Shown here in pieces: positions 1-64,000 of a DNA stretch of 64,000 nt. The translations under genes were made by a program, and so were the position numbers. The DNA comes from Phycisphaeraceae bacterium (GTDB lineage: Bacteria > Planctomycetota > Phycisphaerae > Phycisphaerales > SM1A02), in assembly GCA_019636735.1 (NCBI GenBank), contig JAHBWY010000004.1, positions 1 to 64,000 on the forward strand. The letters run 5' to 3'. Below the pieces are notes generated by a model. The model saw nothing but the letters and a program-made list of their open reading frames with translations, did not search any database and was not told the origin of the DNA. The stretch's first letter is position 1. Each line of letters opens with the position of its first letter.

Positions 1-73
1 ACCGAATCGAACCTTCTCCCTCGCATCAGGCATCCGACACTCGGTCGGTTGCACGATGCGCGGAGGCAGGCTC

Positions 74-898
74 ATGACGGCTTACTCGGAGCGACGGCTC
101 GCAGGAACGGAGACTCGGATGGGATTTGGCGCGGGCAGCGCAGGTCGATTCGCGCTGCGCTGCGGGGCCTTGGCGACGACTGCCGCTGGCGCGATTGTGA
201 TCGGCGCCGGTGCAGCGACGATGCCATCGCTTCCGATCGCTGTGGCGCTGCCGCTGCTTGATCGGCTCGAAGCCACGGGTGAGTGCGCTCTGGTGGATCG
301 CGCGTCGAGTGGGCGTGCCCTGGTGGAACGCGCATCGGGGCAGCCCGCTTCGGTTGAGCGAGCGTCGGCGGAGCGCGCGTTGTTGGAAACCGCCGAGCGA
401 CCCGCTCCGGCTCCCGCTCACGCGCTTCCATCGGCACCGTCCCCGCAGCTCGCCGGGCACGCCGCCTTCGATCACGCGACCTCTGCGCCGCGAGCCGCGC
501 TGCCGCCGCGAGGCGTGTTGCCACCGCAGGCCGCATTGCCACCGCGTGCGGCGACGCCGATCAACGCGATCGAGGCGGCGGCGATTGAACTCGTCGAACT
601 CGTGCGAAGCGCCCATCGTGATGAAGTTTCGCCGCAGGAGCTGCGAACGGCTCGAGTCGCGCTTGAGGCGAGGCTTGAGGCAACGCTGCGTCGCATGCCG
701 CGAAGCTGGAGTCAGGGCGATTTTGAGCGTCTCGAATGTGCGCGGGCCAAGCTCAATCAGGCCATCATCCGCAGCCAGGAGTGGGAAGCCTTCGGTCCGG
801 TGTCTCGTCCTGAGTGGGGGTGGGACCCCGATCGAGCGCGCGTCGAGGTCGCATCCGACGCGGTCCTCAGGGGCTTTGTGATCCTCGGGGATCGCTGA
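74..898 (+). CDS. Unknown exported or membrane-anchored protein
   Basis: I do not recognise this 274-residue protein. I chose the ATG at 74 because a GGAGG Shine-Dalgarno sits 7 nt upstream of it; an in-frame ATG at 56 would add six residues but lacks one. Residues about 25-60 form a hydrophobic, Ala/Gly-rich segment that could be a signal or anchor. The next 85 or so residues are low complexity, with Glu-Arg-Ala steps followed by Pro/Ala-rich steps, so they probably form an unstructured linker. The last 95 residues look like a compact helical domain rich in Glu, Arg and Leu. The gene lies just upstream of tRNA-Ile on the same strand. Coding is supported by consistently high third-position GC, but the function is unknown. 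Confidence 0.6.
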   Translation: MTAYSERRLAGTETRMGFGAGSAGRFALRCGALATTAAGAIVIGAGAATMPSLPIAVALPLLDRLEATGECALVDRASSGRALVERASGQPASVERASAERALLETAERPAPAPAHALPSAPSPQLAGHAAFDHATSAPRAALPPRGVLPPQAALPPRAATPINAIEAAAIELVELVRSAHRDEVSPQELRTARVALEARLEATLRRMPRSWSQGDFERLECARAKLNQAIIRSQEWEAFGPVSRPEWGWDPDRARVEVASDAVLRGFVILGDR

Positions 899-938
899 CG
901 GGCATGCGCGAGAGGTGGCGGGTGGGGCGTCGGTCGGC

Positions 939-944
939 TACACT
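939..944 (+). promoter_or_regulatory. Candidate -10 box of tRNA-Ile
   Basis: TACACT lies 12 nt before the first base of tRNA-Ile. The same hexamer class recurs before many genes here and, at the same distance, before tRNA-Leu. I see no convincing -35 element. Confidence 0.5.
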
Positions 945-956
945 CTCTCCCTCTTC

Positions 957-1030
957 GGGCTAGTAGCTCAGCTGGCTAGAGCACGCCCCTGATAAGGGCG
1001 AGGTCGGAGGTTCGAGTCCTCTCTGGCCCA
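957..1030 (+). tRNA. tRNA-Ile (anticodon GAU)
   Basis: This 74-nt cloverleaf has a 7-bp acceptor stem (GGGCTAG with CTGGCCC, one G-U pair), a D-loop with AGCTCAG, a 5-bp anticodon stem CGCCC/GGGCG around the loop CTGATAA (anticodon GAT), and a T-loop GGTTCGAGTCC. The discriminator base is A and the 3' CCA is not encoded. It decodes AUC/AUU. It stands alone, not inside an rRNA spacer. Confidence 0.96.
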
Positions 1031-1061
1031 TTTGAATGAGGTTGCCGCGGAATGCCGGGTC

Positions 1062-1077
1062 GCGCACGCAAGTGCGC
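1062..1077. terminator. Small GNRA hairpin between tRNA-Ile and ycaQ-like gene
   Basis: GCGCAC and GTGCGC pair perfectly around a GCAA tetraloop. The hairpin lies between the end of tRNA-Ile and the stop codon of the convergent minus-strand gene, so it could end transcription from either side. There is no T tract, so this is a weak call. Confidence 0.3.
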
Positions 1078-1093
1078 CGCGGTGGCCTGCGCA

Positions 1094-2341
1094 TCATGCC
1101 ATTGGCACCAGGTTCCACGAAGCCGCGCCGAGTTGAGCGGCCAGTCGATCAAACGCCGCGTGCAGGCGCTGGCGGCGGGCGCGGTCAGCCCTGATCCCCG
1201 GTTCCCACCATGGCCCCCTGATCTCAAGGACGCCGGCGCGTCGATCGAACTTGGGGTCGATGCGCCCGACGAAGCGATCTCCTTCGAGGAGCGGCATGGT
1301 GTAGTAGCCATAGATCCGCCGCGCCGCAGGTGTGAAGGCTTCGAAGCGGTACTCGAAGCCGAAGAGTCGCTCAAGCCGTGCTCGATCTCGAATGACGGGA
1401 TCAAATGGCGCGAGAACCATGATTCGATCGGCCTCGGCCGGTGATGCCCTGAACTCGGGCGCTGCCTGCCAGCCCGCCGTGACCACGCATCGCGTCGCGG
1501 GGCCACCATCGGCGCGCTCGACGAGAACCTCATCGAGCTCGCCTCGCTTGATCGCCGCGCGCACCCAGCGCCGCGCCTCTTCGAGCGGAACAGCGGCCCA
1601 GAAATGGGCGATCTCGCGCTCGGTCGCGATCCCGAGGCGCTCGAGCGCGCTTCGACACGCCCACTCGAGATGCTCCGCCGCGCTCGACTTCGACTCGGCG
1701 TGCTCCGCCGGCACGACGCGCTCGGGCAGGTCGTAGACCTTCTCAAAACGCTGTCGCCCGGCGACCGCGAGGCGGCCGCTGCGCCACAAGTGTTCAAGCG
1801 CCGCCTTCTCCGGATGCCAATTCCACCAGCCGCCCGGCTCCGATCGACGGCGATCGGGGGGCTGGAAGTCCCTCGCGCGTAGCGCTCCTTCGGCTCGCAC
1901 CCGCGCGAGCACGCGCGAGAGCACTCGCGCCGGCTCGCGTCCGAACCTCGCCTGCCACCACGCGTGAGCCCGGTCCTTGCGCTTGTAGCGCTCGAAGCGA
2001 TGGGACCAGTGCGGATACCATCGGATCGGGATGGCGCACGCATCATGGGTCCAGTGCTCAAAGAGCGCACGGTGCTCTTCGAGTGCGCTCTGAAGGTGCG
2101 CGGGTCGAAAGCCCTCGAGGCGAGTGCCGAGAATGAGGTGGTGCGCTCGATCGACCACATTGATCGAATCGATCTGCACATAGCCGAGCGATTCGATGAG
2201 CGATGCGACCTCGCGCGGCGTCGAGCGACGGAATCGCGGCGAGGTCGCCGACGGCCCGGAATCCTTCCACGGCGCAAGCCCCTGACGGGTGAGCAGCACG
2301 CGCCGCGCCACGGCTGCAGGAAGCGTCTCGGGAAGCCGCAT
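1094..2341 (-). CDS. YcaQ-like winged-helix DNA glycosylase family protein
   Basis: This 415-residue protein resembles the winged-helix family that includes the interstrand-crosslink DNA glycosylases YcaQ and AlkX/AlkZ. The visible signature is near residues 50-75: a Gln-Ile-Asp segment followed by Asn-Val-Val-Asp-Arg-Ala-His-His, which corresponds to the QxD/QxQ catalytic region of the family. The middle is rich in Trp and Arg, as usual in these HTH_42 proteins, and the length is normal. Family function is removal of bulky or crosslinked bases during repair; the substrate of this member is inferred, not shown. It is divergent from mdh with only 66 nt between the start codons, so the promoters must be packed together. 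The start is the first ATG, and no clear Shine-Dalgarno is visible. Confidence 0.8.
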   Translation of the reverse strand: MRLPETLPAAVARRVLLTRQGLAPWKDSGPSATSPRFRRSTPREVASLIESLGYVQIDSINVVDRAHHLILGTRLEGFRPAHLQSALEEHRALFEHWTHDACAIPIRWYPHWSHRFERYKRKDRAHAWWQARFGREPARVLSRVLARVRAEGALRARDFQPPDRRRSEPGGWWNWHPEKAALEHLWRSGRLAVAGRQRFEKVYDLPERVVPAEHAESKSSAAEHLEWACRSALERLGIATEREIAHFWAAVPLEEARRWVRAAIKRGELDEVLVERADGGPATRCVVTAGWQAAPEFRASPAEADRIMVLAPFDPVIRDRARLERLFGFEYRFEAFTPAARRIYGYYTMPLLEGDRFVGRIDPKFDRRAGVLEIRGPWWEPGIRADRARRQRLHAAFDRLAAQLGAASWNLVPMA

Positions 2342-2407
2342 GGCCCTGTATCATGCCCGACTTTCCCGACACGGGACTTCTCGCACCAGAAACCACCACG
2401 AACGACC

Positions 2408-3376
2408 ATGCGACGCGCCAAGATCAGCATCATCGGAGCCGGAAATGTTGGAGCCACCTGCGCCCACTGGGCGGCTGCCAAGGAACTGGGAGACATCGTC
2501 CTTCTCGATGTGCCCGAGCGCGAAGGCGTGGCCAAGGGCAAGGCGCTCGACCTCGTCCAGTGCGGACCCATCGAGGAGTTCGACAGCCGGGTCATCGGCA
2601 CCGCCGACTACAAGGACACCGCCGGCAGCGATGTCGTGATCGTCACCGCAGGTCTGCCCCGCAAGCCGGGCATGAGCCGCGACGATCTCATCCAGACCAA
2701 TGTCAAGATCGTGCGCAGCGTGGCGGAGCAGGTCGCGACCCACGCTCCCGACTCGATCATGATTGTCGTCAGCAATCCGCTCGACGCGATGGTCTACACC
2801 GCGTGGAAGGCGAGCGGTTTCCCGACGCATCGCATCCTCGGTCAGGCGGGCTGCCTCGATGTGGCTCGCTTCCGCGCCTTCATTGCCATGGAGATCGGCT
2901 GCTCCGTCGAGGACATCCAAGCGCTCCTTCTGGGCGGTCACGGCGATGACATGGTTCCGCTTCCGCGCCTGACGAGCGTGCACGGCATTCCGCTCGAGCA
3001 GCTCCTGCCCAAGGAAACGATCGATCGTTGCGTGCAGCGCGCGAAGGTTGGCGGCGGCGAGATTGTGCAGCTCATGGGCACGAGCGCGTACTACGCGCCC
3101 GCAAGCGGCACGATTCAGATGGCGGAGGCCATCATTCGAGACAAGAAGCGCATCCTGCCCTGCGCGGCCTACTGCGAGAAGGAGTTCGGCGTCGCCCCGA
3201 ACCAGCCCGGTCAGGGCTACTTCGTCGGCGTGCCTTGCATTCTCGGTTCGAAGGGCATGGAGAAGGTCGTCGAGATCAACCTCGATGCCGACGAGCGCAA
3301 GCTGATGGATGAGTCCATCAGCCATGTGAAAGATCTCGTCGCCACCGTCCGCCGCATCTTCCCCGAGCTCGCCTGA
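2408..3376 (+). CDS. mdh: Malate dehydrogenase
   Basis: This NAD-dependent malate dehydrogenase oxidises malate to oxaloacetate in the TCA cycle. The 322 residues match the LDH-like MDH type common outside gammaproteobacteria. Visible motifs are the N-terminal Rossmann GAGNVGA, the Asp that ends beta-2 (LLDVPE), the substrate-binding loop with Arg residues (GLPRKPGMSRDDL), the VVSNPLD strand, the catalytic GGHGDDMVPL histidine segment, and the active-site ASGTIQMAEA region. The reading frame is open far upstream, but the ATG at 2408 gives the standard N-terminus (MRRAKISIIGAGNVG). It is followed after 51 nt by an unrelated unknown gene. Confidence 0.96.
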   Translation: MRRAKISIIGAGNVGATCAHWAAAKELGDIVLLDVPEREGVAKGKALDLVQCGPIEEFDSRVIGTADYKDTAGSDVVIVTAGLPRKPGMSRDDLIQTNVKIVRSVAEQVATHAPDSIMIVVSNPLDAMVYTAWKASGFPTHRILGQAGCLDVARFRAFIAMEIGCSVEDIQALLLGGHGDDMVPLPRLTSVHGIPLEQLLPKETIDRCVQRAKVGGGEIVQLMGTSAYYAPASGTIQMAEAIIRDKKRILPCAAYCEKEFGVAPNQPGQGYFVGVPCILGSKGMEKVVEINLDADERKLMDESISHVKDLVATVRRIFPELA

Positions 3377-3427
3377 TCGAGCGCGACTCGTCCCGAATCT
3401 CACTCGGACCACAGGATCGGAGCACGC

Positions 3428-3754
3428 ATGAGCGACCAAGGACCTCCCGGCGCCACACCGCCGCCCCCCGGCCAGCAACCCAATCCGCAGCAGCCGCAGC
3501 TCGCACTCACTCGGCACGAGAAGAGGACCTTCACGGCCCAGACGGTCCACTTGGCGGGTAACGCATTTGTCGACTGTGTGTTCGATGGCTGCACGCTCGT
3601 CCTGACGAACGCGCCGTGGTTCAGCCAGAACACCCAGTTCCGCCGCTGCAACTGGCGGATCGACTACGATGTGCTCTGGGGCGCCCCGGAAAGCCGCTCC
3701 AACCTGCGCCGCGTGCTCGACCTGATCGATGGTGCGCTTGACGCGCGAAGCTGA
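3428..3754 (+). CDS. Small unknown soluble protein
   Basis: This 108-residue protein is not recognised. About 28 N-terminal residues are Pro/Gln/Gly-rich and probably disordered. The rest looks folded, with several Cys, Phe and Trp residues (a CVFDGCTLVL strand pattern and RRCNWRIDYDVLWG), reminiscent of a short beta-rich repeat of the pentapeptide-like kind, though this is only an impression. A GGAG Shine-Dalgarno lies 7 nt upstream of the ATG. It follows mdh by 51 nt and may be cotranscribed with it. Confidence 0.6.
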   Translation: MSDQGPPGATPPPPGQQPNPQQPQLALTRHEKRTFTAQTVHLAGNAFVDCVFDGCTLVLTNAPWFSQNTQFRRCNWRIDYDVLWGAPESRSNLRRVLDLIDGALDARS

Positions 3755-3811
3755 CGGTCGCCCGCTTGAAATCTTGGTCCCGGCCGCCACGGCACGCCGA
3801 TTCTTCTCCCA

Positions 3812-4504
3812 GTGGAACGCTCCCGCCCGCTCTTTCGAGTCGACCCCGGCTGGCTCTTCGTGCTGGCGGGTCTTGCCTTGGTGCTGGCGGCGGCGGTCAT
3901 CCCCTCGGAGCGGCAGCTCCATGAACTCCGGGTGCAGCTTGAAGAGTTGCAGCATGCCGAGAGAAGCAACTTCGCGATTCTCGGGGCGTACGAGGGGTTC
4001 CTTGGGGATTTGGACGATCGGGACCCGGCGCTTCTGAAGCGCCTTGCCGCAAGCCAGCTTAACCTCATCCCGCAGGGCGAGACGCCGCTGCTCATGGCGT
4101 CGACGGTGAACGCCAGCGTGCCCGAGTGGATTGAAGCCACGGTTGAGGTCGAACCCTTCAGGGCTTCGCCGCCACCGGACACTCTGCTGGCCCAGTGGAC
4201 CGATGGACGGAAGCGCCTCTGGTCGATTGGCGCGGGTGGGTTCCTCGTCTTCATGGGCCTGCTGATCGGGACCGGCAGCGACCGTCGTTCTCAGCGAGCG
4301 ACGCGGGGTTCGAGCGAGCGCGATGAGAAGGAGGCGTGGGCCGACGAGAGCATCGATGCCGAGGAGGATGACGAGTCATCCGATTCCCATGGCGAGGATG
4401 GTGCTTGCGATGACTCCGAGGCGGCACTCGACGAGGACTCCGAGGGCGACTGCGACTCCGAGGGCGGCAACGAAACCGATTCGGGTAAGCCGTTCGCGAC
4501 CTGA
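3812..4504 (+). CDS. Unknown membrane protein with acidic tail
   Basis: This 230-residue protein has two hydrophobic helices, about residues 13-31 and 139-154. Between them is a segment rich in Leu and Glu (about residues 35-60) that could form a short coiled coil, followed by a small periplasmic domain. After the second helix comes a very acidic Ser/Glu/Asp tail of about 70 residues. The start codon used is GTG; no alternative ATG keeps the first helix. The architecture suggests an inner-membrane protein with a cytoplasmic acidic tail. I do not recognise the family. It follows the previous unknown gene by 57 nt. Confidence 0.65.
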   Translation: MERSRPLFRVDPGWLFVLAGLALVLAAAVIPSERQLHELRVQLEELQHAERSNFAILGAYEGFLGDLDDRDPALLKRLAASQLNLIPQGETPLLMASTVNASVPEWIEATVEVEPFRASPPPDTLLAQWTDGRKRLWSIGAGGFLVFMGLLIGTGSDRRSQRATRGSSERDEKEAWADESIDAEEDDESSDSHGEDGACDDSEAALDEDSEGDCDSEGGNETDSGKPFAT

Positions 4505-4598
4505 ATCGGCCCTGGGTGACGCAAGTCTTCGTGGTGGCGGCCGCTGCGATCGTCGAGAAGAAGGGGAACGACTGAGCGGAGTGCAGCCGGTCCCCGGG

Positions 4599-4604
4599 TA
4601 AGGT
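4599..4604 (+). promoter_or_regulatory. Candidate -10 box giving a leaderless dprA mRNA
   Basis: TAAGGT ends exactly 6 nt before the dprA ATG, and no Shine-Dalgarno precedes the ATG. This is one example of a spacing that recurs in the window. Confidence 0.4.
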
Positions 4605-4610
4605 CCTCGT

Positions 4611-5888
4611 ATGCCGCGCGGCCCGGGGGAGGTTTCAGAGCCACTGCTTCGCGTGATGGTCGCGCCGGGGGTCGGCTCCAGGACGGCGATGGTGCTCAGG
4701 AGCGTGCTTGGATCGTGGGAGGCGGTTGTCCGGGCGTCGCGGTCGGAGATCGCCGCGGCGCTGGCCGACGAGCCTCGTCTCGCGGGAATGGCGGCGGCCG
4801 TCCACGCCGGGCTTCTGAAGGCCGATCCTGACCGGGAACGGGCCGCCATGGAGCGGGTGGGTGCAGGGGTCGTTCAGATGGACGACCCTGACTATCCGGC
4901 CCTTCTCAGGCTCATTCCCGATCCGCCGCCGGGCCTCTTCGTCCGGGGACGGCTGGACAACGGGGACGCATGGTCGCTCGCGGTCGTTGGAAGCCGGGCT
5001 GCAACGGCCTATGGCATTGACTCCGCGGGCCGGCTCGCGTGCGAACTCGCCGACCGTGGGCTGGTCATTGTGAGTGGCGGCGCACGCGGCATCGATGCCG
5101 CCGCGCACCAAGCCGCGCTCCGGGTTGGTGGGCGAACCATCGCCGTCATGGGAGGCGGCCTCGCGCGGCCCTATCCCGCAGAGCATGAGCGCCTCTTCGA
5201 TCGCATGCTCGAAGGGGATGGGGCACTCATCAGTGAGTTTCCCATGGAGATGGAGGCGCGCCCCGGTCACTTCCCGAGGCGGAACCGGATCATCGCGGGG
5301 CTCGCGCTCGGCGTGCTGGTCATCGAGGCCGCCGTTGAATCAGGCGCAAACATCACCGCAAGGCTGGCAGTGGATGATCTCGGGCGCATGGTCATGGCCG
5401 TGCCGGGGCCTGTCGGAAGCCGAGTGTCGGCGGGGTGCCACCGGCTCATTCGCAGTGGCTCGGCGGCGCTCGTGGTCTCGGCCGAGGAGGTTCTTGAAGA
5501 TCTGCGGTCAACGCTTCCGCTGATGCGCGCTGCGCTCGATGCGATGCCCAATGCTGCCGCGAGCGGGCATTCAACGGTGCCGGAGATTCGCACCAATGAC
5601 CCCGCGCCGCGATGGCGATCGGCGGCTCGACGGGTGAGCGCGGGTGGCACGGCTCGCGAGGTCGAGCGTCGCTGCGCCCAGTCAGGGGTGTCGCCCGAGG
5701 AAGCGCTGGCCGCACTTACTCTTGAGGCGCTGCGTAGCGATGGAGCGCGTGATGGTGCAACTGGTCCAGTCAATTGCGCCGCGGTGTCGGCCCTTCCCTT
5801 ACCGCCGTCGCCCACACTTGAAGCGCCTCGCCACCCGGAGTCGCCCCCGTCGCCGCAGAGCAGCGATCAGGTCCAGCCAACCGCGTAG
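4611..5888 (+). CDS. dprA: DNA-processing protein DprA
   Basis: DprA binds incoming single-stranded DNA during natural transformation and loads RecA on it. The 425 residues carry the expected N-terminal helical region, then the Rossmann-like core: VVGSRAATAYG, SGGARGIDAAAH (the hallmark motif), a GGGLARPYPAEH segment, and FPRRNRIIAGL. A C-terminal winged-helix-like part follows at about residues 330-385 (EVERRCAQSGVSPEEALAALT). The final 40 residues are Pro/Ser-rich. Presence of dprA alone does not prove competence. The 3' end overlaps the convergent permease gene by 22 bp. Confidence 0.94.
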   Translation: MPRGPGEVSEPLLRVMVAPGVGSRTAMVLRSVLGSWEAVVRASRSEIAAALADEPRLAGMAAAVHAGLLKADPDRERAAMERVGAGVVQMDDPDYPALLRLIPDPPPGLFVRGRLDNGDAWSLAVVGSRAATAYGIDSAGRLACELADRGLVIVSGGARGIDAAAHQAALRVGGRTIAVMGGGLARPYPAEHERLFDRMLEGDGALISEFPMEMEARPGHFPRRNRIIAGLALGVLVIEAAVESGANITARLAVDDLGRMVMAVPGPVGSRVSAGCHRLIRSGSAALVVSAEEVLEDLRSTLPLMRAALDAMPNAAASGHSTVPEIRTNDPAPRWRSAARRVSAGGTAREVERRCAQSGVSPEEALAALTLEALRSDGARDGATGPVNCAAVSALPLPPSPTLEAPRHPESPPSPQSSDQVQPTA

Positions 5889-6700
5889 AAGATTGCCGTG
5901 AACATGAGGTCGGCGATGACGACCGTCACCACGCTCTGGACCACGGTGTCAGTCGTCGCACGACCCACGCCCGCGGCCCCGCCGCTCACGCGCAGGCCGT
6001 TGTTGCAGGCGATCAGACCAATGATCAGTCCGAAGACACCCGCCTTCACAAGCCCAGTGAAGAAGTCGGTGTTGGTGACCTGGGTGATGGTGTTGTTCTT
6101 GTAGATCTCGTACGGGATGCCGAGGCCGAAGACACCCATCACACCGCCCATGATGACGGCGCTCAGGTTGCTGATGACCGCGAGCAGGATCAGCGCGATC
6201 GTCGTCGCAACCACACGCGGCATCACCAGCACGCGTACGGGATTGAGGGCCATCGCCTCGAGCGCCTCGATCTCTTCGCCCACGACCATCGTGCCGAGCT
6301 CGGCGGCGATGCTCGCGCCGGCATAGCCGACGAGCACGATCGCCGCGATCAGCGGACCAAGCTCGCGGAAGACCGCAACACCGATCAGGTTCGCCACCTT
6401 GTCCGTCTGTCCGAACTGAGCGAGGCTCGGCTCCGTCTGAAGCGCGAGGATCACTCCGATCGCGCCCGAGACGAGCATGACGATGCCAATGCTCCGCACA
6501 CCCACACGAATGAGCTGGGCGATGGCGCCACGGAGGCCGAACCTCGCCCTTCGAAGGAAGATGGTCCAGAACATCCACTTGGAGGTCTCGACGAGGAGCA
6601 GCGCCAGCTCTCCCACGATCCGCGCAGCACCAAGCCACAGGCCGGCCCATGTGTCCAGCATCCGGATGGGCAGCGCGGGTGGCGGGCGATCGTCGGACAT
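5867..6700 (-). CDS. mlaE: MlaE-family ABC transporter permease
   Basis: This 277-residue inner-membrane protein belongs to the MlaE/Ttg2B/YrbE permease family, which moves phospholipids or other lipids between inner and outer membranes with an MlaF ATPase and an MCE protein. Family features are visible: an amphipathic N-terminus, the conserved ELGPLIAAIVLVGYAGASIAAELG segment (shown here only for identification of the Glu-Leu-Gly-Pro motif), the EEIEALEAMALNP cytoplasmic loop, and five or so hydrophobic helices. No MlaF or MCE gene is adjacent. Instead it is the last gene of an operon with a STAS protein 7 nt upstream and an RsbW-like kinase. In the classical Mla system the STAS protein MlaB binds the ATPase, so the neighbouring STAS protein could play that part. 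Confidence 0.9.
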   Translation of the reverse strand: MSDDRPPPALPIRMLDTWAGLWLGAARIVGELALLLVETSKWMFWTIFLRRARFGLRGAIAQLIRVGVRSIGIVMLVSGAIGVILALQTEPSLAQFGQTDKVANLIGVAVFRELGPLIAAIVLVGYAGASIAAELGTMVVGEEIEALEAMALNPVRVLVMPRVVATTIALILLAVISNLSAVIMGGVMGVFGLGIPYEIYKNNTITQVTNTDFFTGLVKAGVFGLIIGLIACNNGLRVSGGAAGVGRATTDTVVQSVVTVVIADLMFTAIFYAVGWT

Positions 6701-6707
6701 CGGTGGC

Positions 6708-7055
6708 TCAGGCGCTCAACGCGGCAGCACGATCGGGCACGATGGTGAAGACCGTATCGAGCCGCGAAATCTCGAGAATGCTCTTCACCCGTGTCGTCAG
6801 ACTGCACAGCAGCAGACGACCACCGTTGCGCCGCGACCCCTGAAGCGCCTCGACCAGTGTGGCGACACCGGAGCTGTCCATGTACGGAACCCCGGAGAGG
6901 TCGATCACGATGCGCTTGGGAGATCGCTTCATGGCGGTCGCGATCTGGCTTCGCATCGACGGACTTCGGGCGAGATCAACTTCACCCTGGGGCGACAGGA
7001 CGACGCCGTCGGGGATCTCTTCCACGGTGATCTGAATGGTGTCCTGCTTGGCCAC
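6708..7055 (-). CDS. STAS-domain protein (anti-sigma factor antagonist or MlaB-like)
   Basis: This 115-residue single STAS domain has the pattern of SpoIIAA/RsbV. It has an N-terminal beta strand, GEVDLARSPSMR, then IVIDLSGVPYMDSSGVATL with Ser61/Ser62 at the site that is phosphorylated in anti-anti-sigma factors. I chose the GTG at 7055 because the longer frame upstream adds non-homologous sequence. Two roles are possible. It could be the antagonist of the RsbW-like kinase encoded just upstream (67 nt gap), or an MlaB-like partner of the transporter whose permease gene starts 7 nt downstream. The phosphorylatable Ser favours the first; the tight linkage to the permease favours the second. 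They are not exclusive. Confidence 0.85.
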   Translation of the reverse strand: MAKQDTIQITVEEIPDGVVLSPQGEVDLARSPSMRSQIATAMKRSPKRIVIDLSGVPYMDSSGVATLVEALQGSRRNGGRLLLCSLTTRVKSILEISRLDTVFTIVPDRAAALSA

Positions 7056-7122
7056 GCTGAAACCTTGGTCGGATCGTAAGCCGCTCACCGGACTTCTGCA
7101 AACAGCGAGGAACATCGCTCGG

Positions 7123-7566
7123 TCAGACGGGGCTTTCCGCAGGCTCGTCGCGCAGGATCTTCTCGAGAGTGAGGCGCATTCCACCTTCGTGGCGCCGCTC
7201 GAACCGAACGACATCCATCAAGCTCTGCATGAGATGAACTCCGAGGCCGCCAGGTCGAACCTCATCGAGTTCGCGGCCTCGAATCGTCTCGGGATCCACC
7301 TGGCGCGCGAGGTCCTCGATGACGATGCGAAGGCCCGCAGGATCATGCAACTCCCAGAGGTGCACCCAGATCCGGCAATCCTCCCGGCCGCCATATCCAT
7401 GACGAAGGACATTCGCGAGCGCTTCATCGACAGCAAGCTGAATGTGACTGCACATGACCTCGTCAAAGCCTGTTCTCTCGGCCAGCGACACGACCATGCT
7501 GCGAACCGGCGCGAGGAGCCCGGGGCGACTCAGCAGTTGCACCGACAGATCAGGGCACGGGGTCAT
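7123..7566 (-). CDS. RsbW/SpoIIAB-like ATP-binding anti-sigma factor kinase
   Basis: This 147-residue protein is a stand-alone GHKL ATPase of the HATPase_c_2 type. Visible motifs are the N box (DEALANVLRHGY, with Glu and Asn), the G1-like segment IEDLARQVDP, and the G2 lid RPGGLGVHLMQSLMD. Such proteins phosphorylate a STAS antagonist and bind a sigma factor in partner-switching systems. No sigma factor or PP2C phosphatase gene lies in the window, so the target is unknown. Its ATG overlaps the stop of the upstream lipoprotein gene in an ATGA arrangement, which suggests translational coupling. The G1 motif lacks the usual DxGxG glycine pattern, so ATP binding should not be assumed to be fully canonical. 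Confidence 0.85.
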   Translation of the reverse strand: MTPCPDLSVQLLSRPGLLAPVRSMVVSLAERTGFDEVMCSHIQLAVDEALANVLRHGYGGREDCRIWVHLWELHDPAGLRIVIEDLARQVDPETIRGRELDEVRPGGLGVHLMQSLMDVVRFERRHEGGMRLTLEKILRDEPAESPV

Positions 7567-8018
7567 TCGAGTTGCACTCCGTTGGATCGAACTTCAGCCA
7601 GCACCATTCCCTCGGCTCGGCACCACTTCACCCATCGGTCAACGGCCCGTTGACGCTTCAGAGGTGGATCATCGGGCCGGTAATCGAGCGTTTCTCCGGT
7701 CAGGGAGTAGAGCGTCTGAATCGCCGCATGACGAACCACGGGATCATGACTGGTGAGGCACTCGACAACTTCCGGGATCTGCGCACGATCGCCGTCGGCC
7801 TTGATGCGCGCGAGGGCCGCCACGCGCGGTCCGGTGGCGGCGCTGTTGATCGTGCCTTCGAAGGTTCCGGGCGCACAGGATGCTGCACCACCAAGGAGCA
7901 GCACCGCTGTGGCAACCCTGGAGATGACGCCGACACGATCGGCTCGGCTCCTGGCCAGCGCGCGTGTTCCTGCGGGAGCGGTGGTCAGGGGCGGGGGGCC
8001 GGCGTGCGTCTCCTGCAC
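7563..8018 (-). CDS. Lipoprotein with HEAT-like repeats
   Basis: This 151-residue protein starts at a GTG. A basic N-terminal stretch is followed by a hydrophobic helix and the lipobox GGAASC near residue 48, so it should be lipid-anchored. The mature part has a short helical repeat (VVECLTSHDPVVRHAAIQTLYSLTG) of HEAT type and a conserved-looking tryptophan patch (VDRWVKWC). HEAT repeats usually bind proteins, but the partner is unknown. It heads the operon with the RsbW-like kinase, the STAS protein and the MlaE-type permease; the overlap with the kinase gene is 4 bp. The n-region is unusually long (about 30 residues), so an internal start cannot be excluded. Confidence 0.75.
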   Translation of the reverse strand: MQETHAGPPPLTTAPAGTRALARSRADRVGVISRVATAVLLLGGAASCAPGTFEGTINSAATGPRVAALARIKADGDRAQIPEVVECLTSHDPVVRHAAIQTLYSLTGETLDYRPDDPPLKRQRAVDRWVKWCRAEGMVLAEVRSNGVQLE

Positions 8019-8024
8019 GGAATC

Positions 8025-8030
8025 AGCCTA
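8025..8030 (-). promoter_or_regulatory. Candidate -10 box of the lipoprotein-kinase-STAS-permease operon
   Basis: TAGGCT on the minus strand ends 6 nt before the GTG start at 8018, with no Shine-Dalgarno between them, so the operon mRNA may be leaderless. Confidence 0.4.
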
Positions 8031-8089
8031 TCACCGCTGCCGTGCAGCAGTCTCCATCGCCGCTCCTTCGCCTACCATGACGATCTTCC

Positions 8090-9697
8090 GTGACCCTCCG
8101 CGCCGCCCAGCCCATTGTCGAGACGAAGACCTCGGCGGCGCCTGCGCGAAGTTCGAAACCAGAGACGGTGCTCGTCCTCGATTTCGGGAGCCAGTATTCC
8201 CAGTTGATCTGCCGGCGCGTGCGCGAAGCGGGCGCCTTCAGCCTGTTGCTTGCTCCCGACACGCCCATCGAGCGCCTGCGGGAGCATGAACCCTGCGGCA
8301 TCATTCTCTCCGGTGGTCCCGCGAGCGTCTTTGAGAAGGGCGCCCCGAAGTGCGACGATCGTCTCTTCGAGTTGGGCATCCCGGTGCTGGGCATCTGCTA
8401 CGGCATGCAACTCGCGTGCAGGCTGCTCGGCAGTCGCGTCGAGCCCGCCGCAGCGCGCGAGTATGGCCGTGCCAAACTCGACATTCTCGACAGCACGGGG
8501 CTCTTCAAGGGCATTCCGTCACAGACGATCGTCTGGGCGAGCCATGGCGATCAGGTGAGTGACCTGGCGACCGAGTTCCGCGTGCTCGCGTCAACGCCGA
8601 CTTGCCCGCATGCCGCGGTCGCCCATCTCTCGAAGCCCTTCATCGGAGTGCAGTTTCATCCGGAGGTGACGCACACGCCTCATGGTGTCGACATCCTGCG
8701 AAACTTCCTCTATGAGATCTGCGGTTGCCGTGGCACCTGGGCAATGCGCGACTTCATGGAGGCGGAGTGCGAGCGTGTGCAGGCGCAAGTGGGCAAGGAG
8801 CGCGTCATCTGCGGCCTCTCAGGAGGCGTCGATTCAAGCGTGGTGGCGGCGCTCCTCTCTCGCGCCATCGGTCGGCAACTCACCTGCATCTTCGTCGACA
8901 ACGGTCTGCTTCGGAAGAACGAACGGGCGCTGGTGGAGACGACCTTTCGCGATCACTTCGACATCGATCTGCGCGTGATCGACGCGTCGCGCGACTTCCT
9001 CGCCGATCTCGAAGGCGTTGTTGATCCGCAGGAGAAGCGCCGGCGCATCGGCCATCGCTTCATCGAGGTCTTCCGCGCGGCGGCGCGGGAGGTGGGTGGC
9101 TCCCCGCGATTCCTCGCGCAGGGCACGCTCTATCCCGACCGCATCGAGAGCGGCCAGAGTCACGCGGGCACGGCCGCGAACATCAAGCTGCACCACAATG
9201 TCGGAGGTCTCCCGAAGGATCTCGGCTTCGAGCTGGTGGAGCCGCTTCGCGATCTCTTCAAGGACGAGGTCCGTGCGCTGGGTGAAGTCCTCGGCCTTCC
9301 GTCGCAGCTCGTCTGGCGCCATCCGTTCCCGGGACCTGGCCTCGCCGTGCGCATCATCGGTGCGGTGACCCGCGAGGGGCTCGATCTTCTTCGCGACTGC
9401 GACCAGATCCTGCTCGATGAAATTCACGCCGCGAACCTCTATCGCGTGACCAGTCAGGTCTTCGCGGTACTGCTGCCCGTTCGCACGGTCGGCGTGATGG
9501 GCGATGGTCGCACCTATGACTCCGTCATCGCGCTACGCGCGGTCGAGTCGCAGGACTTCATGACGGCGGATTGGTGTCGCCTTCCTCATGAAGTGCTCGC
9601 GACCATTTCGAGCCGCATCATCAACGAAGTGAAGGGCGTCAACCGCGTCGTCTACGACATTTCGTCGAAGCCACCGGCGACGATTGAATGGGAGTAG
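8090..9697 (+). CDS. guaA: GMP synthase (glutamine-hydrolysing)
   Basis: GMP synthase converts XMP, ATP and glutamine to GMP in the last step of guanine nucleotide synthesis. The 535 residues contain both expected parts. The class I glutamine amidotransferase domain has [11 protein letters not shown], the nucleophile Cys103 in GICYGMQ, and FHPEVTHT with the catalytic His and Glu. The ATP-pyrophosphatase domain has the P-loop [10 protein letters not shown], and the C-terminal dimerisation domain ends normally in PPATIEWE. The start is GTG at 8090; it is forced, because an in-frame TGA lies 12 nt upstream. No Shine-Dalgarno is visible. A strong GC-rich hairpin follows the gene. Confidence 0.97.
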
Positions 9698-9709
9698 CGG
9701 CGCCGAGAC

Positions 9710-9751
9710 GGGCGAAGATCGGCCGAGGCGTATCGGCCTCGGCGCTCGCCC
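9710..9751 (+). terminator. Strong two-part hairpin downstream of guaA
   Basis: An inner 8-bp perfect stem (GCCGAGGC, 9722-9729, with GCCTCGGC, 9736-9743) sits inside an outer 6-bp stem (GGGCGA with TCGCCC). It starts 12 nt after the guaA stop. There is no T tract after it, so if it ends transcription it does so in a non-classical way. Confidence 0.5.
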
Positions 9752-9790
9752 GGCCGCCCAGAGAGACGCGCGACTTCCGCGCGATGATCC

Positions 9791-10744
9791 ATGTATGACC
9801 TGATCGGCGACATCCACGGCCACGCGGCCACGCTGCACGCCCTGCTCACGAAGCTTGGGTATGCACTTCGCGGCGGTGCGTGGCGCCATCCGGAGCGAAC
9901 GGCAATCTTCCTCGGAGACTTCGTCGATCGCGGTCCGGAGATCCGCGCGACCATCGACACGGTGCGCCGCATGGTCGATGCGGGGAGCGCGCGGGCGGTC
10001 ATCGGAAACCATGAGATCAACGCGCTGGCATACGCCACGCCGCGGCTCGACGCGGAAGGTGGGTTCTGTCGTCCTCACACGGAGCGCAATCGCCGTCTGC
10101 ATGAGGCGACGCTCTCGCAGCTCTCAGCAAGCGAGCGCGTGGAGGCGATCGAGTGGTTCCGGACGCTTCCGCTTTGGCTTGATCTTGGAGGCGTGCGGGT
10201 CGTCCACGCGTGCTGGGATGAGCCCTCGATCGCATGCGTGCGTGAGGTGCTGGCCGAGGAAGGCGGCATGACTGACGACGCCGTGCGGCGCCTGCACGAA
10301 GAGGGGACTCCCGAATTCGACGCCATGGAGATGATCTTGAAGGGCCCTGAAATCAGGCTTCCCGCAGGCGTGGTCCTTCAGGACAGCGAAGGTCATCCCC
10401 GTCGGGTCATCCGGGCGCGGTGGTTTGAGTCACCCAAGGCATGGACCTACGACGAGGTGGTCTTTCCACCGTCGCCGATGGTGCCGAGCGTCGAGGTGCC
10501 GCAGGGTGAGCGGCGCGACCTTCCGTACTACCCCGCGTCGGCGCCGCCGCTCTTCTTCGGCCACTACTGGATGTCGGGCGAGTCGCGTCCGACGCTTCTT
10601 GCGCCGAACCTCGCATGCCTCGACTGGTCCGTAGCCCGAGGCGGATGGCTCGTCGCCTATCGCTGGGAGGGCGAGCAGCACCTCGATCCGGCGCGGCTCC
10701 ACTGGGTCCCCGTCAACACCGCGACGCATACGATGCTCCCATGA
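9791..10744 (+). CDS. Calcineurin-like metallophosphoesterase
   Basis: This 317-residue protein carries the metal-binding motifs of PPP-type phosphoesterases in order: GDIHGH near the N-terminus, GDFVDRGPE at about residues 40-48, GNHE at about 75-78, and a later histidine in VVHACWD and FFGHYW. This is the family of bacterial PrpA/ApaH-like enzymes, which hydrolyse phosphoproteins or dinucleoside polyphosphates; the substrate cannot be read from sequence. It is first in a coupled operon and overlaps the aminotransferase start by 4 bp (ATGA). That tight link to arginine-catabolic genes suggests a regulatory or housekeeping role in the same condition, but this is inference. Confidence 0.85.
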   Translation: MYDLIGDIHGHAATLHALLTKLGYALRGGAWRHPERTAIFLGDFVDRGPEIRATIDTVRRMVDAGSARAVIGNHEINALAYATPRLDAEGGFCRPHTERNRRLHEATLSQLSASERVEAIEWFRTLPLWLDLGGVRVVHACWDEPSIACVREVLAEEGGMTDDAVRRLHEEGTPEFDAMEMILKGPEIRLPAGVVLQDSEGHPRRVIRARWFESPKAWTYDEVVFPPSPMVPSVEVPQGERRDLPYYPASAPPLFFGHYWMSGESRPTLLAPNLACLDWSVARGGWLVAYRWEGEQHLDPARLHWVPVNTATHTMLP

Positions 10745-12201
10745 CGACTCCCGCGACCATGGCCAGGCCTTCTGGTGCTTCTGAAGCTGCATCCCTGATC
10801 GAGCCGGCACTGGCCTCGAACCCGGTGGTCCGCGACGCGGTCTCGCGAATCCTCGCGGAACTCAGGAGCGCGCAGGCGAAGATCGTTGGGGCCCGCGCAC
10901 CGAGCGCCGAGCGCCGCGTGACGCTCGATGAGTGGCTGCACCGCACCGCCGAAGTGAAGGGAAGGCCAGCCTTCTATCCCTATCTTGGTACGGGGCTCGG
11001 CCATGGTGCCCTTGTTGAGCTGGCCGACGGCAGTGTGAAGTGGGACATGATCGGCGGCATCGGCGTGCACATGTTCGGTCATGGTGATCCAGAGATGGTC
11101 GAAGCGGCGCTCATCGCCGCGCTCTCGGACACCGTGATGCAGGGTCATCTCCAGTTCAACGCCGACAGCACCGCCTTCGCGGAGTTGCTGGTTTCCGAAG
11201 CGTCGCGCTCAAGCGCCATCAAGCACTGCTTCGTGAGCAACTCAGGCTGCATGGTGAATGAGGCCGCGCTCAAGGTCTGTCAGCAGAAGACCCATGCGGC
11301 GCCGCGCGTGATCGCCTTCGCCGACTGCTTCATGGGACGATCGACGACCATGGCGCAGATCGGCGACGGCCCCAACTATCGCCAGGGCGTGGCGCTCAAT
11401 GTGCAGGTCGACTACATGCCCTTCTACGATCCGGATCTCGGCCCGCGGTCGACCGAGATCGCCTTGTGGCATCTTCGGCAGACCCTCGATCGCTATCCGC
11501 GCCAGCACTCCTGCTTCGTGATGGAACTGATCCAGGGGGAAGGGGGCTTCAATGTGGCGCCGCGCGAGTTCTTCGTGCCGCTCCTCGATCTCTGCCGCGA
11601 GCGAGGCATTCCCATCTGGTTCGACGAGGTGCAGTCCTTCGGCAGAACCACCAGCATGTTCGCCTTTCAGACACTCGACCTCGGTTCATACGCCGATGTG
11701 GTGACGATCGGCAAGATGTCACAGGCGTGCGCCTGCCTCTACACGGCGGAGATGAATCCGAAGCCTGGCCTGCTGGCGGGGACTTTCACCGCGGCGACGA
11801 GTGCGTTTCATGTCGGACTTCGCGTGCTTCAGCGGCTGCGTGACGGCGGGTACTACGGGCCCGACGGTCGAATCGCGAAGCTGCATGCGGCTTTCAGAGA
11901 ACGAGCCGAGGCGCTGGTGGCGAAGCACCCGGAGTGGTTCCCTCCGGTTCGACTCGCCTTCGGACGGACCTCTTCGCGCGTTGTTGGTGGGATCGGCGGG
12001 ATGATGCGACTCACGCCGTTCGGTGGTGACAAGGACCGGATCAACACGCTGCTCAAGCATCTCTTCGAAGATGGTGTCATCACCCTTGGCTGCGGCCACG
12101 GTCCCTATCACCTGCGATTCCTGCCGCCGATCGGAGTCTTCCGCCCGGAGCAGTTCGATCCGGTCTTCGAGATTCTCGAGCGCTCACTCGCGCGCTCCTG
12201 A
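10741..12201 (+). CDS. Class III PLP-dependent aminotransferase, probably acting in arginine catabolism
   Basis: This 486-residue fold-type I aminotransferase has the class III features: a Ser-Asn-Ser-Gly cofactor phosphate loop (CFVSNSGCMVNEAALK), the IWFDEVQSFGRT segment with the Asp that contacts the pyridine nitrogen, and the Schiff-base lysine Lys325 in TIGKMSQ. The ATG at 10741 overlaps the phosphoesterase stop. Because astA and an AstD-like dehydrogenase follow, the simplest reading is that it does the AstC job, transaminating succinylornithine. It is longer than typical AstC/ArgD (about 400 residues) and resembles the longer lysine/GABA-type members, so ornithine, lysine or GABA are other possible substrates. 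Confidence 0.85.
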   Translation: MTTPATMARPSGASEAASLIEPALASNPVVRDAVSRILAELRSAQAKIVGARAPSAERRVTLDEWLHRTAEVKGRPAFYPYLGTGLGHGALVELADGSVKWDMIGGIGVHMFGHGDPEMVEAALIAALSDTVMQGHLQFNADSTAFAELLVSEASRSSAIKHCFVSNSGCMVNEAALKVCQQKTHAAPRVIAFADCFMGRSTTMAQIGDGPNYRQGVALNVQVDYMPFYDPDLGPRSTEIALWHLRQTLDRYPRQHSCFVMELIQGEGGFNVAPREFFVPLLDLCRERGIPIWFDEVQSFGRTTSMFAFQTLDLGSYADVVTIGKMSQACACLYTAEMNPKPGLLAGTFTAATSAFHVGLRVLQRLRDGGYYGPDGRIAKLHAAFRERAEALVAKHPEWFPPVRLAFGRTSSRVVGGIGGMMRLTPFGGDKDRINTLLKHLFEDGVITLGCGHGPYHLRFLPPIGVFRPEQFDPVFEILERSLARS

Positions 12202-12228
12202 CGCGCGACGGGAAGGCGTCCGCCCCCG

Positions 12229-12234
12229 TACACT
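12229..12234 (+). promoter_or_regulatory. Candidate internal -10 box before astA
   Basis: TACACT ends 6 nt before the astA ATG. The 39-nt gap between the aminotransferase and astA holds no Shine-Dalgarno. It may be a second, leaderless promoter inside the operon. Confidence 0.4.
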
Positions 12235-12240
12235 GCCGTC

Positions 12241-13371
12241 ATGTTCATTGTCCGACAGGCCGTCATCGATGACCTGCCGACGCTCTTGAAGCTGGCCAAG
12301 ATGGTCCACTTCATCAATCTGCCGGCGGACAAGGACATCATCGGTGCCAAGATCGCCCGTAGCCGCAGGAGCTTCGCGGGCCAGGCGAAGGATCCGCACG
12401 AGCGTCAATTCCTCTTTGTGCTCGAGGACACCGAGACGGGTGCCGTCATCGGGACCTCGGCGGTCATCAGTTGCATCAGTTGGCCGGGGTGGCCCCATGT
12501 CTTTCTCAAGGTGCGGCGCCGCTCCTACTTCAGCGAGGACCTTCAGCAGGGCTCGGTCCACACCACCGTGCAGTTCGGAAGCGATGAGAGCGGGCCGAGT
12601 GAAGTGGGGGGTCTTATTCTCGCCCCGGGCTATCGAGGCCACCGTGAACGGCTGGGTTCACTGCTCTCGCTGATTCGCCTGCATTATGTGGGGCTGCACC
12701 GCGATCAATTCGCCGATCGAATGCTGGCGGAACTGATGGGACCGCTGTCGACGGACAGTCGCACGCTCCTCTGGGAGTACCTCGGGCGGCGCTTCATCAA
12801 CTTGAGCTATCACGAGGCGGACCTCTTCTGCCAGCACAGCAAGGAGTTCATGACTGCCCTCTGGCCGCGCGACGAGATGCATGTCTCGATTCTGCCGGCG
12901 GAGGCGCGGGCGCTCATCGGCAAGGTGGGCGAGGAGACCGTCGCCGCGAAGGCGATGCTCGAGCGCCAGAGCTTCGAGTTCAACGGATGTGTCGATCCCT
13001 TCGACGGCGGTCCGTACCTCGAGGCGAAGACCGATGAAATCCCGTTGGTCAAGGCCACGCGCTCGCTGGCCTTCGGCGGTGCCGCCGATGTGGCGCACGG
13101 CGGCGCCGAGGCGTTCGTCAGCTTCCGTTCGAAGGAGCATGGCTATCGCGCGCTGCGCTCGCCGATCCGCATGGAGGGTGAGTCGGTGCTGCTGCCCGAG
13201 GCGGCGGCGGAAGCGCTTGGAGCCCGCAAGGGCAACGCCATCGGCGTGACGCCCCTCGATGCATCGAGTGATGGGCGCAGCAAGCGGCGCAAGACCTCCG
13301 CCAGCTCGCTCTCGGCGCTGAGCGAGCTTCGCGAATCTCCGGCCGAAGTGGCCACACCCCCTCGGAAGTGA
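12241..13371 (+). CDS. astA: Arginine N-succinyltransferase
   Basis: AstA transfers succinyl from succinyl-CoA to arginine, the first step of the AST degradation route. The 376 residues fit the family: a GNAT-like N-terminus (MFIVRQAVIDDLPTLLKLA), the conserved SEVGGLILAPGYRG segment, RLHYVGLHRDQFADRMLAEL, and EYLGRRFINLSYHEADLF, then the GGPYLEAKTDEIP region. The last 45 residues are Ser/Lys-rich and extend beyond the usual C-terminus. It sits between a class III aminotransferase and an aldehyde dehydrogenase, as astC-astA-astD do elsewhere. No astB (succinylarginine dihydrolase) or astE (desuccinylase) gene is present in the window. The stop overlaps the next start by 4 bp (GTGA). Confidence 0.93.
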   Translation: MFIVRQAVIDDLPTLLKLAKMVHFINLPADKDIIGAKIARSRRSFAGQAKDPHERQFLFVLEDTETGAVIGTSAVISCISWPGWPHVFLKVRRRSYFSEDLQQGSVHTTVQFGSDESGPSEVGGLILAPGYRGHRERLGSLLSLIRLHYVGLHRDQFADRMLAELMGPLSTDSRTLLWEYLGRRFINLSYHEADLFCQHSKEFMTALWPRDEMHVSILPAEARALIGKVGEETVAAKAMLERQSFEFNGCVDPFDGGPYLEAKTDEIPLVKATRSLAFGGAADVAHGGAEAFVSFRSKEHGYRALRSPIRMEGESVLLPEAAAEALGARKGNAIGVTPLDASSDGRSKRRKTSASSLSALSELRESPAEVATPPRK

Positions 13372-14858
13372 CGCATGAAGGATCTCTGCATCGCGTGGAT
13401 CCTGCGCTCGGGAGGCCCGCTGTGCACGAAGTGATCGAGTCGCGCAATCCGGCCCGCCCCGACGAGATCGTCTGGCGCGGGGAGGCGACGATCGAAGTGC
13501 TCGATGCTGCCGTCCGGCGGGCTCGCAAGGCGGCTCCCGCATGGGCGCGACGACCCGAATCGGAGCGCGTGGCGCTTCTCGAATGCTGGCGCGAGGTGAC
13601 TGCGTCGCGCGCCGAGGAGCTCGCGCAGTTGATCACGCGCGAGATGGGTAAGACGCTGGACGAGAGTCGCGCCGAGGCGAAGCTTCTTGGCGAGAAGGTG
13701 GTTGTCACGCTGGCGGAAGGCTCTCGCTCGCGGGTGCGCGACTTCACGGTCGAGGTTCCGGCTGGCCGTCGCGGTGAGTGTCGCTTCCGACCCTATGGCG
13801 TCATGGCGGTCGTGGGGCCATTCAACTTCCCGGCGCATCTGCCCAATGGGCACTGGGTGCCGGCGCTGCTCTTGGGCAACTGCGTCATCTTCAAGCCAAG
13901 CGATCGCACGCCCGGAGTCGGTGCCATGCTCGGTGAGATGGCGCGGCAGGCGGGCTTCCCCGAAGGCGTGTTCGAAGTCGTGCAGGGGGCCTCGGCAGTT
14001 GCGCGAGCCCTTGTCGCCCATCCCGACATCGACGGGATCCTCTTCACCGGAAGCTGGCCCGTGGGGCGCGCCATTCTCGAAGCGAATCTCGATCGACCGG
14101 GCCGCATCGTGGCACTCGAACTCGGGGGGAGCAACCCCGCGCTCGTCCTTCCCGATGTCGCGTCAGCGGGCGATGGATTCGGCGCAGGCGGAGGCTCGCT
14201 CTTCGATCACGCCGTGCTGGAGTGCATGCGCGCGGCGTTCATCACCACTGGGCAACGCTGCACCTGCACCAGGCGGATCATCGTGCATCGATCAGTGGCG
14301 CCACGATTCATCGAGGCGCTGGTGCGCGCCGCAGCGCGGTGCACTGCGGGGCCCGGAGATGCCTCGCCTGCGCCCTTCATGGGCCCGCTGGTCAGCCGTG
14401 CGGCGCGCGATGCGGTGTTCGCATTCGTTGCCGAGCATGAGCGGCGCGGGAGTCGTGTGCACTTGCGTCCTGAGGCGCTCGACGCTCCGGGGTGGTTTGT
14501 GACGCCGGGTGTGATCGAGGTCGAACGCTTCGACCGTGCGACCGATTGCGAGTGCTTCGGTCCCGTGGTTCAGGTGGCTGCGGTCGACTCACTCGAGGCG
14601 ATGATCGCTCAGGCCAATGCAACGGACTTTGGCCTGGCGGCGTCGGTGTTCACCGCCGATGAGCGCGCCTGGAACGAGTGCCGTGAGTCCATTCGCAGCG
14701 GCCTCGTGAACTGGAACTGCGGGACGGCCGGTGCGAGCGGCAAGCTTCCCTTTGGGGGCCTGGGTCGGAGTGGGAACCTCCGACCCGCCGGTGCATTCAG
14801 CGTGGACTACTGCGCGTTTCCCAAGGCGTCCATGATCGAAGCTCCGCCAAGGCGCTGA
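13368..14858 (+). CDS. astD: Aldehyde dehydrogenase, probably succinylglutamate-semialdehyde dehydrogenase
   Basis: This 496-residue NAD(P)-dependent aldehyde dehydrogenase has the family motifs: the N-terminal MGKTLDESRAEA helix, GPFNFPAHLPNGH, FKPSDRTP, FTGSWPVGR, the general base Glu251 in ALELGGSNP, and the nucleophile Cys298 in TTGQRCTC. The FNFPAHLPNGH and GQRCTCTRR patterns are typical of AstD, which oxidises N-succinylglutamate 5-semialdehyde. The region between Glu251 and Cys298 has about a dozen extra Gly/Ala-rich residues. The GTG start overlaps the astA stop, indicating translational coupling. It ends 17 nt from the convergent dockerin-like gene. Confidence 0.88.
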   Translation: MTHEGSLHRVDPALGRPAVHEVIESRNPARPDEIVWRGEATIEVLDAAVRRARKAAPAWARRPESERVALLECWREVTASRAEELAQLITREMGKTLDESRAEAKLLGEKVVVTLAEGSRSRVRDFTVEVPAGRRGECRFRPYGVMAVVGPFNFPAHLPNGHWVPALLLGNCVIFKPSDRTPGVGAMLGEMARQAGFPEGVFEVVQGASAVARALVAHPDIDGILFTGSWPVGRAILEANLDRPGRIVALELGGSNPALVLPDVASAGDGFGAGGGSLFDHAVLECMRAAFITTGQRCTCTRRIIVHRSVAPRFIEALVRAAARCTAGPGDASPAPFMGPLVSRAARDAVFAFVAEHERRGSRVHLRPEALDAPGWFVTPGVIEVERFDRATDCECFGPVVQVAAVDSLEAMIAQANATDFGLAASVFTADERAWNECRESIRSGLVNWNCGTAGASGKLPFGGLGRSGNLRPAGAFSVDYCAFPKASMIEAPPRR

Positions 14859-14875
14859 TGATCCGTCTCGTGGCC

Positions 14876-16810
14876 TCAGGGGCAGGGGCCCCACAGGCCG
14901 AGCAGCAGTGAGATGTCGGCGCCGTTCACCACGCCACTCCCATCGAGATCGAGTGGTGAGCCCGGGCCGACGACGCCCCATGAGCCAAGGAGAATGCTCA
15001 GATCGGCGCCATTCACCATGCCGTCATTATTCAGGTCGGCGTCACAGTCGAGCACCGTCATGCCGAGAGGCACCAGGGTGTCAGGATGAATGTTCACGAA
15101 GCCCGGGCCGTTGTGAAGCGCCGGGACAACATTGGAGCGCTTGGTCAACATTCCAAGCCGCTTGCCGCAGGGCTTGCCCTGGATCGGTGAATCTCCATCC
15201 AGACCCCATACGCCGTTGACCTTCGCGTACTCGCGCACGGAGCCGTCGCAGGCGATCCACAGGCGCTCTCCGCGATCCGCGATGACCGATGACGGGATGC
15301 AGGACCCGAGCGGAATCGACTCAACGAAGATCTGCCCGCTGTCCGGGTTCAGCAGCACGCTGAAGAGGGAGTTGCTCGCCGAGGTGAAGAACCACGCCCG
15401 ACCAGTCTCTGGATTCACACTCACGGAGCCATCGCCGGCCATGGGAATGTTCTGAGGCACGATGATGCTCGAAAGCTGGTTGCCGAGGGTTCGATCGAAC
15501 CGGACGATTCGGCGCTGCGGAATCGAGAGGATGGTCACGGCGTCCAATGTGTCGTCGTAGGCCAAGGCTGACACGGGAGGGCTGTTCGAGGTGGAGCTGA
15601 TCAGGGCGCCCTCATCGTTGAGTCGATAGAGCTTGTCTCCGTCGCTCACATAGATGTCGCCCCGGCGACCGACCGCCATGCTCCGCGGGTCGAGCGAGGC
15701 ACCGTCGCCGAAGGCGGCGAGTGCACCATCAAACAGGTCGAGCCGCTGCATCGATCGAGTTCCATTGGGAGCGATGGTGAGCAGCAGAGCGGCGTTGAAA
15801 TCAGGGTGGAAGTCGAGGGCGCGCACATCCATGTCAGCGGGAATGGAGAGCGTCCCCCCGATCGGGCTTGGAGAACCGGCGAAGGAGAGGTCGATGGACT
15901 GCACCAGGCCCGGCAGACCTCCGAACGAGGGGAAGAATGTGATGCCGAGCAGCGGACGCACGGCGAAGAACGAGTCAACGATCCGATACAGGCCGTCCCC
16001 TGAGGGATGGTTCAGAACGCTGACAAGGGCGAGGAAGTCGGCACCCTCGTCGGGTCGAATGTAGACAACCATGTTCGTGTAGTTGGCCACGACATTCTTG
16101 AATGCGGACTGCGTGGCGTTGGCGGGGTCGTCGGCGGGATCGCGGTATTGAATCTGCCGTGTGGTGCCCCACTTCTCGATCCCCGTCAGGGTGACCGCGT
16201 GGCCCCCGGTGCGATTGAGAAGCGGCACGCCGTTGATCACGCCGATCTGGGTGTATCGGCCATACGCAAACTCAACAATCCAGCCGGAGCAGGCAACCGC
16301 ACCCATCTTCTCCACGGTCGGCCAGTATGACGGCTGAAGCCACTTGTGCTGCCAAGAGAGAATCGGCGAGCTGCTGAGCCACACCGATGCTCCGTTGACC
16401 CAGCCCGTGCCCCCGGTGCCACCGGTGGGACTGGTGTTCATGAGCGCACCCAGTGTTTGAATCGCCGAGGTCGCGTCGTTGTATCGGAGGTTCGACTGCC
16501 AGAACCCGGGGCCTGGAGGGGTGTTCGGGAAGCCGTTGTTGGCGGCATAGGCGAAGAGATTCACCGCCCCGGTCGGAACGCAGTACATGGCACCGTTGGC
16601 GGGCAGCCCAGGAGTGTTGCCGGAGGGTGAGCGCCGCTGGTCAAGGTCAGGCATGAATTTGATGCGGTACTTGATGCCGACTCCGCCGGGAAGGTAGAGC
16701 GACTCGACGACGCTCGACTCCGCTCGGGGCGCAATGGCAGTCGCCACGACAGTGGCGAGGGCAAGGGACGCAAGCTTCGCACGGCAGACGGTGATGGGAC
16801 GGCGGGACAT
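14876..16810 (-). CDS. Secreted protein with C-terminal dockerin-like repeats
   Basis: This 644-residue protein has a clear signal peptide (basic start, hydrophobic core, cleavage near APRAESS). I start it at 16810, which has a GAGAAGAGGCG Shine-Dalgarno region upstream; the frame continues 28 codons further without support. Residues about 30-260 may form a papain-like or peptidase C39-like fold, suggested by a Cys in GAMYCVPTGAVN and a His in RTGGHAVTLTG; that is tentative. The middle resembles beta-propeller repeats. The end holds two dockerin-like Ca-binding loops (DLNNDGMVNGADLSILLGSWG and a second copy). In planctomycetes these ends occur on many secreted proteins and probably bind calcium; no cohesin is seen here. 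Confidence 0.82.
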   Translation of the reverse strand: MSRRPITVCRAKLASLALATVVATAIAPRAESSVVESLYLPGGVGIKYRIKFMPDLDQRRSPSGNTPGLPANGAMYCVPTGAVNLFAYAANNGFPNTPPGPGFWQSNLRYNDATSAIQTLGALMNTSPTGGTGGTGWVNGASVWLSSSPILSWQHKWLQPSYWPTVEKMGAVACSGWIVEFAYGRYTQIGVINGVPLLNRTGGHAVTLTGIEKWGTTRQIQYRDPADDPANATQSAFKNVVANYTNMVVYIRPDEGADFLALVSVLNHPSGDGLYRIVDSFFAVRPLLGITFFPSFGGLPGLVQSIDLSFAGSPSPIGGTLSIPADMDVRALDFHPDFNAALLLTIAPNGTRSMQRLDLFDGALAAFGDGASLDPRSMAVGRRGDIYVSDGDKLYRLNDEGALISSTSNSPPVSALAYDDTLDAVTILSIPQRRIVRFDRTLGNQLSSIIVPQNIPMAGDGSVSVNPETGRAWFFTSASNSLFSVLLNPDSGQIFVESIPLGSCIPSSVIADRGERLWIACDGSVREYAKVNGVWGLDGDSPIQGKPCGKRLGMLTKRSNVVPALHNGPGFVNIHPDTLVPLGMTVLDCDADLNNDGMVNGADLSILLGSWGVVGPGSPLDLDGSGVVNGADISLLLGLWGPCP

Positions 16811-17003
16811 TGGTAGATCGCCTCTTCTCTCTTCACATCGATCGGATCCTGGGTGCGGGCCTGATGGCGTGTTGACGCGCACCTTGAATCCCAAGATCGG
16901 GCGGCTCTCGCTCCGACCTCACGGCGCTTCAGGGGAACACCCACCTGAAGGATCTCAGGATTGAAAGCGCAGACTCCCCGCCGAACCCCTCGAGATTCCG
17001 GAG

Positions 17004-17249
17004 TCAGACTTCGAGCGGGCGCCTGCCGCGACCGGGGAGCGAGGCATCGGGTGCCCACGCGCCGATGTCCTGATGCATGGCTCCGCCCGCCCCCAGGAAC
17101 GAGTCACTCGGCAGTGCGGTCGCCGAGAGCGCGCTCGTCTGACGGTTCGCGAGATCGCACCCCGCCATGATCCTGAGAGCAACGAGCGTCGCGGCAGTCG
17201 CGCCAAGGGTGCGGGGCAAAGCGGACCTCGTGGTCACTCGCTTCATCAT
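17004..17249 (-). CDS. Small putative lipoprotein
   Basis: This 81-residue frame has a basic N-terminus (MMKRVTTRS), a hydrophobic stretch and a lipobox-like RIMAGC at about residues 26-31, so it may be lipid-anchored. A GGGAG Shine-Dalgarno lies about 6 nt before the ATG, which is the main support for a real gene. The 50-residue mature part has no recognisable domain. It is divergent from the large oxidase gene (start 17499). The Ile-Met-Ala-Gly-Cys lipobox is not ideal. Confidence 0.5.
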   Translation of the reverse strand: MMKRVTTRSALPRTLGATAATLVALRIMAGCDLANRQTSALSATALPSDSFLGAGGAMHQDIGAWAPDASLPGRGRRPLEV

Positions 17250-17498
17250 TGTTCTCCCTCGTCCCGAGGGGAGTCACCCAAACGAAGATCCTCGGGCGAG
17301 TTGGAGCAGGATCGCACTCCGATTTCGGAGTCGTGTTCTTCAGTCTCCGATTGCATGGTGCTGCTCTTGACGGGCATCGACGCACCAGTACCTTGGAGAC
17401 GGGGTCATGTGCGGCCCCCGTTCGGCGTGACCTGCGTGACTCTCTCATGGCGAGAGGTGTCATGTTGTTCGTCTTCGAGTGATCGGGAGATCTGCGTC

Positions 17499-20372
17499 GT
17501 GAACCTGCGAGTGCCTTCCTTCGTCGCGGCCGCGGTGCTGGTCGGAAGCGCCGCTGCGGCGACCGTTGATGTCTATGTCTACAACCTCGAGTTCAGCATC
17601 AATCCACCCGGCGGGCCGGTGGTGGATCCGGTGATCGCTGTGGGTGACACCGTGCGCTGGGTGCATCTCCAGGGCAATCACACGACCACCTCGGTCGTCG
17701 GCAGCGTGGAAGTGTGGAACGCGCCGATCAGTTCAAGCAGTCCGACCTTCTCCCACACCTTCACGCATGCAGGCGTCTTTCACTACTACTGCATTCCTCA
17801 CGGTTTCGACAACGGAGATGGCACCGCGGGAGGAATGGCCGGCATCGTCACGGTCCTCGATGCCCCGTTCGGCGCGTGCTGCCTTGCCAATGGAACATGC
17901 GATCTTCTGACCGAGGCTGCCTGCATCGCCGCAGGGGGAGCGTTCCAGGGAGTTGGGAGCGCCTGCGCCGCGGCCCTGTGTGCCGCGCAGCCGATGACCG
18001 TCGAGTTTCAGGCGTCGCAAGACAACATCCTGTATGAGTCGGCCACGGGGTCCGTCAGCAATGCGCTCGGACAGTACCTCTACGCAGGCAATCAGAACAA
18101 CGGCGCGAAGAGGCGGCCGGTGGTTCGATTCGACACTTCTTCGATCCCTGCTGGAGCGACGGTCCAGTCAGCCGCCATGACGCTCTTCTGCAACCAGTCT
18201 CAGGGTGCGGCCACGGCTGTGACCGCTCACCGGCTCCTCGCCTCGTGGGGAGAGGGGACCTCTCAGGCTGGCGGCAACGAGTCCAGTGGAGCGGCGGCTA
18301 CGGTGGGCGATGCGACCTGGTTGCACCGCTTCTTCGCGACGACCTTCTGGTCCTCGCCAGGTGGCGACTTCGTCGGAGCCGCCAGTGCGTCGACGGTCAT
18401 CGCCGCAAGCAACTCGAGCTACACCTGGTCAGGCGCCGCCGTGGTTGCGGATGTTCAACATTGGGTTGACATGCCCGACACCAACCATGGCTGGATTCTC
18501 TTCGGCGATGAGGGCAGCAGCTCAAACACCAAGCGATTCCAGAGTCGCCAGGGCGCAGCGGTCGCCACACGACCGAAGCTGACAGTGACCTACATGCCAC
18601 CATCGCCTACCGGAGCATGCTGCTTCTCCGATGGAGGATGTGAGTCGACCACCGAGCATGACTGCATGATGGCGGGTGGCGTGTTCCACGGCGCGGGAAG
18701 CGAGTGCGCCAGCGTCGCCTGTGCCGTGGTGCTCGAACCCTTCCTCGTGGAGCTGCCCCGCCCCGGGGTCGCGACGCCGGTGAGTGGAGTTCCCGGAGGC
18801 GCAGCGCATTACGAGATTGCGATGACAGAGCAGATGCAGCAACTGCATCCTTCGCTTCCGCCCACCCGCGTCTGGGGGTACGCGGGCTCGTACCCGGGTC
18901 CGACCATCGAAGCCTTCCGAGGCGAGCCGGTGACCGTCATCTGGAAGAACGATCTCCGGGCCTGGGAGACGGGTCAGCTGCGATCGACCCATGCGCTCGC
19001 CGTGGACACCTGTCTTCATGGTCCCGACATGACGGGCGAGGTTCCAGTGGCGGTGGTGCACCTCCATGGCGGCAAGGTTGCCCACGACAGCGATGGATAT
19101 CCCGAGTATGCGTTCCCGCCCGGATCACAGTCGCCGCTCTACCACTACCCGAACGATCAGCCCGCGGCCACGCTGTGGTATCACGACCATGCGCTGGGAA
19201 TCACGCGATTGAATGTGGTCATGGGTATGGCCGGCTTTTACCTGCTCCGCGATGCGGAGGAGAGCGCCCTCGGTCTTCCGTCAGGCGAATTCGAGATTCC
19301 CATGGCGATCCAGGATCGCTCGTTCCGTGCGGATGGTTCGATCGATTATCCGGAGCACTGGCAAGGGCACTTCTTCGGCAACACGATTCTCGTCAACGGC
19401 AAGGTGTGGCCGTATCTCGAGGTGAAGCGAGGCAAGTATCGCTTCCGACTGCTCAACGGCAGCACGAGCCGGGCCTACACGCTGGCACTCTCCGATCGAT
19501 CGCCCTTTTGGCAGATCGGTTCAGACCTCGGTCTGCTCGAAGCGCCGGTTCAGCTCTCCGAGGTCACCATCCTGCCCGGCGAGCGAGCCGACATGATCTT
19601 CGACTTCGCGTCCTATGACAGCGGTACGGAAGTGGTGTTGCTGAACTCTGCGCCGGCGCCCTATCCGGGCTTCCCCGGCGTGGGCGTTGTTCCCAATGTG
19701 ATGAAGTTCATCGTTGGCCCTGAGAGGGGCCACACGGCGCCGCTGCCAGGCTTCCTGGTGCCGGTTCCGCGCATCGATCCGGGGTCAGCCGTGCGTGAGC
19801 GTGTGCTCGACCTCGCCGTCATGCCAGGATCGAAGTGCCCCGGACATCACGAAGGCATGTGGATGATCGACGGGCGTCACTGGGGTGAGATCACGGAGTT
19901 CCCGGTGATGGGCACCACGGAGATCTGGACCTGGCGCAACGACTCGGGTGTCAGCCACCCGATGCACATGCATCTCGAGCCAACGCAGGTCCTGAATCGT
20001 CAGGCGATCGATCCCGTCTCGGGCGAGCCGACCGGGCCGCTCATACCACCCGCACCGAACGAGATGGGCTGGAAGGACACCGTTGACGCATGGCCCGGCT
20101 ACTTCACGCGAGTCATCGTCCACTTCGATCAGTACCTCGGTCTCTTCCCGTATCACTGCCACATCCTGGAGCACGAGGATCACGAGATGATGCGACAGTT
20201 CAAGGTCGTTCACCCGGGAGATCTCAATGTCGATGGCTTCGTCAACGGGGTGGATCTTGCCATTCTCCTGGGGCAGTGGGGCGCGTGTGCCGACTGCACG
20301 GCTGACATCAACCGCGATGGTGATGTGAACGGAGCCGATCTCGCCATTCTGCTGGGAGGTTGGACGGGCTGA
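17499..20372 (+). CDS. Cupredoxin-DNRLRE-multicopper oxidase fusion with dockerin-like tail
   Basis: This 957-residue secreted protein joins six parts. A signal peptide (1-20) leads to a plastocyanin-like domain (about 22-122) with copper ligands His61, Cys98, His101 and probably Met113. A GACC cysteine motif (126-161) follows, then a DNRLRE-type beta domain (about 168-366), a second GACC motif (372-408), and a CotA/bilirubin-oxidase-like multicopper oxidase (about 412-905). The oxidase has all four copper motifs: HLHG (521-524), WYHDH (560-564), HPMHMH (820-825) and HCHILEHEDHEM (886-897), so the type 1 Met897 axial ligand is present. Two dockerin-like repeats end the protein. I start it at GTG 17499 (GGGAGA Shine-Dalgarno 7 nt upstream); the frame is open much further. 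It should oxidise phenols, bilirubin-like compounds or metals outside the cytoplasm. Confidence 0.9.
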   Translation: MNLRVPSFVAAAVLVGSAAAATVDVYVYNLEFSINPPGGPVVDPVIAVGDTVRWVHLQGNHTTTSVVGSVEVWNAPISSSSPTFSHTFTHAGVFHYYCIPHGFDNGDGTAGGMAGIVTVLDAPFGACCLANGTCDLLTEAACIAAGGAFQGVGSACAAALCAAQPMTVEFQASQDNILYESATGSVSNALGQYLYAGNQNNGAKRRPVVRFDTSSIPAGATVQSAAMTLFCNQSQGAATAVTAHRLLASWGEGTSQAGGNESSGAAATVGDATWLHRFFATTFWSSPGGDFVGAASASTVIAASNSSYTWSGAAVVADVQHWVDMPDTNHGWILFGDEGSSSNTKRFQSRQGAAVATRPKLTVTYMPPSPTGACCFSDGGCESTTEHDCMMAGGVFHGAGSECASVACAVVLEPFLVELPRPGVATPVSGVPGGAAHYEIAMTEQMQQLHPSLPPTRVWGYAGSYPGPTIEAFRGEPVTVIWKNDLRAWETGQLRSTHALAVDTCLHGPDMTGEVPVAVVHLHGGKVAHDSDGYPEYAFPPGSQSPLYHYPNDQPAATLWYHDHALGITRLNVVMGMAGFYLLRDAEESALGLPSGEFEIPMAIQDRSFRADGSIDYPEHWQGHFFGNTILVNGKVWPYLEVKRGKYRFRLLNGSTSRAYTLALSDRSPFWQIGSDLGLLEAPVQLSEVTILPGERADMIFDFASYDSGTEVVLLNSAPAPYPGFPGVGVVPNVMKFIVGPERGHTAPLPGFLVPVPRIDPGSAVRERVLDLAVMPGSKCPGHHEGMWMIDGRHWGEITEFPVMGTTEIWTWRNDSGVSHPMHMHLEPTQVLNRQAIDPVSGEPTGPLIPPAPNEMGWKDTVDAWPGYFTRVIVHFDQYLGLFPYHCHILEHEDHEMMRQFKVVHPGDLNVDGFVNGVDLAILLGQWGACADCTADINRDGDVNGADLAILLGGWTG

Positions 20373-20415
20373 CCCGGACTCGGATTCCATTCAGCGTTGG
20401 AGCCGTGGGCGTCTC

Positions 20416-20829
20416 TTACGGCTGCCAGTTCGCGGAGCGATCCTTGGAGAGCACGCGGACGCCCTGATCAATGCAACGGCGGCAAATCCACGCGGCGCGG
20501 CGTGCACTCGCGAAGCCGGGCTCGTCGCGCACTTCAAGGCACATGGTGCAGGCGGTCTCGTGGCGAGTGGCGTGACCGGCTAGAGGCGCCGGTGAACCCG
20601 ATGCCGCGTGCGCCGTGACTCCGGTCCGCTCAGGAGCCGGTGCCGGCACAGGTCCATCTCGCGCGATCGACTGAACCGCTTGATTAGCGGCACGAAGGCA
20701 CTCGCCGCAGATGCAACTCCCATGGTGACCCTCGATGAACGGGAGGGTCTCCTGCCAGGAACGCTCGCAGAAGTCGCAGAGAAAGTCAGTCGGCAGCATG
20801 TGATCCGGATCGCAGCCGGGGCGATGCAT
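20416..20829 (-). CDS. Small double zinc-ribbon protein, ClpX-like zinc finger
   Basis: This 137-residue protein has two CxxC...CxxC-type clusters. The first (CDFCERSWQETLPFIEG, then CICGECL) resembles the C4 zinc finger found at the N-terminus of ClpX; the second (CTMCLEVRD, then CRRC) is similar. A Pro/Ala-rich stretch lies between them. No ATPase domain is present. A role as an adaptor or nucleic-acid-binding protein is possible but not shown. It is convergent with the oxidase gene (43 nt gap) and divergent from the histidine kinase. Confidence 0.7.
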   Translation of the reverse strand: MHRPGCDPDHMLPTDFLCDFCERSWQETLPFIEGHHGSCICGECLRAANQAVQSIARDGPVPAPAPERTGVTAHAASGSPAPLAGHATRHETACTMCLEVRDEPGFASARRAAWICRRCIDQGVRVLSKDRSANWQP

Positions 20830-20835
20830 GGCGCA

Positions 20836-20841
20836 AGCCTA
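20836..20841 (-). promoter_or_regulatory. Candidate -10 box of the zinc-ribbon gene
   Basis: TAGGCT on the minus strand ends exactly 6 nt before the ATG at 20829. The hexamer and spacing are the same as at the HEAT lipoprotein gene. Confidence 0.45.
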
Positions 20842-20972
20842 GCGACCTGCACGAGCCATCGCTGTCGAGCGCTGGCTGGTCACGCGCTGCACTGCCGTGG
20901 CCCCGAGCGGCTTCGAAGCGCCGAACGCGCGGGCGGCGGTGCGAGCCAGGGCAGCCGCGCGGGAGGGCCCGC

Positions 20973-20978
20973 TATTCT
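20973..20978 (+). promoter_or_regulatory. Candidate -10 box of the histidine kinase gene
   Basis: TATTCT ends 6 nt before the GTG start at 20985, without a Shine-Dalgarno, so a leaderless transcript is likely. Confidence 0.45.
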
Positions 20979-20984
20979 CCTCTC

Positions 20985-22526
20985 GTGGCGCGACGCATCT
21001 CATTGGTGAACCGCACCATCGTCGTCTTCACGATCGCATCGATCGGCATCGTGGGTGGCGCGGTCGCGGTTCCATGGGTGGCCCTGCGGCAGGTGGCTCG
21101 AGAGATCCGCCGCGAGGACTTCCGCCGTCAGGTGCAGCGCTACGGTGAGGTTCGTGCGACGAGCGATGACTCACTCCGTCTGGTCACCTCCACGGCCCTC
21201 GCCGAGGGCGCGTCTCCGCTCCTTGAAGTCTTCGAGCGTCTGAAGCGCGATGGGGAGACCTTCGAACTGCTGATCGATGTGCCCGTCGATGGCCGCCTCG
21301 TCCAGCGGTATGTTCGCGCGGTCCGGCGGAGCATCGCCAAGGCCCTCGCCGAGGGCGAGGTCGTGGACCTGCGGCCACCGTCGCTTCCATTCCCCCCCGA
21401 TGATCCGATCGAGGCGCTGATCGTCATTGATCGGCCGGCGAACGACCTCGAAGCGCTGGTCCGGGCCAAGCGACTGTGGACGGGCGTGGCCGCTGGATTG
21501 GCTGTGCTGGCGCTCGGCTCCATCTACGCGTTGCTCGTCCGCCGCGACCTGCTGCGCCCAGTTCGCCGACTGCGCGACACCGTCGAGCGCGTGCGCAAAG
21601 GCGAGATCGGCGCCCGAAGCGGCATTCGATCGGCCGATGAGTACCAGCGACTGGGCGAGTCATTCAATGCCATGCTCGATCAGTTCGAGCAGGCTCAGAA
21701 ACAGCTCCGCGCGATCAACGAGAATCTCGACCTGAAGCTCAGCGAGCTCTCCGAGGCAAATGTCGGACTCTACGAGTCAAACCGTCTGAAGAGCGAGTTT
21801 CTCGCCAATGTGAGCCACGAACTCCGAACGCCCCTGAACTCGATCATCGGGTTCGCGGAGTTGCTCGACGAGCTCGCCCGCAACGATCCTGTTGCCGACC
21901 CGAAGCGACGCCGCTACATCAGCCACATTCTCTCGAGCGGTCGCTCGCTGCTCGACATGATCAACGAGCTCCTCAGCATGGCGAAGATCGAAGCGGGTCG
22001 CATGGAAGTCGTGATCGAGCCGACGAGCGTCGCCGATCTCGTCGAGGGCATCGTGACGATCATGCGTCCCCAGGCGGCGGCGCGCCGCATCGATGTCCAG
22101 GTGCGCGTGCCTGCGGGGCTGCCGACCATCGAGACCGACCCCGGCAAGCTCCAGCAGATCCTCTACAACTTCCTCTCGAACGCCATCAAGTTCTCCCCCG
22201 ATGGTTCGGAAGTCACGCTCGGCGCCGAACGCGTGGTCCGCTCCGACGGTGCCGCCGGCGTTCGAATCACCGTGCATGATCGCGGTCCCGGTGTTCCTCA
22301 GGACATGCAGGAGACCATCTTTGAGAAGTTCCGCCAGGTCGATGCGAGCAAGACGCGCCAGCACTCGGGCACGGGACTGGGTCTCGCCATCTGCCGCGAG
22401 CTCGCGCACATGCTGAATGCGGCGGTGGGACTTTCGAGCGAGCCGGGGCAGGGATCGACCTTCTTCGTCGAGCTCTCCTTCGAGTTCCGAGGCCGAGAGC
22501 TTCCGCCGCTGATGGGCGATGGGTAG
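20985..22526 (+). CDS. Sensor histidine kinase with HAMP domain
   Basis: This 513-residue membrane kinase has a first helix at about residues 10-30, a periplasmic sensor region of about 130 residues, a second helix at about 163-185, a HAMP linker, a coiled-coil stretch (about 230-270), then HisKA with the phospho-acceptor His278 in FLANVSHELRTPLNSIIGF. The HATPase domain shows the N box (ILYNFLSNAIKFSP), the G1 segment HDRGPGVP and the G2 lid HSGTGLGLAIC. The catalytic parts look intact. No response regulator gene is adjacent, so it is an orphan and the signal is unknown. The GTG start is the only one that keeps the first helix. Confidence 0.92.
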   Translation: MARRISLVNRTIVVFTIASIGIVGGAVAVPWVALRQVAREIRREDFRRQVQRYGEVRATSDDSLRLVTSTALAEGASPLLEVFERLKRDGETFELLIDVPVDGRLVQRYVRAVRRSIAKALAEGEVVDLRPPSLPFPPDDPIEALIVIDRPANDLEALVRAKRLWTGVAAGLAVLALGSIYALLVRRDLLRPVRRLRDTVERVRKGEIGARSGIRSADEYQRLGESFNAMLDQFEQAQKQLRAINENLDLKLSELSEANVGLYESNRLKSEFLANVSHELRTPLNSIIGFAELLDELARNDPVADPKRRRYISHILSSGRSLLDMINELLSMAKIEAGRMEVVIEPTSVADLVEGIVTIMRPQAAARRIDVQVRVPAGLPTIETDPGKLQQILYNFLSNAIKFSPDGSEVTLGAERVVRSDGAAGVRITVHDRGPGVPQDMQETIFEKFRQVDASKTRQHSGTGLGLAICRELAHMLNAAVGLSSEPGQGSTFFVELSFEFRGRELPPLMGDG

Positions 22527-22730
22527 AAGCTGGTTCGAAGCGAGCCCTCGTCATGGGTGGCGAGTGGAAAGCGGCGCCCAGTGGTCGCACCGTCGTCGCC
22601 ACGCCGCTCCGAACTCCTGGCCATCGTTCAAGAGCCGCGCCGCTGGACAGGCGCCACGAAGCCTCGATGAGGCTATGTCAGGAACCCCCGCCTCGCCGGT
22701 CCGAGGTGTCGAGGATCCTGAGATGGCCCG

Positions 22731-24401
22731 TTACTTTCGGACCCAGAGTTCCACGCGGCCGCGCCCCCAGTCGATCCAGCCCGGCCACGCTCGATCCTGT
22801 TCGAATCCAGCGTCGCGAAGTTCCCGCCAGCGCTGCGGCGGAAGGAAATCGGGGTAGGTCACCACCACCCAGCGCGCGCGCGGCTCGGCGAGGCGCACGA
22901 CAAGATCCGAGCCGAGAACTCCAGATGGGGCGACCGGCATGTTGGGGGGGGCGTAGAAGGAGCTGATGTTCCCGCGCAGGCCGAGATCGATGCCGATCTC
23001 GCCGGGCCCCTTGCGCGAAGCAACCTCTTCCCACGCATCTCGCAGCGGCTGTCGCGGCGGCAGGAGCGCCAACTCCACGAGGGCGCTGGCCACCAGCATG
23101 GCGATCGCCATCACACCAAGTTGGCGTTGAAATCGGATCAGCGTCATGACGCCGAGTGCGAGCGCAAGCGCCACGCCCGGAACGACAAAGGACGCGAAGC
23201 GGGCATAGGTCCAACTCCCGCCGAGGGCGAGCAGAATGAGCAGGGGAAAGCCCGCCATCGACGCCAGCAGCGCGAAGCGCGCCCACGGCGTCCGCCGCGC
23301 ACTCCACAGGCCGATCACCATGATGAGCAAACCGGGGAGCGCCGCAGGTAAGGGCGGCAGCGCGGCCGCCCATGTTCCACCGAGCATCAGGATGAGGCGA
23401 AGGCCCTCCTCTGACTGAAGCGAAGGCGTGTCGCCGTCAGTTGCCGCAAAGAGCGCTCGGCCGGCGATCACATCAGGCAGGAGGGGCGCGAGCATGGTGA
23501 TGGCCATGGCGCCCGACATCACGATGCCGACCATGGCGGATTGCGCTCGCATTCGAAGCAGGGGTTCCCGCCGACGGCTGAACCACACGGCGACCACGAC
23601 GAGTGCGAAGCCGACCATGACGAGCGCGGCCACGAAGTGGCTCCATGTGGCCGCTGCGCCGGCGAAGGCCATGACAACCCAGGTCCAGGGCTCGCCGTCC
23701 TGCATGCCGCGCAGGAACGCCCAGCATGCGACGGTCGTGAAGAAGATGACCAGCCCATAGCCGCGCGCCTCGGTCGTTTCGAGGACAGCGACGGGCATCA
23801 GCGCCATCACCAGCGCCGCCGCGTAACCCAGCCGCACGCCGCCGACGCGACGACCGAGCGCGTGCATCCACACGATCGCCAGCGTGCCCGCCACCCACGA
23901 TGGCGCGCGCAGCGACGACTCGTCGGCACCGAAGGCTTGCGCCGACATCCAGGTCAGCAGGGATTGCAGGACATGGTTGCTCGGTGTGAACCACGCCCCG
24001 AGGATCGGCCCCGGCCCATGCTTGGTGAAATCTCCGATTGCGGCGAGTTCATCGAACCAGAGCCCGTGCCCCAGGAATGGAATGCGCACCAGCAGACCGA
24101 GCAGCGCGATCAATGCGACCGAACCGACTTCGATCCTTGACACCGGTTGACCGGGTTCGCGATCGGCATCGCTGCGCCAGCGAAGAAGGAGGAGCGCGCC
24201 CGCCACCCACATGATGGCCGTCGCGACCGCCGCGATGCGGAGCCAGAGAGCGCCGACATGATTGGGCCCCTGGCGCCACGGATGCTCGGGATGCGAGAAG
24301 AAGTCGGCAAGCGCCGCCGTCGGAAGGCTGGCGAGCAGCAGCAGTCCGACCGCCACCAACAGGACCGAGCCCCACCAGCGCCAGACGCTGCGCTCTCTCA
24401 T
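22731..24401 (-). CDS. Polytopic glycosyltransferase family 39-like membrane protein
   Basis: This 556-residue protein has about 11-13 hydrophobic helices. Early in it is the pattern LWFDELAAIGDFTKHGP with an acidic Asp-Glu pair after the first helices, which is the hallmark of GT-C/PMT-like enzymes (ArnT, PMT_2 and DUF2723 type) that use lipid-linked sugars. A second motif ETTEARGYGLVIFF in the next loop also fits that fold. The sugar and acceptor are unknown. I start it at ATG 24401, which overlaps the upstream MFS stop by 4 bp (ATGA); the open frame upstream is shadow sequence. The 204 nt after its stop hold no gene I can support. Confidence 0.82.
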   Translation of the reverse strand: MRERSVWRWWGSVLLVAVGLLLLASLPTAALADFFSHPEHPWRQGPNHVGALWLRIAAVATAIMWVAGALLLLRWRSDADREPGQPVSRIEVGSVALIALLGLLVRIPFLGHGLWFDELAAIGDFTKHGPGPILGAWFTPSNHVLQSLLTWMSAQAFGADESSLRAPSWVAGTLAIVWMHALGRRVGGVRLGYAAALVMALMPVAVLETTEARGYGLVIFFTTVACWAFLRGMQDGEPWTWVVMAFAGAAATWSHFVAALVMVGFALVVVAVWFSRRREPLLRMRAQSAMVGIVMSGAMAITMLAPLLPDVIAGRALFAATDGDTPSLQSEEGLRLILMLGGTWAAALPPLPAALPGLLIMVIGLWSARRTPWARFALLASMAGFPLLILLALGGSWTYARFASFVVPGVALALALGVMTLIRFQRQLGVMAIAMLVASALVELALLPPRQPLRDAWEEVASRKGPGEIGIDLGLRGNISSFYAPPNMPVAPSGVLGSDLVVRLAEPRARWVVVTYPDFLPPQRWRELRDAGFEQDRAWPGWIDWGRGRVELWVRK

Positions 24402-26002
24402 GAGCCGCCTCGCCTCCAGAAGCGGCGAAGCGCGCCTCGCGCGCCGGGCGCCCCCTTCTTCGGTGGCCGCGATCTGCGAGTGGGCGTCGAGGGTGACTTG
24501 GCGGGCCCAGAGAACGCTGGGAGCGCCGCTCGGCCCTGGCTTCCAGGCGCCGATCGCCCTGCCGCCTCCTGCGCCGCAACCGTGAGCGCCTGGGAAGGCG
24601 GCCGTCGTTCGCGACCGATCGCCCAAAGCGCTGGCAGCGCCGCCAGGCGGAGAAGGCTCGAAAGCAGGAAGAGCGTGAGATACGCCTCCCGCCCGGCACC
24701 CATCGATGAGAGCAGCAGCGCGCCAGCAAGCGATCCGATCACCATGGCCGTGCAGTTCAGGAGATTGAAGACGGTCAGGACACCAGTGCGCTCACGGTCG
24801 GGAATCATTTCAAGCATGAGCAGGAAGGTGGCCAGTTCCCATGCGCCCCAGACGCAGCCGTTGAGCGCCTGCAATGGAACCAGATACCAGAGGCTGGGCG
24901 ACACGACCCATGCGGCGCTGAGCCCCACGATTCCCACGCCGGACACCATCAACAGCCGGCGCGCCCCGAAGCGCCGCGCAAAGTGGCCGTGCAGCGGAAG
25001 GAAGAGACTCTTTGAGGCAAAGAGCGTGGCGACCATGAGCAGGTACTCGCTCTTGGAGAGCGAGAGCGAGCGGAGCATGTAAGGATTGAAGTACGGGGCG
25101 CTGATCTGCACCGTGAATTGCGCAATGAGGAGGTACTGGATGAGTCGCAATTCACGGCCGCGGACGATCCGCGCGAGCGTCGACTTCACGCTGATCACCT
25201 CGTTGCGTCGCGTGATTTCGGGAGCGTCGTGCTGGGCACGGAGGAAGAGCACGCTCGAGAGTCGCGAGAGGGCCGCGATTGCCATGATGAGTGCGAAGCC
25301 GGGCAGGAGCAGGTCGCTCCCCGACATTGCGGCGGCTCCCTCGGAGACGCTCGCGACATCGACGGCCATCGGGGCCTCGGTAACGCTGCCTGCGCCAGCG
25401 GCGTCGATGACCGCCGTCACCTCGGGGACCTCGCTCACACTCGCCGCTTGCGCCGCGTGATCGGTCACGGGTGCACTCCGAACATGCTCGAATCGGGCCA
25501 GGATCAGCCCCGCACCGATGATCCCACCCAGTTGCACGATCTGGCAGAGTCGATTCCGCAGCGCGAAGTAGCGAGCCCGCAAGCGCGCCGGGAAGATGGT
25601 CGCCACCCAGGTGCTCCATGTCGGCCCGGCACCGAGCGCCGCGGCCCAATAGAGCGAGATGCATGCGAAGACCATCGGCACTGGAATGCCACCGGTCAAC
25701 GCGCCGATGACCATCGGTACGAAGCTCAGGAACTGGACCACGGCGCAGATCGCCACCCAGCGCCGCGGCGAGCCAACCTTCTCCGCCATTCGCGGTGCAG
25801 CGAGCTGAAGAATCGCCCCCATCAGGAGCGGAATGGAACTGATGAGGCCACCCGCCTCGTCGCTCGCACCGAGGGCAAGCACGAACGCCGCGAAGTAGGT
25901 CTCCCCCGACCCGACCATGAAGCTGTAGGTCGCGCCATCACCCGTGCAGGCGTTCAGGCTGCGGCGCACGGAGGGCGTGACTTCGGACGCGGGCTGCGGC
26001 AC
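24398..26002 (-). CDS. MFS transporter
   Basis: This 534-residue major facilitator protein has about 12 hydrophobic helices. A cytoplasmic/periplasmic loop between helices 6 and 7 is unusually long (about residues 180-230) and rich in Ala, Val and Glu. The C-terminus has about 60 extra residues, highly basic with many Pro and Arg, likely cytoplasmic. The substrate is unknown. The start is GTG 26002. It is cotranscribed with the membrane glycosyltransferase, whose start overlaps its stop, so the pair may export and modify the same material; that is inference. A second, similar MFS protein is encoded at 31260-32606, also after a long Ala-rich style N-terminus, so these may be paralogues. Confidence 0.85.
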   Translation of the reverse strand: MPQPASEVTPSVRRSLNACTGDGATYSFMVGSGETYFAAFVLALGASDEAGGLISSIPLLMGAILQLAAPRMAEKVGSPRRWVAICAVVQFLSFVPMVIGALTGGIPVPMVFACISLYWAAALGAGPTWSTWVATIFPARLRARYFALRNRLCQIVQLGGIIGAGLILARFEHVRSAPVTDHAAQAASVSEVPEVTAVIDAAGAGSVTEAPMAVDVASVSEGAAAMSGSDLLLPGFALIMAIAALSRLSSVLFLRAQHDAPEITRRNEVISVKSTLARIVRGRELRLIQYLLIAQFTVQISAPYFNPYMLRSLSLSKSEYLLMVATLFASKSLFLPLHGHFARRFGARRLLMVSGVGIVGLSAAWVVSPSLWYLVPLQALNGCVWGAWELATFLLMLEMIPDRERTGVLTVFNLLNCTAMVIGSLAGALLLSSMGAGREAYLTLFLLSSLLRLAALPALWAIGRERRPPSQALTVAAQEAAGRSAPGSQGRAALPAFSGPAKSPSTPTRRSRPPKKGAPGARGALRRFWRRGGS

Positions 26003-26008
26003 GGGCGG

Positions 26009-26014
26009 ATGCTA
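26009..26014 (-). promoter_or_regulatory. Candidate -10 box of the MFS-glycosyltransferase operon
   Basis: TAGCAT on the minus strand ends 6 nt before the GTG start at 26002, and there is no Shine-Dalgarno between them. Confidence 0.4.
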
Positions 26015-26083
26015 CCGCCCTCGAGGCGAAGATCTGCGAGCAATGCCCACCGCGCGACAACTGGTGTGATTCAGGTCTTGAAC

Positions 26084-27103
26084 TCAGGGGCTTCCGCCGC
26101 CAGAGCCACCACTCCCGCCCGAGCCGCCACCGCCTCCCGCCGCGCCTTGGGTCTGCGCGGTGGTGAACTTCACATTCTGCACGACCGAGATCGGAGCCGT
26201 GAAGGTGACATATCGGGGCCGATCGACCTGCACGCGAGGCGCGGCGGCGAATGGGTACCCGCCGAGCTGTCGATGGACAAAGTCAGGCGCGTTGACGATG
26301 AGCACATCGTTGTAGAAGCGAATGCTGCACTCGCCTCCGGTCTGAACCCATCGCTCGGGTTCGACCGTGCTCACGATGATTTCAACGAGTTCGTCCGCGC
26401 GCTCCTGGATGGGAATGGCCGGCGGGCGCTCGCCGGGGTTTCCGATGGGCGGGCCGCCGCCTCCTCCGCTGCCACCACCACCACCACCACCAAATCCGCC
26501 TCCCCCACCACCGCCGCCGAAGCCGCCACCACCGCCCCCGCCGCCGCCCTGGGTGATGCTCTGGTTCAGGTTGAAGTCGGGCGCATTGTCGAAGTATGGC
26601 ACTTCAATGAGCAGATCACGCACCGGATAGAGTCGAACTTCCATGGAGCGCATGAGGCGATCCTTGGTGCCGACTTCGATGTAGCCGTTGCGAAGCTGCC
26701 AGGTGCAGGGCCCCGCATCCTGTTCGAAGATCTCGAGAAGCCGCTCCAGCACAGTCAGCGCCGGACCCGTGAATTCGAGATCGATCTCCTGCTCGGGGTC
26801 GATGCCGCCCGTCGCATTCCGATCGGTGTTGTAGCGAGCCACGATCGGGACATTCAGCACGGTCTTGAGATAGTCGATCGCCTCGCGCGCCGTGCGCCGC
26901 TGGAAGTCGACGGTGATGTCGGTGTAGAGCAGGGCACCAAGGAGCCGCGGCTTGCTCGTGTTGACCGCCTCGTCGCGGGCCCGCTGTTCGGCGACCGCGG
27001 CGAGGCGATCCGAGAGCTTCTGCGCGAGTGCATCGCCCGTCGTGATGAAAAGGGCGACCATTGGGGTGGCCAGCGTGAGAGCGGTCGTTCGCCGTGAGCG
27101 CAT
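26084..27103 (-). CDS. Secreted glycine-tract protein, secretin/STN-like
   Basis: This 339-residue protein has a signal peptide (cleavage near GDALAQ). Residues about 50-165 contain a beta-alpha pattern (FQRRTAREAIDYLKTVLNVPIVARYN and the Leu-Glu-Phe-Thr-Gly strand) resembling the STN/secretin N0 domain found in pilus and secretion proteins. About residues 190-225 are nearly all Gly with a few Phe and Ser. After it comes a short beta-rich segment like a second N-type domain. The secretin pore domain is missing. The C-terminus is again Gly/Ser-rich. I prefer ATG 27103 (AAGGGG Shine-Dalgarno) over an upstream TTG. Such STN-only proteins are common in planctomycetes; their role is unknown. Confidence 0.75.
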   Translation of the reverse strand: MRSRRTTALTLATPMVALFITTGDALAQKLSDRLAAVAEQRARDEAVNTSKPRLLGALLYTDITVDFQRRTAREAIDYLKTVLNVPIVARYNTDRNATGGIDPEQEIDLEFTGPALTVLERLLEIFEQDAGPCTWQLRNGYIEVGTKDRLMRSMEVRLYPVRDLLIEVPYFDNAPDFNLNQSITQGGGGGGGGGFGGGGGGGGFGGGGGGGSGGGGGPPIGNPGERPPAIPIQERADELVEIIVSTVEPERWVQTGGECSIRFYNDVLIVNAPDFVHRQLGGYPFAAAPRVQVDRPRYVTFTAPISVVQNVKFTTAQTQGAAGGGGGSGGSGGSGGGSP

Positions 27104-27221
27104 TGGGGACCCCTTCAAAGAGGCGGATGGACCAGCCGAATCGGTGGCGCCGCAAGGCGACCACCCCTGACATCGTCAATTCTACGGGGACTCTCCGCTG
27201 GAAGAGCGCGCTCGGTTGCCA

Positions 27222-29126
27222 TCATTTTCCGGACGATGGCCTCGATCTGGACGCGGCAGCCCGCAGGGCCCGCTCTGATTCGACAACCGCCGCAAGGGCC
27301 GTGGCCGTGGCGGCCATCGGTTGGGTGCTGTCCCAGAGCGACTCAGTCAGCCCCCCGGTGACTCGGGATCGGTCCCGGAACGCGTAGCTCGATCGCTCAT
27401 CAACGGCAAGCTGGCGGAGGAATCGAAGGGCCATGAGTTGGCTTCTCATGGCGTCATCAAGCGCGAGATCGCCATCGAGCAGGGGCTCTCCCAGCATGAT
27501 CGCGAGCGCCAGCGTTGGTCGCGCGGATTGGGCATTGGCATAGGTTCCAGTGGCGCTTGAGAGCGCGAAGCCACCGGCGAGGTCGGGGGCGCCCTCCTCG
27601 GGTCCGCCGACGCCGAGTTGTGATCGCAGCAGGGCCAGCCGGATCGGCGCCACGCGATCGAGGATTCGAGCTCCGCGCTCCGGATTCCTGAAGGCACCAA
27701 GAGCGCGCTCCGCCATCAGGAGCCAGGGCAGATTGCCGACGATGGCGCCAGCCTCTCCCGGCGCCCACGCTGAATCAAGAAGTGAGTTCAGTTCCTCGGT
27801 CGGAATCACGCCCGCGCCGCGCGACTCGAGTAGCGCCGCGGCCGCGAGCTCCATCGCCTTCGATCCATCGGCCCCGGCGTCCTCGCGCAGTCGGGCGCGC
27901 AGGGCGTCTCGCAGACGATCCCGAAATGCGTCGGTCATCGGAGAGGGCTGTTCGGAGGCACCGCGCAGCAACTCATCGGCCATCAGCGCGAAGGCGACGG
28001 CGGCTGGTGACTCGACCGGGTCCAGCTCGACATCAGAGACGCTTTCGAGCGCCGTCAGCAACTCCCTCGCCGTGGCGATGGAGCGACCTCGCGCGTCGGA
28101 CGAGGCCTCGGGCATGGTGGCGAAGAGCGCGAGCGCCCATGCCGCGACTCCCTGATCGCGCGGCGGGGCCACGAGCGTGCGGTGAAAGTCGAGGTGGGGG
28201 CGATAGTCACCGCGCAGACCAAGCTGCCCGAGCTGGCGCGTCTCGGGCGGCGCATCAGGTGATGGTCGAGCGACATGTGCGCTGAGGAACTGGGCCATGG
28301 CCTCGGCGAAGGCGATGCGGCCAACGGGGCCGAGCGCGCTGACCGGAATGACCTCCCGACCGCGGATCACTTCGAAGGGCGCGTCGGCGGGTTGCCGCTG
28401 GGCGAGTCGTCGGGTGGCGGCGCGATAGAACGCCATCGACTCGGGAAGTTCGCGGGCGGGCAGATCGCGGGCATCGACACCGAGCTCCTGAAGAAGCGCG
28501 ACGCAGGAGCGCACAACATCATTGGCGGTGTTCGAGGCTTGCGCGACGGAGGGCATCGACCACACCCACCGATCGCCGCGCCGCAATGCAATCGCATCGA
28601 GCGCGGGTTGGTATCGGGTGGTGATCTGGCCGAGGCCTCGTCCTGGCATCGGCTCGGGGGCCGACGCAATCTCAAGCTCAAGCGCAAGCATGCGGCCGAG
28701 TTCGCCGCGATCTTCGCGCGGAATCAGGTGCACCATGTCGTCTCGGAGCACTCGCTCCAGCGCTTGTGCCACGGCCCGCCGGAGCTGGTCGCCGGGAGGT
28801 CCGAAGTCGATGCCGGTTCCGACCACTCGACCGCGGAGTCGAATGACCACGGCCGTCGCACCATGGTCGGCAGGCTCGGCAACGGCTCCACCTTCGGGGC
28901 GTGCTCCACCCGGGGCTCGCCGCGCACCCGGATCGGGAGCGACCGATGGTCGCACGGGCGCCTCCATCGAGTCGATCCACGCGCGGGCCTCGATCCATGC
29001 GCCGATGGCCTCCTCCAGTGAAGGTGGTTCCGAGAGCGCCGAATGGGGCGTGCAGACCATCCAAAGCGCACAGGCCAACGCCTGGATCACAGCTCGCGGG
29101 CTGGACAGTCGCGATTTCGCGGTCAT
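27222..29126 (-). CDS. Unknown secreted helical protein
   Basis: This 634-residue protein has a signal peptide (residues 1 to about 32, ending HSALSEPP). I start it at ATG 29126 since the open frame upstream adds no signal-like sequence. The rest is Ala/Arg/Leu-rich and mostly helical. Residues about 90-150 hold a beta-alpha unit (VVIRLRGRVVGTGIDFGP, then VAQALERVLRDD) that looks like an AMMECR1-like or dodecin-like fragment, but I cannot assign it. No cysteine or obvious catalytic motif is visible. It lies after the short gap that follows rpsA and before the Gly-tract protein (118 nt gap), which may be in the same transcript. Confidence 0.7.
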   Translation of the reverse strand: MTAKSRLSSPRAVIQALACALWMVCTPHSALSEPPSLEEAIGAWIEARAWIDSMEAPVRPSVAPDPGARRAPGGARPEGGAVAEPADHGATAVVIRLRGRVVGTGIDFGPPGDQLRRAVAQALERVLRDDMVHLIPREDRGELGRMLALELEIASAPEPMPGRGLGQITTRYQPALDAIALRRGDRWVWSMPSVAQASNTANDVVRSCVALLQELGVDARDLPARELPESMAFYRAATRRLAQRQPADAPFEVIRGREVIPVSALGPVGRIAFAEAMAQFLSAHVARPSPDAPPETRQLGQLGLRGDYRPHLDFHRTLVAPPRDQGVAAWALALFATMPEASSDARGRSIATARELLTALESVSDVELDPVESPAAVAFALMADELLRGASEQPSPMTDAFRDRLRDALRARLREDAGADGSKAMELAAAALLESRGAGVIPTEELNSLLDSAWAPGEAGAIVGNLPWLLMAERALGAFRNPERGARILDRVAPIRLALLRSQLGVGGPEEGAPDLAGGFALSSATGTYANAQSARPTLALAIMLGEPLLDGDLALDDAMRSQLMALRFLRQLAVDERSSYAFRDRSRVTGGLTESLWDSTQPMAATATALAAVVESERALRAAASRSRPSSGK

Positions 29127-29292
29127 GATTGAGTACCGTTCGCGTGACGCGGCCGCGGGGCCGCACCTTGTGAAAGTCCTCGAGAGAAGTCCCTTCGACC
29201 CATGAGTCGACTCGCTGACATCCTCCGTGTCAGACGCCACCATCGGCGCTACATCATGCTGGCGGCGCTCTGTTTTGCGGCACTCTGCTGAG

Positions 29293-29330
29293 CGGCCCGA
29301 TCGACGCGGTGTCCCGCGCCGATCGGACCG
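29293..29330 (-). terminator. Long hairpin downstream of rpsA
   Basis: The arms 29293-29309 and 29314-29330 pair over 17 positions with two mismatches and a 4-nt loop. It begins about 30 nt after the rpsA stop on the minus strand. No T tract follows on either strand, so the mechanism of termination is uncertain, but it is among the strongest inverted repeats I noticed in the window. Confidence 0.6.
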
Positions 29331-29360
29331 ATTCGCAGCATCTCGTCGAGCGGTGCTCGA

Positions 29361-31136
29361 TCAGACCTTGATCTTGTGCGAACCCATCGAGCCGTGGTCG
29401 TCCATGCCGCCGCGGGTGGCCTTGGAACTGCGGCCGAAGTCTTCCCGATCGACGGGACGCTCGCCGGCCTCGCTGGCTGCCTGCGCCGAGCCCCACTGGG
29501 CCCGCTTCAGGCTGAGACCAATCTTGCGCTCCTCGGTGTCGACGCGGAGAATCTTGACATCGACCTCCTGGCCGGGCTTGACGACATCCTGCGGGTTCTC
29601 GACCTTCTGATCGGAGAGCTCGCTGATGTGGAGCAGACCCTCGAGGCCCTCCTCGAGTTCCACGAAGACACCGAAGTTGGTGATCTTCGTGATCTTGCCC
29701 TTCACGATCATGCCGGGGCGGTACGCGCTGGGGATCGCCTCGATCCACGGATCCTCGGTGAGTTGCTTCACGCCAAGGCCGACGCGCTGCTTCTCCTGGT
29801 CGACATCGATGACGACGCACTTGACGAGGTCGCCCTTCTTGTAGAGCTCGTTCGGGTGCGCCACCTTCTTGGTCCACGAAATGTCCGAGACATGGAGCAG
29901 GCCGTCGATGCCCGGCTCGATCTCGATGAACGCGCCGTAGTTGGCGAGGTTGCGCACCTTGCCTTCGATGATGGTGCCCGGCGGGTACTTCTGGCCGACG
30001 AGCTCCCATGGGTTGACCTCGGTCTGCTTCATGCCGAGCGAGATCTCCAGCTTGTCCTTGTCAATGTCAAGGACGACGACATCGATCTCATCGTTGGGCT
30101 GCACCAGCTCGGAGGGGTGGTTGATGCGCCGCGTCCAGCTCATCTCGCTGACATGCACCAGGCCTTCGATGCCCTCTTCCAGGCGGACGAAGGCGCCGTA
30201 GCTCATCAGGTTCACGACGGTGCCGCGAACACGGCAGCCGACGGGGTACTTCTTCTCGATCTCCTCCCAGGGGCTGGTCTCCTTCTGCTTGAGACCCAGC
30301 GCGATCTTCTCCTTCTCGCGATCGATGTTGAGGATCTTGACCTCGATCTCATCGCCGATGCGCACGATTTCACTGGGGTGATTCACACGGCCCCAGCTCA
30401 TGTCGGTGATATGCAGCAGGCCGTCGAGACCGCCGAGGTCGACGAACGCGCCGAAGTCGGCGATGTTCGTGACGGTGCCCTTGACGACATCGCCCTCGTT
30501 GACCTGCGAAAGAAGCTTGCGCTTCGCCTCGTCGCGCTCCTCTTCGATGAGCTTGCGGCGGCTGATGACGATGTTCTGTCGCTCGGTGTCGATCTTCAGG
30601 ATCGACGCGCGAATGGTGCGACCGAGGTAGTCGCCGATGTCACCGGGGCGACGAACATCGACCTGCGACGCGGGCAGGAAGACCGGCACACCGATGTCGA
30701 CGAGAAGGCCTCCCTTGATCTTGCGGAGGGCCTTGCCCTCGACGACATCGCCCTCCTTGCGGGTCTGGAGAATCTGCTCCCAGCCGCGGATGCGATCGGC
30801 CTTGCGCTTGGACAGGGTGACGGAGCCGTCGTTGTCCTCGAGGCTCTCGAGAAGGACTTCGACTTCGTCACCGAGCGTGACGCCGCCAGAGCCCTCGAAC
30901 TCGCTCTTCTCAACCTGGCCCTCGCTCTTGAGGCCCACATCGATGATGACGAAGTCGCCGGAGAGACCGACGACACGACCCTTGAGAATGGAACCGGGTT
31001 CGAAGTTCTTGAGATCGCCCTTGACGATCGAGGTGACGCCCGCGGCTTCGAAGTCGCGGCCAAGGGCTTCGTGGACCATGCGCTCGGCAATCGAGAGGTC
31101 CACCTGGAGGTCTTCAATGAGGTTGTAATCGACCAT
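29361..31136 (-). CDS. rpsA: 30S ribosomal protein S1
   Basis: S1 helps the ribosome bind and unfold mRNA, mainly at starts with weak Shine-Dalgarno sequences. The 591 residues contain six S1 (OB-fold) repeats, starting near residues 46, 131, 214, 299, 386 and 473. Repeats 3-6 have the clear GxxGAFVxLEEGIxGLxHxSE pattern; repeats 1-2 are the more diverged ribosome-binding pair, as usual. About 45 basic, Gly/Ser-rich residues end the protein. The start is ATG 31136. A leader of about 90 nt is predicted from the -10 box at 31236-31241. A full-length open frame on the opposite strand is an artefact of codon bias. Confidence 0.96.
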   Translation of the reverse strand: MVDYNLIEDLQVDLSIAERMVHEALGRDFEAAGVTSIVKGDLKNFEPGSILKGRVVGLSGDFVIIDVGLKSEGQVEKSEFEGSGGVTLGDEVEVLLESLEDNDGSVTLSKRKADRIRGWEQILQTRKEGDVVEGKALRKIKGGLLVDIGVPVFLPASQVDVRRPGDIGDYLGRTIRASILKIDTERQNIVISRRKLIEEERDEAKRKLLSQVNEGDVVKGTVTNIADFGAFVDLGGLDGLLHITDMSWGRVNHPSEIVRIGDEIEVKILNIDREKEKIALGLKQKETSPWEEIEKKYPVGCRVRGTVVNLMSYGAFVRLEEGIEGLVHVSEMSWTRRINHPSELVQPNDEIDVVVLDIDKDKLEISLGMKQTEVNPWELVGQKYPPGTIIEGKVRNLANYGAFIEIEPGIDGLLHVSDISWTKKVAHPNELYKKGDLVKCVVIDVDQEKQRVGLGVKQLTEDPWIEAIPSAYRPGMIVKGKITKITNFGVFVELEEGLEGLLHISELSDQKVENPQDVVKPGQEVDVKILRVDTEERKIGLSLKRAQWGSAQAASEAGERPVDREDFGRSSKATRGGMDDHGSMGSHKIKV

Positions 31137-31235
31137 GAATGAAAGGGTGTGCGTGGTTGCGTCGCTCGGGCACCGTGCCTGAACGACTGGGAGACGACCC
31201 GCCCGATCGCATGACCGGGAGAAGCGGGATCGGCG

Positions 31236-31241
31236 AGTGTA
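31236..31241 (-). promoter_or_regulatory. Candidate -10 box of rpsA
   Basis: TACACT on the minus strand, preceded by CTGACT at 16 nt spacing (31258-31263), resembles a sigma-70 promoter. It would give rpsA a leader of roughly 90 nt, which is room for the known type of autoregulation by S1, though no structure was verified. Confidence 0.45.
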
Positions 31242-31259
31242 GCGAATCGCCGGGGAAAG

Positions 31260-32606
31260 TCAGCGCCTCGATGGGGACATCGACTCATCGGCCGCAGCGG
31301 GGGCTTCGGCCACCGGCACGGCCACGGGCCGGCTTCGCCGACGACGATCGAGGGCCATCGTGACGAAACCGAGGGCGCCGATGATGTTGACCACGCTGCA
31401 GAGCAGGAAGACACCCGGCTCAAGGTCAAGGGGAGCGAGCCAAGACCAGAGCCCCCACGCGATGAAGGGACTCATGAGCCCGCGCAATCCGTTGAGGGTG
31501 ACATGCACGCTCATGTAGGCGGCATCGCGCTCCGGCGGCGCGAAGTCGCTGTGCCCGATGTTCCACGCAAGCGAGCCTCCGGCGAACCCAATGCCGAGGA
31601 AGACGGAAGCGAGGTAGTAGATGGCGAGACTGTCCATGAGACTCGCGGCCGTCAGGGTGAGCGTGGCGGCGACGAAGGTCCATGCGTGAATCGCGCGGAA
31701 CTCGATGACATGGCGTCGCGACAGAAGCCTTGCCCAGAATGGAATCGCCAGCGGCATGACGACATAGGGAATGGCGGTGCGCACGAGAATGCCTTCAAAG
31801 TACGAGGCACCTTCGAAGGCCTTGGTGAGCGGGAACATCGCCATCAGGTTTCCAATGCCGAAGATGAACATCCACAGCATGAAGGTTCGATAGGCGCGAT
31901 CCTCGCGAAGGATGCGCACGACGCTCATCGGATTCAGCGTGGGCCGATGCGTCGACTCCGCCCGCTCCGTCGCAAGCAGCTTCGGCTCACCACGAAGTCG
32001 CACGCCGCGATAGAGGGCATTCCCGAAGAGGCCCGCCACGGCCAGCAGCGGGAAGAGCAGATGGAACGCGCGCGCGTCGTAATCCATCGCACGACCGATG
32101 AGCAGACCGCTCAGCGCGAGCACGATGCTCTGCACGGTCGTCATTCGCCCCGCGACCTTGGCCCGGAGGCTCTTGTCGTAGTTTCCGCGCCACACCGCGG
32201 CCCGTAGCGTGATCACGCCCGTCCAGAGCGTGCGGGCGCAGAGGTAGAGCACGCAGAGGGCCATCAGCCCCGCCGCCGTGGTGGGCAGGAGCGCCATCGC
32301 CAGCAGCAGGAGTGCCGTCGCCCGCTGAAGCATGGAGATGAAGGGCACCTTCCTGCGTCCATGCGCCGCGGCTGCCCACGCGAATGATGTGAAGTTCGCA
32401 AACTCCGGTGTGGCGATGACGAAGACGAGCGCCAGGTTGAGCGCCATCGGCGAAACGCCCGGCGCGTCGGCGAACGCCTTCTGCACCACGATGCTGATCG
32501 TGCCGCCCTCGATGGCGCCGAGCAGGAAGGGAAGGAGCGACCAGCTCAGCAGCTCTCGCGTGAACGCAGGGCGTGCACGGATGGGGAGCGAGCCGGGGTA
32601 CCACAT
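31260..32606 (-). CDS. MFS transporter
   Basis: This 448-residue protein has about 12 hydrophobic helices in two groups, separated by a charged loop near residues 200-230, which is the major facilitator arrangement. Segments such as VRTAIPYVVMPLAIPFWARLLSRR and the SVHVTLNGLRGLMSPF stretch are typical of MFS helices and loops. A basic C-terminal tail follows. The substrate is unknown. The protein looks like the MFS protein at 24398-26002 in general layout. It lies directly upstream of rpsA (123 nt gap), but the rpsA promoter seems to lie in that gap, so the two need not be cotranscribed. Confidence 0.85.
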   Translation of the reverse strand: MWYPGSLPIRARPAFTRELLSWSLLPFLLGAIEGGTISIVVQKAFADAPGVSPMALNLALVFVIATPEFANFTSFAWAAAAHGRRKVPFISMLQRATALLLLAMALLPTTAAGLMALCVLYLCARTLWTGVITLRAAVWRGNYDKSLRAKVAGRMTTVQSIVLALSGLLIGRAMDYDARAFHLLFPLLAVAGLFGNALYRGVRLRGEPKLLATERAESTHRPTLNPMSVVRILREDRAYRTFMLWMFIFGIGNLMAMFPLTKAFEGASYFEGILVRTAIPYVVMPLAIPFWARLLSRRHVIEFRAIHAWTFVAATLTLTAASLMDSLAIYYLASVFLGIGFAGGSLAWNIGHSDFAPPERDAAYMSVHVTLNGLRGLMSPFIAWGLWSWLAPLDLEPGVFLLCSVVNIIGALGFVTMALDRRRRSRPVAVPVAEAPAAADESMSPSRR

Positions 32607-32616
32607 TGAAGAAGGA

Positions 32617-32622
32617 AGCGTA
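32617..32622 (-). promoter_or_regulatory. Candidate -10 box of the second MFS gene
   Basis: TACGCT on the minus strand ends 10 nt before the ATG at 32606. The leader, if any, would be only a few nucleotides long. Confidence 0.35.
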
Positions 32623-32698
32623 GCGCCGTCAACGGTCTCATCACCCCACGAAGGGCAGAGAGGACCTTGTTGAACTGCTGCGCTCGCTCAGCCGACGG

Positions 32699-33004
32699 TC
32701 AGCGGGGCTGGCCGTTGGTCGAGATCACATAGTAGGGGCTCAGCATGCTCGGCTGATCCATCAGCCAGATCACACCAAGATCGCGCCAGAACATCCGAAG
32801 GGTCTGGTCCTGGTTGACAGCCAGGCTCCGCTGGATGTCATAGGAGGTTTCCGAGAGACCATCCATCTCGGGGCTCAGGTTGCCCTTGATGTAATCGAAG
32901 CTCACATTGTTCGGGTCGTAGCAGCCCGCAAGCGAGGCGCCGAGCAGCGCAAGAGAGAGAGCGGCGAGGCAGGAGCTGGAACGAATGCGAACGCTTCGAT
33001 GCAT
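32699..33004 (-). CDS. Small lipoprotein
   Basis: This 101-residue protein has a classical lipoprotein signal: basic MHRSVRIRS, a hydrophobic core and the lipobox SLAGC at about residues 24-28. The mature part (about 74 residues) contains aromatic residues (FDYIKG, MFWRDLG, LSPYYV) and looks like a small folded domain, but I do not recognise it. An AAGGA Shine-Dalgarno lies about 8 nt upstream of the ATG. It is followed by a 92-nt gap and then the MFS gene. Confidence 0.75.
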   Translation of the reverse strand: MHRSVRIRSSSCLAALSLALLGASLAGCYDPNNVSFDYIKGNLSPEMDGLSETSYDIQRSLAVNQDQTLRMFWRDLGVIWLMDQPSMLSPYYVISTNGQPR

Positions 33005-33056
33005 GGTGGGTCCTTCCTGGTACGAGGCGGGAAGGTACTCCCGCAGCCCGGCGCGG

Positions 33057-33317
33057 TCAACACGGCCGCAGGCCCCACTGGGTGTTCTCCCCGGCGGGCG
33101 AGCCGCCGAGGTCGGAGGAGTTGCCCGAACCCCGCGTCAAGGTGGGGCCGCCGCCCTCGATGTCGATCTTCCACGCCGCTGACGCGGGAGGCATGATCTG
33201 GGTCGCGGGCATTGAAAGTGTGGCGGTCCCTGGGGGTTCGCATCGGTTCGAGCGCATCGCCGATTTCCACCCAGCGGGGCCTGAAGTCGTGTCGGTGGAT
33301 TCTATCCGCGACATCAT
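33057..33317 (-). CDS. Small unknown protein overlapping the HIT gene stop
   Basis: This 86-residue frame begins with ATG at 33317, overlapping the stop codon of the HIT gene in an ATGATG arrangement, which would couple its translation. Codons in the second half have the very high third-position GC of real genes in this genome. The sequence is Gly/Ser/Pro-rich with Trp residues (WKIDIEGGGP near residue 48 and a final TQWGLRPC), but I recognise no family. Competing frames on both strands are also open, so this is only moderately supported. Confidence 0.45.
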   Translation of the reverse strand: MMSRIESTDTTSGPAGWKSAMRSNRCEPPGTATLSMPATQIMPPASAAWKIDIEGGGPTLTRGSGNSSDLGGSPAGENTQWGLRPC

Positions 33318-33847
33318 GCCGATCGGGAGAACGCGCTGCGAAAACTCCGTGCCGTCGCTTCGAGGTCTTCTGGTATCAAGCGCACTTCACCGATGACGCA
33401 CATGAAGTTCGTGTCGCCCGCCCAGCGCGGCACGACATGGGCATGCACATGTTCGGGCACTCCCGCGCCGGCCGCTCGCCCGACATTCAGTCCGATGTTC
33501 ATGCCCTGCGGTCGAAGAAGGCTCTCCACCGTGGCGGCCGCGAGGTCAACCAGCGCCCAGAACTCGCGACGCTGATCGGCGCTGTACTGCGAAAGCGTGG
33601 GGCGGGCATCACCCAGCGCCACCAGCAGGTGACCGTTGGCGTAGGGAAAGCGGTTGAGAAGAATCATCCCGTGGGCGTTGCGATGCACCACCAGGTTGCG
33701 TTCATCCTCCGCAGGTGCCGCCCAGTAGGACGCGAAGAAATTGGCGGGAGACTTCTCAACGCCGCGATCTGGCGCCAGCGGCGCACTGCGTGCCTCGAGA
33801 TCGCGAAGGTACGCCATTCGCCATGGCGCCCAGAGATTGCTGTGCAT
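33314..33847 (-). CDS. HIT-domain nucleotide hydrolase or AP4A-phosphorylase-like protein
   Basis: This 177-residue protein belongs to the histidine-triad superfamily. The catalytic motif HVHAHVVPRW (HxHxHxx) is at about residues 133-142, preceded by the usual GLNVGRAAGAGVPEHVH stretch. The N-terminal MHSNLWAPWRMAYL and the extra length match the AP4A phosphorylase-like HIT proteins found in planctomycetes, actinobacteria and thermophiles. These cleave diadenosine polyphosphates or similar nucleotides; the exact substrate is unknown. The ATG is preceded at 7 nt by TACACT and by no Shine-Dalgarno. Confidence 0.9.
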   Translation of the reverse strand: MHSNLWAPWRMAYLRDLEARSAPLAPDRGVEKSPANFFASYWAAPAEDERNLVVHRNAHGMILLNRFPYANGHLLVALGDARPTLSQYSADQRREFWALVDLAAATVESLLRPQGMNIGLNVGRAAGAGVPEHVHAHVVPRWAGDTNFMCVIGEVRLIPEDLEATARSFRSAFSRSA

Positions 33848-33854
33848 GGGGCGG

Positions 33855-33860
33855 AGTGTA
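33855..33860 (-). promoter_or_regulatory. Candidate -10 box of the HIT gene
   Basis: TACACT on the minus strand ends 7 nt before the ATG at 33847; the spacer CCGCCCC holds no ribosome-binding site. It lies in the 15-nt gap after the upstream gene. Confidence 0.45.
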
Positions 33861-33862
33861 GA

Positions 33863-35383
33863 TCAGCGCAGCGGCGCGGCTGTGGTGTCCGATGGCTCCT
33901 GGGCCGCCGGGTCATCACCGATCGGAGTTGATCCGATCGACCACATGCGCGGGATCGACTCGAAGGCGACATCCTGAACGCGCAGCGGAACGGTGACTTC
34001 GCCATCCCACCATGCCGTTCGATTGGTTCCGCCGGGACCGAGTGATGCTCGCAGCGCCACCGAACGCAGGCCGCGGAATCGAAGCGTCCAACGACCATCT
34101 TCGGCGTTGGCCCGCTCAAGCGCCTCCGCGTCCTCCTCGGGCGGCTCGAAACGAAGTCCGCGAGCGCCGCTCCACCAGACCAGCAGACGCCGACGGACGA
34201 CGCCATCTTCGAGGATCTCGGCGACGCCACCCACGGCGATGTCTTCAAAGCCCGAGGTGAGCAGGTGCATCGGATCGAAGCGCATCGCGAATCGGCGATC
34301 GCCCCTTTCCCAGCGGACCAGACCGGGCGAGACGAAGGTCGCGACGGCCTGATCGAGTTCCGGCGATCGACGCCCCTGGAACTCTGCGGGATCATCGGGC
34401 GTGTTCGGCGGCAGGGGCCACCGAGGAAGCACCCGCACCGAAACCGGCAGTTCGAGTGAGATGAGCGGTACCCACTCGCCTTGGCCGATCCCTTCCTCGA
34501 CGCGCACGGTGACCTCGCCGAAGTTCGTACCCTCGGGCAGCGGGTCCATCAGGAAGGGAATCCGCACGACGAAGGGCTGCTCGCTCATGAGTTCGATGGG
34601 ACGATCCATCGGCGCTCGCGGAGCACCTGAGACAGGGGAGAGCGTGTGTCCTTCGATCACCAGGCGCTTCTTCGGAAGTCCTCCGATAGACCGCTGCACC
34701 ATGAGTTCCATCGGTACGGGCAGACCGGGAATCCATCCGCCAGGCGGGATGATGGCCAGCACCGGCGGAAGGCGCTCAAGGCGCTTCTCGATCTCGGCGA
34801 ATGGCTCAACGGAGCCGTGCGACAGGACCATCGCGGCTCGACCGCTATTGACCCAGCGATCGAGGAGTCGGCCATACTTCTCATACCAGGCGACGGAACC
34901 CGGCCGTGCCGCCTCGTCGCCTTCGGCGACTCGTTCGAGCAGGCGCATCGCATTCGGCACTGAAAGGTGTCCGCGAGCAACTCGATCGGAGAGCTCAAGG
35001 TGAATGTCGCCGCTGAAACCACTCATGGAGATCCACGGCAGGAGCGCCACCGCCACCCGGTCGGGGACCATCTCCCCCCAGCCGCGACGACTCCACTCCG
35101 AGCGCAGGTAGAAAGTGAGCGAAAGGAGCGCCGCGAACGCGAGAAGTGCAAGCCACCAGTGGCGACGGCGGCGGTGGAGCCTTCGCTCGTTTGCGGCGAC
35201 ATGGCCGCACTCGGAGCAGCGGAGCGAAGTGGCGCCGCTCATGTCATGCCAGCATGAAGGGCAGCGCGGACGCTTCCAGTGACGATCAAAGAAGAGCGCC
35301 CATGTGATCACCCAGACCAGAGCACCGATCACCAGCAGCGTGCCGGTGTTCCAGAGCAGCAAGGTGATGGGTGCGGGGAGCAT
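33863..35383 (-). CDS. Membrane protein with zinc ribbon between two helices
   Basis: This 506-residue protein starts with a hydrophobic helix (about 5-30), then a cytoplasmic zinc-ribbon (CPSCWHDMSG followed by CSECGH, two CxxC pairs), then a second helix (about 73-92). About 400 residues follow outside, mostly beta-rich with many Pro, Trp and Arg. The family is not known to me, but proteins with a CPxCxxDL-type ribbon between helices are frequent in Phycisphaerales. It lies 27 nt after the ABC permease gene, likely in the same transcript. Confidence 0.72.
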   Translation of the reverse strand: MLPAPITLLLWNTGTLLVIGALVWVITWALFFDRHWKRPRCPSCWHDMSGATSLRCSECGHVAANERRLHRRRRHWWLALLAFAALLSLTFYLRSEWSRRGWGEMVPDRVAVALLPWISMSGFSGDIHLELSDRVARGHLSVPNAMRLLERVAEGDEAARPGSVAWYEKYGRLLDRWVNSGRAAMVLSHGSVEPFAEIEKRLERLPPVLAIIPPGGWIPGLPVPMELMVQRSIGGLPKKRLVIEGHTLSPVSGAPRAPMDRPIELMSEQPFVVRIPFLMDPLPEGTNFGEVTVRVEEGIGQGEWVPLISLELPVSVRVLPRWPLPPNTPDDPAEFQGRRSPELDQAVATFVSPGLVRWERGDRRFAMRFDPMHLLTSGFEDIAVGGVAEILEDGVVRRRLLVWWSGARGLRFEPPEEDAEALERANAEDGRWTLRFRGLRSVALRASLGPGGTNRTAWWDGEVTVPLRVQDVAFESIPRMWSIGSTPIGDDPAAQEPSDTTAAPLR

Positions 35384-35410
35384 GAACGCAACGGCGCTCC
35401 AGTGGGCCGT

Positions 35411-36733
35411 TCAGCGCACCAGGGTCCAGCGCAGGAGCTCACGCGGCGTGGGCGGCTTGCCCTGCATCAGGATGCCCACGCGGAAGATCCTCGCGGCCGC
35501 CCAGAGCATGACCATGACGCTGGCAAAGCCAGCCACGAGACTCAGCGCGATCTGCCACATGGGGACCGGTTCGCTCGTCGAAGCAAGCCTCAGGATCATG
35601 ACGAATGGTATGGCCGGCGGAATGAAGCTCGCGGCGGTGGCGAATCCGCCATTGGGCGCAGTTGAGATCGGAAGCCAGAGGAAGAGCGGCACCATCAGGA
35701 TCAGCATCACCGGCGTGATGAGCGCCTGCGCCTCGCGGAGGTCGCTTACGGCGCTGCCGACGGCGACCATCATGGTGGCGACCATGAAGTACGCCATGGC
35801 GAAGTAGAGCAGGAGCCAGAGGTACTGGATCGGCTGCACGAGGTCGGCCATCGCGAGGAAGACCAGCATTGATACGCCGGCGCCGGTGTACATGCCCAGC
35901 ATCACCATGCTCACCATCGCCTGTCCCAGGAGCTTTCCTGTCAGGAGCTGCATCGGGCTGACGGCGGAGAGCAGAACCTCCATCACGCGCGAGCTCTTCT
36001 CCTCGATGGTCGTGGTGAGGAGGTACTGCCCGCTGGTGAAGACGCAGATCCAGAGCAGCATCATGAACCCGACAGGGAGCATGAGCCGCGAGAAGACATC
36101 TTCCTTCTTGAGTCCGCCCTGCGGGCTGACGCGCTGCGAGGTGATGCGCGGCGGCTGCATGAGCGCCCGCATCTGCGTGGCATCGATGCCCAGGTGCGCG
36201 AGGCGCGCCTCGACAGCAGCGCTTCGACTCATGCGCTCGAGCCGCTGCGTGACATGCCACGGCGTTGCGTTCTGCACCACCAGATCGAGTTCCCATGTGC
36301 TCTTCGACGACGACGGATCTTCGAGGAGCCCGTCGGGAACGCGCACCACGGCGACCGAACCGTCGTCTCCAAGCGAGCCGATCAGGGTCTCCAAATTCGC
36401 GGCATCACTCTCCCTGACCAGCGTGAGCTCGAGCGGCCCGCCACCAATGTCATCGCGTCGAGAGCCTTCCGAACTCTCGGCGGCTTCGCGCGCGAGCAGA
36501 CGCTCAAGATGCGGGGCCACTTCGCCGGTTGGATCGATGATCGTCACCGTGCCCCGGACCACGGTCGTGGTGCTCTTCATGACCATGGGCAGGGCCATCA
36601 CCAACACCACCATGAAGGCGGGAACTCCAATGGCCCCGAAGATGAAGGCCTTGGTCAGCGCCGTGTAGCGGAACTCGCGCCACGCGACAGCGGCGATCTT
36701 CGGCCATGCGCGCGGTCCGGGGTCAATCGCCAC
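35411..36733 (-). CDS. ABC-2 type transporter permease (NatB-like)
   Basis: This 440-residue permease has an N-terminal helix (about 30-50), a large external domain (about 60-205), then five or six helices in the C-terminal half (MLPVGFMMLLWICVFTSGQ, then the ISSRVMEVLLSAVSP-type cytoplasmic loop that marks NatB/CcmB-like permeases). I place the start at GTG 36733, which overlaps the ATPase stop by 11 nt; a longer frame extends upstream inside the ATPase gene. With the ATPase encoded just before it, this forms an exporter, possibly for sodium, a lipid or a peptide. The substrate is not shown. Confidence 0.88.
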   Translation of the reverse strand: MAIDPGPRAWPKIAAVAWREFRYTALTKAFIFGAIGVPAFMVVLVMALPMVMKSTTTVVRGTVTIIDPTGEVAPHLERLLAREAAESSEGSRRDDIGGGPLELTLVRESDAANLETLIGSLGDDGSVAVVRVPDGLLEDPSSSKSTWELDLVVQNATPWHVTQRLERMSRSAAVEARLAHLGIDATQMRALMQPPRITSQRVSPQGGLKKEDVFSRLMLPVGFMMLLWICVFTSGQYLLTTTIEEKSSRVMEVLLSAVSPMQLLTGKLLGQAMVSMVMLGMYTGAGVSMLVFLAMADLVQPIQYLWLLLYFAMAYFMVATMMVAVGSAVSDLREAQALITPVMLILMVPLFLWLPISTAPNGGFATAASFIPPAIPFVMILRLASTSEPVPMWQIALSLVAGFASVMVMLWAAARIFRVGILMQGKPPTPRELLRWTLVR

Positions 36734-37694
36734 CTTCGCCTCCCTCTGAAGGTCGGGGTCCGCCGCCCACCAACTGCACGAAGACATCGTCGAGCGAGAC
36801 ACGAGCCACCTCGATCGAGCGCAACGGCAGCAGGGCCAGCGCTCGCGACATGATCGCCTGCGAGTCGGCGTTCGGAGCCAGGGCCAGCTCCGCGCGACGG
36901 CCGCTTTCGCTCCATGTGAGATCGTGAACGCCGTCGATTCGGCGGATGTCCTGCTCGATCGCCTGCATTCGGCCGTTCATGGCTGCACCGGGCAGCGGTT
37001 CGAGCACGATGGTTCTCGGGTCGAAACGCGCGGCAATCTCATCGTGCGTGGCGTCGAGGATCTTCAGCCCGTGATTGATGAGCACCACTCGATTGCAGAG
37101 CTGCTCCGCGTGGGACATCTGGTGTGTGGAGAAGAGGATGGTGGCCCCCGAGGCGCTGATGTCGCGAACGACCGAGGCCATCAGTCGCGCATTCACCGGA
37201 TCGAGACCGGAAAAGGGCTCATCGAGGATCAGCAGCTCAGGCGAGTGAATGACCGCGGCCACGAACTGCACCTTCTGCTGCATGCCCTTGCTGAGTTCCT
37301 CGCAGCGGCGGGGGAGCACCTCGGCCAGTTCAAGGCGCGCGAGCCACGCCGCCGCACGATGATCGGCGTCCTGACGGGTGAGGCCCTTCAGCCGCCCCAT
37401 GTAACGGAGGAACTCGGAGACCCGCATCTTGCGATACACCCCGCGCTCCTCCGGCAGGTAGCCGATACGGTCCTTCGCGTCGAGCGCCGAACCACCCAGC
37501 ACCTCCACGCGGCCGGAATCGGGGTGGATGATCGACATGATCATCCGGATCGTCGTGCTCTTGCCCGCGCCGTTGGGGCCGAGGAAACCGCACAGAGTGC
37601 CGCGATCGATGCGCAGATCAAGGTCGCGCACCGCGATGGTCTCGCGGAACTGCTTGCGGACTCCGGAGATGCTGATCGCGGGCGCGGTCATCAA
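36723..37694 (-). CDS. ABC transporter ATP-binding protein (NatA-like)
   Basis: This 323-residue ATPase has Walker A GPNGAGKST, Q-loop region YLPEERGVY, the signature LSKGMQQKV, Walker B LLILDEPFSGLDP and the switch His in STHQMSH. The YLPEERGVY segment and C-terminal extension (about residues 215-323) are typical of the NatA/DrrA group that pairs with ABC-2 permeases. The start overlaps the stop of the preceding secreted-protein gene by 4 bp (ATGA), and the permease gene overlaps its end, so three genes are coupled. Confidence 0.94.
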   Translation of the reverse strand: MMTAPAISISGVRKQFRETIAVRDLDLRIDRGTLCGFLGPNGAGKSTTIRMIMSIIHPDSGRVEVLGGSALDAKDRIGYLPEERGVYRKMRVSEFLRYMGRLKGLTRQDADHRAAAWLARLELAEVLPRRCEELSKGMQQKVQFVAAVIHSPELLILDEPFSGLDPVNARLMASVVRDISASGATILFSTHQMSHAEQLCNRVVLINHGLKILDATHDEIAARFDPRTIVLEPLPGAAMNGRMQAIEQDIRRIDGVHDLTWSESGRRAELALAPNADSQAIMSRALALLPLRSIEVARVSLDDVFVQLVGGGPRPSEGGEGGD

Positions 37695-38707
37695 GGCGCG
37701 ACGCCGCCGTTGCCCTTGGGGGTGCCGCTTGGCGGCGCTGCTGGGGTGTTCCCGCCGGCGGGAGCGCCAGCACCCTGCTTCTTCGCCTCAATGAGCGCCT
37801 TGATGGCCGCAGGCGGCTCGAACTCGCTCGCGGGGATCTCCTCGGTGATGACCTCGTCCGTGGTCATGATCACCTCCATGCCCATCAGTCTCGAGATGTT
37901 CCGCGTGGCGATCAGCTCCTTGCCCAATGGCTTGTAGTCGGTGACTTCGATCTCGACGGGGATGGAACCCATCGCCGTCTTCGAGGTCATGCGAAGGCCG
38001 CGAATGAGACCGTCGTTCGAATCGAGATAGAAGGTCGCAGGGTTGGTGAAGAGACCTTCGAGTTCCACCACCCAGGTCTCGCGGCCTCGGAAGTCAGCCT
38101 TGCCCAGCGTGGTGGCCTTCGACGCGCGCTTCACAAAGTCGGCGCTGCCGGTGATGTCACCGCTGCGGCGCAGATCATCGAGCTCCTCGCCTTCGAGCAG
38201 ACGCTCGCCCATGGCTTGATCGACGGTCCAGCCATAGGTCCCATCGAAGCCTTGGCGAGTCACACCGGCGGGACCGAGGTCGATGGTCATCACCATGAGA
38301 TCGGGCGCCTTGGAGATCGTCTCCATGGATCCCTTGATCTGAGCCATGGGAACTTCGAAACGCCCCTTCGTGCGGCGCGAGCCGCTGCGCTGAATCGCCT
38401 CCTCGCCGCCGATGGCATCGATGAACTTCGCCCACAGCGCTTCCGGAGTGGGCGCGTCATCGACCGGCGTGACCTTGGGGCCGGTCGCACCCGGCATGCG
38501 CGGCATGGCCGGCGCCTGCGGAGCCTGCGGAAGCTGTGGCGCTTGCGGGAGCTCCGGCACCGTTGGTGCGCCACGCGGTGCGGGCGGCTTCGGTGCAGTG
38601 GGCTGACCCTGGGCAAGACACGGGGCGCCACCTGCAAGTGCAGCCAAGGCGGCGACCGACCAGCAATGCAGCCGAGATCCGGAGCGAGACGAAGAGGAGC
38701 GCAACAT
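37691..38707 (-). CDS. Secreted lipoprotein-sorting-like protein with Pro/Ala linker
   Basis: This 338-residue protein has a signal peptide ending near GAPCLAQ, then a Pro/Ala/Gln-rich linker (about residues 34-75), and then a domain (about 85-310) like the outer-membrane lipoprotein-sorting (LolA-like) proteins: a start of ALWAKFIDAIGGEEAIQ, a beta-rich body, and the phrase GFDGTYGWTVDQAMG. The C-terminus is again Gly/Pro/Ala-rich. It belongs with the two genes at 40407 and 41381. An AAAGG Shine-Dalgarno precedes the ATG. The following ABC ATPase gene overlaps its stop, which hints at a shared task with the exporter. Confidence 0.75.
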   Translation of the reverse strand: MLRSSSSRSGSRLHCWSVAALAALAGGAPCLAQGQPTAPKPPAPRGAPTVPELPQAPQLPQAPQAPAMPRMPGATGPKVTPVDDAPTPEALWAKFIDAIGGEEAIQRSGSRRTKGRFEVPMAQIKGSMETISKAPDLMVMTIDLGPAGVTRQGFDGTYGWTVDQAMGERLLEGEELDDLRRSGDITGSADFVKRASKATTLGKADFRGRETWVVELEGLFTNPATFYLDSNDGLIRGLRMTSKTAMGSIPVEIEVTDYKPLGKELIATRNISRLMGMEVIMTTDEVITEEIPASEFEPPAAIKALIEAKKQGAGAPAGGNTPAAPPSGTPKGNGGVAP

Positions 38708-38802
38708 GGGGGACCTTTCTCGTCAGTGTTCGCGATCGACCGATGGTGAACCTTCGATGGCCACGCGGCGTTGGCGCAGGCCGCGACGCCCGCGAGTGTT
38801 GC

Positions 38803-40377
38803 TCATCGTACCGCCGGGGTGGAGCTGCGGATCCAGCGAAGTGCATCGGCAAGCACGGGATCGCCCTCGGCTTGAAGTGAAGATCGCGTCAGGACGCGGG
38901 GTTCATCGGGGCGCACCCCGCCGCCTTCGAGGGTGCCTCCCGAGGGCACTCGGAAGTCGGCAAACGCATGGAGAAGCACATCCCCGTTGGGAAGCAGGTA
39001 GAGCTGGGCGGGGAGCGCTGCGCCGGCGCTGGCTTCGCCGAAGATGCGCGCCCGACCGATGTCCTGAAGTCCGCCGGCAAAAATCTCGCTGGTGCTGGCG
39101 GAGCCCGGATCGAGAAGGATCGCAAGTGGCGCAGTGATGGGCGACACGGCACGCCCGTCGCGCGTTGCGCGACGCGGATTGAGGCGGAAGTTGAGTTCAC
39201 TCTCCCGGCTGATCATGGTTCCGATTCCGATCGGCTCGGTCACGAAGTGTCCGCCGGTGCCCATGACCATGCCGACGAATCCACCCGGGTTGCCCCGCAA
39301 GTCGATGATGATGCCATCGGCGTCGCGCAGGGCATCGACGGCTTCATCGACCATTGGTCCCACCTCAGGGACCCAGACGCTGAACCGGATCAGGCCAACG
39401 CGAGCGCCCGATGCGCCGGCTCGTGCGAGTGTCTCCTCATCGACCCAACCGCTCTTCATGGACACCACCATGGGGGGAAGGGCGCCGACCTTCACATAGC
39501 GGGTGTTGGAGTCGCGTCGCTCGAGGTCGAGCGTGCGCTCCACTCCCTTGTTGTCCTCGAAGATCATGCGCACGACTCCCGGCGGACCTGCGTCGAGGCT
39601 CGCGGCGTACGCCTCGGCCGCCATGCGCGCCATCGGGCCGCTCGATTGAGCGACCAGCGCAAGGGTGGGCTCCGGGTCGTCGTCCCCGATTCGACGCACG
39701 ATCCAGCCTCGCTCGACACCCGCCTTGGCAGCGCTTGAACCCTCGGCCACATCAAAGACGACGACCTGGGATTCAATCGACCGCAGGGAGAGTCCGAAAG
39801 TCGCGTCATCACGGCCGCCGTCGACGGAGCCGTCTGGCGAGGGGGTTTGGGCGTCGCGGCGATCGTCAGCAGGCGACGGGGCACTCGCGTCCCCCGACGA
39901 CGGCGAGGTCGTGGTGGCCGATGCGGCGGGCCCGGGCGATGGTGACGATGCGCGGCCCGCGCTGGAGTCGCGCGTCGAGGCGCGGCGAGGTTGCGCCACT
40001 TCGCCGGGAATGACCGCGAAGTGGGAGCGATTGAGTCGACCCACCATGTCGTGGAGCACTCGACGAAGCTCGGTCTGAGTCGTGGCCGCGTTCGCCTTCG
40101 GTCGCAGCTCCTCGCGAACGGCCACCCAGTTCACACCGCCGTGGTCGGGATCGAAGTCGGTTTCGCTGATGCGCTTCCAGACGGCATCGAAGGTGGCCAG
40201 CGCAATCTCGTTTGAAATCGCCTCGTCACCGGGTCTCGCGCTTGCTGTCGATGCGGAGTCAGTTGAACTGATCGCGTGCCCACTCTCGGATGTCGAAGCG
40301 CATCCGGTCGTCAGGAGACCGAGCGCCGAGAGCATCAGCGCGGCGATGATCGTCGCGAGCCCCCGAAGGCAATCCAG
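38803..40377 (-). CDS. S41-family serine protease lipoprotein
   Basis: This 524-residue protein has a lipobox (LLTTGC) after a hydrophobic helix, a helical N-domain, a Pro/Ser/Asp-rich linker (about residues 110-175), a PDZ domain (about 180-265) and an S41 protease core. The core shows the GNPGG segment and the nucleophile region DPGSASTSEIFAGGLQD. The Lys of the CtpA-type Ser-Lys dyad is not seen; the next motif is GEASAGA, as in tricorn/IRBP-like members. I place the start at CTG 40377: it follows AAGGGCG by 5 nt and gives a normal lipoprotein signal, while the next ATG (40335) would remove its basic part. The start is uncertain. Confidence 0.85.
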   Translation of the reverse strand: MDCLRGLATIIAALMLSALGLLTTGCASTSESGHAISSTDSASTASARPGDEAISNEIALATFDAVWKRISETDFDPDHGGVNWVAVREELRPKANAATTQTELRRVLHDMVGRLNRSHFAVIPGEVAQPRRASTRDSSAGRASSPSPGPAASATTTSPSSGDASAPSPADDRRDAQTPSPDGSVDGGRDDATFGLSLRSIESQVVVFDVAEGSSAAKAGVERGWIVRRIGDDDPEPTLALVAQSSGPMARMAAEAYAASLDAGPPGVVRMIFEDNKGVERTLDLERRDSNTRYVKVGALPPMVVSMKSGWVDEETLARAGASGARVGLIRFSVWVPEVGPMVDEAVDALRDADGIIIDLRGNPGGFVGMVMGTGGHFVTEPIGIGTMISRESELNFRLNPRRATRDGRAVSPITAPLAILLDPGSASTSEIFAGGLQDIGRARIFGEASAGAALPAQLYLLPNGDVLLHAFADFRVPSGGTLEGGGVRPDEPRVLTRSSLQAEGDPVLADALRWIRSSTPAVR

Positions 40378-40406
40378 AGTGACGCCCTTGGTCGACTGCG
40401 CAGCCC

Positions 40407-41300
40407 CTACAGCGGGTTGCCGTTGGTGTCGTAGAGCGCCATATGGGTGAAGGTCAGGTTGCTCCGACCATCCGGCCCGTCGAGGATCATGGTCAAGGGG
40501 ATCTGCATTCCTGAAATCGTCTGCCATGCCGTGATGGTGTACCGACCAGAAATGGGAATGTCACGAAGCACGGTCGTATCCACCATCGCGGGCAGGCCTG
40601 TGGTGGTATCGATGAAGATCCGGCCTTCGGTCATGCCAGGGAGCTTTGGCTGGCTCATGGTGAGAACGGTGTAAGTCCGCAGACCGATGACCTGGGTGGA
40701 GACGCTCTGGACCTGCTCGAACTGACCGAGCATGGTGAGCATCGGGCTCCAGATATCCCCGGCGCGCCGAAGGGCGCTCATGACCTCAGCTGGCAGCGGA
40801 ATCGTCATCGGCTGATCACCATCGGAGGCAGTCACTCGGCCCGAGGTGTCGAGGATCTCAAACTTGAGGAGACGGATCGGGTCGAAGCGATTCGTGCTCT
40901 CTATCTCCTGGGAGAAGAAGACACTACCGGTGTTGCGCGAGGCCACCTCGAGTGTCATTGTGCCGAAGGAGCCGGTGACCACGCAGGTGAACTCGAAGCG
41001 CGAGAGATTCGAATGCTTCTGCGGACTCCCAGTGGCGGTCAGCACGCTGTTCATCCACTGCCGGGTGAGCGCCGTCGGCGTGGTGGTGACGGAGAAGAGC
41101 CTCCTGTCGATTCGGTCGATCGGCTCGATCAACTGAGTGCCCGTCCCGTTCGTGCCGCCATTGTCGCCTGATCGATCCCTCGAGTTGCCCGAGGCACCTT
41201 GAGTTCCGGCCATGGTCACGGTCACGGCAGCCAAGGCGGTCACACCAAGCCATCGAGTGTGCGTGAAGCGCGAGTTTCGGGTGACAGTCGATGGTGTCAT
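40407..41300 (-). CDS. Secreted lipoprotein-sorting-like protein, paralogue 2
   Basis: This 297-residue protein starts at ATG 41300 behind a GGAGG Shine-Dalgarno. A signal peptide (cleavage near TQGASGN) leads to a Gly/Asn/Thr-rich spacer, then a beta-rich domain from about residue 60 to the end. The fold pattern (repeated beta strands, the phrase FIDTTTGLPAMVDTTV and ITAWQTISGMQIPLTMIL) matches the gene at 41381, which has FDDETGLPLGQET and IDEWQTVDGMMIPKRI at the same places, so the two are clear paralogues. Related proteins sit beside proteases and peptidases and may bind lipids or lipoproteins. It ends 29 nt before the S41 protease gene. Confidence 0.75.
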   Translation of the reverse strand: MTPSTVTRNSRFTHTRWLGVTALAAVTVTMAGTQGASGNSRDRSGDNGGTNGTGTQLIEPIDRIDRRLFSVTTTPTALTRQWMNSVLTATGSPQKHSNLSRFEFTCVVTGSFGTMTLEVASRNTGSVFFSQEIESTNRFDPIRLLKFEILDTSGRVTASDGDQPMTIPLPAEVMSALRRAGDIWSPMLTMLGQFEQVQSVSTQVIGLRTYTVLTMSQPKLPGMTEGRIFIDTTTGLPAMVDTTVLRDIPISGRYTITAWQTISGMQIPLTMILDGPDGRSNLTFTHMALYDTNGNPL

Positions 41301-41380
41301 GGTGGGACCTCCAGTCCTCAAGAAGCGGAGGCGCGACGAGCGATCTCGCCGCGCCGCCGCGTGATTGCCGTGCGAACGGG

Positions 41381-42199
41381 TCAGCCCGCGCTCGCCACGA
41401 GCAGGGTGGCCACATCCTCGGGCATGTCGAACGCTGACGCGGGCACGCCGTTGAACTCCACGCGAGTGAAGGTCAGCGTGCTTGTGCCCGTCTGTCCCTC
41501 CACGGCGATGCGCTTCGGGATCATCATGCCGTCGACGGTCTGCCACTCGTCGATTCGCGCGATGCCGCTGATCAGCGAGCCAGCGGCTGTCGCAGTCTCC
41601 TGGCCGAGCGGCAAGCCGGTTTCATCGTCGAAGTAGAGGGTGAGCGTCTGGAGTCCCGCCGTGCGCGGATCGGAGCAGCGCACCCGCGTGCACTCCCGTC
41701 CCGCGAACATGGCTGGCCCGTCGTGATCGACCATACGGAACTGGCCCATGGCAGTGCGCAGGAAGTTCCACTGATCGCCCGCGCGGGCGATGCTTGCAGC
41801 CACGCCCGAGGGCATCAATCGGACACCGCCGGACTCAACATCGCGCGCCCATCCGGCGTTCATGGTGGCGGTCAAAACGCGGTGGTTGACCGGCTCGCCA
41901 CCGCCAGGCGGGATGAGTGACTGATTCATGATGGTCCCGGCGCCATTGCGGGCCATGACCGTCATGAGCATGGTGCCCTGCGCGTTCTCCATCTCGCAGT
42001 CGAAGGAGACGCTCTGGACGGCATCAAAGAGCGCCGCTCCGCCCATGGCATTGATGGCGCGGTCGATGACCTCCTTGGCGGCAGGGGTGACCTGCGTGGG
42101 ATCAGTTGACGAGCCGGGGTCATCACCAGCCAGCAACGACACGCTCAGCGCGAGCGTGGATGCGGCGGCAAGGCAAACAGGGGTGTTCAAGCAACGCAT
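41381..42199 (-). CDS. Secreted lipoprotein-sorting-like protein, paralogue 3
   Basis: This 272-residue protein starts at ATG 42199 with GGAGG 6 nt upstream; an upstream frame of 48 codons is not supported. After a signal peptide (hydrophobic ALSVSLLAG) it begins with EVIDRAINAMGGAALFDAVQ, the typical entry of LolA-like or peptidase-associated beta domains in this group. It is the paralogue of the gene at 40407. It is first of an apparent seven-gene minus-strand run (two paralogues, S41 protease, third paralogue, ABC ATPase, permease, zinc-ribbon membrane protein). The start is divergent from metH, with a palindrome between them. Confidence 0.78.
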   Translation of the reverse strand: MRCLNTPVCLAAASTLALSVSLLAGDDPGSSTDPTQVTPAAKEVIDRAINAMGGAALFDAVQSVSFDCEMENAQGTMLMTVMARNGAGTIMNQSLIPPGGGEPVNHRVLTATMNAGWARDVESGGVRLMPSGVAASIARAGDQWNFLRTAMGQFRMVDHDGPAMFAGRECTRVRCSDPRTAGLQTLTLYFDDETGLPLGQETATAAGSLISGIARIDEWQTVDGMMIPKRIAVEGQTGTSTLTFTRVEFNGVPASAFDMPEDVATLLVASAG

Positions 42200-42343
42200 G
42201 GGTTCCTCCAGCAACTCGCCTCCGTCGCGCCAGAGTTGGCGGACACTTGATGAATCGGATTCGATCCGAGTCGTGGCGAGCGGGGATTGCGGTCGTGGTT
42301 CCGGTGGCGCCGACGGTGCGGGCGCGGCAAGGTTCTCAACCAT

Positions 42344-42363
42344 CCGTTCATCCGGATGAACGG
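42344..42363. promoter_or_regulatory. Perfect 20-bp palindrome upstream of metH
   Basis: CCGTTCATCCGGATGAACGG is its own reverse complement. It touches the candidate metH -35 element (42364) and lies 144 nt from the divergent secreted-protein start. Its position suggests an operator for a dimeric repressor; which regulator binds is unknown. Confidence 0.5.
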
Positions 42364-42392
42364 TTGAAAGGCTGCCGATCCCACGCTACGCT
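42364..42392 (+). promoter_or_regulatory. Candidate metH promoter
   Basis: TTGAAA, a 17-nt spacer and TACGCT form one of the best-looking sigma-70 promoters in the window. The -10 box ends 7 nt before the GTG start, so the mRNA would start at or next to the start codon, which leaves no room for a cobalamin riboswitch. Confidence 0.55.
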
Positions 42393-42399
42393 TCTCTCC

Positions 42400-45300
42400 G
42401 TGACCCCAGGAACTGCTCGTCCCTCGTTGCGATTCGCAGACGCGCTTGCCCGTCGGGTGCTGCTCTTCGACGGCGCCATGGGAACTTCCGTCCACGCGTG
42501 TCCCGACTGTGGCGTGTCGGACTATCTCGGCCGGGACAACTGCACGGACATTCTCGTGCGATCGCGCCCCGCGCTGATTCAGTCGATCCACGAGTCGTTC
42601 CTTGCAGCGGGGGCTGATGTCGTCGAGACCAACACCTTCGGTGCGAATCGTCTCGTCGCGGCGGAGTTCGATCAGGAACTTGTCGGCTGGGTTCCGGAGC
42701 TCAATCGTCAGGCGGCGCTCGTGGCCCGCGCCGCGTGTGATCGCTTCTCCACGCCCGAGAAGCCGCGGTTTGTCGCTGGCAGCATGGGGCCCGGCACGAA
42801 GCTCATCACACTGGGAAACACGGATTGGCCCACCATGCTCGCCAGCTATCGAGAGCAGGCGGCGGCCCTTCTCGAAGGCGGCGTCGACTGCTTCATCATC
42901 GAGACCTGCCAGGACCTGCTTCAGGTGAAGTGCGCGGTCAACGCGTGCCTTGATGCGCTCGCCGATGCGAAGCGCTCACCTGAGGAGGTGCCCATCATGG
43001 TCTCCGTCACGGTCGAGACCACAGGGACGATGCTGCTCGGCTCCGACATTGGCGCGGTGCTGAATGCGCTTGCGCCCTTTCCCATCGCGTCGCTCGGGCT
43101 CAACTGCGCCACGGGGCCGGTCGAGATGGCCGAGCACATCGCCTATCTCTCGAAGCACTGGTCTCGAGCGATCAGTGTCATCCCGAACGCCGGTCTGCCA
43201 ATCCTCGTTGAAGGGCGCACGGAGTATCCGCTTGCGGCAGGGGCTTTTGCCGCGGCCATGAGGCGCTTCATGGAGGAGTTCCGGGTGAATGTGGTGGGCG
43301 GATGCTGCGGCACCACGCCGGGCCACATCCGCGCACTCTCCGAGGTGATCGACGGTCGCGTGCGCGAACCGCGCACGCTCGTGCCGCTTCCGCCGGGGTG
43401 CAGCAGTCTCTACAGCATGGTCGAGTTCCGGCAGGAGAACTCCTTCCTCATCGTCGCCGAGCGCACCAACGCCAACGGCAGCCGTGCGTTCAAGAGGATG
43501 CTCGACGCCGAAGAGTGGGACGGCCTGCTCGGCATGGCCAAGGAGGAGATTCGCGACGGCTCACAACTCCTCGACCTCTGTGTCGACTTCGTGGGGCGGG
43601 ATGGTGTCCGCGACATGAGCGAAGTGTCGTCGCGACTGGTGCGTCAGGTGAATGCGCCGCTCATGCTCGACTCGACACAGGCCGATGTCATCGAGGCAGG
43701 GCTTCAGCGCGCCGGCGGAAAGTGCGTCGTCAACTCGATCAACCTGGAGGATGGCGAGAAGCGCTTCGACGAGATCTGCCCGCTGCTCAAGCGCTATGGC
43801 GCCGCCTGCGTGGCGCTCACCATCGACGAGGATCCCGTCGCGGGCATGGCCAAGAGTGCCGATCGCAAGCTCGCGATCGCCGAGCGGATGCACGACCTCT
43901 TCACGCGGAAGTGGGGGCTCGACGAGCAGGATCTCCTCTTCGACCCGCTGACCTTCACGATCGCCACCGGCAACGAGGAGGACCGTCGCCTTGCCCTTGA
44001 GACCCTCGACGGGATCGAGCGGATCTCGCGCCGCTTCCCCAAGTGCGGCATCCTGCTCGGGCTCTCCAATGTCAGCTTCGGACTGAAGCCGCCGGCGCGG
44101 GCGGTGCTGAACAGCGTCTTCCTTGCAGAAGCGCTCGAGCGCGGCCTGACCGCGGCGATCGTGCACGCGAGTCGCATCCAGCCGAGAGATCGCATCGATC
44201 CTGAGCACTGGGAGGCCGCTCGCTGGCTCATCTTCGATGCCCGCGGTGAGCGGCGCCCCGAAGGCAAGGCCGCCGACTTCGATCCGCTGCTGCACTTCAT
44301 TTCGCTCTTCCCCGATGGCGCCGAAGCGACGGTCGCCAAGCGCGGGCTCGATGAACTCCCGCTCGAGGAGCGCCTTCAGCGCCACATCGTGGATGGCGAC
44401 GACCGCAACCTCGAGCGAACGCTGGAAGAAGCGCGCTCGAAGTATGCGCCGCTGGCGATCATCAATGATCATCTGCTGGCGGGCATGAAGACGGTGGGTG
44501 AGCTCTTCGCGTCAGGGCGCATGCAACTCCCGTTCGTGCTTCAGAGCGCGTCGGTCATGAAGAAGTCGGTCGCACTGCTCCAGCCATTCATGGAGAAGAG
44601 CGAAACCGGCCAGGCGCGGGCGAAGGTGGTGCTGGCCACGGTCGCCGGCGATGTCCATGACATCGGCAAGAACCTGGTCGACATCATTCTCTCAAACAAC
44701 GGCTACGAGGTGCACAACATCGGCATCAAGCAGTCGCTCCAGCAGATCGTGGAGGCGTGGCGGCGCACCGGGGCCGATGTGATCGGCATGAGCGGACTGC
44801 TGGTGAAGAGCGTCACCGTCATGGAGCAGAACCTCCATGAGCTGAATGCCATCGGGGTCACCGTTCCGGTCATGCTGGGCGGCGCGGCGCTGACGCGCCA
44901 CTACGCCGAGAGTCACCTTCGGAAGATCTACAAGGGACCTGTGTACTACGGCAAGGACGCCTTCGAGGGGCTTGCCGTCTGTGATGCGCTTGCGTCGGGT
45001 GAGTTGAGCCGGATTGACGCCGAAGTCGAAGCGCGCCTCCAGAAGAGAGCGGAGGTCGATGCCCGCGTCGGTCAGCGCCTCGAGAGCCGCGCTGATGGCG
45101 CCGTCGGTGGCGCAGTGGCCACTGCGACTGCCTCTGGCGCCACCGGAGCGACGCCAGCAGGAGTGACCCCGACCAGCGCGACTTCTCGCGCCCAGGGCGG
45201 CGGCGCGAGCGGTGCCACTCCCGCGGGCGGCGCTTCATCGGGCGCGCCTCGTCGCGCTGAAGACGCACCTTCGCCACGCGTGACCTCGACGCACTCCCTT

Positions 45301-46092
45301 CCGAAGCCGCCATTCCTCGGCGATCGAATCGTCGAGGACATCGACCTCCGGCAGATCTATCCCTTCGTCAACAAGGTCGCGCTCTATCGCGGTCAGTGGG
45401 GCTTCAAGAAGGGGGCGATGGATGAAGCGTCCTATGAGCGCCTCATCGAGGATCAGGCCGACGCGATCTTCGCGCGCCTTCAGGTGCTCTGCCGCGAGGA
45501 GAGAATTCTCCGCCCCGCAGTCGCCTACGGCTACTTCGAGTGCCAGTCGCGCGGCGACGAGCTGCTCATCTACGACCCCGAGAATCCCGCGCAGGTGCGT
45601 GAGACCTTCCGCTTCCCGCGGCAGTCTGGCCGGGAGCGGCTCTGCATCAGTGACTTCTTCCGCTCGGTCGAGAGTGGCGAGCGCGATGTGATCGGCTTCC
45701 ATTGCGTCACGATGGGCATCGAGGTGAGTCACCGCGCCAGGCAGCTCTTCGAGCGCAACGAATACACCGAGTACCTCTACATGCACGGCATGGGCGTCGA
45801 GTGCACCGAGGCGCTGGCCGAACTCTGGCACAAGCGCATGCGAAGCGAACTGGGGATCGGCGGCGACGACGACCCGCGTGTGGAGCGCCTCTTCACGCAG
45901 CACTATCGCGGCAGTCGCTACAGCTTCGGCTACCCCGCGTGTCCGGACATGAGCGATCAGGAGAAGCTCTTCCGATTGCTGCGGCCGGAGCGCATCGGCT
46001 GCACGCTGACGGAGAACTGGCAGATCGTGCCGGAGCAGTCGACGAGCGCGATCATCGTGCATCACCCCCAGGCGAAGTACTTCGCGGTGTGA
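42400..46092 (+). CDS. metH: Cobalamin-dependent methionine synthase
   Basis: MetH moves the methyl group of methyltetrahydrofolate to homocysteine through cobalamin. The 1230 residues hold all four modules. The homocysteine domain (1 to about 330) has the zinc cysteines in GGCCGTTPGH near residue 300. The pterin domain (about 350-630) starts near NSFLIVAERTNANGS. The cobalamin cap and B12 domain (about 660-890) has the lower-ligand motif DVHDIGKN near residue 751. The activation domain (about 970-1230) has SRYSFGYPACPD. A low-complexity Ala/Thr/Gly linker of about 70 residues separates the last two. I start at GTG 42400; the frame is open far upstream but lacks homology there. The 3' end overlaps the convergent EamA gene by 41 bp. 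Confidence 0.96.
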   Translation: MTPGTARPSLRFADALARRVLLFDGAMGTSVHACPDCGVSDYLGRDNCTDILVRSRPALIQSIHESFLAAGADVVETNTFGANRLVAAEFDQELVGWVPELNRQAALVARAACDRFSTPEKPRFVAGSMGPGTKLITLGNTDWPTMLASYREQAAALLEGGVDCFIIETCQDLLQVKCAVNACLDALADAKRSPEEVPIMVSVTVETTGTMLLGSDIGAVLNALAPFPIASLGLNCATGPVEMAEHIAYLSKHWSRAISVIPNAGLPILVEGRTEYPLAAGAFAAAMRRFMEEFRVNVVGGCCGTTPGHIRALSEVIDGRVREPRTLVPLPPGCSSLYSMVEFRQENSFLIVAERTNANGSRAFKRMLDAEEWDGLLGMAKEEIRDGSQLLDLCVDFVGRDGVRDMSEVSSRLVRQVNAPLMLDSTQADVIEAGLQRAGGKCVVNSINLEDGEKRFDEICPLLKRYGAACVALTIDEDPVAGMAKSADRKLAIAERMHDLFTRKWGLDEQDLLFDPLTFTIATGNEEDRRLALETLDGIERISRRFPKCGILLGLSNVSFGLKPPARAVLNSVFLAEALERGLTAAIVHASRIQPRDRIDPEHWEAARWLIFDARGERRPEGKAADFDPLLHFISLFPDGAEATVAKRGLDELPLEERLQRHIVDGDDRNLERTLEEARSKYAPLAIINDHLLAGMKTVGELFASGRMQLPFVLQSASVMKKSVALLQPFMEKSETGQARAKVVLATVAGDVHDIGKNLVDIILSNNGYEVHNIGIKQSLQQIVEAWRRTGADVIGMSGLLVKSVTVMEQNLHELNAIGVTVPVMLGGAALTRHYAESHLRKIYKGPVYYGKDAFEGLAVCDALASGELSRIDAEVEARLQKRAEVDARVGQRLESRADGAVGGAVATATASGATGATPAGVTPTSATSRAQGGGASGATPAGGASSGAPRRAEDAPSPRVTSTHSLPKPPFLGDRIVEDIDLRQIYPFVNKVALYRGQWGFKKGAMDEASYERLIEDQADAIFARLQVLCREERILRPAVAYGYFECQSRGDELLIYDPENPAQVRETFRFPRQSGRERLCISDFFRSVESGERDVIGFHCVTMGIEVSHRARQLFERNEYTEYLYMHGMGVECTEALAELWHKRMRSELGIGGDDDPRVERLFTQHYRGSRYSFGYPACPDMSDQEKLFRLLRPERIGCTLTENWQIVPEQSTSAIIVHHPQAKYFAV

Positions 46093-47119
46093 CGACGACG
46101 GTTGTGCGCTCTTGCTCACCGGTGGTCGAGTCGCGTTCCCGCCGATCAGCGTTTGCCGAGTGTCCCGGCTTGACCGCGACCGTGGCGGCGCCGCGCGATC
46201 GAACGGGCCACTGGAGGAGAATGACCCCGGCAAGGATGACCGGCGCCGCGATCAGCACGCGCGTGGAGGGAGTCTCCGAGAGCACCAGCCAACCAAGCGC
46301 GACGGCCACCAGCGGGTTCACATAGGCATAGGTCGAGACCCTTGCGGCGCTCGTGTTCTGAAGGAGCCAGACATAGGCGGTGAACCCCACCATGCTTCCG
46401 GCGATGGTGAGGTACGCAATCGCGCTCCATTGCCTTGCGCCCGCCGCGCTCCACTCGACGGGCCACCACGGCGAGAGCAGCAGGGTGAGCGCGCTCATCA
46501 CCAGGCCGCCCGCGATCATCTGCATCCCGGCGCCGACAAGCAGGTCCTTCGGCTGCGGTGTCCGGCGACCGAGGATCGAACCCAGCGCCCAGCAGAGCGT
46601 GCTCCCGGTGGCGACGAGGATGCCGAAGCTCTCTTGAGAGAGGGAACCACCTGCCATGGCGCCCGAGCCCACGCCCGCGAGCGCCGCGACACCCGCCGCA
46701 CCGAAGATCAATCCGACCACGATGCGCCACCCCGGGGCTCCGCGACGCGTCTGCAGCCAATCAAGAAGCACCAGCCAGACGGGTGTGCACGCGACCACGA
46801 GCGCCGCGGTCCCCGACGGAATCCAGTGAAGGCTCCAGGCCAACAGCGCATTCGCGCCGACCAGCATCAGCGTTCCTGTCAGCGCGGCGGAGCGCCAGTA
46901 TCGAAGAGAGCGCAGCCATGCGAGATCGACGCGCCCCGCGACCACCAGCACCAGGATGAGCAGCACGCCCGCGGTGGTGAAGCGCACTGCGCCCATCGGA
47001 AGGGGCGGAATCGCCTCGATGGCGATCTTCATGCCCAGGTAAGTCGAGCCCCAGATGAGATAGACGGCCGAGAAGGCGGCAACGAGCTGCACTCGGTGGG
47101 CCTTGCTCTGCACGGTCAC
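46052..47119 (-). CDS. EamA-family (DMT) transporter
   Basis: This 355-residue inner-membrane protein has ten hydrophobic helices in two repeats of five, which is the drug/metabolite transporter fold. The first repeat starts with YLIWGSTYLGMKIAIE and the ARxSxYAYVNPLVAVALGW segment of the second is a hallmark of EamA proteins. About 50 charged residues end it. Such proteins export amino acids or other metabolites. The start is GTG 47119 (another GTG lies 6 nt further in). It is convergent with metH and overlaps it by 41 bp, in the region of both C-termini. Confidence 0.88.
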   Translation of the reverse strand: MTVQSKAHRVQLVAAFSAVYLIWGSTYLGMKIAIEAIPPLPMGAVRFTTAGVLLILVLVVAGRVDLAWLRSLRYWRSAALTGTLMLVGANALLAWSLHWIPSGTAALVVACTPVWLVLLDWLQTRRGAPGWRIVVGLIFGAAGVAALAGVGSGAMAGGSLSQESFGILVATGSTLCWALGSILGRRTPQPKDLLVGAGMQMIAGGLVMSALTLLLSPWWPVEWSAAGARQWSAIAYLTIAGSMVGFTAYVWLLQNTSAARVSTYAYVNPLVAVALGWLVLSETPSTRVLIAAPVILAGVILLQWPVRSRGAATVAVKPGHSANADRRERDSTTGEQERTTVVVTPRSTSPGGDAR

Positions 47120-47202
47120 TCTGCATTCTCGCTGTGTGCGGAGTGGGATGCACTCCGTTGTGCGGGTCCTTCAGCTTCGCGGGGCGTGTGTCTGCAAAGA
47201 AG

Positions 47203-47228
47203 AACGCCGGCCCATGGGGACCGGCGTT
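47203..47228 (-). terminator. Rho-independent terminator of the PEP-CTERM-like gene
   Basis: On the minus strand the 8-bp stem AACGCCGG/CCGGCGTT with a 10-nt loop is followed by CTTCTTTG, a T-rich run. It lies about 95 nt after the stop codon at 47324. It is the only terminator I found here that looks classical. Confidence 0.65.
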
Positions 47229-47323
47229 CAGAGAGTGACGATGTTTGAAGCGTCGCGTTCAGATTGTTCCGGGTCTTGTGCCGAGGGCTGAACCCCCGGT
47301 TCGACCGCATGGATCCGCTCGCG

Positions 47324-48052
47324 TCAGTTGCGACGACGGCGACCGATCACCGTGCCACCTGCCAGCACGACCAGCGCGCTGGGAGCGGGGATGTACTCGA
47401 CGATGAAGACGCCAGTGAACGAAGCGCGATCGCCCGGAGTCAACTGGAACTCAAGCGCGATCGACATGGTGTTCGCGACACCGAAGGGGCCGGGCTTGCT
47501 CGGGCCGGGGAGACCATCAACATCGCTGATGATCGAGGTTCCACCGGTGAATGGCACATCGACGGAGATGGCCTTGAGCAGCGGCATCCACAGGGCGCCG
47601 TCGATCCAGCCGGTGAACACCGAGTCAGTTCCGACCGACGAAAGGGTGCCGATGCCATCACCATTGGCGTCCGTCACCGAACCGCCGATCGACGCACCCA
47701 TGGTGGTGGCGTTCGCCCACGGAACCACTGGCAGCGTGACCAGAACGCTGAACACCTGCGTCTCGTCTGAGGTGTTCCAGAAGCTGAAGTCAAAGCCGAG
47801 GACCGGGTCAGGGTCGGCCATGATCGAGTACTCGAAGCTTCCCTTCGAGGTGTTCTTCGAACCGGCGTAGGAGAAGAACTTGGAGTCCGCGACAGCCACT
47901 CCGAAGTTGTCCGACCAACTCGCCGAGGTCGAGCCGACCTTGAGGTCGAAGGAAAGCGATGGCGCCGTTTCGGTCGATGCCATGGCGGCCGACGAAGCGA
48001 CGAGAACGGCCGCAAGCCCGAGCGAACGGGCGATCGAGTGATTCAAAGTCAT
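47324..48052 (-). CDS. Exported protein with PEP-CTERM-like sorting signal
   Basis: This 242-residue protein has a signal peptide (cleavage near AAMAST), a beta-rich body of about 180 residues, and at the end IPAPSALVVLAGGTVIGRRRRN: a Pro-rich motif, a hydrophobic helix and a basic tail. That is the PEP-CTERM/exosortase tripartite arrangement, in the Phycisphaerae variant with Pro-Ala-Pro instead of Pro-Glu-Pro. A GAGAGGGA Shine-Dalgarno region precedes the ATG. The function of the body is unknown. No exosortase gene is in the window. Confidence 0.82.
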   Translation of the reverse strand: MTLNHSIARSLGLAAVLVASSAAMASTETAPSLSFDLKVGSTSASWSDNFGVAVADSKFFSYAGSKNTSKGSFEYSIMADPDPVLGFDFSFWNTSDETQVFSVLVTLPVVPWANATTMGASIGGSVTDANGDGIGTLSSVGTDSVFTGWIDGALWMPLLKAISVDVPFTGGTSIISDVDGLPGPSKPGPFGVANTMSIALEFQLTPGDRASFTGVFIVEYIPAPSALVVLAGGTVIGRRRRN

Positions 48053-48299
48053 CTTTTCCCTCTCTGCATGAGAACCGAAATGGGTCCCCTATCCCGATGA
48101 TGCCTGCGGTGGGGATGGTAACTGGTGGCACCGCGGATTCAAGTCCAGTGCCCTCTTTGCTACGCTTCTTCATCGGGAGCGCGGTGCTCCTTCGTGTTTG
48201 GTTATCTGACTCTTGCCCGAAGTCAAACGCGGCTGCGGCGATGCCCGCAAAAACCGCGCATCTTGAAGTCGTCTCATCTGCACCATCGAATCATCGACC

Positions 48300-49967
48300 A
48301 TGACCAGCATTCACGACCCTCGCACGGCCCACTCCTCTCGTCCGCTCGATCCGGAAGCGGTGACCATCTCCGGCTACGAGCTGGACGCCATCTACGGGCC
48401 GTCGACGGTCTCGACGACTTCGGCGAAGAATGTCGCCGCGCCGTCGGAGCGGATCGGTGAACCTGGAGCGTTCCCATTCACGCGCGGCATTCACCGCACG
48501 ATGTACCGCGACCGCCTCTGGACGATGCGCCAGTTCGCCGGATTCGGGAGTGCTGACGACACCAATCGCCGCTTCAAGTATCTGCTCGAGAACGCGAAGG
48601 GCACGAAGGCCAACACGGGCCTCTCGACGGCGTTCGACCTTCCCACGCTCATGGGGCGCGACAGCGACGATCCGCTGAGCGTTGGCGAAGTGGGTCGCTG
48701 CGGAGTCGCTGTGGCGTCGATCGAGGACATGCATCGCCTCTATGCCGACATTCCGATCGGAGAGGTGACGGTGAGCCAGACCATCAACGGTCCCGCCGCA
48801 GTCATCTGGGCGATGTACCTGGCCATGGCGGAGGAGCGCGGAATCCCGTGGTCCTCGCTCGGCGGAACGCTTCAGAACGACATTCTGAAGGAGTTCCACA
48901 GCCAGAACGAGTTCATCTATCCACCCGAGGCGAGCCTCAAGCTGGTCGTCGACACCATCGAGTTCGCTTCTCAGCATCTGCCGAAGTGGAACTCCGTGTC
49001 GATCTCCGGCTACCACATTCGCGAGGCGGGCAGCACCGCGACCCAGGAGCTCGCCTTCACGCTGCGCGACGGCATGGAGTATGTCGAGGCGTGCATCGCT
49101 CGCGGCCTGCCGGTCGATACTTTCGCGCCGCGTCTCTCCTTCTTCTTCAACAGCCACAATGAGTTCTTCGAGGAGATCTGCAAGCTCCGCGCGGCGCGGC
49201 GCATCTGGGCGCTCGCGATGCGGGATCGTTTCGGCGCGAAGAATCAGCGCTCATGGCTCATGCGCACCCATGTCCAGACCGCAGGGTGCTCGCTCACCGA
49301 GCAGCAGCCCTTGAACAACATCGTGCGCGTCGCCTTCCAGGCGATGGCCGGCGTGCTCGGTGGGTGCCAGAGTCTGCACACGGATTCGATGGATGAGACT
49401 CTTGGCCTGCCCACGGAAACGGCCGTGCGTGTCGCGCTGCGGACCCAGCAGATCCTGGCGCATGAAACGGGCGTTCAGCGCACCGTCGATCCGCTTGGTG
49501 GGAGCTGGTTCGTCGAGTCGCTCACCGATCGCATGGAGCAGGACGCGAATGCGATGATCCGCGAGATCGACGAGATGGGCGGCGTCATTGAGGGCATTCA
49601 TCGCGGCTACTTCCGGCGCTCGATCGCCGAGGCGAGCTATCGGTTCGGCCAGGAGATGGAAGCGGGCGATCGCATCATCGTCGGCGTGAACGCCTACACC
49701 GAGGGGAACGAAGATGCGGCGATGGAGATCCTTCAGATTCCGCATGCGGTCGAAGACGAGCAGAATGCCCGCCTGGCCAAGTTGCGGCGGGAGAGGAGCG
49801 CCGACGAGGCGGCCGGAGCCCTCGATGCCATTCGCGAGTCGGCTCGCGAGGGTCGCAATGTGATGCCGGCGCTCGTCAAGGGAGCCCATGCCCGCTGCAC
49901 GCTCGGCGAGATGGTGCAGGCGATGGCCGATGTCTACGGCCGCTACAGCGGTGGTCCGGAGTGGTGA
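48300..49967 (+). CDS. Acyl-CoA mutase large subunit, isobutyryl-CoA mutase-like
   Basis: This 555-residue protein is the catalytic TIM-barrel chain of a B12-dependent acyl-CoA mutase. It lacks the B12-binding domain, so it needs a separate small subunit, which is not in the window. The barrel motifs are clear: [35 protein letters not shown], and [18 protein letters not shown]. Two substrate-selecting positions align to those known in the family: methylmalonyl-CoA mutase has Tyr89 and Arg207, while isobutyryl-CoA mutase has Phe and Gln. Here they are Phe79 and Gln202, so a non-carboxylated substrate such as isobutyryl-CoA is more likely. An ATG without Shine-Dalgarno starts it. Confidence 0.9.
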
Positions 49968-49990
49968 AGCAGGGGCGCGGCGGCCACGCC

Positions 49991-49996
49991 TAGACT
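49991..49996 (+). promoter_or_regulatory. Candidate -10 box of hisS
   Basis: TAGACT ends 9 nt before the hisS ATG and lies in the 38-nt gap after the mutase gene, so hisS-mqnB can be transcribed separately with almost no leader. Confidence 0.35.
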
Positions 49997-50005
49997 CGCC
50001 GCCCC

Positions 50006-51379
50006 ATGAGCGCATCGTCGAAGTATCAGGCCCCGAAGGGCACGCGCGACTTCTATCCTGCCGAGATGGCGCTGCGGCGCCATCTCGAGGGGGTGTGGCG
50101 CCGCGCAAGCGTTCTGCATGGTTTCGATGAGATCGAGGGCCCCACCTTCGAACACTTGGAGCTCTACACCGCCAAGAGCGGCCCGGGCATCGTGAGCGAG
50201 CTCTTCTCCTTTCGACGGAGCGGGGGCGAGAGCGACTACGCGCTTCGGCCGGAGTTCACGCCGACGCTCGCGCGCATGATCGCGGCTCGCGCAGGGGCGC
50301 TGCCGGTGCCGGTCAAGTGGTTCGCCATTCCGCAGCACTTCCGAGCGGAGCGCCCTCAGCGAGGGCGACTGCGCGAGTTCATTCAGTGGAATGTCGATCT
50401 CGTCGGACTGGAAGGCGCCGGCGCCGATGTCGAGGTGATGGCGGTGGCGCTCCACGCGCTCGAGTTGCTCGGGCTTTCGCCGAAGGAGGTGCGCTGCCGG
50501 GTGAGCGATCGTCACGCGGTCGCGGCGGTGCTCGCCGCGCTCGGCGTCGCTCCCGAGCGGGCGGCACAGGCGTTCGAGTTGCTCGACCGAAGGGGCAAGG
50601 TGCCGGGTTCGGAGTTTGCGGCGCAGGCTGCGGCGATCGGGCTCGATATGGAATCACTGGCGCGGCTCGATGCCATTGCGGGCCGTGCGATCCCAGTGCC
50701 CGAAGCACCGGCGTTCTTCGAGAGCGTGATGCGCGAGTGCTCGGGGGTCGCCCCGGCGGCGCTCGATCCGCTGCGGGCGCTCGCAGCAGCGCTCGGTGCA
50801 TCAGGCGTGGCGGAGTGGTGTGACTTCGACCTCGGCATCGTGCGCGGTCTCGCCTACTACACCGGCACGGTCTTTGAGATTCACGACACGCATGGCGCCG
50901 AGCGCGCGGTGGCGGGGGGCGGTCGCTACGACGGGCTGGTGGAACTCTTCGGCGGTCCGTCGATGCCGGCCATCGGCTTCGGCATGGGCGATGTGGTGCT
51001 CTCGCTGATGCTCCGAGATCGCGGGCTCCTGCCTTCTGATGGCGCGGCGCTCCTTCCGCGGCCAGCTGCCTTCCTGATCGCGGCGTCACCTGAAGGCGAG
51101 GAGCGCCTGCCGGCGCTCGCCACAGAGCTTCGCCGCGCGGGGCTCCATGTGCGGCGGAGTTACAAGTCCACGCGCAATGTCGGGAAGCTTCTCGCCGAGG
51201 CCGCGAAGCAGCGCGCCAGGGTGGCGGTCATCCTCGGCGCCGAACTCGCCGAGGGCGCGGTGACGGTGAAGAACCTCGATTCGGGCTCGCAGCGCACGGC
51301 AACGCTTGGTGAGCTGGCTTCCGTGATCAGTGCCGAGCGCAGCGCTGCTGCGACGAACGATGAGGATGAGCCAGCGTGA
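50006..51379 (+). CDS. hisS: Histidyl-tRNA synthetase
   Basis: HisRS attaches histidine to tRNA-His. The 457 residues show the class II motifs: N-terminal PKGTRDFYPAEM, motif 2 with FRAERPQRGRLREFIQWNVD, the histidine-specific RGLAYYTGTVFE segment near residue 275, and motif 3 (AGGGRYDGLVELFGG, then AIGFGMG). A C-terminal anticodon-binding domain (about 350-445) is present. Length and order are normal for the bacterial enzyme. The mqnB gene overlaps the stop by 4 bp. Confidence 0.95.
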   Translation: MSASSKYQAPKGTRDFYPAEMALRRHLEGVWRRASVLHGFDEIEGPTFEHLELYTAKSGPGIVSELFSFRRSGGESDYALRPEFTPTLARMIAARAGALPVPVKWFAIPQHFRAERPQRGRLREFIQWNVDLVGLEGAGADVEVMAVALHALELLGLSPKEVRCRVSDRHAVAAVLAALGVAPERAAQAFELLDRRGKVPGSEFAAQAAAIGLDMESLARLDAIAGRAIPVPEAPAFFESVMRECSGVAPAALDPLRALAAALGASGVAEWCDFDLGIVRGLAYYTGTVFEIHDTHGAERAVAGGGRYDGLVELFGGPSMPAIGFGMGDVVLSLMLRDRGLLPSDGAALLPRPAAFLIAASPEGEERLPALATELRRAGLHVRRSYKSTRNVGKLLAEAAKQRARVAVILGAELAEGAVTVKNLDSGSQRTATLGELASVISAERSAAATNDEDEPA

Positions 51380-51984
51380 GCGTGCTCGCGGTCGTGTCGG
51401 TCGAGCGCGAGGCCGACGCGCTGCGAGCGCACTTCCCTTCGGTCATCGTCGCTGGGATCGGCCGGGTGAATGCGGCGGCGGCCACGACCGAGGCGCTCCT
51501 TCGACATGGACCGTTTGACGCAGTGCTCAGCGCCGGAGTGGCGGGCGCACTGCCTGGGTCGGGATTGACGCCTGGCGATCTCGTCGTCGCCGAGGCGTGC
51601 ATCTACTTTGAAGAGGGCATCGTGACCCCCGACGGCTTCGCGACGATGTCCTCCATCGGGTTCCCCATCGGGCCATTTGAGGGGAATCGAGTGCCCGTTG
51701 ATGATCGCCTCGGCGCGATGGCGCCATCCGGGGCGCGGCGCGGCGTGATCGCGACGGTCGCCACATGCTCCGGGACCGATGACGCGGCAGCGCTGGTCGC
51801 CTCGCGCTGCGGCGCGATTGCCGAAGCGATGGAAGGTGCCGCCGTGGTGCACGCGGCGCTTCGGCTTGGCGTACCCGCCATTGAGATTCGGGCGATCTCG
51901 AACACCACCGGCGAGCGCTCGCGGCAAGCATGGGATCTGCGCGCGGGGTGCGCCGCGCTCGGCCAGCTCCGACCGATGGGCTGA
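51376..51984 (+). CDS. mqnB: Futalosine hydrolase
   Basis: MqnB cleaves futalosine to dehypoxanthine futalosine in the alternative menaquinone pathway. The 202 residues have the nucleoside-phosphorylase/hydrolase fold: AGIGRVNAAAATT, SAGVAGALPGS, the EAMEGAAVVHAA segment with the substrate-binding Glu, and ISNTTGERSRQAW. The last motif fits futalosine hydrolase better than MTA/SAH nucleosidase, which has a different end. The GTG start overlaps hisS by 4 bp. It suggests the organism makes menaquinone by the futalosine route; the other mqn genes are outside the window. Confidence 0.87.
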   Translation: MSVLAVVSVEREADALRAHFPSVIVAGIGRVNAAAATTEALLRHGPFDAVLSAGVAGALPGSGLTPGDLVVAEACIYFEEGIVTPDGFATMSSIGFPIGPFEGNRVPVDDRLGAMAPSGARRGVIATVATCSGTDDAAALVASRCGAIAEAMEGAAVVHAALRLGVPAIEIRAISNTTGERSRQAWDLRAGCAALGQLRPMG

Positions 51985-52348
51985 GCGAGTGCGGTCGATG
52001 GGCAGTTCGGCCTGTGACCTCGGCCCGACACTCCGCGCCGCGCTCGTCGTGGACATCAGCAGCGGGGGCTCCTTCACTTGGCGCCAGCATCCAGCGCGAA
52101 ACCCCGGCAGCCGCCCGCGCTGATGATTGAGCGCTTGCTCAAGTTTCTCTGGGGGTGGCCCTGACGAATTCAGGGACAGGGCCTCTCATCAATCTCAAGG
52201 GAATTGTCCAGCGGATTGCGCTTGATCCAGGTGCAAGCTGTCGCTTGGAGCCGGTCCCACGCAACGGAGCATGGGATGGGAAGGCTCCGAGCCGGTTGAC
52301 AGCAGATCGTGGCTGGACGGGACCGAGCGGTCAGAAATGGAAGCGAAC
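51985..52348. other. Gene-free stretch before the giant repeat protein
   Basis: This 364-nt gap holds no gene I can support. Two inverted repeats are visible. TTGAGC-GCTT-GCTCAA (52127-52142) is followed by GTTTCTCT and could be a weak terminator for hisS-mqnB. GGCCCTG...CAGGGCC (52158-52184) is a 7-bp stem with a 13-nt loop, function unknown. The promoter of the next gene should lie after them. Confidence 0.5.
52127..52142 (+). terminator. Possible weak terminator after mqnB
   Basis: A 6-bp stem with a GCTT loop is followed by a short pyrimidine run. It is 143 nt beyond the mqnB stop. Confidence 0.3.
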
Positions 52349-55300
52349 ATGTCAAAGTCAATGCAAAGTCATCGTGGCGGCGATGCAGTTCGGAGCGTGT
52401 GGTCTTCGCATGCGATGCTGGCGTCCGTCATCGCACTCGCGGTCGGGAGTTCGGCGCTGGCCGCCACCAGGACCTGGACGGGCAATGCTGGCAACAGCTC
52501 GTGGCACGACGCGAACAACTGGCTCCCCGTCGGCGTTCCCGGAGCGACCGATGATGTCGTGATCGATGTCCCCGCGGCGATCAGCGTGAACTTCACAACG
52601 GGCACGGCCACGATCAACAGCCTCGAGTGCGCCGAGACGCTGAACTTGAACGGGGGCACGCTGATCCTGAGCACCGTGGCCAATGTGACGGGCACCATCG
52701 CGATGAACGGCGGCACGATGCAGGGGGGAACATGGACTTTCGCGAATCCGCTCACGGCGTCATCCAACAGCGGCAATCGGCTGGTTGGCGTGACGGTGAA
52801 CGGTGACATGGTGCTTTCGGCGGCGAGCGCGAGTCTTCGCTTCGCCGACTTCCTGACCGTGAACGGCCAAGTGGTGGTGTCTGGGGCCAACGCCCGTCTC
52901 GCGGCGGAGGGGAGTGCGACGCTGAACGCGGAAGTGATCCTTCAGGGGACATCGGGGCTCAACAATCGAACGCTCGGCTTCTGGGGGGCTGGCGCAGCGC
53001 AGACCCTGACGCTGGGGCCTTCCACCGTGGTTCGGGGGAGCGGCATTGCGATCGTGGGTTCACTCTTCGGCGCGGCCGGCGGCACGAAGCTGGTGGTGAA
53101 CCAGGGTCTGATCTCGGGCGAACTTGCGGGTCAGACACTGACACTCTCATCGTTTTCGAACCTGTCGAACGAAGGCACGATCCACGCGGTGGCGGGAACG
53201 GTGTCGATCCAGTCGGCGTCGTGGATCAGTTCGGGTACTCAAATCGTGGAATCCGGAGCTGCGCTGGTGCTGGGTGGCAACTTCACAACATCATCGCTGG
53301 GAACCTTCGTGAACAACGGCGGGTCGGTGAGCTTCACGGGGAATCTCGACAACACTGCCTCGACGCTGACGCTGGATGGGGGGACTGGATCGTGGACTCT
53401 GAATGGCGGAACGATGACGGGTGGCACGGTCGCGTTGACGCGCGGAGCGATGCTGTCGGCGTCATCCAACAGCGGCAATCGGCTGGTTGGCGTGACGGTG
53501 AACGGTGACATGGTGCTTTCGGCGGCGAGCGCGAGTCTTCGCTTCGCCGACTTCCTGACCGTGAACGGCCAAGTGGTGGTGTCTGGGGCCAACGCCCGTC
53601 TCGCGGCGGAGGGGAGTGCGACGCTGAACGCGGAAGTGATCCTTCAGGGGACATCGGGGCTCAACAATCGAACGCTCGGCTTCTGGGGGGCTGGCGCAGC
53701 GCAGACCCTGACGCTGGGGCCTTCCACCGTGGTTCGGGGGAGCGGCATTGCGATCGTGGGTTCACTCTTCGGCGCGGCCGGCGGCACGAAGCTGGTGGTG
53801 AACCAGGGTCTGATCTCGGGCGAACTTGCGGGTCAGACACTGACACTCTCATCGTTTTCGAACCTGTCGAACGAAGGCACGATCCACGCGGTGGCGGGAA
53901 CGGTGTCGATCCAGTCGGCGTCGTGGATCAGTTCGGGTACTCAAATCGTGGAATCCGGAGCTGCGCTGGTGCTGGGTGGCAACTTCACAACATCATCGCT
54001 GGGAACCTTCGTGAACAACGGCGGGTCGGTGAGCTTCACGGGGAATCTCGACAACACTGCCTCGACGCTGACGCTGGATGGGGGGACTGGATCGTGGACT
54101 CTGAATGGCGGAACGATGACGGGTGGCACGGTCGCGTTGACGCGCGGAGCGATGCTGTCGGCGTCATCCAACAGCGGCAATCGGCTGGTTGGCGTGACGG
54201 TGAACGGTGACATGGTGCTTTCGGCGGCGAGCGCGAGTCTTCGCTTCGCCGACTTCCTGACCGTGAACGGCCAAGTGGTGGTGTCTGGGGCCAACGCCCG
54301 TCTCGCGGCGGAGGGGAGTGCGACGCTGAACGCGGAAGTGATCCTTCAGGGGACATCGGGGCTCAACAATCGAACGCTCGGCTTCTGGGGGGCTGGCGCA
54401 GAGCAGACCCTGACGCTGGGGCCTTCCACCGTGGTTCGGGGGAGCGGCATTGCGATCGTGGGTTCACTCTTCGGCGCGGCCGGCGGCACGAAGCTGGTGG
54501 TGAACCAGGGTCTGATCTCGGGCGAACTTGCGGGCCAGACACTGACACTCTCATCGCTTTCGAACCTGTCGAACCAAGGCACGATCCACGCGGTGGCGGG
54601 AACGGTGTCGATCCAGTCGGCAGTGGTGACGAACTACGACGGAGGGACGAACACGCTGATGGGCGGAACATGGTCAGCGGGACCGGGTGGAGGCACGATC
54701 GTCTGGCCAGCGGCGACGATCCGTACGCTCGGGTCGGGTGCGCAAGTGGTGCTCGATGGACCGGGCTCGAGCATCCCGGCAGTCAGTGGACTGACCACGA
54801 TCGGTTCGGGCGCTGCTTTCGAACTAGCCGGTGGCCGCGACTTTGCCGCATCGCCGCTGGGTGGGACCTTCACGAACAACGGCGCGGTGGTGCTCGGGGC
54901 GCAAAGTGACCTCGCAGTCTCAGGCATTTACGAGCAGGGTGCCTCGGGCGCCCTGTCGGTGGTGTTCAGCAGCGCTGCCGGTCCGGTGCGTCTGACCTCC
55001 ACGGGCAATCTCGAACTCAACGGTCTTGCGTCGCTGAGTTTCGCGGGTGGCTTCACGCCGGCGCTGGGCGAGACGATCACCTTCCTCAGCACATCGGGCG
55101 GCGCTCGCCTGGGCGAGTTCACGAGCGTGCTGCATCCGCTGCCGCGCCTCTGCACGATCGACATCACCTACGGGCCGACTTCGGTGGCCTACGGTCTCGA
55201 AACCGAGCCTCCGGTCGCCGTGTGCAAGGACATCACGATCACGCTCGACGCGAACGGGAACGCGACGATCACCCCCGATGACATCGATGATGGCAGCAGC

Positions 55301-56494
55301 GACAACTGCATCATCGCGTTCATGGAGCTCTCGAAGAGCGCGTTCACCTGCGCCGATGTCGGTTCGCACACGGTGACGCTCACGGTGCGAGATTCGGCCG
55401 GGAACGAGAGCTCCTGCACCGCGACGGTCACCGTCGAGGCGACGGGTCGCTTCATCGGCTCCGGCGGCGGCTCCTGGTTCAACGCAGGCAACTGGTGTAC
55501 GGGTGTGCCGACGGAGATGTCGGATGTGACCATTCGGAAGCAGGTCATCATCGATGCGCTCGGCGCGATCGCTCGGAATGTCACGATCGAGAGTGGTGGC
55601 GAACTGGTGATCAGCTCGGCGACCGGTGCATCGCTCGAGGTCATCGAGACGCTCTCGATCCAGGCCGGAGGCGTGCTCACGATCGGCCTGAATGGCGCGG
55701 TCTTCGTGAACACCGTGATCATCGAGGCCGGTGGCACTCTCAATCTCTTCGACGCCTCGGCGCTGCTCTCGGTGGTGGACCTGGCAGTGCACTCAGGTTC
55801 GCTGGTCAACTGGGTGGCGGGGACGATCGAGGTGAGCGGCACCCTCACCTCGGTGGATCCGTTCGCCTTCGGCTGCCTGGCGCAGTCGGCGAACCTGCGG
55901 CTCGTGGACGGCCTCGTCTCCGCTCCCGGGTTGATCATCTGCAACGACGGCATTCTGTCAGGCGACGGCATCGTGAGTGCGTCGACCCTGAATGGCGGTC
56001 TTGTGAGCCCGGGCTCATCCGCAGGTGAACTCGCGATCAACGGCAACTTCACGCAAACCGCCTCCGGTGCTCTGCTCATTCAACTGGGCGGCCTGGAGGC
56101 GGGCGTCGAGTTCGATCGCGTGGCCGTCTCCGGTCTCGCCTCGCTCGGTGGCGCGCTCCATGTTGAACTGATCAACGGATTCGTGCCGGTGTGGAGCGAC
56201 ACCTTCGGCGTGCTTGTCGCGGGCGACAGGACGGGCTCCTTTGCAACAACATCGGTTCCGACGCTGCCCCTCACGCTCTTCATCGATCCGCAGATCGGCG
56301 CGAGCGGTGTGCTGCTGAAGGTGCGGGCCATTGGCGACATCAACGATGACGGCGTCGTTGATGGAGCCGACCTCGCGATTCTGCTCGGCTCATGGGGCCC
56401 GTGCCCCGGTTGTCCCGGCGATCTGAATGGCGATGGCGTGGTCGATGGCATTGACATCGCGATCCTCCTTGGTGCGTGGGGGCCCGTGCCGTAA
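52349..56494 (+). CDS. Large secreted repeat protein with HYR domain and dockerin-like tail
   Basis: This 1381-residue protein has a signal peptide (residues 1 to about 39, ending SSALAA). The start is ATG 52349, with GGAAG a few bases upstream; ATG 52337 is also possible. A beta-rich N-terminal module has the TWTGNAGNSSWHDANNW pattern and reappears as SWFNAGNW near residue 1040. Residues 137-758 are 234-residue beta-strand repeats, like an adhesin or autotransporter passenger: two full copies and a partial third. A HYR domain (about 952-1030) with Cys-Lys and Asp-Asn-Cys features follows, then more beta repeats, and finally two dockerin-like calcium loops (about 1330-1381). Likely an extracellular surface protein; ligand unknown. 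Confidence 0.88.
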   Translation: MSKSMQSHRGGDAVRSVWSSHAMLASVIALAVGSSALAATRTWTGNAGNSSWHDANNWLPVGVPGATDDVVIDVPAAISVNFTTGTATINSLECAETLNLNGGTLILSTVANVTGTIAMNGGTMQGGTWTFANPLTASSNSGNRLVGVTVNGDMVLSAASASLRFADFLTVNGQVVVSGANARLAAEGSATLNAEVILQGTSGLNNRTLGFWGAGAAQTLTLGPSTVVRGSGIAIVGSLFGAAGGTKLVVNQGLISGELAGQTLTLSSFSNLSNEGTIHAVAGTVSIQSASWISSGTQIVESGAALVLGGNFTTSSLGTFVNNGGSVSFTGNLDNTASTLTLDGGTGSWTLNGGTMTGGTVALTRGAMLSASSNSGNRLVGVTVNGDMVLSAASASLRFADFLTVNGQVVVSGANARLAAEGSATLNAEVILQGTSGLNNRTLGFWGAGAAQTLTLGPSTVVRGSGIAIVGSLFGAAGGTKLVVNQGLISGELAGQTLTLSSFSNLSNEGTIHAVAGTVSIQSASWISSGTQIVESGAALVLGGNFTTSSLGTFVNNGGSVSFTGNLDNTASTLTLDGGTGSWTLNGGTMTGGTVALTRGAMLSASSNSGNRLVGVTVNGDMVLSAASASLRFADFLTVNGQVVVSGANARLAAEGSATLNAEVILQGTSGLNNRTLGFWGAGAEQTLTLGPSTVVRGSGIAIVGSLFGAAGGTKLVVNQGLISGELAGQTLTLSSLSNLSNQGTIHAVAGTVSIQSAVVTNYDGGTNTLMGGTWSAGPGGGTIVWPAATIRTLGSGAQVVLDGPGSSIPAVSGLTTIGSGAAFELAGGRDFAASPLGGTFTNNGAVVLGAQSDLAVSGIYEQGASGALSVVFSSAAGPVRLTSTGNLELNGLASLSFAGGFTPALGETITFLSTSGGARLGEFTSVLHPLPRLCTIDITYGPTSVAYGLETEPPVAVCKDITITLDANGNATITPDDIDDGSSDNCIIAFMELSKSAFTCADVGSHTVTLTVRDSAGNESSCTATVTVEATGRFIGSGGGSWFNAGNWCTGVPTEMSDVTIRKQVIIDALGAIARNVTIESGGELVISSATGASLEVIETLSIQAGGVLTIGLNGAVFVNTVIIEAGGTLNLFDASALLSVVDLAVHSGSLVNWVAGTIEVSGTLTSVDPFAFGCLAQSANLRLVDGLVSAPGLIICNDGILSGDGIVSASTLNGGLVSPGSSAGELAINGNFTQTASGALLIQLGGLEAGVEFDRVAVSGLASLGGALHVELINGFVPVWSDTFGVLVAGDRTGSFATTSVPTLPLTLFIDPQIGASGVLLKVRAIGDINDDGVVDGADLAILLGSWGPCPGCPGDLNGDGVVDGIDIAILLGAWGPVP
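52757..54621 (+). repeat. 702-bp tandem repeat, 2.66 copies
   Basis: Copy 1 is 52757-53458, copy 2 is 53459-54160 and partial copy 3 is 54161-54621. I see no difference between copies 1 and 2. Copy 3 has a few substitutions (for example GAG for GCG near 54401, CTT for TTT near 54556, and CAA for GAA near 54574). The unit is exactly 234 codons, so copy number can change without frameshift. Confidence 0.95.
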
Positions 56495-56514
56495 AGAGGA
56501 AACGGCACGGGGCC
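56481..56514. terminator. Bidirectional hairpin between convergent genes
   Basis: Arms 56481-56492 and 56502-56514 pair over 12 bp with one bulged G and a 9-nt A/G loop. It starts inside the end of the repeat-protein gene (stop 56494) and ends before the stop of the convergent gene (56525), so it can serve both. No T tract is present. Confidence 0.6.
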
Positions 56515-56524
56515 TCGCCCCTGC

Positions 56525-59092
56525 TCACTCCGGGCGCTCAAGCAGCGCTCGGACCCGTGCGGAGAAGAGTTCACCGCCCAGCGACGGATCGAGTGCCCGA
56601 AGGCGCTCGATCCGCGCTGCGATGCGGGCTCGATCGGTGCCCGCGCGATCGAGGCACTCGAGCTGGCGCCACTGGCAATGCCACCAGAGCGCATCACGAA
56701 CTTGCGGATCGGTGGAGTACTCGCGTCCGGCCAGGAAGCGCTGATAGGTCGAAAGCGCTCGGGTGAGGCGCGCCTGCTCCTGAGCCGCTTCGCGCGGCAG
56801 GGCAAGGAGAACCTCGGCCTCAGCGAAGAGCAGATCGGCGCGGTCGGGCGCTCGCACGAGCAGTTCCTGAAGCAGGGGAAGCGCTGCGCCCGCGGCGCCG
56901 GTCGCCCGCAGCGCTTCGGCTGCCGCGAAGAGGTCCTCGTCGGGGACTTCGCCTTGCGAGCGCATGAAATCAACAAGACGCTGCGCGGCCGCGCGTCGCA
57001 CGGGGTCCCCAGTGGCAGAACCACCCGGTGGCAGAGGCGGTGCGAAGGTGCGGAGTGACGCAGTCGCCATCGAAACGAGCCGCGGTTCGACGGCGGCCCG
57101 CATGTCGCCAGCGAGGGCGGCGGTGATGAGCGGATCGTCGGCAATTGGGCGATCGAGAAGCGCCAGCGCAGGAACGCGTTGGAGCAGGAGGCGGGCGTTC
57201 GCGTGGGGCGTGTCTGCGGGGTCCGGCGCGAGTGCCAGCGCCCGAAGTGCGGCGTCACCATCGAGGGCGGCGATGGCCAACTGGGAGAGTGCCAGCGCGA
57301 CCCGCACGCGGTGGTCGCTGGCGGCGTCACTTTGGCGTTCTGCAGCAAGCGCTGAACGGATCGACGAAAGCTCGCGCTCCGCCTCTTCCAGTGTTGATCG
57401 GCGGCCATCCCGGAGAGCGGCTGCGGCTTCGATGCGAAGAATGGCTGCCTCGGTGCGGTATGACGCGCGCTCGGGGTGATCGGGGAACGCGCGGACGGCA
57501 AGGTCGATGGCGCGCTCGAGGCGCGTGCGAGCGTCAGAGCCGGGGCGACCATCGTCGGCGGCACGGGCGAGGATCACGGCCCGCGCCACGGCCGACGCGG
57601 CGAGCGACTCGCTTCGGAAACTGTCGGCCAGCTCAAGCAGATGATCAACCGCAAAGTCGGGCTGGTCGAGACGAGCCGCTTGTCGAGCGGCAAGCTCGAG
57701 TGCCATCGCCCGCCACGGCTCATCGGGGCGAAGGGCCTCGAGCGCGCGGAGCACACGCGACTGCGCATCCTGATCGGCACCCTGACGCGCAAGCACCTCG
57801 GCGACGGCAAGCTGACTCAGCGGGGCATCGTCCATCGTGTCGATCGAGCCCTCGGCGACATCGACCAGTCGCGCGAGGAGCGCGTCTCGAAGGGCCGCGC
57901 GCTCGGCGAGCGCGGCGGACGCGGGCAGCGAGCGGAGGGGCTCTGTCCATGACGGCCGCGGCGCGGTCGCTGTGGCTTCGCCTGCGTGACTCGATGCAGC
58001 TTGCGTGGACGCATCGCGGAGGATGCGAGCTTCAAGGAGTGCCGTTCGCCGAAGGATGTCGAGGAGATCCGTGCGCCGCGCCGATCGCTCTCGTTCTCGG
58101 AGTTGAGCGAGTCGATCAGACGCCGCGTCGAAGGCGCCCAGTCGAGCAAGGCATGCGGCAGCGAGAAACTCGGCCCGCATGCGAGCTTCAGGCGATGCGG
58201 TGGGGCGACGAGCCAGTTCGACCGCAGCGTCGGCTCGAGCGCGATCACCGGAGGTGGCCGCCGCGAGCGCCATCGCGAAGGCGGCATGGTCGAGGGCATC
58301 GGCATCGAGGGAGGAGAGAAGCGGTCCCAGGCGATCGAGCGACGACTCTCCGAGCAATCGGCGTCCCTGCTCATCGCGCTCGAGGAGCGCCGCAGCGAGC
58401 GCCTCGGCCATCCCCAAGAGAAGCGGCACGCGCCGCGGGGCTTCGACCGTCTCGTAGCGATCGAGAAGCTCGACATCATCCGGGTCGAGTGAACGAGTCG
58501 CCTCTCCGAGTTGCGACACGGAGCGGGCCACAGCGGCGTCGGCTCGGCGCGAGAGATCGAGCATGCGGGCCACACCGGCGCTGGTGCGCCGCCACTCCTG
58601 GTGCGACGGCAGCCCGAAGAGCACCGCGTCAAGATCACCGCCGAGCGGTAGCAGGATGGTGAAGCACTCCTCGGCGGCGCCGGCGATCCAGAGGCCGACG
58701 CGTGGATCATCAGGGTGCGCACGAGCGAGATCTTCCGTGCCATCGAGGAGCGCCTCGGCGGCCTGGCGTCGTGCGTCGATCGTCAGCGAGCGGTCGCGGG
58801 CATCGCGCCGGAACTGGTCGAGGCGCAGGAGCGCCGCGTCGATGTCGTTCGAGGCAGGGCTCGCCGGGGGATCGGGGACGGCGCGTGCGCTGGGCTCAGC
58901 GATCAATGGGGCGCCAAGTGCCGACCTCGGTGCGCCGAAGGTGACCGAGGTGAGTGAGGTAACCGAGGCGAGCGTGATGAGGAGTCCCACCGCCATCAAA
59001 GTCCGGCAACTCGGTTGCTGTCGCCGCAACCACACTCCGCCGCAGATTCGAGGACCGCGCGGCGCCCTGTCACACCGCGTGGTGCGGCTCAT
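56525..59092 (-). CDS. Large secreted helical-repeat (TPR-like) protein
   Basis: This 855-residue protein starts at ATG 59092, which overlaps the ExbD-type gene stop by 4 bp (ATGA); the open frame upstream is not used. A basic N-terminus and a hydrophobic helix (about residues 32-55) act as signal or anchor. The rest is Ala/Arg/Leu-rich, with repeated helix pairs of about 34 residues, for example near the C-terminus (ALPLLQELLVRAPDRADLLFAEAEVLL), which is TPR-like. Such proteins scaffold complexes in the periplasm. It is the last gene of the ExbB/ExbD operon, so it may be the periplasmic partner of that motor. Confidence 0.8.
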   Translation of the reverse strand: MSRTTRCDRAPRGPRICGGVWLRRQQPSCRTLMAVGLLITLASVTSLTSVTFGAPRSALGAPLIAEPSARAVPDPPASPASNDIDAALLRLDQFRRDARDRSLTIDARRQAAEALLDGTEDLARAHPDDPRVGLWIAGAAEECFTILLPLGGDLDAVLFGLPSHQEWRRTSAGVARMLDLSRRADAAVARSVSQLGEATRSLDPDDVELLDRYETVEAPRRVPLLLGMAEALAAALLERDEQGRRLLGESSLDRLGPLLSSLDADALDHAAFAMALAAATSGDRARADAAVELARRPTASPEARMRAEFLAAACLARLGAFDAASDRLAQLRERERSARRTDLLDILRRTALLEARILRDASTQAASSHAGEATATAPRPSWTEPLRSLPASAALAERAALRDALLARLVDVAEGSIDTMDDAPLSQLAVAEVLARQGADQDAQSRVLRALEALRPDEPWRAMALELAARQAARLDQPDFAVDHLLELADSFRSESLAASAVARAVILARAADDGRPGSDARTRLERAIDLAVRAFPDHPERASYRTEAAILRIEAAAALRDGRRSTLEEAERELSSIRSALAAERQSDAASDHRVRVALALSQLAIAALDGDAALRALALAPDPADTPHANARLLLQRVPALALLDRPIADDPLITAALAGDMRAAVEPRLVSMATASLRTFAPPLPPGGSATGDPVRRAAAQRLVDFMRSQGEVPDEDLFAAAEALRATGAAGAALPLLQELLVRAPDRADLLFAEAEVLLALPREAAQEQARLTRALSTYQRFLAGREYSTDPQVRDALWWHCQWRQLECLDRAGTDRARIAARIERLRALDPSLGGELFSARVRALLERPE

Positions 59093-59673
59093 GGAGAGGT
59101 GCTCCCCGCGAAGCCCACGCCGCGATAGCCCGCACGAACGAGCGCGTTGAAGGCGCGCACGGTGTCTTCCCATGTGCACTCCGCGTCGGGCTCGAGCACG
59201 ATCGGATGATCCGCCGTGAAGAGGCCGGCATGACCTTCGCGTTGGAGCGCCTCGCGCATGACGCGCTCGAGCGCATCGATCGAGTTCGCCTCGGCGAAAG
59301 CCGGCTCGATGAGCACCACCGCGCCCTGAGGAGCGCTGGCGACGCGAATCCGAAGCGGAGGCTCACGGAGGACCAATCGCAGCGCCGAGTCCTCAACTGG
59401 ATCGGCGCCGGGTGCTTCCATCGGCGGCACCTCGACTCGGAAGACGCGCTCCACATCGAGCGTTCGCGCCGTGCAGACGAAGAAGATGAGCAGCAGGAAG
59501 GTGACATCGATCATCGGGGTCAGGTTCAGGCGCACTCGCCCACCCTGATCGCGAAGGCGACTCGGTCGTCGCCGCGCATCGTGCCGTGCGGCGGGGTCTG
59601 CCGCATCGCGCACCGCATCGAGGGCCGGTGGCGGCGCTCCGAGCAGCATCTCCTTCCAGCCGCCATCGCGCAT
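59089..59673 (-). CDS. ExbD/TolR-family protein 1
   Basis: This 194-residue protein has about 48 residues in the cytoplasm, one transmembrane helix with the proton-path aspartate Asp56 (LTPMIDVTFLLLIFFVC), and a periplasmic domain of about 120 residues. That is the ExbD/TolR layout, though the cytoplasmic part is longer than usual. With ExbB it converts proton flow into mechanical work. It lies 1 nt after the second ExbD-type gene. Confidence 0.92.
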   Translation of the reverse strand: MRDGGWKEMLLGAPPPALDAVRDAADPAARHDARRRPSRLRDQGGRVRLNLTPMIDVTFLLLIFFVCTARTLDVERVFRVEVPPMEAPGADPVEDSALRLVLREPPLRIRVASAPQGAVVLIEPAFAEANSIDALERVMREALQREGHAGLFTADHPIVLEPDAECTWEDTVRAFNALVRAGYRGVGFAGSTSP

Positions 59674-59674
59674 C

Positions 59675-60139
59675 TCAGCGCTCCTCCGCCACGACCAGCC
59701 TCACGCGCGCCGGTCTTCCGGGTGTGGCGACCGAAGCGGCACGCGAGGCCGACTCAAGAATGGGCGCGACGGAGCGCCACGGCAGTCGTCGATCGGCGCG
59801 GAGGGCGAACTCCGTCGTCGGTTGCTCACGGAGAATCGAGGTGATCGCCTCGGCGAGTGCCCCGCGCCCTTCCACGGTCGCCTCGAAGTCACGCCCACCG
59901 AGTCGGTAGAGCCGCAAACGGCCCTCGTCATCGGCGAGAGCGTTGATGACGGCGCGGGGCTGGTCTCCTGCGCGTCCTGCGGCCGACGGGGACGGTTGGG
60001 GCAGGTCCATGCGCACGGCGTCGGCGTGCGTGATGTGCGAAACGAGCGCAAAGAAGACGATGAGCAGAAAGCCCATGTCCATGAGCGGCGTCAGCACCGC
60101 TTCGACGCGCGCAAAGCCTCGTCGATGCACGCGACTCAT
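59675..60139 (-). CDS. ExbD/TolR-family protein 2
   Basis: This 154-residue protein has a short basic N-terminus, one transmembrane helix with Asp21 (LTPLMDMGFLLIVFFALV) and a periplasmic domain of about 110 residues. The start overlaps the ExbB-type gene stop by 4 bp. Two different ExbD proteins beside one ExbB protein are common in planctomycetes and may form a mixed pair inside the ExbB ring. Confidence 0.92.
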   Translation of the reverse strand: MSRVHRRGFARVEAVLTPLMDMGFLLIVFFALVSHITHADAVRMDLPQPSPSAAGRAGDQPRAVINALADDEGRLRLYRLGGRDFEATVEGRGALAEAITSILREQPTTEFALRADRRLPWRSVAPILESASRAASVATPGRPARVRLVVAEER

Positions 60140-60873
60140 GGCGTCGACCGGGCGGAGGCCGCGCCCGCCGTAGCCATTGCCGCGCCGTGCGATGACCCAC
60201 CGTTCACCTGGTCAGCATTGGAGGCGAGATCTCCGAGCATCTCCTCCACGCGACGCGTCGCCTCGGTCGCCAGTGCATCGACCTTGTTCCGCAGCCCGGC
60301 ATATGCGGCGAGCGCGGGGATGGCCACCAGCAATCCCCAGAAGGTCGTCACGAGCGCGGTCCCGATTCCACCGGCAAGGACGGCGGGATCGGCGCCGCCC
60401 TGCGTGGCTGAGATCGCCTGAAACGCGATGATCATGCCGTAGACCGTTCCGAAGAGGCCGATCATCGGCGCCACTTGACCGAGGATGTTGAGCGCCTCGA
60501 TCGATCGGAAGCGGGCGACAGTCAGCTCCTCGGACGCCTGCTCCACGGTGCGGACCATCGCAGGCAGGCCCTGTCCTCGGTGCTGGGCGCCGGCAGTCAG
60601 CATGCGACTGAAGTCGCTCGCCTCGGCGGACGCGAGCGCCACGGCTTCACTTCCGCGCCCCGAGGCCGCGAGGTCGCGCAGTCGATCCGCAAATGACTCT
60701 GGAAGGATGCCCGACCGACGACTCCGCCGCGCGAGCGTCACGATCAGTCCGACATTCACCACGCTCAGCAAGATGAGAAACCAGATGAGCGAGCTGCCGA
60801 CCCACTCGATGTGGCGCACACCCTCGGCATCGGTCGAAGCGCTGATGAAGAAGATGCTTCCAAGACTCTGCAT
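60136..60873 (-). CDS. ExbB/TolQ/MotA-family proton channel protein
   Basis: This 245-residue protein has three helices: about residues 26-47, 125-150 and 165-192. The last two contain the family pattern APMIGLFGTVYGMIIAF and GIGTALVTTFWGLLVAIPA, with the small and polar residues that line the proton path. A cytoplasmic loop of about 75 residues separates helices 1 and 2. It works with the two ExbD-type proteins encoded next. It follows the vWA gene by 39 nt. Confidence 0.94.
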   Translation of the reverse strand: MQSLGSIFFISASTDAEGVRHIEWVGSSLIWFLILLSVVNVGLIVTLARRSRRSGILPESFADRLRDLAASGRGSEAVALASAEASDFSRMLTAGAQHRGQGLPAMVRTVEQASEELTVARFRSIEALNILGQVAPMIGLFGTVYGMIIAFQAISATQGGADPAVLAGGIGTALVTTFWGLLVAIPALAAYAGLRNKVDALATEATRRVEEMLGDLASNADQVNGGSSHGAAMATAGAASARSTP

Positions 60874-60912
60874 CGGCAGGAACTCCTCGAGGAACGGTGT
60901 GGCACGCGGCGC

Positions 60913-61959
60913 TCACTCGAGCACTGGTGCGCCATCAGGGCCGCGACGCCCCGGCTCAAGACCGAGATCTTCGCGTGACAGGTAGCGGAACGAGTCGGGC
61001 CCGCCATGCGCAGCGGACACCCGTTCCAGCAGCCGCGCCGCATCGCGATTGAGGAACGCCACGCACTGGATTCGAGCCTTGCGGCGACCGCTGCGCGACA
61101 CGACCGGGTTGAGCCGCTCCAGCGCGGCGACGAACTCATCGGGACCCATCTCATACTCGCCCGCGCCGGTCATACCCGCGGAGAGGAAGAAGATGAGATC
61201 GGGCTCGAGCTTCATGGCTGCGTCGAGCGCCGGCAGGGGATTGCTTCCTCCGGTGGGGAAGACGCGTGTCTCGATCCACTCGACCGTGCGCCGCACCTGT
61301 TCGTCGGAGGCGGGCATGAGGCGCCCCGGTGGCACCATAAGGGCGCGACCTCGCTGCGCGAGGATGACCGCGAAGCTCTGGCGCGGATCGAGGCGACGAA
61401 GACTCTTCGCGAGCTCCGCGGCAATCGCCGGGAATGTGCCGACCAGTGAACCCGAGGCGTCGACGACATAGACGATGCGCTGCGCGTTGGTCGCGCGAAG
61501 TCCCGCGAGCGTCGCGGTTCGCCCCTCCGGCTCAAGGACGAGCGGATCGATGGTGCGAGCCAAGGGATCGTCGGGGGTGATTTCCACCACGCGCTCGAGC
61601 AGCCCGGCAAGGTCGGCGGCGGGCACGGCGGTCGGGGCCGACAGTTCGAGCGGAGCGGTGGACGCCTCGACGGTTGGCGGCGCGGTGATCTCAAGTGGAT
61701 CGAAGCGCGGCGCGTGGAAGTCCATGAGCGTGACCAGCGGCGCTTCCTCTTCCCACGCGCGCTGCACCACCGTCCAAGTGACAAGAAACGCGAGTATCGC
61801 GAGCCCGAGATGCAGCGCCCCAGACACCAGCCATGCGCCGGCACCGGGGCGTGGATCATTGACACCGCGGGGGTGACCCCCGAAATCACGAATGCGCCGC
61901 GCCTCAAGCGCGCCCGGCGGCGCGCCGTCGGCGAGCACGCTGCCGGCGCGTCGGCTCAC
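60913..61959 (-). CDS. vWA protein with TonB-like transmembrane anchor
   Basis: This 348-residue protein has about 42 residues in the cytoplasm, one helix (about 43-66), a Pro/Ala/Glu-rich stretch (about 70-150), and a periplasmic vWA domain (about 160-300). The helix has Ser46, His50 and Thr61, spaced like the Ser16-His20-Ser31 pattern of TonB, which contacts ExbB/ExbD. The vWA domain has the MIDAS start DASGS (Asp167, Ser169, Ser171) and Thr236 in PTGGSN, but the final Asp is replaced (LSAG with Ala261), so metal binding may be altered. It overlaps the DoxX-like gene by 4 bp and precedes exbB. It may be the motor's force-transducing partner. Confidence 0.85.
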   Translation of the reverse strand: MSRRAGSVLADGAPPGALEARRIRDFGGHPRGVNDPRPGAGAWLVSGALHLGLAILAFLVTWTVVQRAWEEEAPLVTLMDFHAPRFDPLEITAPPTVEASTAPLELSAPTAVPAADLAGLLERVVEITPDDPLARTIDPLVLEPEGRTATLAGLRATNAQRIVYVVDASGSLVGTFPAIAAELAKSLRRLDPRQSFAVILAQRGRALMVPPGRLMPASDEQVRRTVEWIETRVFPTGGSNPLPALDAAMKLEPDLIFFLSAGMTGAGEYEMGPDEFVAALERLNPVVSRSGRRKARIQCVAFLNRDAARLLERVSAAHGGPDSFRYLSREDLGLEPGRRGPDGAPVLE

Positions 61960-62870
61960 GCTCCGGCGCCTCCAGATCCACGCGGGGCGGGGCGCTTCGA
62001 GGCGCCGGATGATCGACTGAAGACGAGGTGATCGACGCTCAAGCCACCTGGCCCGGTCAACACGATGCCAAGCGACAAGGTCAGAAGGCCCACTTGGAGG
62101 AAGAATGTCTTATAGGCGTCAAGCGGCATGCCGAAGATGAATGGATGCGCCAGGATCGCCGCGAGCGAGGTGAGATAGATCGCACCAGCCATGATGAAGA
62201 CGATTCCGAGGGCCGCCAGCCGCGAGAAGATCCCGATGAGCAGCGCCGCGCCGCCGAGCAGCTCACCGATGCCGACGAGATAGCCGGAGATGCGCGGCGC
62301 GGGCAGTCCCGCGTTGTGCGCCATGAGCGCGATGCGCTCGCAGCTTCGAACTGAGAGAGGGTCGCTCTTGGGTGGCGCGGTCTCTTCACGCAGGGGCGCG
62401 CGCATGGAGACCCGGACCGGCTCGGCGCCGTGGTCGAGACCTCGGTCGGGTGTGATGAAGAGCGCGGCGGATGGTGCGGGCGCCGCGGATGAGGGCGCTG
62501 CCGGAGCGGGAGAGGCCGGGGCTGGTGCCGGTGCCGCGGGCGCCGCGGGTGGCGGTGCCGCGGGTGCCGCAGGCGCTTCCGCTGGCCTCGGGGCCGATGG
62601 TGCTGGAGTCGGTGCCGGCTCGCTCGGTGGCCGATCAATCACGGGTGCCGCGCCGTTGGCCGCGCCCGTGTCAGGCTCCTTGACCGCGCCTTCACCGACG
62701 GGGGCGGGGCGCCAGCGCCAGCCCATCGCCTCCAGTTGGGCCATCTCCTGCGGGGTGACTTTCGTTTCAGTGAAGAGCTTCGAGTAGCCCACCGGAATGA
62801 AGGCCGCGGCGAGCACCACTCGAGCGAGCAGTGGAACGATGTGGACCGCGGCAGATTGACTTGCGTGCAT
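61956..62870 (-). CDS. DoxX-family membrane protein with inserted Ala/Pro linker
   Basis: This 304-residue protein begins with a DoxX-type helix (about residues 10-30, with GYSKLF). The other three DoxX helices are in the C-terminal half (about 190-285, with GYLVGIGELLGGAALLIGIFSRLAAL). Between them lies an insert of about 140 residues that includes a long Ala/Pro run, so one DoxX domain (normally about 140 residues) is split. A GGAGG Shine-Dalgarno precedes the ATG. It starts the ExbB/ExbD operon, 42 nt from the divergent tRNA-Leu. The role of DoxX proteins is often redox-related and is unclear here. Confidence 0.83.
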   Translation of the reverse strand: MHASQSAAVHIVPLLARVVLAAAFIPVGYSKLFTETKVTPQEMAQLEAMGWRWRPAPVGEGAVKEPDTGAANGAAPVIDRPPSEPAPTPAPSAPRPAEAPAAPAAPPPAAPAAPAPAPASPAPAAPSSAAPAPSAALFITPDRGLDHGAEPVRVSMRAPLREETAPPKSDPLSVRSCERIALMAHNAGLPAPRISGYLVGIGELLGGAALLIGIFSRLAALGIVFIMAGAIYLTSLAAILAHPFIFGMPLDAYKTFFLQVGLLTLSLGIVLTGPGGLSVDHLVFSRSSGASKRPAPRGSGGAGA

Positions 62871-62893
62871 GAGTGCCTCCGTGCGTTCACGGC

Positions 62894-62899
62894 TATCCT
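62894..62899 (+). promoter_or_regulatory. Candidate -10 box of tRNA-Leu
   Basis: TATCCT lies 12 nt before the first base of tRNA-Leu, the same spacing as at tRNA-Ile. Confidence 0.45.
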
Positions 62900-62911
62900 A
62901 AGGATTGCCGC

Positions 62912-62995
62912 GCGGGCGTGGCGGAACGGCAGACGCGCCGGGCTTAGAACCCGGTGGGCTCATCACCCGTGCAGGTTCAACTCCTGTCGCCCGCA
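62912..62995 (+). tRNA. tRNA-Leu (anticodon UAG)
   Basis: This 84-nt gene has a 7-bp acceptor stem (GCGGGCG with CGCCCGC), the D-arm GCGGAACGGCAGACGC, an anticodon stem CCGGG/CCCGG around CTTAGAA (anticodon TAG), a long class II variable arm (TGGGCTCATCACCC), and a T-loop GGTTCAACTCC. The discriminator is A and CCA is not encoded. It decodes CUA and, by wobble, other CUN codons. Confidence 0.96.
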
Positions 62996-63044
62996 CTTCG
63001 CCCCCAGGCCAGGGGAGCCCTCACCTCCGGCCAGTTTTGAGCCG

Positions 63045-64000
63045 ATGAAACCAGTCGTGTCACCTCTCGCCGCCGTCGATTCCGCCGCGCCGTGGACGCC
63101 CGATTCCTGGCGGGGCCGGCCCTGCCGTCAGCAACCGCCTTGGCCCGATGCGGAAGCCCTTGAACGCGCGCTCGCGGAGCTGCGAACGCTGCCGCCGCTG
63201 GTCACCAGTTGGGAGATCGAAGCCCTCCGCCAGCAACTCGCCGACGCCGCCGCCGGTCGCCGTTTCCTCCTGCATGGCGGCGACTGCTGCGAGCAATTCG
63301 ATGAGTGCACCTCGTCGGCGATTGCGGCGAAGCTCAAGATCCTTCTCCAGATGAGCCTTGTCCTCGTGCACGGTGGGCGAAGGCCGGTCATTCGAGTCGG
63401 TCGCTTCGCCGGTCAGTACGCCAAGCCGCGCTCGAGCGAAACGGAGACGCGGCACGGCGTGACGCTTCCGAGCTACCGAGGGGACAATGTCAATCGATCG
63501 GGATTCACTCCGGAGGAGCGCCGCCCCGACCCGTGGCGTCTCATCGAAGGTCACGCCCGCAGCGCGATGACGCTCAACTTCATCCGCGCTCTCGTCGACG
63601 GCGGGTTTGCCGACTTGCATCACCCTGAGAACTGGGATCTCGACTTCGTGAAGCACTCGCCGCTCGGCGCGGACTACCAGCGCATGGTGGAGCAGCTCGG
63701 TGAGAGCCTGCGTTTCATGGAGACGCTCGTGGGAGCGCAGGTGCTTGGAACCAATCGAGTCGACTTCTTCTCGAGTCACGAGGGGTTGATTCTCGACTAC
63801 GAAGCGGCATTGACCCGGACCGTTCCGCATCGCGAGGGCTTCTACGACCTTTCGACGCACTTTCCGTGGATCGGCTATCGCACGCTCGACCTCGATGGCG
63901 CGCATGTCGAGTTCTTCCGCGGCATCGCCAACCCCGTCGGACTCAAGATCGGACCGGGTCTTGAGCCGCAGGCGGTGGTCGCGCTTCTCCAGCGTCTCGA
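63045..64000 (+). CDS. Class II DAHP synthase, 3' end outside the window
   Basis: 3-deoxy-D-arabino-heptulosonate 7-phosphate synthase condenses phosphoenolpyruvate and erythrose 4-phosphate, the first step of aromatic amino acid synthesis. The 318 residues present (of about 450-470 in the family) belong to the plant/mycobacterial type II group. Visible landmarks are FLLHGGDCCEQF near residue 78 (metal-binding Cys), the substrate segments GQYAKPRS, TLPSYRGDNVN and RPDPWRLI, then SSHEGLILDYE, STHFPWIG and NPVGLKIGPGL. I start at ATG 63045, the first in-frame ATG after tRNA-Leu; no Shine-Dalgarno is visible. The frame runs to the last base without a stop. Confidence 0.94.
   Translation, partial: MKPVVSPLAAVDSAAPWTPDSWRGRPCRQQPPWPDAEALERALAELRTLPPLVTSWEIEALRQQLADAAAGRRFLLHGGDCCEQFDECTSSAIAAKLKILLQMSLVLVHGGRRPVIRVGRFAGQYAKPRSSETETRHGVTLPSYRGDNVNRSGFTPEERRPDPWRLIEGHARSAMTLNFIRALVDGGFADLHHPENWDLDFVKHSPLGADYQRMVEQLGESLRFMETLVGAQVLGTNRVDFFSSHEGLILDYEAALTRTVPHREGFYDLSTHFPWIGYRTLDLDGAHVEFFRGIANPVGLKIGPGLEPQAVVALLQRL

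Follow-up and report, generated by a model that had tools for sequence, protein, structure and literature searches.

Within the window, that is, the whole 64-kb stretch of DNA that was analysed, a single open reading frame runs on the forward strand from a GTG at position 17499 to a stop codon at 20372, and begins with a plausible signal peptide. The frame is still open upstream of this GTG, and the start was placed at 17499 because of the signal peptide and of the starts of the homologues. The initial annotation had described one polypeptide joining a plastocyanin-like cupredoxin, two GACC modules, a DNRLRE domain and a multicopper oxidase (MCO); the single frame, the domain matches and the six cysteines found in each GACC module bear this out. 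The features, in the order in which they follow one another along the chain, are as follows:

17499..20372, forward strand: whole gene, GTG start, 957 amino acids plus stop; homologues have signal peptides at the same place
17499..17561, forward strand: signal peptide, residues 1-21, a hydrophobic stretch ending AAA/T; homologues are alike
17562..17861, forward strand: cupredoxin with a type 1 copper site, residues 22-121; amicyanin match in the PDB (E 1.5e-8), ligands kept in 11/11 fused homologues
17808..17834, forward strand: nine-residue insertion DNGDGTAGG between the His and Met ligands of the cupredoxin, residues 104-112; seen in the alignment with amicyanin, with loop variants in relatives
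17871..17981, forward strand: first GACC module with six Cys, residues 125-161; from sequence and alignment
17991..18599, forward strand: DNRLRE domain, a CBM96-like beta sandwich, residues 165-367; NF033679 at 67 bits (family described in PMC9971899)
18612..18722, forward strand: second GACC module with six Cys, residues 372-408; from sequence and alignment
18729..20213, forward strand: three-domain CotA-type multicopper oxidase, residues 411-905; Pfam and PDB matches, ligand alignment and fold superposition
20217..20369, forward strand: C-terminal dockerin-like tag, residues 907-957; PF00404, with NF041540 in the relatives L100 and L101

The copper ligands of the cupredoxin are H61 (17679), C98 (17790), H101 (17799) and M113 (17835), as the initial annotation had correctly numbered them. 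The His, Cys, His and Met stand in the order of a type 1 site in a cupredoxin, and the full set is present in all 11 intact fused proteins. Although the domain matches amicyanin in the PDB, it scores 13.6 bits against Pfam PF00127, whose gathering score is 21.2, and is therefore filed here as cupredoxin-like rather than as a PF00127 member; nor is the amicyanin equivalog TIGR02657 reached (23.8 bits, for a curated score of 110). The H...CxxH...M ligand set and the amicyanin-like loop ends are common to the amicyanin and plastocyanin family, whereas the fusion to other domains and the length of the ligand loop set the window cupredoxin apart. The loop from H to M has 11 residues, which is unusually long, and alignment with the C-x2-H-x2-M of amicyanin places nine of them, DNGDGTAGG, in excess. 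This insertion resembles a calcium-binding loop of the DxNxDG type, and variants of it are found in relatives of the cupredoxin, both fused and standalone.

The oxidase part gives Pfam matches to Cu-oxidase_3 and Cu-oxidase_2. In CotA-type enzymes, the donor is oxidised at the type 1 copper and O2 is reduced to water, and the same is expected of the oxidase in the window. CotA laccase is matched in the PDB with an E-value of 8e-111 over residues 411-906, the only part of the protein that was well tested in fold searches, and the predicted model superimposes on CotA with a Z of 51.9 and 1.7 A over 471 residues, so that the overall CotA fold extends over the three cupredoxin domains. The ligand motifs are H-L-H (521-523), H-D-H (562-564), HPMHMH (820-825) and HCHxxxHxxxxM (886-897). 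All 12 of the copper ligands that the initial annotation had considered complete are present, namely ten His, one Cys and the axial Met (H521, H523, H562, H564, H820, H823, H825, H886, C887, H888, H892 and M897), and they are invariant in 37/37 aligned relatives. With CotA itself, an MCO of the Bacillus spore coat (PDB 1gsk), the oxidase shares about 41-45% identity, the fold and all the copper ligands including the axial Met; CotA, however, is an MCO alone, whereas the window protein adds a signal peptide, the cupredoxin, GACC modules, the DNRLRE domain and the dockerin. Sequence and models thus show that one chain carries both an extra, complete type 1 cupredoxin and an MCO with its full set of sites, for one type 1 and three type 2/3 coppers. 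The earlier statement that both copper parts look active holds as far as intact sites and purifying conservation are concerned.

The DNRLRE domain is recognised by NCBIfam NF033679 (67.2 bits at residues 189-364, for a curated cut-off of 34), and no PDB sequence match was found for the window copy. The CBM96 of the alginate lyase Dp0100 binds alginate and has about 30% identity with members of the DNRLRE family (PMC9971899). The window copy is related to CBM96 through the DNRLRE family only, and by this kinship it may bind polysaccharides.

As regards the C-terminus, Pfam PF00404 is narrowly passed, with 23.6 bits for a cut-off of 22.9. With the GC-type dockerin model NF041540 (curated score 29 bits) the window protein is not listed up to an E of 1, and the relatives L100 (38.9) and L101 (64.8) pass. 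About 95 places in the 3.4 Mb genome (G000) encode dockerin-like C-termini. This genome is 97% complete and gave no match to cohesin PF00963, so that the tag is more plausibly one for sorting or anchoring, specific to the lineage. Cohesin-dockerin "planctosomes" have been proposed in the related Nemodlikiaceae (PMC6461901); for such a model to hold in this genome, the cohesin would have to be so diverged that PF00963 misses it. The type of anchor varies with the lineage (dockerin, T9SS-like tail, MYXO-CTERM-like tail); a homologue named as Eisenbacteria (L108) carries a T9SS-like tail in place of the dockerin-like tag, a finding in favour of surface secretion in every lineage. Surface attachment through DNRLRE and dockerin-like ends, as first suggested, is thus plausible with regard to the dockerin-type C-terminus and the tail of L108, but the DNRLRE domain is internal rather than an end, and docking of the cellulosome kind is not supported, as PF00963 detects no cohesin in the genome. 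A weak dockerin C-terminus is also borne by the neighbouring gene, which lies on the reverse strand at 14876-16894, divergent from the MCO gene, and encodes a secreted protein of 672 amino acids (TTG) for which no other family match was found.

In a survey of about 100 relatives, nine long homologues with this layout were found, the window protein included, and the cupredoxin is present in three of them besides the window protein: L017, L019 and the frameshifted L018. A close homologue of the MCO occurs in 34 of the 397 genomes of the class, and also in other phyla; nearly all the homologues of the class consist of DNRLRE, two to seven GACC modules, the MCO and a C-terminal tail, without a cupredoxin. 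Among contigs from named genomes, 263 stretches encode relatives, of which 80 were fetched (about 10 from OFTM MAGs, presumably the ones of the Oslofjord-tunnel study). An N-terminal cupredoxin was found in 10/80, one being L104, the frameshifted copy of G086, and a C-terminal one in 4/80, all from one Sedimentisphaerales MAG; 69 of the 74 full proteins from these contigs have a DNRLRE domain. Counting the window protein and L017, the N-terminal fusions number 12 (11 intact), mainly from Phycisphaerales MAGs, with one named Lewinellaceae and one named Eisenbacteria, although MAG names may be mis-assigned. The same order was thus recovered in 11 other proteins.

The DNRLRE-GACC(n)-MCO-anchor arrangement is therefore that of a broad family, found in Phycisphaerae and other phyla, which has the same core layout but lacks the N-terminal cupredoxin-GACC unit, the cupredoxin being a restricted addition. 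Since most members lack the cupredoxin yet keep all the MCO ligands, it is not needed for basic activity. Literature searches found no paper describing the cupredoxin-DNRLRE-MCO order or a cupredoxin tethered to a laccase-type oxidase; the architecture, for which the initial annotation knew of no described enzyme, is apparently undescribed. No conserved gene neighbourhood and no donor gene were found beside the fused loci, where the neighbours differ (for instance, atpA beside L100 and L143, and a UDP-sugar dehydrogenase beside L103) and most of the neighbour matches are antisense ORFs of the MCO itself. Two of the genome names call for comment: the MCO genes of L177 (Leptolyngbya sp. PLA1) and L107 (Lewinellaceae Ww534) are near-identical to planctomycete ones or nested within them, and the L177 contig is probably a mis-binned planctomycete. 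Furthermore, in the copy of G086 represented by L104, L066 and L018 (contig RECZ01000085.1), the cupredoxin has a frameshift just before the Met ligand, due to sequencing error or to decay.

The protein may be understood as a secreted, surface-anchored laccase or metal oxidase of the CotA type with its own electron-relay cupredoxin on a mobile tether, a reading in which our confidence is middling and evenly balanced. For a type 1 site that is complete, conserved and borne by the oxidase's own chain, a tethered relay would be the most economical role. The stable recurrence of the order, the retention of all the ligands and the conservation of the cupredoxin speak for it; the many relatives that do without a cupredoxin, the lack of a shared docking surface and the absence of a conserved neighbourhood pointing to a donor speak against it. 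The DNRLRE (CBM96-like) domain would hold the enzyme on a polysaccharide matrix, while the C-terminal anchor would keep it at the cell surface. The cupredoxin would take single electrons from a donor that cannot reach the pocket of the MCO, such as a bulky phenolic compound, a mineral, a metal ion or a second redox protein, and would hand them to the type 1 copper of the MCO, from which they would pass to the trinuclear site for the reduction of O2 to water. The tether would act as a mobile arm and not as part of a fixed docked complex. Candidate donors would be Mn(II), Fe(II) and phenolics. In the Oslofjord-tunnel study, planctomycete manganese oxidases were scored in MAGs from Mn-oxide biofilms with cotA among the markers (PMC10732223), which makes Mn(II) a reasonable candidate, and part of the planctomycete CotA-like family was probably counted there as manganese oxidase.

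The predicted model of the protein has a mean pLDDT of 88.3 and a pTM of 0.66, and supersedes a first one built from 9 sequences (pLDDT 67, pTM 0.50). Its confidence is low in the ligand loop of the cupredoxin, where residues 103-106 and 109-111 fall below a pLDDT of 50. As the second alignment wrongly placed six standalone cupredoxins onto the type 1 domain of the MCO, few sequences underlie the model in the cupredoxin part.

The closest analogy is offered by the three-domain copper nitrite reductases HdNiR and TsNiR, in which an extra type 1 cupredoxin is likewise tethered to a copper enzyme with a type 1 site of its own. In TsNiR the type 1 coppers are about 14 A apart; in HdNiR they are about 24 A apart and the role is disputed, a separation of about 24 A in the N-terminally tethered nitrite reductase being too far for effective transfer (PMC7201279). 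For the tethered cytochrome of a copper nitrite reductase, one report argues for a real redox-partner role (PMC13324648). The likeness is one of mechanism only, given that the catalytic part of HdNiR and TsNiR is a two-domain trimeric nitrite reductase, whereas that of the window protein is a three-domain CotA-type MCO with a trinuclear site, separated from the cupredoxin by about 290 residues of other domains, a spacing that tells against the relay.

All 16 copper ligands (four in the cupredoxin, 12 in the MCO) are kept in 11/11 intact cupredoxin-bearing proteins. Mean pairwise identity within the fused set is 66.8% for the MCO, 62.0% for the cupredoxin, 52% for the first GACC module, 51% for DNRLRE, 48% for the second GACC module and 30% for the tag; the cupredoxin ranks second in conservation, well ahead of the linkers and the tag. 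The window protein, L017, L018 and L019 group as a single clade in the smaller, careful MCO trees (100/99 and 100/96, with four rows). A quick MCO tree of 76 sequences groups the planctomycete fusions, with the cupredoxin-free L109 inside the group, and leaves outside it the MCO of L108, which adjoins that of the Gemmatimonadota MAG L120 (98 SH-aLRT). The DNRLRE tree, on the other hand, unites all 12 cupredoxin-bearing proteins, L108 included (support 97). The conflict between both trees implies that the N-terminal cassette and the MCO of L108 have different histories, the cassette having been kept together on a new MCO. This protein, from a Candidatus Eisenbacteria MAG (contig JAEHDN010000329.1), joins a cupredoxin-GACC-DNRLRE cassette of planctomycete type to an MCO of another lineage; domain-level recombination across phyla would account for its mixed history, a chimeric contig being less likely.

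In L109 and L110, a second DNRLRE-GACC block replaces the cupredoxin (DNRLRE-GACC-GACC-DNRLRE-GACC-MCO), so that different modules can take the position preceding the last DNRLRE. A docking signature on the MCO was also sought and rejected: of 21 clade-specific MCO positions, L108 matches two, and so does its cupredoxin-free sister L120. Such positions therefore reflect ancestry, and no convergent docking surface was found in the sequences of MCOs with a separately acquired cupredoxin. That L108 has no more of these residues than L120 favours a mobile arm over a fixed docked complex. The exchanged block in L109 and L110, the cupredoxin that travels with its DNRLRE and not with the MCO, and the lack of a convergent MCO surface would also suit a passive module in a shuffled secreted chain (DNRLRE, GACC, Ig-like, dockerin), serving for folding, spacing or binding and exchanging no electrons with the MCO. 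Strict retention of the ligands and a mean identity above that of DNRLRE, GACC and tag exceed, however, the needs of a spacer, and we hold such a role to be unlikely, though it is, with copper loading, one of the two main rivals of the relay.

Standalone relatives of the cupredoxin bear dockerin or PEP-CTERM-like tails. In G288, G290, G310 and G326, such anchored cupredoxins occur without a close homologue of the MCO, while in G367 only about 2.7 kb separate a standalone homologue from a sister-group MCO. The former four would fit a general copper-binding role and, since extracellular cuproenzymes need copper after their secretion, the fused cupredoxin might be an arm for capturing copper or loading it into the MCO, or might itself be reduced or oxidised in the course of copper detoxification (CueO/CopA-like). 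Against this, a full type 1 set including the Met, as found in 11/11 proteins, is typical of redox sites and not of chaperones, no copper-resistance genes stand beside the fused loci that were checked, and the relatives without a cupredoxin keep all their MCO ligands. A copper-handling arm is thus an unlikely explanation, slightly more so than the passive module.

It is also conceivable, but much less probable, that the cupredoxin serves a reaction or partner of its own, for instance by accepting electrons from another surface enzyme (a dehydrogenase or copper radical oxidase), while diffusing mediators would link it to the MCO as the final O2 sink. Fusions of cupredoxins with galactose-oxidase-like domains, some including an MCO and some lacking it, are indeed present in G107/PL25a_bin.123, and in G402 a cupredoxin forms part of a long protein, the rest of which may resemble sorbosone/glucose dehydrogenases, but no such domain exists in the window protein or beside it. 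Finally, a spurious fusion of separate genes through faulty assembly or annotation, as the MAG-like assembly in 33 contigs and the frameshifted homologue G086/L104 might suggest, can practically be dismissed, since 11 other proteins, drawn from different assemblies and species, have the same junctions.

The tethered electron relay, for which no description on laccase-type oxidases was found in the literature searches, can be put to the test, because the same oxidase exists in cupredoxin-bearing and cupredoxin-free versions and L108 provides a natural swap. The question bears on the extracellular oxidation of metals or phenolics by uncultured planctomycetes, and the protein is a natural model for connecting laccases electrically with electrodes or with bulky substrates. 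A bolder version, which we put forward tentatively and with considerable doubt, is that of a built-in, mobile blue-copper wire, a cassette that could be plugged onto different CotA-type oxidases and would draw electrons from donors outside their pocket (minerals, Mn/Fe, matrix-bound phenolics), the DNGDGT loop being perhaps calcium-responsive.

Four giant proteins of one Sedimentisphaerales MAG (L169, L170, L171 and L175, PL25a_bin.123) likewise combine a cupredoxin with the MCO, but in a different order, the cupredoxin being C-terminal. These proteins of about 2,700 amino acids, together with those of G107 (L056:6206-14368 and L057:5829-14087), join a galactose-oxidase/GlxA-like domain, FN3 repeats, the same CotA-type MCO, the C-terminal cupredoxin, and PASTA and discoidin-like domains. 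A neighbouring gene, at L056:14754+, combines a galactose-oxidase-like part and a cupredoxin without the MCO. In the giant proteins, the residue that matches the axial Tyr of galactose oxidase, before the His, looks replaced by Glu.
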